A DNA stretch of 28,226 bases from a virus: positions 5,007 through 33,232 of the IMG/VR virus record IMGVR_UViG_3300030430_000981, one strand, 5' to 3'. This document shows positions 1 through 28,226 of this stretch, piece after piece. Under the pieces are notes generated by a model. It was not told the DNA's origin. It saw only the letters and a program-made list of their open reading frames with translations, and ran no database searches. Both the position numbers and the translations under genes were made by a program. Within the stretch, counting starts at the first letter, position 1. Each line of letters opens with the position of its first letter.

Positions 1-2
1 CT

Positions 3-116
3 TCGGCAGTCCCCGCCACTTTTCCGGTTCAACCACCTCGGCCCTTGAACATCGGTCCTTCGACCTTACCTGACCCACGAGATCAGGAACTAGCACAAAG
101 GTTAGCAGCGCGATGA
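3..116 (+). CDS. C-terminal end of an upstream gene (partial)
   Basis: An open frame runs in from the left edge and stops at TGA 114-116, which overlaps the ATG of the next gene (ATGA at 113-116). This is the coupling style used throughout this genome. About 37 residues are visible, proline-rich and ending in a charged helix (DPRDQELAQRLAAR). The part from 33 to 67 is made of heptanucleotide repeats. By position it is probably the last gene of the virion/tail block, but no function can be read from the fragment. Confidence 0.55.
   Translation, partial: SAVPATFPVQPPRPLNIGPSTLPDPRDQELAQRLAAR
33..67 (+). repeat. Heptanucleotide tandem repeat, locus 1
   Basis: Five consecutive 7-base units in perfect register fit a degenerate GGACCTT/C consensus (CCACCTC at 33, GGCCCTT at 40, GAACATC at 47, GGTCCTT at 54, CGACCTT at 61). 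The array lies in the 3' part of the partial upstream gene. Related units occur near 2748, 4314, 4903, 8905, 14163, 15228, 17614 and 23488. Confidence 0.6.
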
Positions 117-373
117 TCAAACTTTATCATTTACTGATGGATAGTCGTCACAATCCTCTGTCTCACATACCGGACACTAATACGAGGCACCTTGTGATGC
201 AGGTCTTGGCATGGATGTGGTGTATCATATTTAGCATGTGGATGGGTTCAATTGTGGTGTTTGGCATAAGCGCAGCTATACACGCAATTCTACTCGCTGG
301 AATATTTATTACGGTTGGCGTATTTGAAACAGCGAAACGCAAACCGAGTTACTTTAGTGGTTTTAAAAGATGA
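113..373 (+). CDS. Small membrane protein, putative holin
   Basis: An 86-aa protein with two closely spaced hydrophobic segments (about residues 27-50 and 52-70) separated by a very short turn. The N-terminus is hydrophilic and the C-terminal tail is basic (KRKPSYFSGFKR). Its stop overlaps the start of the lysozyme gene (ATGA at 370-373), so the two are translationally coupled. Small size, two membrane segments and immediate linkage to an endolysin are what a class II holin shows. I do not recognise the family by sequence. The main alternative is an unrelated membrane protein, because a GTA-type holin candidate is also present near 26 kb. Confidence 0.7.
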   Translation: MIKLYHLLMDSRHNPLSHIPDTNTRHLVMQVLAWMWCIIFSMWMGSIVVFGISAAIHAILLAGIFITVGVFETAKRKPSYFSGFKR

Positions 374-819
374 ACAAAGATCAGCTACGCGAAGAGCTTG
401 CATCGGATGAAGGCTGTAAGTACGAAATATATTTGGACCATCTTGGTCTGCCAACATTCGGAATCGGGCATCTAGTTAAGGACGCTGACCCGGAACACGG
501 TCAGCCAGTCGGCACACCTGTATCAGAGGAGCGTGTGCGTCAGGTATTCGATCTTGATATACTTGTTACGCTTGAAGATTGTCACAGACTGTACGATGAC
601 TTCGATGAGTTACCGGAAGAAGCTCAGTTGGTGATCGCAAACATGTGCTTTAACCTCGGCTACCCACGTTTGTCAAAATTTAAGGGCATGAAAGCTGGCA
701 TTGATGACCGGGATTGGCATCGTGCAGCAGACGAAATGGTCGATTCTAGGTGGCATGATCAGGTTCCGAACCGCGCAAAGCGTTTAGTCAAGCGAATCCG
801 TGATTTAGCAAATGACTGA
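370..819 (+). CDS. T4-type lysozyme (endolysin, glycoside hydrolase family 24)
   Basis: A 149-aa muramidase expected to cleave the MurNAc-GlcNAc bond of peptidoglycan at lysis. The whole protein aligns by eye with T4 lysozyme (164 aa). The catalytic Glu-Asp-Thr triad is E14 (SDEG), D23 (YLDHLG) and T29 (PTFGIGH), the same spacing as E11/D20/T26 in T4. The C-terminal signature SRWHDQVPNRAKRLVKRIR matches the T4 SRWYNQTPNRAKR region. There is no signal peptide or SAR segment, so release should depend on a holin, and the coupled upstream membrane protein is the obvious partner. No Rz/Rz1 spanin pair was recognised next to it. Confidence 0.95.
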   Translation: MNKDQLREELASDEGCKYEIYLDHLGLPTFGIGHLVKDADPEHGQPVGTPVSEERVRQVFDLDILVTLEDCHRLYDDFDELPEEAQLVIANMCFNLGYPRLSKFKGMKAGIDDRDWHRAADEMVDSRWHDQVPNRAKRLVKRIRDLAND

Positions 820-862
820 AAACATTAGAAAAAAACATCGATTCTCGTCGAGCTAATTTACA

Positions 863-1075
863 ATGACCGTACCAATACACCATCAGGTCGCTGAGAATCG
901 CTGTCCGCGCTGTCAATCACCCCTAAAAGTGGTCCAAGTGCACGGTCATGGGCAGTGTATTTACTGTAAAGCTGTAGTTGATGATTGTTGTCAGGGTGAA
1001 ACCTGTCAGGTTTCTAATCCTTCCGGCTCTGGCTCGTCACCTGTAGGATCACAGCGCACACCCATCACAATATGA
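863..1075 (+). CDS. Small zinc-ribbon protein (CPRC / VHGHxQC / CCxGExC)
   Basis: A 70-aa protein with Cys pairs CPRC (residues 14-17) and CIYC (31-34), the motif VHGHGQC before the second pair, and CCQGETC further on. This pattern suits a zinc ribbon and resembles small conserved bacterial and phage proteins with a CPxC...VHGHxQCxxC core. Function is unknown. The last ~22 residues lie opposite the convergent gene ending at 1006 and may be a poorly conserved tail. In the same frame upstream, an ATG at 812 opens a 14-codon frame closed by TAA just before this ATG, possibly a leader or a remnant of a longer N-terminus. The ribosome binding site is weak. Confidence 0.6.
   Translation: MTVPIHHQVAENRCPRCQSPLKVVQVHGHGQCIYCKAVVDDCCQGETCQVSNPSGSGSSPVGSQRTPITI
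998..1014. terminator. Short perfect hairpin between convergent genes
   Basis: GAAACCT (998-1004), a 3-base loop and AGGTTTC (1008-1014) form a perfect 7-bp stem at the meeting point of the rightward lysis block and the leftward replication operon, right at the stop codon of the leftward gene. Its position suits a bidirectional terminator, but neither side has a run of T, so this is weak. Confidence 0.3.
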
Positions 1076-1224
1076 TCTTCATACATTGTAATTATCTGCG
1101 CCGCCATCTCTGTGGTTCTTTCAATACACTCTGTTATTTCTCGGTAAGGTCCCCGTGTGTCATCTGCCACAAAACAATCTTGTAGATTGCCCATCATGCA
1201 GACTAACACCATTGCTTCAAACAT
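1006..1224 (-). CDS. Small Cys-rich DTRGPY protein, copy A
   Basis: A 72-aa protein, the last gene of the replication operon, starting 1 base after the polymerase stop (TGATATG). The N-terminus is short and hydrophobic (MFEAMVLVCMMG), like a weak export or lipoprotein-type signal. Four cysteines at 9, 17, 33 and 58 could form two disulfides. The core D22-TRGPY-27 and CIxR are shared without gaps with the product of 25770-25973. The tail is acidic (GDEPEPEGLET). I do not know a function. Its place beside the lysis genes, with its paralog beside the holin, hints at an envelope-related role, which is inference. Confidence 0.75.
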   Translation of the reverse strand: MFEAMVLVCMMGNLQDCFVADDTRGPYREITECIERTTEMAAQIITMYEDHIVMGVRCDPTGDEPEPEGLET

Positions 1225-1225
1225 A

Positions 1226-3097
1226 TCACTCTACCTGTCCCCAGTTGTCCACAATTGCTGCGTCAACATCGAAGGGTATGTTAAGATCAGGGATACACGT
1301 TGTCATAATTTCAACAACTTTGTCGGCCTGATCTTTTGACTCTATATTAAAGCATAGTTCATCGTGCACGGTAAGTATAGGGCATAAACCTTCACTGTGA
1401 CAATCTACCATAGCCTTCTTAGTCTGATCGGCACTTGAACCTTGGATCAGTTTATTAAGTGCCTTGTAGGTAAACGCACGTTTGATCATGCTCTTGCCGC
1501 CATACTCTTTGATTGCTTCTTCTAGTGGTAACGCTTTGTGAAAGCCAAATGATTTTGGTTCCCATCTATCAAAGCGACACTTGCGCCCTAGTATTGTGCG
1601 GATGCTACCCTTATCCGCAGCATGATTCATTGTCATGTCGGCGATGCCTTTCACGAATGGCACACGTTCGTGATATTTGTATAGCAATTCCTTTGCTTCT
1701 TCTTCTGTCAAATCAAGCACACCAGCTAACTTTTTACGGCCCATGCCATACATGACCCCAAGGTTCACAGTCTTTGCTTCTTTGCGGCTAATCCCCGCCA
1801 TGTCCGCAACAGTCTGATGAAAGTCAGCTTTGCCCTGCCTATACATTTCCACTACTTCATCAATCTGTGCGTGTCTATTTGCACCTTTTATCTGAGAACA
1901 ATAGTGTGCTAACCATCTTGGCTCTTGTGATGCATAGTCAAAACTTCCCCATTTGTATCCATCTTCTGGTATAAATAGACCACGGATCATGGCTTTTATT
2001 TCGGGGTCACGCGCCGGGATTTGTTGAAGGTTGGGGTTGGACGAAGAAAATCGTCCTGTGACTGTGCCCCCTTCATCTGAACGAAGAGGGTTAAAATCAC
2101 AATGGATACGACCGTTATGCGAATGCTCAAGAATAGTCTCCACAAATGTCGTGTTGGCTTTGTTAAACTCACGAAGGCGCACAATCTTTTTCGCAATTGG
2201 GTGCTCATGGTTCGCCAGAAATTGTTTTGTAAAGGCGGGGGCATCCGTCTTTTCTGTCCTATGATATTTAAGACCAAGAGCGTCGAACGCCTTTGCCACA
2301 GATGTAGCAACCCAAGGCTCTACGATAACCCCGGTCTCGGACCTTATTTCTTCTAGTAATGTTTTTTCCCTTACCAGCAGTTCCTTTTTTACTTGCTCTG
2401 CTTTGTCTATGTCCACTCTAACACCGCGCTGCTTCATGTCCAACAGCACAGGCAGTAGTGAGGACTCAAGCTTAAATATAGATGTGCATTCTTCCTTTTG
2501 TAAATCCACACGCAATCTATCCCACAAGCGGAGCGTAACGGCAGCATCCTGCTCTGCATATCTACCCACAAAGCTTGAGTCCAGTTGCCACATACCACTC
2601 TTGGCATCAACGCCATACATCGCCGCCGCAGCGCGTAACATCTTTTCGTTCTTTGTTTCGCCTAGATATTCCTTGGACAACGAGTTCAGGTTGTAGAACA
2701 GGCGATTCTCGTTCAACAGGGGCGCGGCTATCATGGTATCGATTATCGGACCTTGGACCTCTATCCCTGCCCAGCGCAACCAACCCAAGTCATACATAGA
2801 GTTATGCATGACCTTCTCAATGTTGGGTGTAGCTAACTGCTTCTTCAGCCAGTTGATCACAAGCTTTTCTGGCAGGTTGCCTGACTTGTGCCGCACAGGA
2901 TAATAGCCAACAAAATCACCAGCCGCCACAGCATAGCCAATGACATAACCGTCGTCACGGCACCAGCCGGGGCCGAGCCGTGTCAAGTTTGGGTCACATG
3001 TCTCCAAGTCGATAGCTATGCGGTCATATTTTGTAAGATCAGGGAACGACGATGGCGGCACCCATGTGTCCTCAAAGTCAAATAGATCAGCTTTCAT
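1226..3097 (-). CDS. polA: DNA polymerase I-type (family A) with 3'-5' exonuclease
   Basis: A 623-aa replicative DNA polymerase of the phage PolA type with no 5'-3' exonuclease domain. The N-terminal DnaQ-like proofreading domain has Exo I (D30-L-E32), Exo II (N99/D103) and Exo III (Y180...D184). The polymerase domain has motif A (FDYASQEPR, D387), motif B (R438xxxK442xxxL446xxxY450G) and motif C (H578-D579-E580). In motif B the position equivalent to E. coli Phe762 is leucine (L446). The gene starts 11 bases inside the end of the DUF6378 gene and is followed immediately by the small DTRGPY gene. Two heptamer repeat units (2748-2761) lie within the exonuclease-coding part. Confidence 0.96.
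   Translation of the reverse strand: MKADLFDFEDTWVPPSSFPDLTKYDRIAIDLETCDPNLTRLGPGWCRDDGYVIGYAVAAGDFVGYYPVRHKSGNLPEKLVINWLKKQLATPNIEKVMHNSMYDLGWLRWAGIEVQGPIIDTMIAAPLLNENRLFYNLNSLSKEYLGETKNEKMLRAAAAMYGVDAKSGMWQLDSSFVGRYAEQDAAVTLRLWDRLRVDLQKEECTSIFKLESSLLPVLLDMKQRGVRVDIDKAEQVKKELLVREKTLLEEIRSETGVIVEPWVATSVAKAFDALGLKYHRTEKTDAPAFTKQFLANHEHPIAKKIVRLREFNKANTTFVETILEHSHNGRIHCDFNPLRSDEGGTVTGRFSSSNPNLQQIPARDPEIKAMIRGLFIPEDGYKWGSFDYASQEPRWLAHYCSQIKGANRHAQIDEVVEMYRQGKADFHQTVADMAGISRKEAKTVNLGVMYGMGRKKLAGVLDLTEEEAKELLYKYHERVPFVKGIADMTMNHAADKGSIRTILGRKCRFDRWEPKSFGFHKALPLEEAIKEYGGKSMIKRAFTYKALNKLIQGSSADQTKKAMVDCHSEGLCPILTVHDELCFNIESKDQADKVVEIMTTCIPDLNIPFDVDAAIVDNWGQVE
2748..2761 (-). repeat. Heptamer repeat pair inside the polymerase gene
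   Basis: Two adjacent units, GGACCTT (2748-2754) and GGACCTC (2755-2761), read on the + strand, lie within the exonuclease domain coding region (around the GPIIDT motif, residue ~116). This is a two-unit locus of the scattered heptamer family and could be chance on its own. Confidence 0.4.
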
Positions 3098-3362
3098 CGT
3101 TTACAATCTCTCCGCCCAGTGCAGCGTATCCAACGATGTCGATCCAAGAATCATCCTTAGTTATATCCTCAGACAAACGTGCAAGCTTGACTCCAATCAT
3201 ACAGGCTACAACTTGCTCGGCGGTCACAGACCGCCCTAGAACTATGCTCCAGATTGTAGCTATGCGCTCGTGATTGAACTTGGCTGGGCCGTATTCCTTG
3301 GCCCTTTGTCCGTTAATTAAATCCTTAGCTGTATTAAGGAAATATTCCCTGTCTTTATTCAT
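3087..3362 (-). CDS. DUF6378-like protein
   Basis: A 91-aa protein with the pattern KEYGPAKFNHERIATIW, then VTAEQVVACMIGVKLARL, then DDSWIDIVGYAALGGE. This matches my memory of DUF6378, a small all-helical domain common in phage replication and nucleotide regions and resembling MazG-like all-alpha NTP pyrophosphohydrolases. A metal or nucleotide role is a guess. The start overlaps the helicase stop (ATGA at 3359-3362) and the end overlaps the polymerase start, so it is co-translated with replication proteins. The length is complete for the family. Confidence 0.8.
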   Translation of the reverse strand: MNKDREYFLNTAKDLINGQRAKEYGPAKFNHERIATIWSIVLGRSVTAEQVVACMIGVKLARLSEDITKDDSWIDIVGYAALGGEIVNDES

Positions 3363-4873
3363 AGCTGAAATCCGTATTGTGATTGTGACTCTACAATGTG
3401 CAGAGCCTTCTTAGCACGAGTAAGCCCAACATAAAACGTCCGTATTTCAGACGCTTGATCTTGGCTTTCGGCGCATGCTTTTGATGAATCTAATAGTAAG
3501 GCGACGTTATCCGCCTCGCCACCTTTGGCTTTGTGTATCGTCGATATCCGAATCCTCGGCTTGCCCGATAAGATAGACTCGCCCATCCGACGTACAGAAG
3601 TAATGTAGATCCGCTCCTTGTCCGATACTTTCAGGACTTCGTGCCACGGTGTCTGCTCTGTCGCGCTCAACTCGCACAGGCTCTGTATATCTGTGAGCGT
3701 GTAAGTTACTTCTGGGTTTAGGTTTGCAAGGCTTTTCCTGCCAGCTTTGGTAATAACGGTTGAGTTTAACTGTGTTGATAAGCTCTTCAGTTCCGATGCG
3801 GACAGTTGTTTGTTCTTGCATAGTCTAAGCCATACCTCGATTCCTGTTAAAACATTGGGCGATATGGACCAACCAGATCCTTCGCGCCAATACAGGAACC
3901 CTTGTTCTTTGAGGTCATTTGCGATTCTGTTGGCGATAAAGTTTGTACGAGCAAGGATTAGCCACTCACCAGTTGTAATGTCCACATCTAGGATATCACG
4001 ATGCCAGACAACTGTCCCGGTTTTATCGGTGGGTGACCACACTTTTTTCTGTCGTATATCTATCTGTTTTACAAGGGAATCTGCTAAATTATACACTGCC
4101 GTGGGAAGCCTGTATGATTTATCTAATACTATCTTATTTTCTGATGAACGCAGGAAATCTCTCACATCCACACCCATCCACGAGTAGATACATTGATCGT
4201 CATCTCCTGCATAATAGATGCGCTTGGCCTTGGTCTTCAGCACCTCGTGCACCATACGCCACTGCATGGGTACAAGGTCCTGCGCTTCGTCTACAATCAG
4301 GACATCTAACGTCGGACCTTGGCCCTCGGCTACAAACTGTTCGATCATGTCAACAAAATCTAGTTTGTTTGTTTCCTTCTTGTAGTCATTCACCACCTGA
4401 TCGACTAGCTTGAGTTGCTGATAATGCAACCTGCGATCCGCCGTAGCGGAAAACTGATCTTCAAGTGTGCGACCAGTAACCCTTGCTATTTGTATCATCG
4501 ATAAATACGCATCGCCGCCACGCCCCGGCGTAAACAATATCCCGTCAGACATTTTAACTGAAGAGTTAGCAGAAAACTCCAGACCCAAATACTTTGCTAT
4601 TTTGGTATAGTCAGCCCCCTTCAATACTTTTTGACCACTTAACCCTAAACAGTTAAATGCCAGCGAGTGTAGTGTACGAAACCAAACCATTTGTTGTGCG
4701 TCCATGTTCAGCTTTTCTGCCGCACGGTTACGCGCTTCTTCTGCGGCCTTCCGACTGAACGACACAAACGCGATCCTGTCTGGTGGTGTGCCGCGAGACA
4801 GTTCGTCTTCCACGATTGATATAAGTCTGGTTGTCTTGCCTGTACCGGGCGGTCCAAAGATTGTTGTTTCCAT
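3359..4873 (-). CDS. Superfamily 1 DNA helicase (UvrD/Rep type)
   Basis: About 504 aa from the ATG at 4873. This start is preferred because it overlaps the primase stop (TAATG) and puts the Walker A motif GPPGTGKTT at residues 7-15, as is usual. An upstream ATG would add 24 residues that overlap the primase. Further motifs are FSRKAAEEA (Ia), LIVDEAQDLVPMQW (II), YYAGDDDQCIYSWMG (III), a KSYRLP (IV-like) stretch and GLTRAKKALHIV (VI). It is an ATP-driven 3'-5' helicase by family, smaller than UvrD (~720 aa). It sits between primase and polymerase, so it may serve as the replicative or repair helicase, since no DnaB-type helicase is in the window. Confidence 0.93.
   Translation of the reverse strand: METTIFGPPGTGKTTRLISIVEDELSRGTPPDRIAFVSFSRKAAEEARNRAAEKLNMDAQQMVWFRTLHSLAFNCLGLSGQKVLKGADYTKIAKYLGLEFSANSSVKMSDGILFTPGRGGDAYLSMIQIARVTGRTLEDQFSATADRRLHYQQLKLVDQVVNDYKKETNKLDFVDMIEQFVAEGQGPTLDVLIVDEAQDLVPMQWRMVHEVLKTKAKRIYYAGDDDQCIYSWMGVDVRDFLRSSENKIVLDKSYRLPTAVYNLADSLVKQIDIRQKKVWSPTDKTGTVVWHRDILDVDITTGEWLILARTNFIANRIANDLKEQGFLYWREGSGWSISPNVLTGIEVWLRLCKNKQLSASELKSLSTQLNSTVITKAGRKSLANLNPEVTYTLTDIQSLCELSATEQTPWHEVLKVSDKERIYITSVRRMGESILSGKPRIRISTIHKAKGGEADNVALLLDSSKACAESQDQASEIRTFYVGLTRAKKALHIVESQSQYGFQL
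4314..4327 (+). repeat. Heptamer repeat pair inside the helicase gene
   Basis: GGACCTT (4314-4320) followed in register by GGCCCTC (4321-4327), + strand reading, inside the SF1 helicase gene just N-terminal to its DEAQ box. A two-unit member of the heptamer family. Confidence 0.4.
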
Positions 4874-6408
4874 TAGAACGGCACCTCGTTTTCTCCGACA
4901 TCGATCCTTGGAGCTTGAACCTCGGCCCCAAAACACGGAACCCACCAGACACGCATGGGTTTGGTATCGCCCTTGGTTGTGTTGAATCGTTTTAAGCCAT
5001 TAGCCGTACTGTCTGTGTTCAATTCTTTCAGACGTTCCTGTATCTGACCACGGCTGTAACTATCAAACTTGTGATTGCGTAGATACTTAATCAATGCCTC
5101 AAGCTTGAAGAACGTCTTGCCCTCTTCATCATCAGTATATGGCTTGCCCAGTGCTAGTTCTTCGGCTGACTGTGCCTGTACTCTTCCATCACAGAATGCC
5201 TCAAGTAGATCCATGAACTGACCTTTGTATGTTAGTTCTTCCGGCACTTCGATCTCGCTCATGTCTTCCATCATCATGGATACAATGACCTGCCAATCAG
5301 CCACCTTCATCATCGGTGGCATGATGTGTATCTGTTCCATGCATGCTTTTTGAAATCGTTGTGGTGTCTGTAGGTCATCTGTCGTTAGCTCGACTCGCTT
5401 ACCACCCACATCACAAAACCACACAGGTGGCTCTGATTTGACAACACACAGACCCGTGACCTCTACGTTTGTTATGTTGGATCCGATACCAAACTTTTTT
5501 GTCTTGCACAGACTCTTGTTGCAAAAAGATTTGAGCGGCTCCTGATCACACGGAAAGCCATACTCCTTCTTCTCATGCTGCTGCTGTATGGTGACTATCT
5601 CCGTAGCTGGTAGCGGCGGAGTGCAATACTTCATGTTAATTTCTTCTAGCCGTTGCCGCCAGTTATCTGGCTGTTCCTTCTTACAGGCAACTGCTGCTGC
5701 AAACATAACTGTATTGCGTGTGCCCTCTGGAATCCCCTGCCCAAACATACAGTTCAGGCAGGGGGACCACTCAACGAACTCGTCAACCTGTTCACCAAAT
5801 GTTAAACCAACAAAAACATTTGGGTCCACAGATCGGGCAGAGACGAGTTCAAGGAATCTTTCTAACGATGCTGGTTCACCGTCTTCGTCAATCGCGAAGC
5901 GGAGCGTCTGTTCCGAATCAAAGTACGGAAGGTTAATAAAGTTGCCAACATCACCACGCTCGACAAGAATCTGTTCCTGCTTCGGGAATATTTCGCAGCC
6001 ACCGTACCCAAGATAGGCAGCAATCTCTGATGCTTTGTCACGCAACTCTCCTGCGCTGATCCAGTCGTTGAAGAAAAAGAATATGTGAGCACCGCCGGAC
6101 TTGCTCCTGCATACAACGCAAGGCACTTCCATATCGCGCAGCTTTTTGTCTATTGCCACCAGATCCAAAGGATACTGATCAATATCAAGAGCGCCAAATT
6201 TGCACTTGTTGTGCTCGTTAATAGGAATAGATCCAACACCATTCAACCCCTGTAAGTGTTCACGAATCAAATCTAATGTCAGTGGCTTTCTTACGATGTA
6301 CGATTTAGCTTTCTGTTTACCAGCCCTTCGTTCATCAGATATCTGTGTCTGTCCATGTGCTGCGTCAAAGCCCTCAAACGCAGCCATGAACCGTTCATCT
6401 ATGTTCAT
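4873..6408 (-). CDS. Archaeo-eukaryotic-type primase (TOTE-like AEP)
   Basis: About 511 aa from ATG 6408. The N-terminal half has the AEP pattern of TOTE-type primases: IREHLQGLNGVGSIPI (residues ~48-63), the metal-binding LDID (D75, D77), then CRSKSGGAHIFF (about 100-111, the SxxGxH nucleotide-binding motif) and GYGGCEIFPKQ. A later Cys cluster (CDQEPLKSFCNKSLCK) could bind Zn or an Fe-S cluster. It should make primers for the PolA encoded two genes on. A longer frame opens at 6570, but the extra 54 residues do not look like the family and lie over a structured leader, so I chose 6408. Heptamer repeats encode part of the C-terminus (4903-4930). Confidence 0.87.
   Translation of the reverse strand: MNIDERFMAAFEGFDAAHGQTQISDERRAGKQKAKSYIVRKPLTLDLIREHLQGLNGVGSIPINEHNKCKFGALDIDQYPLDLVAIDKKLRDMEVPCVVCRSKSGGAHIFFFFNDWISAGELRDKASEIAAYLGYGGCEIFPKQEQILVERGDVGNFINLPYFDSEQTLRFAIDEDGEPASLERFLELVSARSVDPNVFVGLTFGEQVDEFVEWSPCLNCMFGQGIPEGTRNTVMFAAAVACKKEQPDNWRQRLEEINMKYCTPPLPATEIVTIQQQHEKKEYGFPCDQEPLKSFCNKSLCKTKKFGIGSNITNVEVTGLCVVKSEPPVWFCDVGGKRVELTTDDLQTPQRFQKACMEQIHIMPPMMKVADWQVIVSMMMEDMSEIEVPEELTYKGQFMDLLEAFCDGRVQAQSAEELALGKPYTDDEEGKTFFKLEALIKYLRNHKFDSYSRGQIQERLKELNTDSTANGLKRFNTTKGDTKPMRVWWVPCFGAEVQAPRIDVGENEVPF
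4903..4930 (+). repeat. Heptamer repeat array in the primase 3' end
   Basis: Four consecutive 7-mers in register (GATCCTT 4903, GGAGCTT 4910, GAACCTC 4917, GGCCCCA 4924), read on the + strand. On the coding strand they specify part of the last ~20 residues of the primase (around GAEVQAPRID). The period of 7 is not a multiple of 3, so the repeat is a DNA-level feature rather than a protein repeat. Confidence 0.55.
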
Positions 6409-6544
6409 TGGATCGCCCCATGTTGGTTTAGAGCGGGGGTGGTTGATTAGCAAACTCAGGTCAGAGACGGCAATCTCTATGCGACCTGTCGCGGGACCAA
6501 TCAACCTTGTACGCAGCCCCCGGCTACGCCCAAACCACCCGCGA
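6409..6544 (-). promoter_or_regulatory. Structured leader before the primase gene
   Basis: A 136-base gap between the SSB-like stop and the preferred primase start. In the leftward transcript the segment AATCAACCACCC (6448-6437) can pair either with GGTTGATT (6506-6499) or with GGGTGGTT (6540-6533). The two pairings share the same bases and exclude each other. This resembles a switching leader that could tune primase translation. Alternatively the region is coding, as an N-terminal extension of the primase from 6570. Confidence 0.35.
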
Positions 6545-7345
6545 TTAAAACGGTATTTCATCTCCTTCATCTGATGCGGACTGATTCATCTCTTCAGCCG
6601 TGCCTGCGGCTGTCTTAATCTCGCCCTTCTTAAACTGGTTATACAAGTCACGCGCCTGCACCAAAATATCGCTAGACACTTCCTTTACATCGCCCTGCGC
6701 TATTTGGTAGTTGAACCACGAACCTTTGTCGTTGCTCTCCTGCACAGAAGTCAGCTTCCAGACAGTCGCCCACATTGGTGGGGTAAACAAGCCCTTCTCT
6801 GGATGCACCAGCTTCATGCCAGCGCGGCGAGTATTCCACTGCTTGGCAATCTTCATCTGGGTCTTCTTCATATCACAGATCATTTGCTGCGGTATGCCGT
6901 CATCACCAAAAGCCAACACCAAGAACTGCGCTGACCGCACAAGCTCGTTACCGGACGGAAGCATCTCGTTAGCACCATTACGCTCAGTGCTACGGATGTC
7001 AGGACTATTCGGATCCAACTCACCCATAAAGCCACCACCATTCTCGCGTAACTGGAACTCCAGATACTTCATTTGATACGCGCAAGGGATCACACTAACT
7101 CCCTCTTCTGAGTCCCAGAACTGGCCCGTCACCGTATTAAACAAGTCACCACCCGAAGCACCTTTAATATACTTAGAGTCCTGCTTATTTAACTGCGGAG
7201 ACAACGGTTGCAGAATACGCAGAAACGGGATCTGCATATCTTCTGCACCTACATTCTCAAGACCTTCACCTGCACTCGCGTACAAGTCATCCATTACATT
7301 TGCCACTGCCGTGGACTTTTTTTCTACTACTGCTGTATCAGGCAT
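6545..7345 (-). CDS. Putative single-stranded DNA-binding protein
   Basis: A 266-aa protein with a flexible N-terminus, a central beta-rich region (IPFLRILQPLSPQLNK, ending near WATVWKLTSV) and an acidic tail finishing DEGDEIPF. Such acidic Phe-terminated tails are the partner-binding tails of SSB and T7 gp2.5. Its place directly upstream of primase, helicase and polymerase, together with this tail, supports an ssDNA-binding role coordinating replication. The fold itself is inferred, not recognised by a signature motif. The gene is preceded by AGGAAG and spaced 7 bases from the upstream gene. A recombination or annealing protein is the main alternative. Confidence 0.6.
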   Translation of the reverse strand: MPDTAVVEKKSTAVANVMDDLYASAGEGLENVGAEDMQIPFLRILQPLSPQLNKQDSKYIKGASGGDLFNTVTGQFWDSEEGVSVIPCAYQMKYLEFQLRENGGGFMGELDPNSPDIRSTERNGANEMLPSGNELVRSAQFLVLAFGDDGIPQQMICDMKKTQMKIAKQWNTRRAGMKLVHPEKGLFTPPMWATVWKLTSVQESNDKGSWFNYQIAQGDVKEVSSDILVQARDLYNQFKKGEIKTAAGTAEEMNQSASDEGDEIPF

Positions 7346-7352
7346 CTTCTTC

Positions 7353-7916
7353 CTAGCTCCTGCTTATCTTCGCTTCAGTTCCTACAAACACACCGAATGT
7401 TTCAAAGTCGATATCTTGTCCCGACTCTATCCGGTTTTTTACCCACGCCTTTAACGTCTGTGGATGGACGTGAGTCTTCTGTACCGGATCCAGACCTTGT
7501 GTCCGCAAGTCCTCTACAACTGAACCTGCCACATTGTCCTGTCCTGTATTGAATGACACTGTCACATCATTTTTGATGATGTCCCCTTCGCCAATAGAAC
7601 GTAACCAAGCGTAGGCTTCATCGCGTTTGTCGTCCGTGATACGGGCGTGTACAAACTGACGGAGCTTTATCTTGTTACCATCAACCTCAAGACTATCCAC
7701 ACCCATCTCTTGCATCAGGGCAGGGATGTCTTCTTCGTTGATCTTACGCTTTTTGTACTTGAGATCTTTTAGATACTGCTCTGCGGCAGCAATGTCTTCG
7801 TCAGCCTTGATAGACTCACGAATAAGACTTGAAAGACGAGAACCGCCTTTCGTATCTACATTGTCGAACTTGTCGGCTTCGACTGCCTCATCTAGTAGCT
7901 GGAACCATTCAGCCAT
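7353..7916 (-). CDS. Conserved phage protein next to the SSB-like gene (function unknown)
   Basis: A 187-aa soluble protein. The N-terminal half is helical and charged, with a likely coiled coil (EDIAAAEQYLKDLKYKKRKINEEDIPALMQEMG, about residues 40-72). It is followed by a small beta region (SLEVDGNKIKLRQFVHARI), then RDEAYAWLRSIGEGDIIKNDVTVSF, and a C-terminal VHPQTLKAWVKNRIESG...FGVFVGTEAKI. I recall this arrangement from phage replication clusters, always next to an SSB-like gene, but no function is established to my knowledge. A strong AAGGAG ribosome binding site precedes the ATG, and a good promoter lies just upstream. Confidence 0.75.
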   Translation of the reverse strand: MAEWFQLLDEAVEADKFDNVDTKGGSRLSSLIRESIKADEDIAAAEQYLKDLKYKKRKINEEDIPALMQEMGVDSLEVDGNKIKLRQFVHARITDDKRDEAYAWLRSIGEGDIIKNDVTVSFNTGQDNVAGSVVEDLRTQGLDPVQKTHVHPQTLKAWVKNRIESGQDIDFETFGVFVGTEAKISRS

Positions 7917-7963
7917 CTTTCATCTCCTTCGTAAAAGTTTAAGCCCTTCGGCTGTGGACGGCG

Positions 7964-7991
7964 ATCATATATAGCGTGACCACCGTGTCAA
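7964..7991 (-). promoter_or_regulatory. Sigma70-type promoter for the replication operon
   Basis: On the minus strand, TTGACA (7991-7986), a 16-base spacer and TATGAT (7969-7964). The -35 box overlaps the stop codon of the RHH gene. It would give an internal start for the 187-aa protein, SSB-like protein, primase, helicase and polymerase, separate from the autoregulated RHH promoter. Confidence 0.6.
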
Positions 7992-8140
7992 GCGGATAAT
8001 TTATTACCTGCTTGATATTCTTTCTTGACAATGTGTGCGACCTGCTTGCTTACACTTCTGTCGCTCTTCTCTGCCATTGCCTTCAGCATTTTGTAGATGT
8101 CGATTGAAACCGCAACTGATTTCCATTTATCTGTATCCAC
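7988..8140 (-). CDS. Small ribbon-helix-helix (Arc/CopG-like) regulator
   Basis: A 50-aa protein from a GTG start at 8140 preceded by a clear AGGAGA ribosome binding site 6 bases upstream. It begins MDTDKWKSVAVSIDIYKMLK and continues AEKSDRSVSKQVAHIVKKEY. This is the RHH layout: a short basic beta strand (KSVAVSI), helix 1 (IYKMLKAMAEKS), the turn and helix 2 (SVSKQVAHIVKKE). RHH proteins bind DNA as dimers through the strand and are typical autorepressors. It is the first gene of the leftward replication operon, and TTATCTG repeats overlap its own promoter. It is short and easy to miss, but the frame, RBS and family pattern agree. Confidence 0.85.
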   Translation of the reverse strand: MDTDKWKSVAVSIDIYKMLKAMAEKSDRSVSKQVAHIVKKEYQAGNKLSA

Positions 8141-8203
8141 CTATTGTCTCCTGAATTTTTATCTGTTAGCGTAACTTTATCTGATAACAAAAAGGATCGT
8201 CAA
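8127..8203 (-). promoter_or_regulatory. RHH gene promoter with TTATCTG operator-like repeats
   Basis: On the minus strand TTGACG (8203-8198), a 16-base spacer and GATAAA (8181-8176) form a plausible promoter. TTATCTG occurs three times (8127-8133, 8159-8165, 8177-8183). The last is part of the perfect palindrome TTATC-T-GATAA (8177-8187), which covers the -10. A second palindrome, GTTA-GCG-TAAC, lies at 8165-8175. Binding here by the RHH protein would repress its own operon and could also affect the divergent nuclease gene. Confidence 0.55.
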
Positions 8204-8210
8204 GTAAAAA

Positions 8211-8633
8211 ATGAGACCAGATCACAGAATCGCATATGGTAAGCAATCCGAACTCATTGCCGCCGCTTGGTTAATCGGGCGTGGCTGCTATGTGTACACC
8301 CCCTTTATTGAACAAGGTCCAATTGATCTTATAGTCCTGACTCCGGACGGCGAAGTCCTGAAATTTGATGTTAAAACTGCAAGTCGAAGAAAAGATGGAA
8401 GCGTAATCAGCCGCATGCTGACCCCGCGCCAACGCAAGCTTGGAGTCAAACTTTTGTATGTTGATCGGGAAACTCTTGAATGTCATTTTTACCCTCATCA
8501 GTTTTCTAAATATCCTAACGCACCTCAACGTGCTGCTAACCGTCACTTCGGCGGGGTGATAGCTCCAACCACTGCCGAGCTTCTTCCCCCAGAGTCTTCG
8601 CCGATATGTCAATCTTCTTCCGCAAAGACTTGA
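8211..8633 (+). CDS. PD-(D/E)XK nuclease (Holliday junction resolvase-like)
   Basis: A 140-aa protein with the core pattern GKQSELIAAAWLIGRG, then PIDLIV, then KFDVKTASRR. This gives E14, D39 and D53-V-K55, the metal-binding constellation of PD-(D/E)XK endonucleases in a compact archaeal Hjc-like layout. It may act on branched DNA or as a host- or phage-directed nuclease. It is the only rightward gene in the 1-14 kb leftward block, divergent from the RHH gene. Its last ~32 codons lie antisense to the end of the SNF2 helicase gene (8536-8633). The C-terminal tail after the core is low in conserved features. The RBS (AAGGAT) is far from the ATG. Confidence 0.8.
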   Translation: MRPDHRIAYGKQSELIAAAWLIGRGCYVYTPFIEQGPIDLIVLTPDGEVLKFDVKTASRRKDGSVISRMLTPRQRKLGVKLLYVDRETLECHFYPHQFSKYPNAPQRAANRHFGGVIAPTTAELLPPESSPICQSSSAKT

Positions 8634-9993
8634 CTATATACTCATCGATAGTTCTTCTGCTGACTAGATCCACATATGTAACCGCGTTGTCCTGACCAAT
8701 ACGATGTGCTCTATCCTCTGACTGCACTCGCGTTTCCAAGTTAAAGTCGTTGGCGTAGTAAATCACGTTTGTGGCTGCGGTCAGCGTCAAGCCATAACCT
8801 GCGGTCTGTGGGTTGGCAACGAAGAACCTTGCATCTTCAAACTGGAACCTGCGAACTGCTGTTTGTCTATCGTCATCAGAGGTATCGCCGTAGTATGTGA
8901 CCACGGAACTTGCACCGTGGACCTTGGCTAGTTTAGCTTCGATATTCTTAATATCGTATCTGAACCTTGACCATATAATCACTTTGCCTGACATCTCTTC
9001 GATTGTTTCAAGCAGCGCATCAATACGTTTAGTTGGAAACTGTATCATTTCTCCATCGTCCGTCATTATGTGACCGCACAACACTTGTTGTAGTCTTAAC
9101 ATCTGTGTCATTACGGCAGGAGCACTGACTAATTCTCCGTTCTCAAGCAGTATGATTGCTGCGTTCCGCATGCTAATGTAGTAGTTATGCTGTTCTTTGG
9201 ACAGCATTACTTCCCTTGTTGTGTATATCTTGTCTGGTAGATCTAAGGCTTCTTCCTTAGTAACTCTGAACGAAAACTTTTCCAGCTTGGCAGAAAGCTC
9301 GTCAAGATTTCTGTATCCCACGATTTGCTGAAAACTATGACCGCCCATCCGTTGAGTTCTCGTAATCGCAAATCTGCCTTGGAAGGCATAGTATGAGTCG
9401 AATCCAAGCAGGGCTTTGGACATAAATCCACATTGCGAATAAAGATCCATCGGCGATTTAGTAACGGGCGATCCGGTGAGGATACGCCTATACGATGCTC
9501 CTTCACCAAACTTAACCAGAGCCTTAGTCCGCTTGGCTTTGGGGTTTTTAATAGTTGTTGACTCATCGACCGCAAGTAAGAACGACGCTTGGCGAGTGAA
9601 GATATCCACAAATTTTGCGACCTTCGCCGTTGCAAATCCTTCAACATTAACCAGCAGGATGCGGAGCTTATCACGCTTTTCAACGCCAGCTTTGAGGCGT
9701 TCAGCTTGGGTTTTATTCGGAGACGGTGTCCAAACATAAACCTCGTGTTCAACGTCCTCTGGCATATGAGTCGGTATTTCTGATATCTCCCAGTTTCTAT
9801 ACACACCCTTGGGCGCGACAATAACGGCGGTATCGATTTTACCTTGCTCGTATAGCCAGACAATGTTGTCGATAAGAACCTTCGATTTGCCACAACCCAT
9901 CTCCATAAAGTAGCCGTAATTTACCTTGTCGTGGCTTCTTAATAGAGCTTCGTGCTGGTGCTCATACGGTTTTGTTTTGTATTTAAATTTCAT
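8536..9993 (-). CDS. SNF2-family (SF2) DNA helicase/translocase
   Basis: A 485-aa protein with Q-like N-terminus PYEHQHEAL, motif I MGCGKS (residues 32-37), motif II VDESTTIKN (a DEST variant of DEAH), motif III LTGSP, then motifs IV-V (VIIWSRFRYDIKNIE, AGYGLTLTAATNVIYY) and motif VI QSEDRAHRIGQ. It is the minimal two-RecA-lobe size typical of phage SNF2 helicases. These are dsDNA translocases, possibly used in recombination-dependent replication or fork remodelling. It is the last gene of the long leftward small-gene operon, with GGGGCG as RBS. Three heptamer units (8905-8932) lie inside. The 3' end overlaps the convergent nuclease gene. Confidence 0.93.
   Translation of the reverse strand: MKFKYKTKPYEHQHEALLRSHDKVNYGYFMEMGCGKSKVLIDNIVWLYEQGKIDTAVIVAPKGVYRNWEISEIPTHMPEDVEHEVYVWTPSPNKTQAERLKAGVEKRDKLRILLVNVEGFATAKVAKFVDIFTRQASFLLAVDESTTIKNPKAKRTKALVKFGEGASYRRILTGSPVTKSPMDLYSQCGFMSKALLGFDSYYAFQGRFAITRTQRMGGHSFQQIVGYRNLDELSAKLEKFSFRVTKEEALDLPDKIYTTREVMLSKEQHNYYISMRNAAIILLENGELVSAPAVMTQMLRLQQVLCGHIMTDDGEMIQFPTKRIDALLETIEEMSGKVIIWSRFRYDIKNIEAKLAKVHGASSVVTYYGDTSDDDRQTAVRRFQFEDARFFVANPQTAGYGLTLTAATNVIYYANDFNLETRVQSEDRAHRIGQDNAVTYVDLVSRRTIDEYIVKSLRKKIDISAKTLGEEARQWLELSPRRSDG
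8905..8932 (+). repeat. Heptamer repeat array inside the SNF2 helicase gene
   Basis: Units in register on the + strand are GGAACTT (8905), GCACCGT (8912), GGACCTT (8919) and the weaker GGCTAGT (8926). They encode the KVHGASSVV segment between helicase motifs on the opposite strand. A degenerate member of the scattered family. Confidence 0.4.
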
Positions 9994-10013
9994 CTGCGCC
10001 CCTTCGTAGTGTG

Positions 10014-10277
10014 TTATGCCCCTTCTTCGGGCGGATCCTTTTGTTCCTCTACTCCACTACCAAGTAGGGAAAATTTTGCGGACTCTAAATAAAATAATAT
10101 GTCAGCAACATCTTCTTGGGTTGTCATCATCTTGATTGATCCATCCTCTGCCTCACCCAAGATGACTACATCTTTATATATCTTCGATGCGTACTCACAC
10201 ACAATCGGCACTGGATCCAGTACAACTTCAATTTTCTGTGGCTGTTTTAGATACACTATGTTGTCGTTGTCGCTCAT
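10014..10277 (-). CDS. Hypothetical small phage protein
   Basis: An 87-aa acidic, soluble protein with a beta-rich start (IVYLKQPQKIEVVLD), a helical centre (EDVADILFYLESAKFSLLG) and an acidic, proline-containing tail. It is not recognised. It precedes the SNF2 helicase by about 20 bases and starts inside the previous gene (50-base overlap), so it belongs to the same transcript. Confidence 0.6.
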   Translation of the reverse strand: MSDNDNIVYLKQPQKIEVVLDPVPIVCEYASKIYKDVVILGEAEDGSIKMMTTQEDVADILFYLESAKFSLLGSGVEEQKDPPEEGA

Positions 10278-10428
10278 CTATCGTTCCTTGATTTTTCATG
10301 TCAACGTAAGCCTGCTTCCGCTTGTAGACCTTTTCGGCTTCACGGTACAGTCCAGCAGATTGCAACTCTGTGTATTCTTCGTCAAGTATCCTAATGAGAC
10401 GACCTAGCCCCGCAAGATCCTGTTCCAT
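10228..10428 (-). CDS. Hypothetical helical protein
   Basis: A 66-aa, highly charged and probably helical protein (LGRLIRILDEEYTELQSAGLYREAEKVYKRKQAYVDMKNQ). It is not recognised. It overlaps the gene before it by 25 bases and the gene after it by 50 bases. Its last 17 residues fall in the overlap and are low-complexity polar, so the functional part is the N-terminal ~48 residues. Confidence 0.55.
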   Translation of the reverse strand: MEQDLAGLGRLIRILDEEYTELQSAGLYREAEKVYKRKQAYVDMKNQGTIDERQRQHSVSKTATEN

Positions 10429-10781
10429 GCTTCTAGCACCTCTGCCTCATGTGTGTGGTGTACTGGTTCTGGATCATACAGATACTCGTTTATGACGTTT
10501 TCGATTACCGAAACAGCATCAGGCCAAGGCATAAGTGTTTTGGTATCCCGTGCGATTTGTTTTTCATTAGCGTTCAATCTGGTCTCGTGCATCTTAGACT
10601 CCTGATTTGGTTTGTCTTTTATTTTATAGGACTCTGCGTTATTGTCAATTATGGTCATGCCGCATGCTATGCACTCGCGCTTTGCAAACGGTTTTGCGAT
10701 CAGATTTAGTGCTCCCCTGCACCTTGGACATCTGCCGTAGTCTATCAGCTTTTGCCAGCTTCCATCACCTTCGACTATCAA
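10404..10781 (-). CDS. Zinc-ribbon-containing hypothetical protein
   Basis: A 125-aa protein with a probable TTG start at 10781 overlapping the previous stop (TTGA at 10778-10781); no ATG is available before the zinc motif. CPRC (18-21) and CIAC (37-40) form a four-Cys zinc ribbon. A polar linker leads to a C-terminal helical part (WPDAVSVIENVINEYLYD...HTHEAEVLEAWNRILRG). The C-terminal WNR pattern is seen in small phage proteins such as the Lar-like group, but I cannot assign one. It is part of the coupled leftward operon. Confidence 0.6.
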   Translation of the reverse strand: MIVEGDGSWQKLIDYGRCPRCRGALNLIAKPFAKRECIACGMTIIDNNAESYKIKDKPNQESKMHETRLNANEKQIARDTKTLMPWPDAVSVIENVINEYLYDPEPVHHTHEAEVLEAWNRILRG

Positions 10782-11014
10782 TGCTTTGTCTCCTCATTAT
10801 CATCAGCTACAGATGCCACAGCCGCTTCCATCGCGGATGCCATCATCTGAGTTATGGCACACGGCGAATGCGGATTGTTCCGCAACGCCATGGACAAGGC
10901 CGTGCACATCAACAGAAACGAAATCATATCTGGATCCAGACGCTTTTCTGCAAAAGCTTCCATCGCATCGTTGATTATAATCGCAGCCGTTTCAGTATTT
11001 GATTTTTTCCTCAT
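10778..11014 (-). CDS. Hypothetical helical protein
   Basis: A 78-aa mainly helical protein rich in Ala and Met (TAAIIINDAMEAFAEK, then SFLLMCTALSMALRN, then AITQMMASAMEAAVASVADD). It has no clear membrane span of full length and no recognised family. Start and stop both overlap neighbours by 4 bases, so it is translationally coupled in the small-gene operon. Confidence 0.6.
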   Translation of the reverse strand: MRKKSNTETAAIIINDAMEAFAEKRLDPDMISFLLMCTALSMALRNNPHSPCAITQMMASAMEAAVASVADDNEETKH

Positions 11015-11241
11015 CTTAAAAACCCATCTCTATGCACAAGACATTTAATCTGATGAGCATAACACCAGTGACCATTGTCCAAATCAATTACATACTTGAA
11101 TCTGCGGTCACTATCTACATCACCAATGTTAGCTTCCAAACATTCGTGTCCATATTTATCGCCATGACGCACCTCATCGATGCATTTGATTTTTGCAACG
11201 CCATGCGCCGTATTAACCATGTCACCAACTTTAATTAGCAT
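11011..11241 (-). CDS. Hypothetical beta-rich protein (SH3-like)
   Basis: About 76 aa from ATG 11241 (a GTG four codons upstream at 11253 is possible). The start MLIKVGDMVNTAHGVAKI and the end YVIDLDNGHWCYAHQIKCL resemble the KOW/SH3-like small barrels found in phage accessory genes. No function is known. It overlaps the upstream gene by 11 bases and the next gene by 4. Confidence 0.6.
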   Translation of the reverse strand: MLIKVGDMVNTAHGVAKIKCIDEVRHGDKYGHECLEANIGDVDSDRRFKYVIDLDNGHWCYAHQIKCLVHRDGFLR

Positions 11242-11443
11242 CTTTATACTCACTCCAATATTCGGCCCACATCTCAGACATAAGATCCATGGTCTCGCTC
11301 AACGAATGCAACTCAACCAAATGCATGTGACTCTCCATACGACTCGTGAACTCATGCCACGTCTCGCACTCACCTATAATATTAGCTGCCTCGTCTTGGA
11401 ACTTTTCTTCTTGTTCCATCATCATAGCTTTCATCCTGCCCAT
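11231..11443 (-). CDS. Small acidic helical phage protein
   Basis: A 70-aa Met- and Glu-rich protein: MGRMKAMMMEQEEKFQDEAANIIGECETWHEFTSRM. The pattern MGRxK...EEKF...IIGxCETxxEF resembles small helical proteins I recall from many phage early regions; function unknown. It overlaps the preceding gene by 62 bases in another frame, unusually long here, and both frames look plausible. Confidence 0.6.
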   Translation of the reverse strand: MGRMKAMMMEQEEKFQDEAANIIGECETWHEFTSRMESHMHLVELHSLSETMDLMSEMWAEYWSEYKDAN

Positions 11444-11579
11444 AAGCTAACTCCTTCCTAAAATTAACATCGCTACGCAAACGTTTCTTCGTCTTGATAC
11501 GTCCTAGCGTATCATACTCTCGGCGCACTTCCAGTATACGCAGATCCGCGACCAACTGTTCCCAACTGGGCACGCTCAT
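11382..11579 (-). CDS. Hypothetical basic protein
   Basis: About 65 aa from ATG 11579, chosen because it overlaps the stop of the 57-aa gene (ATGA at 11576-11579); an earlier start at 11603 is less likely. Helical N-terminus (MSVPSWEQLVADLRILEVRREYD), basic middle, and a polar tail that lies over the start of the next gene. Not recognised. Confidence 0.55.
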   Translation of the reverse strand: MSVPSWEQLVADLRILEVRREYDTLGRIKTKKRLRSDVNFRKELAYGQDESYDDGTRRKVPRRGS

Positions 11580-11749
11580 GTAGCCGTCTCCTGATGTAAC
11601 CAAAGCACTTCTGGCTCTCTGCCGCCAGTCAAATTAACAGCCGTCCGCATAGCTTTTTTTTCTGCGTCTTCAAGGTCAGATGCATGGACGTATATCTCAC
11701 GATCCACCAGCACCCTGACCTTAACTTTATATGTTCCACGCTCTGTCAT
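11576..11749 (-). CDS. Hypothetical 57-aa protein
   Basis: A short frame that fills an apparent gap in the operon. It reads MTERGTYKVKVRVLVDREIY, then VHASDLEDAEKKAMRTAVNL, and ends LHQETAT. The start overlaps the previous stop (ATGA at 11746-11749) and the stop overlaps the next start (ATGA at 11576-11579). The beta strand-helix pattern (YKVKVRVLVDREIYVHASDLEDAEKKAMR) resembles small DpnD/PcfM-like domains that carry VxxExxVxAxsleEA patterns. That likeness is by memory only. Confidence 0.75.
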   Translation of the reverse strand: MTERGTYKVKVRVLVDREIYVHASDLEDAEKKAMRTAVNLTGGREPEVLWLHQETAT

Positions 11750-11943
11750 TGCGGATCTAATCTCCAGTCCACACCTTCTTCGGTAGTCAGACAGAAAGTG
11801 CTGTGCATTGAGTCCTCATGGTTGAAGCCATGTTGGGTAAGTTCCAAATGGCACTCACTTATTGTGTCGTGGGTACTGATCACATTGACCGTGCCCCCAT
11901 TGAAGCTGGTCATCGTGACCATGATCAGCAGATACTTACTCAT
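11746..11943 (-). CDS. Hypothetical small protein
   Basis: A 65-aa protein: MSKYLLIMVTMTSFNGGTVNVISTHDTISECHLE... It starts with a short hydrophobic beta segment, contains two cysteines and resembles small phage proteins of unknown role. It is coupled on both sides (8-base overlap upstream, ATGA downstream). Confidence 0.6.
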   Translation of the reverse strand: MSKYLLIMVTMTSFNGGTVNVISTHDTISECHLELTQHGFNHEDSMHSTFCLTTEEGVDWRLDPQ

Positions 11944-12217
11944 CCGACTCGTCCTTATCCAAGTGATAGAGTCTAGTCACTGCATGGGCTGAGTCGATCA
12001 GCATGTGCATGTCAGCGCAGGTAACAGCCTGTGGGCCATGCCACTGAAGATCTTCGCCGATACTGTTGGCGGCTTTGACCAGTGCTTCCACGCTCTCCAG
12101 CATCGATGGATACTTGTCACGCAACTGATGCAGCAAAGCTTCGCGCACTGCGGCTTCCTGCTCCCTTTGCTTGCGCCAATGTTCTTGACGCTCTTCAATT
12201 GTTGTTTCATCAGTCAT
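11936..12217 (-). CDS. Hypothetical helical protein
   Basis: About 93 aa from ATG 12217, chosen because AAGGAAGGAG lies just upstream and the longer frame from 12295 would run through the previous gene. The N-terminal half is a charged helix (ETTIEERQEHWRKQREQEAAVREALLHQL, likely coiled coil), followed by a second helical segment and an acidic tail (DKDESDE). Not recognised. Confidence 0.6.
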   Translation of the reverse strand: MTDETTIEERQEHWRKQREQEAAVREALLHQLRDKYPSMLESVEALVKAANSIGEDLQWHGPQAVTCADMHMLIDSAHAVTRLYHLDKDESDE

Positions 12218-12437
12218 TACTGTGTCTCCTTCCTTCATACACACTCTTTGAATAGTACATACCACCGTCATCGTCGTCTTGCACATCATCGGCAAAACAA
12301 TTATCAGGCAATGACTCGCTGTTTTTTATCCACGCGAGTCTGTTCTGTTTACGCTCATCATCAGCGTGGCGATTTATGCTTAACTCAGATCTGTCGTTCA
12401 ACTTCTTGTCAAGCCCGTTCCTTTCGACCTTCCTCAT
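12210..12437 (-). CDS. Hypothetical polar protein
   Basis: A 75-aa strongly charged protein (RKVERNGLDKKLNDRSELSINRHADDERKQNR...) with an Asp-rich stretch (DDVQDDDDGG). No fold is recognised and it may be partly disordered. Its start overlaps the previous stop (ATGA at 12434-12437) and its 3' end carries the RBS of the next gene. Confidence 0.55.
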   Translation of the reverse strand: MRKVERNGLDKKLNDRSELSINRHADDERKQNRLAWIKNSESLPDNCFADDVQDDDDGGMYYSKSVYEGRRHSND

Positions 12438-12691
12438 CTCGCCCTCGCCATATACACACTTTGCATAGCCAATTTATTTTGGATTATGTCCTTCACATGT
12501 GCATAGCTTTCTGCAACAAAATAACCGTCATGGCGGCACAGACCATCATTAATCACTGTGACCTCGCGCTCTGTCTCACCCCACTTCATGTTGCGGACAC
12601 TAAGAGCGAACCTGTCACCCACCAAAAAGATGGGTTCAGGTATGTCTTGACCAGTCATGTGGTCAACTAAAGTAAATTCAAGCGTTATCAT
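12434..12691 (-). CDS. Hypothetical beta-rich protein
   Basis: About 85 aa from ATG 12691, chosen because AGAGGAG sits 6 bases upstream (a start at 12709 would overlap the previous gene). It reads MITLEFTLVDHMTGQ, with alternating strands and a C-terminal helix (YAHVKDIIQNKLAMQ). No family was recognised. Confidence 0.6.
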   Translation of the reverse strand: MITLEFTLVDHMTGQDIPEPIFLVGDRFALSVRNMKWGETEREVTVINDGLCRHDGYFVAESYAHVKDIIQNKLAMQSVYMARAR

Positions 12692-12702
12692 TTTATCTCC
12701 TC

Positions 12703-13167
12703 TCACCAACTTGCCTGATATTCAACCGAATGCCAGTAGACATCGCCCTGACTATCCAAGTCATTCCAATCTGCCACACGTTCAAACAAATCAGCGTCAT
12801 CATCGGCAGCATCGCAACACTCTTTCCACCAGTCATCATCGCCAAAAAAGAAACCGCTCACGTCTTCAGGAAAGTCCCTTCGCCGTAGCTTGTGTGCAAT
12901 CAGACGACAGTCTTCGGAACTCAAGTGAATGACCTGACACTCATCGACCCCGTCTGCAAACGTATCGACAATCAGCTTATGCAACGGCGCATGTTTACGC
13001 CAATAGCCCAGCTTTAGCCTTTCAGACTCACATTCAAACCCATCAATCATCCGCACGTTGATGGGAATGATGCTCCCATCTTCGTTGCGCTCTAACTCAC
13101 CATCAGGCAAGCGCTTGAATTCGGTGCGCTTAAACTTGTCACCACGCAAATACATATCGAGTCCCAT
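12703..13167 (-). CDS. MGLDMYL-family hypothetical protein
   Basis: A 154-aa protein opening with MGLDMYLRGDKF, the N-terminal signature of a family of phage and bacterial proteins of unknown function. It continues with GYWRKHAPLHKLIVDTF...DECQVIHLSSEDCRLIAHKL, also typical of that family, and ends in an aromatic segment (DVYWHSVEYQASW). The start overlaps the previous stop (TAATG). Family recognition is good, but no biochemical role is established as far as I know. Confidence 0.75.
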   Translation of the reverse strand: MGLDMYLRGDKFKRTEFKRLPDGELERNEDGSIIPINVRMIDGFECESERLKLGYWRKHAPLHKLIVDTFADGVDECQVIHLSSEDCRLIAHKLRRRDFPEDVSGFFFGDDDWWKECCDAADDDADLFERVADWNDLDSQGDVYWHSVEYQASW

Positions 13168-13610
13168 TATTCAACACTCCCTGCTTTCCAAATGCCAGTG
13201 TGTGGGTTGCTTTCATCAACCACTTTATAGTCTTCATCGACCACACCTTTATCCGGCACTGTTTTCCAATCGACCACAACTTTTGGCGAACCATCTTCGT
13301 TGATTTCGTCTTCATCAACCACACGCATACGAAAGGCACCGGCTATGACATCGTCTTCGGTCATCATGTTTGCGTCATATGGCGCTGTCCAATTTTTGGT
13401 GTTACCCCAGTCTACCTCGATTTGGTAACCCCTAGCGTAGATGGTTAGAGTCTTGAACTCAGGGTCTATCGCTAACTCACAACCCTGAAACGGCACGGCG
13501 AAAAAACAATTTGACATGCCACCCTTTTTGACTGGTATGTACCAGTCATACGCGTCCATCCGGTCGTCCATCTTTTTACCCCACTCAATCATTTCATCAA
13601 TGTCCAACAT
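13167..13610 (-). CDS. Hypothetical protein
   Basis: A 147-aa acidic protein that is beta-rich in the middle (CELAIDPEFKTLTIYARGYQIEVDWG) with an Asp/Glu-rich C-terminal half (VVDEDEINEDGSPKVVVDWK). It is soluble and not recognised. The start overlaps the preceding stop (TAATG at 13608-13612) and the stop overlaps the next start (TAATG at 13165-13169). Confidence 0.65.
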   Translation of the reverse strand: MLDIDEMIEWGKKMDDRMDAYDWYIPVKKGGMSNCFFAVPFQGCELAIDPEFKTLTIYARGYQIEVDWGNTKNWTAPYDANMMTEDDVIAGAFRMRVVDEDEINEDGSPKVVVDWKTVPDKGVVDEDYKVVDESNPHTGIWKAGSVE

Positions 13611-14014
13611 TATGCAACCTCCAGATCTTTGAAAAAGTGTGGGCGATAGTCATCAACATCGCCAATAAATTTTATCAACAGCGTGAATTCAAAACGATGA
13701 CCAATAAAACGAATGTCATCTTGCAGTGTTTCAAAGCTAGTCTTGGGCGCGATAGACTCGCCCTCATCATCACAGCCCAACACCAACGCCTTACCAGCTA
13801 GCGGCTGGGGATAGTTGCGGTGAATCCAGAACGCCTGATCATTGACGTACAAACCCTCATCATCGACAAAGGCCGCATCTTGGTTTTGATACAGACGCAC
13901 TACATCGAAACAACCACGGCTGGCATCAACCATGCGACTGATGCTTTTATAATCGCCGTCATAGTCAACTGTCGTGACGTTCTGGCTAAATGGATTTATA
14001 AAATATGCTTGCAT
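13610..14014 (-). CDS. Hypothetical protein, DUF3846-like in part
   Basis: About 134 aa from ATG 14014 (MQAYFINPFSQNVTTVDYDG), chosen because GGGAG lies 8 bases upstream and the codon overlaps the previous stop (TAATG); a longer frame begins at 14065. The segment FVDDEGLYVNDQAFWIHRNYPQPLAGKALVLG recalls the EegL...N..A......GxxvvxG pattern of DUF3846, found in phage and plasmid accessory genes. Weak likeness; function unknown. Confidence 0.6.
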   Translation of the reverse strand: MQAYFINPFSQNVTTVDYDGDYKSISRMVDASRGCFDVVRLYQNQDAAFVDDEGLYVNDQAFWIHRNYPQPLAGKALVLGCDDEGESIAPKTSFETLQDDIRFIGHRFEFTLLIKFIGDVDDYRPHFFKDLEVA

Positions 14015-14148
14015 TATTTTGCTCCCTTCACTGTCATTGGTTTGGATACAGCCTGTTTCAACCACGCACGGTTGTTGATCGTAATGTGCAACACACGATG
14101 ACGTAGCTTCGGTTTCGCTAGACCGATAGTAATTGGCTTGTGTTTCAT
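14014..14148 (-). CDS. Small basic peptide, first gene of the leftward operon
   Basis: A 44-aa frame starting MKHKPITIGLAKPKLRHRVL and ending SKPMTVKGAK, strongly basic. Its stop overlaps the next ATG (TAATG at 14012-14016) and AAGGGG lies upstream of its start, just below a good promoter. Such basic first-gene peptides are common in phage early operons. No family is assigned. It could also be a leader peptide. Confidence 0.5.
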   Translation of the reverse strand: MKHKPITIGLAKPKLRHRVLHITINNRAWLKQAVSKPMTVKGAK

Positions 14149-14162
14149 GGTGAGAACCCCTT

Positions 14163-14190
14163 CTACCTTGAACCTTGAACCTTGGTGCTT
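14163..14190 (+). repeat. Heptamer repeat array in an intergenic 5' UTR
   Basis: Units in register are CTACCTT (14163), GAACCTT (14170), GAACCTT (14177) and GGTGCTT (14184), possibly preceded by ACCCCTT at 14156. The array lies between the promoter and the first gene of the leftward operon, so it would be transcribed in the 5' UTR. This is the cleanest non-coding member of the family. Confidence 0.65.
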
Positions 14191-14215
14191 TACAATTAAC
14201 ACCTGATTTAGTAGA

Positions 14216-14243
14216 ATCCTAGCATAATATCCCATAAGGTCAA
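14216..14243 (-). promoter_or_regulatory. Leftward promoter with extended -10
   Basis: On the minus strand, TTGACC (14243-14238), a 16-base spacer and TAGGAT (14221-14216) preceded by TGC, an extended -10. The spacer contains TTATGGGATA, a motif repeated upstream of other leftward genes (16068-16078, 17332-17342). It should drive the ~6 kb small-gene operon down to the SNF2 helicase. Confidence 0.65.
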
Positions 14244-14313
14244 ACATAAAAGTAACAGGACATATAGTGTTTTCTACGGGTAAACGATTTAATTTATTTT
14301 TTTCTGAAAATGG

Positions 14314-14388
14314 CGTTACAAACGTTACAAACGTTACAACCCTTACTGGGCAACGGTTGTAGCTGTAACACTTCTGTAACGTTGTAAC
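14314..14388. promoter_or_regulatory. Inverted cluster of GTTAC/GTAAC repeats (operator or origin candidate)
   Basis: Three direct 9-base repeats CGTTACAAA/C begin at 14314, 14323 and 14332. Three TGTAAC copies in the opposite orientation begin at 14364, 14375 and 14383. Between them ACAACC (14336-14341) and GGTTGT (14355-14360) form an inverted repeat centred near 14348. The cluster is in the divergent gap between the leftward early operon and terminase small subunit, next to an AT-rich run. It could be a multi-site operator or a replication origin with iterons. Confidence 0.6.
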
Positions 14389-14415
14389 ACTTATGAGATC
14401 GAACGGGGATGGATT

Positions 14416-15009
14416 TTGGAAAATAAAACAGACAAACCCACAGAAAACACTATAGGCAAGGCTGGTAGACCTGCTGGGCTTACCAACAGACAGCGTGAAT
14501 TTGCCAAGTATTATGTTGAGGGTAAATACTCCAACGCAGAGTGTGCTAGAAAAGCTGGCTACGCTGAAGGTAGTGCCGCACAACATGCCGCCAAACTGCT
14601 TGACGGTAAATCCTTTCCTGAAGTACCCGAACTGATTAAAGATATGCGGCAAGCCAGAGAACGCAGATACGGCGTGACCCTGATCAATCAACTCAAACGG
14701 TTTGAAGAATTGTCCATATCGGCTGAAGAGGCTGGACAATTCAGTGCCGCGATCAATGCTGAGAAAATACGATCTAGTCTTGGTGGCTTGACCATCGATA
14801 GGCGAGAGTCCACACATGTGCATCAACTTGACAATCTTTCGCGTGAAGACATCGTCGCTCGACTCGCCGCGATCAGGAAGCAATACCCCAATGCATTCCC
14901 CGAACCTGAGATGAAAAGGGTTGAAGATGCCACGAACAGAACAGAGCCTGTGGAACTCATTGAAGCAAAATTTACCGAAAAAGACCCACTTCCAGCGGAT
15001 AGAGAATAG
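14416..15009 (+). CDS. terS: Terminase small subunit
   Basis: A 197-aa protein with an N-terminal DNA-binding domain of the Terminase_2 type: LTNRQREFAKYYVEGKYSNAECARKAGYAEGSAAQHAAKLL (residues ~22-62). A helical middle and a variable polar C-terminus follow. It recognises the packaging site and loads DNA onto the large subunit. The start is TTG with GGGGATGGA as RBS; an ATG at 14409 is in another frame and stops after five codons. The large subunit gene is unusually far away (2.5 kb), separated by oppositely oriented genes. It overlaps the nuclease gene by 83 bases. Confidence 0.88.
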   Translation: MENKTDKPTENTIGKAGRPAGLTNRQREFAKYYVEGKYSNAECARKAGYAEGSAAQHAAKLLDGKSFPEVPELIKDMRQARERRYGVTLINQLKRFEELSISAEEAGQFSAAINAEKIRSSLGGLTIDRRESTHVHQLDNLSREDIVARLAAIRKQYPNAFPEPEMKRVEDATNRTEPVELIEAKFTEKDPLPADRE

Positions 15010-15367
15010 GGCTGGTGAGGGTATGCCAGATGTATATCTGTGCATGGATGGCGTACCAATTTGGTCTGAATTAAAAATAATTAAAAATGGCAAGGTCTCT
15101 GTCTCAAAGTCCCAGATTGCTTGGCATTTGGGGCATACGCGCTGTAATGGTGTAAGTTTTTTCTTGCTCCACTGCCCCTCGACGGGCAATGTATTTTTAT
15201 TTGACGGGGGTTTAGCGGCCAAGTTGCAAGGTTCAAGGATCGACGACCTGCGATCTGCGGCCTCATGGTGCGGCGACCTGCGATCTGCGCCTTCTGCGCT
15301 TCGCACCTGCGCCCTTGCCCGGTGGAACTGCGACCTGCAACCTGCGGACGGCGAGCCGGGGGCGTGA
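14927..15367 (+). CDS. VRR-NUC-like PD-(D/E)XK nuclease with repeat-derived C-terminus
   Basis: A 146-aa protein from ATG 14927 (GGG RBS 8 bases upstream; a TTG at 14921 is the alternative). The core motifs are ENRAGEGMPDVYLC (D35), WSELK (E48-L-K50), SKSQIAWHLGH (Q63) and VSFFLL, the pattern of VRR-NUC/PD-(D/E)XK nucleases common beside phage terminases. From residue 101 on (base 15227) the sequence changes to an Arg/Asp/Cys/Ala-rich tail (DLRSAASWCGDLRSAPS...) encoded entirely by GC-rich heptamer repeats. This suggests the natural C-terminus was replaced. The core looks intact. The gene runs straight into a strong terminator. Confidence 0.85.
   Translation: MPRTEQSLWNSLKQNLPKKTHFQRIENRAGEGMPDVYLCMDGVPIWSELKIIKNGKVSVSKSQIAWHLGHTRCNGVSFFLLHCPSTGNVFLFDGGLAAKLQGSRIDDLRSAASWCGDLRSAPSALRTCALARWNCDLQPADGEPGA
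15228..15360 (+). repeat. GC-rich TGCGAYC heptamer array in the nuclease 3' end
   Basis: The array begins with two AT-type heptamers (AAGGTTC 15228, AAGGATC 15235) and passes into units of the type TGCGATC, TGCGGCC, TGCGACC, TGCAACC. An exact 16-mer, CGACCTGCGATCTGCG, occurs at 15244-15259 and 15274-15289 and again at 16117-16132. It overlaps the coding end of the nuclease and abuts the terminator at 15374. Confidence 0.75.
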
Positions 15368-15373
15368 CACAAC

Positions 15374-15405
15374 GAAAGCCTACCGGGTAAACCCGGTAGG
15401 CTTTC
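15374..15405. terminator. Strong bidirectional intrinsic terminator
   Basis: GAAAGCCTACCGGGT (15374-15388), AA, then its perfect complement (15391-15405): a 15-bp stem ending in A/T-rich flanks on both sides. It lies between the rightward nuclease gene (stop 15367) and the leftward Gp88-like gene (stop 15410) and should stop both. Confidence 0.9.
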
Positions 15406-15409
15406 TGTC

Positions 15410-16039
15410 CTAGTGCTCGATATAGGCGACATTTTCAACGGTACGATCCCAGCATGCGCGACAATCGGCGCATTTGTTACCTTGTTGTGGTGCTGGGCAT
15501 CTGTGCCCGATATGACCAGCCATCGATTTACTGTTGACCGTGCTAGTATTTTCCCATGATCCGGCTGGTATGCCGTCAATCATGGTGGCGGACATTCGCA
15601 ACGTGACATTGTCGGGAAGCTTGCGAAGCTTCAACACTTTTGCCCAGATCCCATATTCGCGACTTGGTATCCAGTGTCGTAGGTGCGGTGTAGAATCGCA
15701 AACGTCTAGAATGTTTAGACCCATCGCGACGCTGTCAACGTCGCCACTATCAAACCATCTAAATTCTGGATGCTTTGCTACGCGCTTGCTGTGCAACAGT
15801 GCGACCATACGCGGCACAAAGTCCAGTGCATTAAAAAACACTTCGCGACGTGCCATCGCATCGATCACGTTTGGCATGTTATAGCGACCTTTGCATGCAT
15901 AGCAATTTTCGCATGTACTACCCTTTACTTTGCGAAGCTTCGACCCAGTATGACAAAGCCTAGCGTCACGATTGATTGAATAGCCAGGCATTTTTGACGG
16001 CTTCGACAACATTGGAAAATCTAGTTTTACTTGTTCCAT
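15410..16039 (-). CDS. Phage Gp88-family protein
   Basis: A 209-aa protein that matches the phage 'gene product 88' pattern: SKMPGYSINRDARLCHTGSKLRKVKGSTCENCYACKGRYNMPNV (about 16-58), then FRWFDSGDVDS, HLRHWIPSREYG, and a C-terminal Cys cluster (CPAPQQGNKCADCRACWD). The clustered cysteines suggest a metal or Fe-S site; the function of the family is not established. It is a single gene between its own upstream motif (16068-16078) and a terminator, oriented against its neighbours, as for a moron. RBS GAAGGGG. Confidence 0.85.
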   Translation of the reverse strand: MEQVKLDFPMLSKPSKMPGYSINRDARLCHTGSKLRKVKGSTCENCYACKGRYNMPNVIDAMARREVFFNALDFVPRMVALLHSKRVAKHPEFRWFDSGDVDSVAMGLNILDVCDSTPHLRHWIPSREYGIWAKVLKLRKLPDNVTLRMSATMIDGIPAGSWENTSTVNSKSMAGHIGHRCPAPQQGNKCADCRACWDRTVENVAYIEH

Positions 16040-16067
16040 TTGATACCCCTTCTAATGGTTTATAAGA

Positions 16068-16078
16068 TTATCCCATAA
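16068..16078 (-). promoter_or_regulatory. TTATGGGATA motif upstream of the Gp88-like gene
   Basis: The minus strand reads TTATGGGATAATCTTATAAACC. The 10-mer TTATGGGATA is shared exactly with the promoter regions at 14228-14237 and 17333-17342. Here GATAAT could serve as a -10, with TTGTTT 17 bases upstream. The gene start is about 30 bases downstream. Confidence 0.5.
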
Positions 16079-16100
16079 ATAAATGTATAAAACAATAACA

Positions 16101-16155
16101 ATCTGCGACCTGCGCCCGACCTGCGATCTGCGACCGTCCGCCGCCGCGCCGCGCT
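16101..16155. repeat. GC-rich repeat array, intergenic copy 1
   Basis: TGCGACC/TGCGATC heptamers including the exact 16-mer CGACCTGCGATCTGCG (16117-16132). A 28-base GC-rich block (16128-16155) follows that matches 16919-16946 at 26 of 28 positions. The flanking DNA is AT-rich, so the GC content jumps sharply. It lies 8 bases from the terminator hairpin at 16163. Confidence 0.75.
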
Positions 16156-16162
16156 CCTACAA

Positions 16163-16193
16163 ATAAAAGACCGAGCGAAGCTCGGTCTTTTAT
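16163..16193. terminator. Intrinsic terminator with GAA loop
   Basis: A 14-bp perfect stem (16163-16176 with 16180-16193) and a GAA loop, with A-run and T-run at its base. It is the end of the leftward 63-aa gene (stop 16208) and functional in either direction. Confidence 0.9.
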
Positions 16194-16207
16194 CCCTTCC
16201 TTTGTTG

Positions 16208-16399
16208 TTAACCATACAACAGAATATCAAGTTGATTGTCCCAGTGATCAGAGTTGGCGGTCTGTAGTGCGTCTATAGTGCACATACCGTCATCGTAGTA
16301 GTCGCGCCACAAGGCATCGGGCAAAGCTTCAACACCCATAGGCCAGCCTAGGCCAGCCAATTCTTTGTCACAAGCTTTCATAAATTCATCGAATGTCAT
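16208..16399 (-). CDS. Hypothetical small acidic protein
   Basis: A 63-aa acidic, helical protein: MTFDEFMKACDKELAGLGWP, then ALPDALWRDYYDDGMCTIDALQTANSDHWDNQL. The pattern FMKAVDxxLxxxxGxxxxDLPDxxWxDYYDDGxxPxEA resembles small phage proteins of unknown function (DUF5419-like by memory). It is preceded by AGGAGA and by the terminator of the gene upstream. It may be expressed by read-through or from an unseen promoter. Confidence 0.7.
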   Translation of the reverse strand: MTFDEFMKACDKELAGLGWPMGVEALPDALWRDYYDDGMCTIDALQTANSDHWDNQLDILLYG

Positions 16400-16411
16400 A
16401 TCTTATCTCCT

Positions 16412-16452
16412 AAAAAAAGGGCGACCGTGGTAGGGAGAAAACCACGGCCGCC
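16412..16452 (-). terminator. Leftward intrinsic terminator
   Basis: On the minus strand, an interrupted GC-rich stem (CCGTGGT 16425-16431 with ACCACGG 16441-16447, extended by GGCG/CGCC) is followed by seven Ts (16418-16412). It ends the transcript of the winged-helix gene just before the RBS of the next gene. Confidence 0.85.
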
Positions 16453-16467
16453 GAGTCGGGCGGGATA

Positions 16468-16779
16468 TTACCCGACCAAACGATAACCTCTCCTAGTGGT
16501 TATCGAAACACCGTTTTCGTTACGCAGCCGCCAGATCCCATCGTACACAGAACTGGCAGACAGATCAGTTAGACGCTCAATCGTCCGACGAGTAACACGC
16601 CCACCTTTCGCATCGCGCAGGACGTTTAAGATCATACGCTTGTTACGCTCAATAGTGGAGACTTTAGGCGATCCGAGCTTCGGTGCGCTCTTCACTTTCT
16701 TACCAACGGTCACAGGCTTATGCACCTCGACCGTTGGTTTACCGTCTGCGACGGTAATATTTATGATAATATCAGTCAT
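16468..16779 (-). CDS. Winged-helix DNA-binding regulator
   Basis: A 103-aa protein. Residues 1-45 are a beta-rich, basic extension (DIIINITVADGKPTVEVHKPVTV...). Residues ~46-103 form a winged helix-turn-helix: RNKRMILNVLRDAKGGRVTRRTIERLTDLSASSVYDGIWRLRNENGVSITTRRGYRLVG, with recognition helix SASSVYDGIWRL and wing ITTRRGYRL. It is probably a phage transcription regulator with its own promoter region, flanked by palindromes, and its own terminator. It is a candidate to bind the repeated TTATGGGATA or the palindromes at 16811-16850. Confidence 0.8.
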   Translation of the reverse strand: MTDIIINITVADGKPTVEVHKPVTVGKKVKSAPKLGSPKVSTIERNKRMILNVLRDAKGGRVTRRTIERLTDLSASSVYDGIWRLRNENGVSITTRRGYRLVG

Positions 16780-16810
16780 AGCTATATCCCTTCATTTGAC
16801 TGTTAACACT

Positions 16811-16850
16811 ATGGGGAAATCCCATGTATCCATCGTAGTGCTTACTATGG
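16811..16850 (-). promoter_or_regulatory. Two palindromes upstream of the winged-helix gene
   Basis: ATGGG-GAAAT-CCCAT (16811-16825) and CCAT-C-GTAG...TTAC-T-ATGG (16830-16850) are inverted repeats in the 5' region of the regulator gene, consistent with operators. ATGGGAT on the minus strand also resembles the core of the TTATGGGATA motif. Confidence 0.45.
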
Positions 16851-16900
16851 ATTAATCAATTACTAGTTTGGCAAATGTCTTTTGTTAAAAATGCAATAAT

Positions 16901-16946
16901 CGATCTGCGTTCTGCGACCTGCGTCCGTCCGTCGCCGCGCCGCGCT
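16901..16946. repeat. GC-rich repeat array, intergenic copy 2
   Basis: TGCGTTC, TGCGACC, TGCGTCC heptamers run into a 28-base GC-rich block (16919-16946) almost identical to 16128-16155. It ends 10 bases before the terminator hairpin at 16956, the same arrangement as the other two arrays. Confidence 0.75.
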
Positions 16947-16955
16947 TGGTGGAAA

Positions 16956-16979
16956 GAAAGGCGGCTTGCGCCGCCTTTC
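16956..16979. terminator. Intrinsic terminator
   Basis: GAAAGGCGGC (16956-16965), loop TTGC, GCCGCCTTTC (16970-16979): a perfect 10-bp stem just after the stop of the leftward 92-aa gene (16992). GC-rich, with A/T ends. Confidence 0.85.
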
Positions 16980-16991
16980 ATGGGAGATTAC

Positions 16992-17270
16992 TTAAACAGT
17001 TATCTTGCTGATCAGCGTCAGCTTTCCATTTGATTGACCCTTGGTGGTATCCATTTCATAGATGCCAATGCATTTGGCATCTTTGATACCTTTGAACACG
17101 AAGATCTCGTTGCGTAGTATCTTCTTGTCTGAGCTTGGCATATGATGAACTCTGGCAATTCGCTGCCCCAGTTGAGTCAGGCTGTCGCTTGTTGGATATG
17201 TGATCGTCCCGACATCCTTCGCCAGCAGCGTCGCTACTGTGTAGTCTTGTCTTGCAAAATATTTAGCCAT
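16992..17270 (-). CDS. Hypothetical 92-aa protein
   Basis: A basic alpha/beta protein: MAKYFARQDYTVATLLAKDV, then TSDSLTQLGQRIARVHHMP and LRNEIFVFKGIKDAKCIGIYEMD. Not recognised. The RBS is GGGAG. It is a stand-alone leftward gene with its own upstream motif region (17296-17342) and its own terminator (16956-16979), placed head-to-head with terminase large subunit. This matches the moron-like layout of the region. Confidence 0.7.
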   Translation of the reverse strand: MAKYFARQDYTVATLLAKDVGTITYPTSDSLTQLGQRIARVHHMPSSDKKILRNEIFVFKGIKDAKCIGIYEMDTTKGQSNGKLTLISKITV

Positions 17271-17295
17271 GTTGTATCTCCCTTGGCTAGTGTTG

Positions 17296-17342
17296 TGGAC
17301 ACGCTTTGTCCATGATTCATACTAGCACGGCTTATCCCATAA
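17296..17342 (-). promoter_or_regulatory. Promoter/operator region of the leftward 92-aa gene
   Basis: The minus strand carries TTATGGGATA (17342-17333), then an extended -10 TGCTAGTAT similar to TGCTAGGAT at 14216-14224. It is followed by the inverted repeat TGGACA-CGCTT-TGTCCA (17296-17312) in the 5' UTR. A second TTATGGG copy lies ~14 bases further upstream (near 17350). Confidence 0.5.
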
Positions 17343-17524
17343 CATTACCCCCATAATTCGCAAAAGTGTTTTGCTATATTGGCAACAATGGGGTTACTGA
17401 TTTTGATTGACAAATGACCTTGGCTATGGCAGCCCCCCACCCCCTTATATTGTATACAAGCTGCGTACGACTGTGCACAATTTGCAGGGTTGATAAATTC
17501 ATTCAGCGATATTATCGTTTGGGC

Positions 17525-19015
17525 ATGACAGACATGCAAAACCTAGACCTGCTGCCAGAGGAAGTCCTAAAGGAAATCCTGTTACTGGAAGAGCAGCAAA
17601 AGCGCCTAGTTACAAGGTCCGAGGCCCAAGATAAGTTTATGTCGTATGTAAAGCATGTGTACGAGGGCTTTATAGAGGGGACCCATCATAGAATCATATC
17701 GGAAAAGTTAGAGCGCATTGCGTCGGGTGACTTGAAGCGTTTGATTGTGAACATGCCACCTCGGCACTCTAAGTCTGAATTTGCATCCTACCTCATGCCA
17801 TCTTGGTTCTTGGGCCGTAATCCCAAGCTAAAGATCATTCAGGCTACCATGAATACGGAACTTGCTGTAAGATTCGGGCGCAAGGTCCGAGATCTGATTG
17901 CCGATCCAGTCTATCGGGAGATCTTTCCTAATACGGACCTAAAACCGGATAGCCAAGCAGCAGGTCGGTGGGAGACTAGCGCTGGCGGGGAATATTTTGC
18001 AGCCGGGGTGGGAGCTGCAATGACTGGTCGTGGCGCTGATTTGCTTATAATTGACGATCCGCACTCGGAACAGGACGCTTTATCCACGTCTGCGTATGAT
18101 AATGCGTGGGAATGGTACACATCTGGGCCTCGTCAGCGTCTACAACCGGGCGGTTCGATCATTATTGTGCAGACTAGGTGGTCAAAAAAGGACATAACGG
18201 GTAGGTTAGTGTCCGCTATGGCGAAGGATTTGATGGCTGACCAGTGGGAAATCGTTGAATTTCCTGCAATTATGCCGTCGGGGGAACCATTATGGCCTGA
18301 ATTTTGGCAAAAGGAAGAGCTACTCAAGGTCAAAGCTTCGCTGTCGGTAGGAAAATGGAACGCGCAGTGGCAACAAAACCCTACATCAGAAGAAACCGCT
18401 ATGGTCAAGCGGGAATGGTGGCAAGAATGGGGCGAGGACGCCATACCAAAGCTAGATTACATCATTCAATCGTACGATACGGCCTACAGCAAGAAGGAAA
18501 CGGCTGATTATTCTGCTATTACGACGTGGGGTGTGTTTCAACCGCACGAAAACGGCGAACAACACCTGATATTGATGGATGCAAAGAAGGGACGCTGGAA
18601 TTTTCCTGAGTTAAAGAGTATAGCACAGGACGAATACGAGTATTGGGAGCCAGAATTGATGCTGATAGAGGCAAAAGCGTCGGGTCAGCCGTTGGCGGAT
18701 GAGATGCGTATGCTGAATTTACCTGTTGCCACGTTCAGCCCGGGTCGCAAACGCGGTGGCGGGGGCATGGACAAGACAACCCGCATGCATATTGTGTCTC
18801 CTATTTTTGAATCCGGTAAAGTGTGGTATCCTGCTGGTGAAAAATTTGCGGACGAGGTCATCGAAGAGATTGCGTCATTTCCTAATGGCGACCATGACGA
18901 TTTTTGTGATAGTATGACTATGGCCTTGATGCGTTTTCGTCAGGGTGGCTTTATCAGTTTAGATGGCGAAGAGTTCGAGGACGACGCGCCCCCACGCGCT
19001 AGAGAATATTATTAA
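17525..19015 (+). CDS. terL: Terminase large subunit (ATPase and nuclease)
   Basis: About 496 aa from ATG 17525 (an upstream frame from 17414 adds a Cys-rich stretch unlike the family). The ATPase domain has a Walker A-like MPPRHSKS (77-84), Walker B LLIIDDP (173-179) and the coupling region VQTRWSKKDITG. The nuclease domain has SYDTAYSK (D318), MLIEAKASGQ (E382) and NGDHDDFCDSMTMAL (D458/D459). It is a headful-type terminase by overall look (inference). The stop overlaps the start of the next gene (TAATG). Two heptamer units encode RSEAQ near residue 31. Confidence 0.95.
   Translation: MTDMQNLDLLPEEVLKEILLLEEQQKRLVTRSEAQDKFMSYVKHVYEGFIEGTHHRIISEKLERIASGDLKRLIVNMPPRHSKSEFASYLMPSWFLGRNPKLKIIQATMNTELAVRFGRKVRDLIADPVYREIFPNTDLKPDSQAAGRWETSAGGEYFAAGVGAAMTGRGADLLIIDDPHSEQDALSTSAYDNAWEWYTSGPRQRLQPGGSIIIVQTRWSKKDITGRLVSAMAKDLMADQWEIVEFPAIMPSGEPLWPEFWQKEELLKVKASLSVGKWNAQWQQNPTSEETAMVKREWWQEWGEDAIPKLDYIIQSYDTAYSKKETADYSAITTWGVFQPHENGEQHLILMDAKKGRWNFPELKSIAQDEYEYWEPELMLIEAKASGQPLADEMRMLNLPVATFSPGRKRGGGGMDKTTRMHIVSPIFESGKVWYPAGEKFADEVIEEIASFPNGDHDDFCDSMTMALMRFRQGGFISLDGEEFEDDAPPRAREYY
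17614..17627 (-). repeat. Heptamer repeat pair inside terL
   Basis: AAGGTCC (17614-17620) and GAGGCCC (17621-17627) in register, the reverse complement of the GGACCTT family, near the start of the terminase gene. A two-unit locus, weak on its own. Confidence 0.35.
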
Positions 19016-22000
19016 TGGCTAGACAACCAACTTCCATGGTTCCTGTGCGATATGACACAGTGCTCCCAGTTTCCAGAGATCAGATGTCCCGCGACGCAAA
19101 CGCGGCTAATATGCTTAGTCAGTTGAATGACCCAGAAGCATTTTTAGGCTTTGGTGGTCGTACCCCACAAGAATTTTTAACTCCGGGGCTTCCTTCGTTT
19201 GCAAGGGTAACTGAAACGCCAGCCGAAGCGGCGGAACGTCGAGCGCTAGCGGGTGACTTTGCTACAGGTATAGCTCTTGGTCTAACCACAGACATTGTTG
19301 GATTAGCGGGTGACTTGCCTGCCCTGCTGTTGAGCGACGCGCCTAAGTTCGCGGCGGCTCTTGTTATGGGTAAAAGCTTTGATGAGATGCCATCAACAGT
19401 TTTGGACGAGGGTCTAAATGCAATTCGTGACACTATAGGTTCTGATGCCTTGGCGGGTTACTTGGGTGTGGACGAAGAAACCTTGGCCAAGCCCGGTGTT
19501 ACCACAGGGCGTTTGCTGTCATCTATCGTAGATCCGGTTGTTCTTGGTCGTGCTATAAAAGGTCTAGTCAATATTAGAAAGAGCCGTGCTGAAACAAAGG
19601 AAGACCCTCAAGAGGGGATTGCTACGTTAGCCCCGGAAGTCCCAGAGGCACCAGAAGAAGGCATCGGGTCTTTGTCAGCTAATCAAAGACGTGAAGCCGC
19701 GTTAGAAATTATGGCTAACGCTGGTACACAAATGGGCCGTTTAGAACTTGAAAGATTCATAGCAAGAGCGAATGACGCAAGGACAGAACCAGACAATACG
19801 CTTCTAGCAGACTTCTTTGGCGAAGAAGCTGGCACACGCATGAATGAGTTGTTGTCGGCCCCCGGCGCACAAATGGACATAGGCGCAGACTTCGACGTGG
19901 TTGGAGAAAGAGCCGAAGAGTTATTACAGGCACGTTTAACAAACCCAACAGAGCTTGAAGATATTGTAGCTGGTAATCAGTTTAGATTTGAAGGTGCTGA
20001 ACAATTAGCTAGACAACGCGCACGTTTTGGAGCGATGAGTGACCAAGAGTTAATTGAAGAGTATCAGACTATAATAGGTGCAGGCACTGATATCACCGAG
20101 TTAGAGCCACAACAGGCTACTAGACTCTCTGAAGTACTAAACGAGATGGCTGGTCGTCGAGGTGACGAGCTTACTAGACTTACTGAAGAAGAGCGTTTAG
20201 TAAACGAACAAACTGCTATGGAAGCGTTTGGTCCGGGGCTAACTGGTACTGCTCCATCACAAAAACTTACTACGGCTACACCAGCCGAAGGCATAGACTC
20301 TTTGCCTTTGTCTTTGTCGCAGGGATTAGATGATCTGCGTCCACTATCTGGTGATGACTTTGAAACGTCTTTAGCTGGAATAGGTTCATTGGGTGAAGTC
20401 AACCCTGTTTATGCAGAAAACGCTTTGGTGATTGGCGGCGAAGCTGACCAGTTCGGCGGACGTGTAAAACACTACACTCCTGCTATGCAGGACTTCGTCA
20501 GGTTTACGGAAAGCGACACGTTTAAAACTCAAGCTTCTGCTTCGGGTGAGATAACCGGGCAGCAGGTTATGTCTGCCCTAACTAAGAACAAAGAGTCCAG
20601 AGACGAGATAGTTGGCTCAGAGTTTGAAAGAATTATGAACGCTGAACCCAACAAGAAGTACAACAAAAATCAAATTATACGGCTACTCACGTCTGTTGTG
20701 CCACAAACAAGAACAAAAACTATATTGAATAGCAATCGACCAGAAGCTCCGTTTGAAAGAGGTATCCCGTTTGCTGATGCACAATTTACGGATTTAGAAA
20801 AATCTATATTTGAAAATAATGGTGTCACTATATTTTCAAATACATCTCCTACGATTGATATCCCCGGCTTTGGTCGTTTAAAACCAAAAGGCATACGCGG
20901 ACATGATTACTACAGTGCTTACCCCGGATATTTTGCTCACGGAAGATTTGGTATTGCTACAGATGTAGAAGACAAGCGTTGGATGATTATTCCCGAAGGT
21001 CAAGGTAATATGATTGGCGCTGTGTCTAGCGGCAATAAAGTAGGTTATGGACGTGATAGAATATATACCAAAGAGCTAAAAGACAGACTTGATGCGTACA
21101 TGGACGATAATCACGGAACTGATCGTCTTGGGCGACGTAGCGGGGGAGACGAGGTAAAAATTCCGTATACGGATGAAGTGCATCAGTACATGTTGCGGAT
21201 TGATAATCTAAAACCAAAAGTTATGACAGAGATGTCCGACCTAAAAAGACAGGTTGCTGAATATGAAAAAGCAGTGGCTGATATGGAAAGCTCTCCTAAT
21301 TCATATGTGAATCCAGAAAGAATAACCGATAGAGTTTCGGTAGCGTATGACCATGATTATCCTATTCAAAGAGCGTTGCTGGAAGATGATAACTTTAGAG
21401 CACAAATATTTGCCAGAGTAGATTCTGGTGCTGACGGTAACAATGCCGACATGAACGCAATCGAAGCTCTAATTACAGATAAAATGGATTCTATGGGTAT
21501 TGATTTAAATCCCGGTCAAATAGATTCGCTGGCTACAAATGTACGAAACATTAAACGCGCTTTGGATAGAAACCTAGAAAAGGCCCGACAAGGAGAAAAT
21601 CCTCCAGATATAACTAGCTATAATTTAGCAGCACACTATACTAGGAGAGCCGCAGCAGAAGATTCAAGCCGTGTGTTTTTTAGGAGTATGTCGGCGGAAG
21701 AATATCTAGCTCTTACTCCATCGGAACAGCTTAGAATAACAGTTCTAGATAATGCTGTCGCTAATTTAAAAAATTACCTGAGCAACTACCGTCAAGTTGA
21801 AGTGATGAATGACGATAAATTCGTCTCTTTCATTAATGATTTAGATCTAACAGATTTAGATTTGAGTGACGGCGATGTAAGAAAGAGGTTGGTTAATGAT
21901 GCCTTTGATGCGTTGAGCGAAAATACAAAGCTACGAATAGGTGAAGTGACGAAAGCGCGTCAGGCTGAAATAAACAACAGGGTTAATTTGGGCGTAGAAT

Positions 22001-23094
22001 TGGAGACCCAACTTTTTAACCCTGACGAAACACTAGACGATAAGATAAAAACAGCTATTTCTTCGTTTATAAATGAGTCAAATATCAAAAACATTAAGGA
22101 TGGGGTTGTTATAAAAAATCTAAATACACAAAAACAACAAGCTTTAGATAGTCAGGCTGCTATACAAAATGACTACAATCAGGCCACTGCTGATTTTTCT
22201 GAAGCCATAGAAAATGACCCGGACGCTGCTATATTAAAAGATCTTTTATATGTAGCTAAAGATTCAGTTGATAGTAACGGTGTAAATGGTTTTATGGCAG
22301 TGCCGCCATATTCCAGAGACAAGGATTTTTATGAATTTTTTGCACGGTCAATGATCAAAGAAGCGGAAGATTTAGGTCTGGATGGTGTTATATTCCCTGA
22401 TTCACACTACATACTGCAAAGACCGGGAAGAGATGCGGGTCCAGTTCAATTAAAGAACTACGGAGAGCACATCGACACAGGTCTAAAACAATTTACTGAA
22501 GCCGAAGGTGTGGTTGTTGATCCAGTAAACGCTGGACTTCCTGAAGCGCAAAGACAGCCGTTTAGACCTACACCAGAAGTAGAGTTAAAAAATCACAGGA
22601 ATGATCCAAATCCAATTTTGTTTAGGAAGTTGAATGCTAGCGGTATTCCAACTGGTGAAGTCGTCAAAGACTTTCCTGTAAGAGGAATTGATGTTCGTAA
22701 TCCTGATGTTATGGATCAATTACAGCCAGTTTTAGATGATCAAGAAGCTGCCAAGAATGTACGCAGAGAAGCGGATAAGGATCTAAAACGATTAAACAAG
22801 GAACTTGAGCGGGAACGAAGAAAACAGAACCCTGATATTGACCGCGTACAAGAACTAGAAGAAAGCATAGAGGACGCAGTAACGGTGGCAGGAGAGGCCG
22901 CTGCCGATGAAGCGCAGGCAATGCGCGATGTTACCGCGAAGAAAAGGGATCTCCGCGAAGAATACTCAAGTCCGCTGCGTGTAGTTAGGTTCAGTAACAG
23001 AGACAATCAGCTTACAGCACAACGTCCCATTAGACGCGCAGCGGGTGGTATGGTAAGATCTGGCATTGGCGCTATGGCTAGGGAAGTGCTGTAA
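19015..23094 (+). CDS. Giant virion-region protein (1359 aa), possible ejection/polyvalent protein
   Basis: A 1359-aa protein between terminase and portal. Residues ~80-125 are hydrophobic and Ala/Gly-rich (GIALGLTTDIVGLAGDLPALLL), as in phage internal or pilot proteins that enter membranes. A middle region holds GYFAHGRFGIATDVEDKRWMIIPEG, and near 1100 VPPYSRDKDFYEFFARSMIKEAEDLGLDGVIFP. Together these recall domains of large polyvalent phage proteins, with a similar HxRxxxR...EiQSD block, here altered to IPEGQGN. A likely coiled coil (about 1243-1315) precedes the C-terminal AAGGMVRSGIGAMAREVL. No enzymatic residues can be named. It is probably packaged in the virion and may be ejected; this is inference from position and composition. 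Confidence 0.75.
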   Translation: MARQPTSMVPVRYDTVLPVSRDQMSRDANAANMLSQLNDPEAFLGFGGRTPQEFLTPGLPSFARVTETPAEAAERRALAGDFATGIALGLTTDIVGLAGDLPALLLSDAPKFAAALVMGKSFDEMPSTVLDEGLNAIRDTIGSDALAGYLGVDEETLAKPGVTTGRLLSSIVDPVVLGRAIKGLVNIRKSRAETKEDPQEGIATLAPEVPEAPEEGIGSLSANQRREAALEIMANAGTQMGRLELERFIARANDARTEPDNTLLADFFGEEAGTRMNELLSAPGAQMDIGADFDVVGERAEELLQARLTNPTELEDIVAGNQFRFEGAEQLARQRARFGAMSDQELIEEYQTIIGAGTDITELEPQQATRLSEVLNEMAGRRGDELTRLTEEERLVNEQTAMEAFGPGLTGTAPSQKLTTATPAEGIDSLPLSLSQGLDDLRPLSGDDFETSLAGIGSLGEVNPVYAENALVIGGEADQFGGRVKHYTPAMQDFVRFTESDTFKTQASASGEITGQQVMSALTKNKESRDEIVGSEFERIMNAEPNKKYNKNQIIRLLTSVVPQTRTKTILNSNRPEAPFERGIPFADAQFTDLEKSIFENNGVTIFSNTSPTIDIPGFGRLKPKGIRGHDYYSAYPGYFAHGRFGIATDVEDKRWMIIPEGQGNMIGAVSSGNKVGYGRDRIYTKELKDRLDAYMDDNHGTDRLGRRSGGDEVKIPYTDEVHQYMLRIDNLKPKVMTEMSDLKRQVAEYEKAVADMESSPNSYVNPERITDRVSVAYDHDYPIQRALLEDDNFRAQIFARVDSGADGNNADMNAIEALITDKMDSMGIDLNPGQIDSLATNVRNIKRALDRNLEKARQGENPPDITSYNLAAHYTRRAAAEDSSRVFFRSMSAEEYLALTPSEQLRITVLDNAVANLKNYLSNYRQVEVMNDDKFVSFINDLDLTDLDLSDGDVRKRLVNDAFDALSENTKLRIGEVTKARQAEINNRVNLGVELETQLFNPDETLDDKIKTAISSFINESNIKNIKDGVVIKNLNTQKQQALDSQAAIQNDYNQATADFSEAIENDPDAAILKDLLYVAKDSVDSNGVNGFMAVPPYSRDKDFYEFFARSMIKEAEDLGLDGVIFPDSHYILQRPGRDAGPVQLKNYGEHIDTGLKQFTEAEGVVVDPVNAGLPEAQRQPFRPTPEVELKNHRNDPNPILFRKLNASGIPTGEVVKDFPVRGIDVRNPDVMDQLQPVLDDQEAAKNVRREADKDLKRLNKELERERRKQNPDIDRVQELEESIEDAVTVAGEAAADEAQAMRDVTAKKRDLREEYSSPLRVVRFSNRDNQLTAQRPIRRAAGGMVRSGIGAMAREVL

Positions 23095-23273
23095 TGATAA
23101 CTGGAAAATCTAAGACAAAAGTTAATAAGGTAGTCAAAAAACTTGAAAAGGCATCGAAGGCGCATGCTAGTCAAGCAAAGACACTATCTAAACTTGTTAA
23201 GAAAACAAACGGTGGTATGGTCAAGGGCTTCAGCCCGATTGCCCGTCCACAAAGATTTAAGGGTGTATTTTAA
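23094..23273 (+). CDS. Small basic 59-aa protein with GGMV C-terminal tail
   Basis: Starts and ends in TAATG overlaps with its neighbours (23092-23096 and 23271-23275). The first ~38 residues are a Lys-rich helix (MITGKSKTKVNKVVKKLEKA, then SKAHASQAKTLSKLVKK). The tail is NGGMVKGFSPIARPQRFKGVF. The GGMV motif is shared with the end of the 1359-aa protein and the FxGV ending with the 134-aa protein at 26682. It is probably a minor virion or scaffold-type protein, with the tail as a possible packaging or binding tag. Confidence 0.8.
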   Translation: MITGKSKTKVNKVVKKLEKASKAHASQAKTLSKLVKKTNGGMVKGFSPIARPQRFKGVF

Positions 23274-25678
23274 TGGCACTACCACCACAGATGGTTGACA
23301 TGGCTATGGGACCCGGCGGTCCCGGCATGACTGATGAACAATCAATGACCGAGGTTCAAGTACCGAATACGGACTTACCAGATCTTCCGCCCAACATCGA
23401 GTTGGTTGGCGCTGAAGAAATGCCCATGGAGATAGAGACGGAAGTCTATGATCACAACGCTAACTTAGCTGAGATCTTGGACGATTCGGACCTTGGCACT
23501 TTGTCCTCGGACCTTAGTACTAAGATTGACGAGGATAAGTCGTCGCGTGAAGATTGGGAGTCAGCCATTGCGAAGGGGCTGGGTCTGCTTGGTATTAATT
23601 ATGAAGAGCGCAACGAGCCGTTCATGGGTGCGTCTGGTGTGACACATCCGTTGTTGTCGGAAGCTGTGACGCAGTTTCAGGCACAGGCGTATCGTGAGAT
23701 GCTGCCACCGGGCGGTCCTGTAAAGACACAGATACTGGGGGCGCAGACACGCGAGTTGGAAGATCAGGCACAGCGTGTCAAGGACTACATGAATTATCAG
23801 ATTACGGAGATAATGGAAGAGTTTGATCAGGACACAGATCAAATGCTTTTTTATCTGCCGATTACTGGTTCTACCTTCAAGAAGGTGTACTTTGACCAAA
23901 CTAAACAACGTGCGGTATCAAAGTTTGTGCCTGCTGAAGATTTGGTTGTTCCGTATGCTGCTTCTGATTTACGCACTGCGGAGCGTTACACACACGTCTT
24001 CCGTATGACAGAGAACGAAATACGGAAGCTACAAGTTGCAGGGATATATAAAGATGTTGACTTGTCTCCAAACGAAGATGACGAAAGTGATTCAACGATC
24101 CGTGGAAAAGCTGACGAGATTCAAGGTTTGCGCCCGGGATACTCTGATGAACTGGTTACACTATATGAAGTCCATGTTGACCTTGACCTTGAGGGATTTG
24201 AGGATATGGATCCGCAAGGTCAAGCTACGGGTATCAAACTGCCGTATATTGTCACTATGGACGCAGATTCGGGCAAAATTCTTTCGGTAGTACGCAACTA
24301 TCGTGAGAACGATCCGATGCGCCGCAAGCGCGATTATTTTGTACACTACAAGTTTTTGCCGGGTCTGGGCTTTTATGGCTTTGGCCTGTTGCACATGATA
24401 GGGGGCTTGAGCCGTGCAGCAACTTCAATACTACGCCAGCTTATCGATGCAGGCACTTTGTCGAATTTACCGGGCGGTTTCAAAGCGCGTGGCGTCCGCA
24501 TCAGAAACAGCGATGACCCTGTTAACCCGGGCGAGTTCCGCGATCTTGATGTCCCCGGCGGTGATATTCGCAATGCTCTTATGCCACTCCCATACAAGGA
24601 GCCTTCTGGTACGTTGGCTCAACTACTCGGGGTGGTCGTTGATTCGGGTAGACGATTTGCACAAGTCGCAGACACAAAGGTCGCAGATGTCAACTCACAG
24701 GCTCCCGTGGGAACAACAGTGGCCCTGATTGAACAGGGTTCAAAAGTTATATCAAGCATACACAAGCGCCTGCACTATGCACAAAAATCAGAGTTCAGGA
24801 TGCTGTCTGAAATATTTGCTAACAATCCTATGCCGTACCCCTATCCTGTTGGGGGCAATGTGAACCCGCAGATCATGGCACAAGATTTTGACGGGCGTGT
24901 AGATATTCTTCCAGTCTCTGACCCGTCGATCTTTTCTATGGCACAACGTCTGTCACTGGCACAAACACAACTGCAACTGGCACAGGCTGCGCCACAGATG
25001 CACAATCTCTATGAAGCCTATCGTCGTATGTATGATGCGCTTGATGTCAAAAACATTGATAGTATTTTGCCACCACCACAGCCACCCGCACCAAAAGATC
25101 CGGCAACAGAAAACTCAGAAGCCATGAAGGGCAAGCCGCCGCAGGCATTCCCGCAACAGGATCACCGCGCACACATTCGTGTACACGCGGCGCTGTTGCA
25201 GTCACCTGCACTGGCAGCGAACCCGCAGGCTTTCTTGGCGTTGCAATCACATGTGCAGGATCACGTCTCTATGTTTGCGCGTGATATTGTGCAGGAAGTG
25301 TTTAGAAAAGGTATCGAACAAGCACAAGCTGATGGCGAACCTATTCCACAGATTGATCCAAACGCGGTGGAAGCTATGGTTGCACAGCAGATTGCAGAAA
25401 CACTAGAACAGCTTGCACCTATGTTGATGCCTGCACAGCAGGGAGATCCGCTGGTAGCGATCCGTCAGCAGGAGTTGCAGAACGATGCGATGGAAATTCA
25501 GCGCAAGATGAGCAACGATGTGATGGACTATCAAATCGATCAGGCCAAGATCACTCAGGCTATGCAGCTTGCACAACAGCGCATGTCTGTGCAGCGTGAT
25601 ATTGCCGATCAAAGAAACGATGTCAACGTATACCGCATTAACACACAAGCTGACTTAGCAAGGAACCGCAGACAATGA
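23273..25678 (+). CDS. Portal protein
   Basis: An 801-aa head-tail connector. After an acidic N-terminus (to ~70), the family pattern is clear: SREDWESAIAKGLGLLGINYEERNEPFMGASGVTHPLLSEAVTQFQAQAYREMLP, then EEFDQDTDQMLFYLPITGSTFKKVYFD and FVPAEDLVVPYAASDLRTAERYTHVFRM. The C-terminal ~200 residues are Gln/Ala-rich and helical, forming the barrel or tunnel-side region. It forms the dodecameric portal through which DNA is packaged. Large size suits podo- or siphovirus portals of the P22-like type. A four-unit heptamer array encodes part of the acidic N-terminus (DLGTLSSDLST). Confidence 0.93.
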   Translation: MALPPQMVDMAMGPGGPGMTDEQSMTEVQVPNTDLPDLPPNIELVGAEEMPMEIETEVYDHNANLAEILDDSDLGTLSSDLSTKIDEDKSSREDWESAIAKGLGLLGINYEERNEPFMGASGVTHPLLSEAVTQFQAQAYREMLPPGGPVKTQILGAQTRELEDQAQRVKDYMNYQITEIMEEFDQDTDQMLFYLPITGSTFKKVYFDQTKQRAVSKFVPAEDLVVPYAASDLRTAERYTHVFRMTENEIRKLQVAGIYKDVDLSPNEDDESDSTIRGKADEIQGLRPGYSDELVTLYEVHVDLDLEGFEDMDPQGQATGIKLPYIVTMDADSGKILSVVRNYRENDPMRRKRDYFVHYKFLPGLGFYGFGLLHMIGGLSRAATSILRQLIDAGTLSNLPGGFKARGVRIRNSDDPVNPGEFRDLDVPGGDIRNALMPLPYKEPSGTLAQLLGVVVDSGRRFAQVADTKVADVNSQAPVGTTVALIEQGSKVISSIHKRLHYAQKSEFRMLSEIFANNPMPYPYPVGGNVNPQIMAQDFDGRVDILPVSDPSIFSMAQRLSLAQTQLQLAQAAPQMHNLYEAYRRMYDALDVKNIDSILPPPQPPAPKDPATENSEAMKGKPPQAFPQQDHRAHIRVHAALLQSPALAANPQAFLALQSHVQDHVSMFARDIVQEVFRKGIEQAQADGEPIPQIDPNAVEAMVAQQIAETLEQLAPMLMPAQQGDPLVAIRQQELQNDAMEIQRKMSNDVMDYQIDQAKITQAMQLAQQRMSVQRDIADQRNDVNVYRINTQADLARNRRQ
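23488..23515 (+). repeat. Heptamer repeat array inside the portal gene
   Basis: Four consecutive units in register (GGACCTT 23488, GGCACTT 23495, TGTCCTC 23502, GGACCTT 23509). They encode the variable acidic segment DLGTLSSDL before the conserved portal domain. The clearest coding example of the family. Confidence 0.65.
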
Positions 25679-25770
25679 TTAAATGGTTAAAGAATTTTTG
25701 GTTATGTAAGTTTGGTGATCTATCTGAACACAGAAAGCACACAACTAAGTATGAAGATTTGTGTATGTAA
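25675..25770 (+). CDS. Tiny 31-aa protein
   Basis: Reads MIKWLKNFWLCKFGDLSEHR and ends YEDLCM. The start overlaps the portal stop (ATGA at 25675-25678) and the stop overlaps the next ATG (TAATG at 25768-25772). The amphipathic, aromatic N-terminus could bind membrane. It is short, but the coupling on both sides supports it as a translated frame. Confidence 0.6.
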   Translation: MIKWLKNFWLCKFGDLSEHRKHTTKYEDLCM

Positions 25771-25973
25771 TGTTCAAGCTAATAGTCATCGCTTGCAGTG
25801 TTGTCGTTCCTACTGATTGCTACCAATATCACGATACCAGAGGCCCCTACGAAGACAGGAGCAGATGCATTAGTCGAGCTTATGATATGGGCAACGATAT
25901 AGCTCAATATAATAAAGGTAAGATTATGCCTAGATCATTTAACTGTGTAGCGCTGAATGGAACAAGACTATGA
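25770..25973 (+). CDS. Small Cys-rich DTRGPY protein, copy B
   Basis: A 67-aa protein from ATG 25770. The N-terminal signal-like segment is MFKLIVIACSVVV. C9, C17, C33 and C59 and the core D22-TRGPY-27 align without gaps to the product of 1006-1224. The stop overlaps the holin start (ATGA at 25970-25973). Probably exported, with two disulfides or a lipoprotein-like C9. Function unknown. Linkage to a holin suggests an envelope or lysis-related role (inference). Confidence 0.8.
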   Translation: MFKLIVIACSVVVPTDCYQYHDTRGPYEDRSRCISRAYDMGNDIAQYNKGKIMPRSFNCVALNGTRL

Positions 25974-26365
25974 TTCAAGCACTGATTGGACCAGTCACAG
26001 GACTGCTGGATAAATTTATCGAAGACAAAGACCAAAAGAACAAGTTGGCGCATGAAATCGCCACGATGGCTGAAAAGCAAATGCATGAAGCCAACATGGG
26101 TCAGATAGAAATAAACAAGGCCGAGGCCCAGCATCGTAGTATATTTGTGGCAGGGTGGAGACCCTTTCTTGGCTGGGGCCTAGCGTTTGCCATGATATGG
26201 CATTTCGTTTTTGCTCCCATGATTATTTTTGGTTTTGCCTATGCAGGCATGGAAGCACCAGAGCTACCTGCCTTTGATATGGATAGTTTGATGACTGTGC
26301 TGCTCGGGATGCTAGGACTTGGTGGTCTTAGGACTGTAGAGAAGGTTAAAGGCATAACAAAGTGA
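25970..26365 (+). CDS. Holin of the GTA (3TM) type
   Basis: A 131-aa protein. A helical, charged N-terminal half (residues 1-58, ending EINKAEAQHRS) is followed by FVAGWRPFLGWGLAFAMIWHFVFAPMIIFGFAYAG (about 59-93, two membrane segments) and a C-terminal LMTVLLGMLGLGGLRTVEKVKG (about 107-128). The WRPFLGW motif and the GMxGLGGxRTxEK ending are those of the 'holin of 3TMs, for gene-transfer release' family. It should make the lysis pore for an endolysin; the endolysin lies across the genome at 370-819. Confidence 0.88.
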   Translation: MIQALIGPVTGLLDKFIEDKDQKNKLAHEIATMAEKQMHEANMGQIEINKAEAQHRSIFVAGWRPFLGWGLAFAMIWHFVFAPMIIFGFAYAGMEAPELPAFDMDSLMTVLLGMLGLGGLRTVEKVKGITK

Positions 26366-26586
26366 TTACGGTAGAACAGTTTCTACGTTGGAAGGTTCTG
26401 CCTAGATTTATGATGTTGGTTAGTACGGCCATGTCGTGGCGATGCGCTGAATGGTTTATGGCTTTGGAAGATCCGACGGCGTCACAGTCTGCTTTTGTTA
26501 GCGTAGTTATGGGAGTAATGACTGGTGTCTTCGGAATCTGGATGGGACACGAACACAAAGACCACAAAGACCACAAAACAGAGTAG
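26362..26586 (+). CDS. Small membrane protein, possible antiholin or second holin
   Basis: A 74-aa protein from a GTG start overlapping the holin stop (GTGA at 26362-26365). Two hydrophobic segments (about 11-35 and 44-62; VLPRFMMLVSTAMSWRCAEWFM and AFVSVVMGVMTGVFGIWMG), then a His/Lys tail (HEHKDHKDHKTE) encoded by a 9-base tandem repeat. Position next to a holin suggests a lysis-timing role. Not recognised as a named family. Confidence 0.7.
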   Translation: MITVEQFLRWKVLPRFMMLVSTAMSWRCAEWFMALEDPTASQSAFVSVVMGVMTGVFGIWMGHEHKDHKDHKTE

Positions 26587-26713
26587 CCCCTGTGTTGGTA
26601 TTTGTGTACTTGACGAAGATCGTATAAGATGTATTGGCTGTGACAGGACAATAGAAGAGATAGTAAAATCAGGAGCGTGTTATGGTAAGGCCAAGAGTAA
26701 GTCAGTTCGCTGA
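26525..26713 (+). CDS. DUF1289-family Cys protein
   Basis: About 62 aa from a GTG inside the preceding gene. The first ~20 residues (TNTKTTKTTKQS) read the 9-base repeat in a second frame. The real domain is SPCVGICVLDEDRIRCIGCDRTIEEIVK, the DUF1289 signature with two Cys pairs (CxxxC...CxxC), probably metal-binding. The family is widespread in Proteobacteria and some of their phages; function unknown. It overlaps the next gene by 32 bases. The start is uncertain, because no ATG lies between the repeat and the domain. Confidence 0.75.
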   Translation: MSSESGWDTNTKTTKTTKQSSPCVGICVLDEDRIRCIGCDRTIEEIVKSGACYGKAKSKSVR

Positions 26714-27086
26714 TGATTTAAAAATTAGTAGGCCAAAAGCAAACAAGCTAATGAAGAAGGCTCGTGCTCGTAAGGATGGCGGGTCCGAAATACTAGATAG
26801 TTATTCTCCAGAGCTACGCAAAAGGATGCAACGCTTTGAGGATGCAGAACGTATATTCACCGAAGACACGAGGATAGGAACCATGTCTGAAGACAAGAAG
26901 AAAAAGATGAAGCTGCCTAAGTCCAAGAAAAAGATGTTGGATAAGATGCAGAGTGATGTAACTAAAAACCCCGGCACACTTTACGATGCTATGGAACAAG
27001 CTGATCTTGAGTTTGACGGTGTCGAAGAAAGATCACGCGGCGGCGGTATAGCTATTCAAGGTACAAAGTTCGTCGGAGTTAGATAA
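26682..27086 (+). CDS. Helical basic protein with GGG...FVGVR tail
   Basis: A 134-aa protein with a strong AGGAG RBS 7 bases upstream. The N-terminal segment (VSQFADDLKISRPKANKLMKKAR, 7-29) looks helix-turn-helix-like. The middle is Lys-rich and disordered-looking (EDKKKKMKLPKSKKKMLDKM), and the end is SRGGGIAIQGTKFVGVR. The tail resembles those of the 59-aa and 1359-aa proteins. It may be a DNA-binding or virion protein; not recognised. Stop and next start overlap (TAATG). Confidence 0.7.
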   Translation: MVRPRVSQFADDLKISRPKANKLMKKARARKDGGSEILDSYSPELRKRMQRFEDAERIFTEDTRIGTMSEDKKKKMKLPKSKKKMLDKMQSDVTKNPGTLYDAMEQADLEFDGVEERSRGGGIAIQGTKFVGVR

Positions 27087-28226
27087 TGCCTGATTATGGC
27101 GACGATAAAGGCTTTCAGGGATCTGGTAGCGGCGAAGCCTCTACAGGTGTCGGCGATAAAGACGCCGCAGATCGCTCCCGCGAACAGTTCAACAGAAATC
27201 GTCAAATAACAGACACTAACCCTTATGGCAATGAAGGGTTTTTTACTCGTGTGTTTGGTATTGATCCAAAAAATATTAGTTATGCTGGTAATTTTAGCAC
27301 TAATCCCAGTCAAGATTTAGCTATTAGAAAAGGCATAGCGGCAAATCAACTTGATAAATTTGTAAATCCCATGCGGGATTTAGGGCAGCGTCCCGGCACT
27401 GTAAGACCCGGTCTTAAAGCAGGCGACGAAACAGCTTTTGGTACTGTTGAGTCCCAATATACAGAACAAACCCCACAGCAAATGGCGGCTAGATTTGGTG
27501 CTGGGTTGCTTGGGGGGCCACTTTTTAGTGGTATCCTGTCACAAGTGGGCACTACGGAAAATGTAATTGCTGGTCTCTCTCCCGGTTTTGATCCACAAAA
27601 TCCCCGTGGACCTCAAGGTATATTGGGTCAAGCGGCTAGTCTTCTAACTGGTGGTGTGGATCCAATGCAGGCGGCAGCACAAGCGGCGGCAGGTATACAG
27701 AGCCTGAGAGATCGCTTTGCTCCAGACACACCTATGCCCGGAGTTATGCCTACGTCTCCACCAGATCGCCCCGCAAGAAATCCAGATTCGTTAGCAGGGT
27801 TTGAACAAAGATTTAACAGACCATCGGCAGGAGCAGGAGCACCTAGATCACAGGTTAACATGACAAGAACACGGGGACCGGGCGTTGAATCATTTTTTGC
27901 TGAATCAACAGAACAAAACCCTGTTCCTAGTGTTTCGATAAACAGTCCATCTACTGCGTTTAAGGAAGACTTAATGGATGCTTACTTAGATTCAAGAGAG
28001 AGACAAATGACGCCCACAGCGGAATTACGTCAAAGAAATGATCAGCGTTTTGGTAATAGACTTTCAAGTTCAACCATTGGTTTCCCTGACGTAAACAGAA
28101 GACGTGCAAGCACAGTAGACACAACTAATTTGTACGATCAAGGTGGGGGTATGTACAGAACTACACCTAAACAATCTGCATATGAAAAAGTGTTAGAAAT
28201 GATGGGCATAAGGCAAGGACGCAGAG
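27086..28226 (+). CDS. Low-complexity virion-region protein (3' end outside window)
   Basis: An open frame from ATG 27086 to the window end (at least 380 codons, no stop). It begins MPDYGDDKGFQGSGSGEAST and is rich in Gly, Pro, Gln and Asn, with a hydrophobic segment (ARFGAGLLGGPLFSGIL) at about 135-150 and Arg-rich polar stretches later (ELRQRNDQRFGNRLSS). A GGGMY segment lies near 353. Composition and place after the portal suggest an internal virion or tail-related protein. No family was recognised. An alternative is a scaffold-like protein. Confidence 0.75.
   Translation, partial: MPDYGDDKGFQGSGSGEASTGVGDKDAADRSREQFNRNRQITDTNPYGNEGFFTRVFGIDPKNISYAGNFSTNPSQDLAIRKGIAANQLDKFVNPMRDLGQRPGTVRPGLKAGDETAFGTVESQYTEQTPQQMAARFGAGLLGGPLFSGILSQVGTTENVIAGLSPGFDPQNPRGPQGILGQAASLLTGGVDPMQAAAQAAAGIQSLRDRFAPDTPMPGVMPTSPPDRPARNPDSLAGFEQRFNRPSAGAGAPRSQVNMTRTRGPGVESFFAESTEQNPVPSVSINSPSTAFKEDLMDAYLDSRERQMTPTAELRQRNDQRFGNRLSSSTIGFPDVNRRRASTVDTTNLYDQGGGMYRTTPKQSAYEKVLEMMGIRQGRR

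Follow-up and report, generated by a model that had tools for sequence, protein, structure and literature searches.

Sequence comparison and structural modelling suggest that a repeat array upstream of terS in a tailed marine phage is very likely an iteron replication origin, bound by the winged-helix (wing) domain of the phage's own primase and endowed with a specificity that can be switched. This reading draws on the array itself, the hypervariability of its repeated word with copies changing in concert, a covariation that is unique to the primase wing, a model of that domain and a recombination-like tract, all of which were observed here.

The stretch of DNA that was analyzed (the window; 28,226 nucleotides) corresponds to bases 5007-33232 of a 33,232-base IMG/VR contig with the gene content of a tailed phage (DNA polymerase A, UvrD-type helicase, AEP primase, terS, terL, portal and holin), in which polymerase, helicase and primase are all phage-encoded. 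The genomes of its relatives measure about 52-59 kb, and the closest cultured phages by terL are the Pelagibacter phages HTVC027P and HTVC023P, phage 023Pt_psg01 and DSL-LC04. In bacterial genomes, relatives of the primase were limited to three distant ones. A GP88-like gene (Pfam PF17338; 15410-16039, minus strand) separates terS from terL and belongs to a patch of small leftward genes on the opposite strand.

A repeat array with a fixed layout and a variable word

To the left of the array are the leftward early genes, with the start of a short ORF near 14148, and to its right is terS, which runs rightward; the array occupies the gap between them. CGTTACAAA is found at 14314-14322 and again at 14323-14331, and a third direct repeat, CGTTACAAC, follows at 14332-14340; no further copy of CGTTACAAA was found elsewhere in the 33,232-base record. 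The initial annotation had described three identical 9-base direct repeats, of which all three are present, the third differing from the others in its last base. It was accurate in placing three facing TGTAAC copies within 75 bases, in noting an adjoining AT-rich run (Table 1) and in locating the array in a divergent gap before terS. The central inverted repeat that it reported also exists (ACAACC at 14336-14341, GGTTGT at 14355-14360), but the feature conserved among relatives is instead the set of three direct and two or three inverted word copies beside the AT-rich tract. A single hairpin was set aside as the conserved feature, the three left copies of the word being the same as one another and the spacings being 9/9 on the left versus 11/8 on the right.

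The density of repeats had been judged far above background, and it exceeds that of every one of 25 dinucleotide-preserving shuffles of the window, in which any 6-mer and its complement reached a maximum of 4 copies per 75 nt, compared to 5 copies in stepped windows of the real sequence and all 6 copies within 14314-14388. As in iteron origins, several short direct repeats of one word lie in a non-coding region beside an AT-rich element, which is also seen in relatives and for which strand opening is a candidate role. GC skew, proposed as a check, has its minimum at the array or about 3 kb to its right in most long contigs, but it tracks gene direction and decides nothing. The arms of the imperfect inverted repeat that encloses the array read TATAGTGTTTTCTACGGGT and ACCCACAGAAAACACTATA, the right one lying inside terS.

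Table 1. Coordinates of the array, its surroundings and the proposed reader in the window.
Feature	Position	Strand	Basis
AEP-type DNA primase, proposed array reader	4873..6408	-	Pfam AEP-TOTE 1e-15; phrog_21866 primase
Primase C-terminal winged-helix domain, about residues 439-549	4924..5256	-	AlphaFold2 model
Codon 538 (Pro), second wing strand, proposed second determinant	4957..4959	-	P, Q or N with different word groups
Codon 526 (Leu), first wing strand, tracks word	4993..4995	-	column scan
Imperfect 19-bp inverted repeat enclosing array	arms 14263-14281 and 14436-14454	.	similar arms in many relatives
AT-rich tract adjoining array; candidate strand-opening element	about 14286..14310	.	sequence; same place in relatives
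Left half of array: three direct copies of GTTACA, period 9	14314..14340	+	sequence; layout kept with other words in relatives
Right half of array: three inverted copies TGTAAC at 14364-14369, 14375-14380 and 14383-14388	14364..14388	-	sequence
terS, array neighbor	14416..15009	+	phrog_51, Pfam Terminase_2

About 80 relatives were identified through terS, and the conservation by which the initial annotation had proposed to check the array was borne out: the layout just upstream of terS is kept in nearly all relatives with enough upstream sequence. It consists of three direct repeats spaced by about 9 bp that adjoin an AT-rich tract, followed by a spacer and two or three inverted copies, which change along with the word. 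The word takes at least a dozen forms (GTTACA, GTAACA, GATACA/GGTACA, GTCACA, GTCTCA, GTCTTA, GGAACA, GGGACA, GGGATG, GTGGCA, GTGACG, GTAACC, GTAACG and others). Copies in one array mostly change in concert, with one right-arm site often departing, and the same word recurs in distant relatives together with the same right arm. Different words are carried by phages that are up to 98% identical, as illustrated by G009 (GTTAC) and G010 (GTCTC), which share 97-98% identity over most of their shared DNA. A fixed layout with a variable word that differs between near-identical phages is the pattern expected of sites read by a protein with exchanged specificity.

Besides their words, G009 and G010 differ markedly in one distal block of the late region, whose genes probably concern the tail or host range. 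The pattern-scan matches listed comprised the family of the window phage, coding repeats and one other phage-like contig, and no clear satellite carrying the array without phage genes was among them. The other contig (L299), in which neither a terS nor a primase of the window phage's family was detectable, presents three copies of GGAACAAAC with inverted GTTCC copies on its reverse complement (about 1420-1520), and may hold a similar array in another phage group.

Primase wing residues that track the word

Several candidate readers of the word were discarded. The N-terminal part of TerS holds no change separating the word classes (L003-L011), and no TerS column tracks the word. A linked repressor or a word-specific small gene left of the array was likewise rejected, the early genes there forming a mosaic that is not tied to the word, and with G009 as query no whole gene proved unique to GTTAC phages.

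In a first column scan of 20 genomes, primase residue 526 was the one column in a real gene that separated GTTAC from GATAC. A second scan covered the conserved genes of 22 main-clade genomes carrying both array and primase, scoring by normalized mutual information 4381 variable columns, many of them counted twice owing to the use of two reference genomes. Only primase residue 526 reaches a value of 1.0, with L accompanying GTTAC (7 genomes), Q GATAC/GGTAC (9), H GTAAC (3), K GTCTY (2) and R GGAAC (1). The entries that follow belong to an ORF antisense to terS, which overlaps the array itself, and the next real gene scores 0.72. The primase gene lies about 9 kb from the array.

Shared ancestry alone does not appear to account for the match. 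A primase tree was inferred from the N-terminal 382 residues, leaving out the winged-helix domain. On this tree the word and residue 526 need 9 changes each in the main clade, and the independent pairs on supported branches all agree (three for L, four for Q and three for H), although each word class taken alone has too few of them for significance in a sign test. Two pairs of phages, G000/G001 and G003/L270, are identical or nearly so over the 382 N-terminal residues, yet both wing and word have switched. Over 530 aa the primases of G000 and G001 share 99.4% identity; the residues by which they differ fall in the wing region, and codon 526 is changed at all three bases. This difference sits in a dense tract of silent and non-silent changes (about positions 1377-1422 of the gene), which has the look of a patch acquired by recombination and not of a point mutation. 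The arrays of these two phages present a similar short patch of difference, with a nearly identical left flank.

Alignment with relatives indicates that the primase likely starts at residue 55 of a 565-aa ORF (4873-6570). The full-length structural model was weak (mean pLDDT 65), and its AEP fold resembles a CRISPR-associated prim-pol (7nqd, E 2e-9). Modelled alone with AlphaFold2, the C-terminal domain was predicted with confidence (pLDDT 89-96 across its residues 11-110, pTM 0.74) and is composed of helices followed by a beta-hairpin wing with strands at 86-92 and 98-107. In this model residues 526 and 538 (residues 88 and 100 of the domain) fall in the two wing strands. Foldseek returned no significant match to the wing domain alone, and in VIA-align the top match was TcpK (Z 6.9), followed by the C-terminus of the SCCmec helicase Cch (Z 6.2), Z values that may also arise by chance or from a common arrangement.

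The association was then followed into further contigs. For L280 (G021), K526 led us to expect GTCTY beforehand, and the array read GTCTTA. The expected pairs were also seen in L404 (K with GTCTTA), L412 (K with GTCTC/GTCTT) and L407 (H with GTAACA), while L153 (Q, with P538) goes with GATACA/GGTACA (L416) and shares its array type with L151 and L267, so that it is not independent. The near-identical contigs L408 and L409 do not fit a one-residue rule, presenting Q526 with a GGGACA array, and have N instead of P at residue 538, which is part of the other wing strand. Residue 538 was added after this misfit was observed, and the resulting pairs cover 39 contigs (Table 2). On the basis of these sequences, we hypothesize that residue 538 is a second specificity determinant.

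Table 2. Residues at primase positions 526 and 538 and the word of the accompanying array.
Residues	Word	Contigs
LP	GTTACA	7
QP	GATACA/GGTACA	10
HQ	GTAACA	4
KQ	GTCTY	5
RP	GGAACA	1
QN	GGGACA	2, plus L247 with mixed words including GGGACG
LN	GTTACG	1
FN	GTGACA	1
VT	GTAACC/GTAACG	2
AK	GTAACG	1

There is one clear exception: the wing TT accompanies GTGTTGA in L248 and L251 but GTAACG in L250. The L250 array lies at the very end of its contig (locus start), and the mismatch could mean that the contig is a chimera, that recombination has joined unmatched parts, or that both words are read by this wing. In L264 the primase frame breaks off within the wing (about 11410) and continues in another frame, leaving residue 538 unread, through either a sequencing error or a damaged gene. 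V is found at position 526 in L191-L194, and GTCACA arrays in L012 and L013. The V-primase contig L194 and L012/L013 have similar ends and are not one contig; these sequences suggest, short of proof, that V526 in the main clade reads GTCACA.

Alternative readings and proposed mechanism

The covariation implies only that the wing probably reads the array and does not indicate for what purpose, and the array sits between two divergent gene blocks. The primase wing might accordingly bind an array that is mainly an operator or loading site controlling the divergent early and late genes, with replication starting elsewhere. We consider this unlikely, given that a primase is not a usual transcription regulator, that iterons beside an AT-rich tract read by a replication protein are a common origin plan, and that no other regulator gene tracks the word. 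The regulator gene following the word that is expected of a multi-site operator was found neither among the genes left of the array nor in the genome-wide scans, which find only the primase. The initial annotation had offered an initiator-bound origin or a multi-site operator; the origin is now strongly supported, with the C-terminal winged-helix domain of the primase as candidate initiator, whereas no linked regulator follows the word. The array may serve additionally as an operator, with the primase in dual use. The same annotation had raised the possibility of a packaging (pac) site bound by TerS, which would suit a position directly upstream of terS. This suggestion found no support: the word changes completely between close relatives, and neither the N-terminal region of TerS nor any of its columns tracks these changes, making a pac site extremely improbable.

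The two remaining alternatives concern the covariation itself. Since the distal genes of G009 and G010 differ as well, the word could be tied to the host, and might be read by a factor that varies from one host to another, with the primase residue associated with it through shared host history. Shared hosts, however, would not explain why a single wing residue stands out from thousands of columns, nor would they yield right expectations in distant backgrounds, and we regard a host factor as highly unlikely. A comparison in which thousands of columns were tested over 22 genomes and about 9 independent switches might also owe its result to chance, or to artefacts of relatedness and of the contigs chosen. 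Against this stand the perfect match over five states with the next real-gene column at 0.72, the location of the residue in what the model presents as the expected DNA-reading part of a DNA-binding domain, and the fit of newly found contigs, which reduce chance or artefact to an exceedingly slim prospect.

Under the preferred reading of the array as a primase-bound iteron origin, the beta-wing of the C-terminal winged-helix domain would read a word of 5-6 bp, and the six copies next to the AT-rich tract, three direct and three inverted, would be occupied by several primases. The bound primase would thereby bring the priming enzyme to the site of strand opening, where copying would start. Wing residue 526, and probably also 538, would set the word that is read, and joint exchange of word and wing in the population, by way of short recombined patches that lie about 9 kb from each other, would give rise to many origin types. 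We infer here the physical binding of the array by the primase, as well as its function as an origin and the opening of strands.

A broader proposal, which we advance tentatively although it has a real chance of being right, is that origin specificities in these phages are polymorphic. A reusable pool of 12 or more iteron words, in which every word is matched to a wing allele of one or two residues and jointly exchanged with it by two tiny recombination patches about 9 kb apart, would be kept diverse by conflict (with origin-directed nucleases, origin-stealing satellites or co-infecting phages), and the wing would constitute a natural, largely predictable amino-acid-to-DNA code. If binding is confirmed, these phages would provide, on a single scaffold, a natural set of variants in DNA reading, show initiator and origin changing specificity together, and offer a direct way to study the forces behind the diversification of origins in ocean phages. 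In metagenomic contigs, the origin could then also be predicted from the primase, or the primase from the origin.

Comparison with known systems

The cultured phages HTVC023P, HTVC027P, 023Pt_psg01 and DSL-LC04 resemble the window phage in their polymerase, helicase and primase genes, but their TerL proteins are only 55-61% identical to its own. No array of three direct and three inverted copies was found in the cultured pelagiphages examined. HTVC023P (L143) presents five or so CTAGGAAA repeats within an AT-rich stretch just upstream of terS (about 11680-11800), and these repeats are possibly its origin.

The alpha protein of satellite phage P4 is a replication protein with primase activity whose C-terminal winged-helix domain binds short repeats at ori and crr. 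The window primase similarly unites an AEP primase domain with a C-terminal DNA-binding domain modelled as a winged helix. P4 alpha, unlike the window primase, also carries a helicase domain; in the latter only the AEP domain lies above the Pfam threshold, and the helicases are separate genes.

TcpK of plasmid pCW3 is a winged-helix protein whose beta-wing, placed in the major groove, reads the tandem 9-nt repeats of oriT (PMC6137059). It is the best structural match to the primase domain, at a middling Z (6.9), and its 9-nt repeats recall the period of 9 in the array. In the primase, the residues that track the word fall in the modelled wing, and the bases may be read by this wing rather than by the recognition helix. 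TcpK is, however, a transfer-origin accessory protein and not a primase, with 8% sequence identity to the window protein. In SCCmec elements, the C-terminal domain of Cch2 binds to short direct repeats of a putative origin, which is also a preferred priming region for its partner primase CCPol-MP (PMC7581432). The Cch C-terminus is among the best structural matches to the primase domain (Z 6.2), but in Cch/Cch2 the reading domain is carried by a helicase, as opposed to the primase in the window phage.

In the PLE satellites of Vibrio cholerae, RepA/iteron modules differ between relatives as matched pairs, and swaps show that only matched pairs replicate; these pairs are attacked by the ICP1 nuclease Odn, revealing a conflict over origins (PMC8263062). 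RepA, in contrast to the reader proposed here, is not a primase and has its domain widely exchanged. The nuclease is a known pressure in PLE, whereas none was found here, and second copies of the wing domain (as in an Odn-like nuclease) were absent from the loci examined.

Iteron origins with a matching initiator are of a known kind, as are origin readers borne on a primase or a helicase. To our knowledge, no similarly hypervariable word has been linked to a code of one or two residues, nor do we know of a described case in which a word this variable among near-identical phages can be forecast from one or two residues of a primase wing. The literature searched, which covered few subscription journals, held no earlier report of a variable word with a wing code, and as far as it can tell the joint occurrence of word hypervariability and wing code is new.
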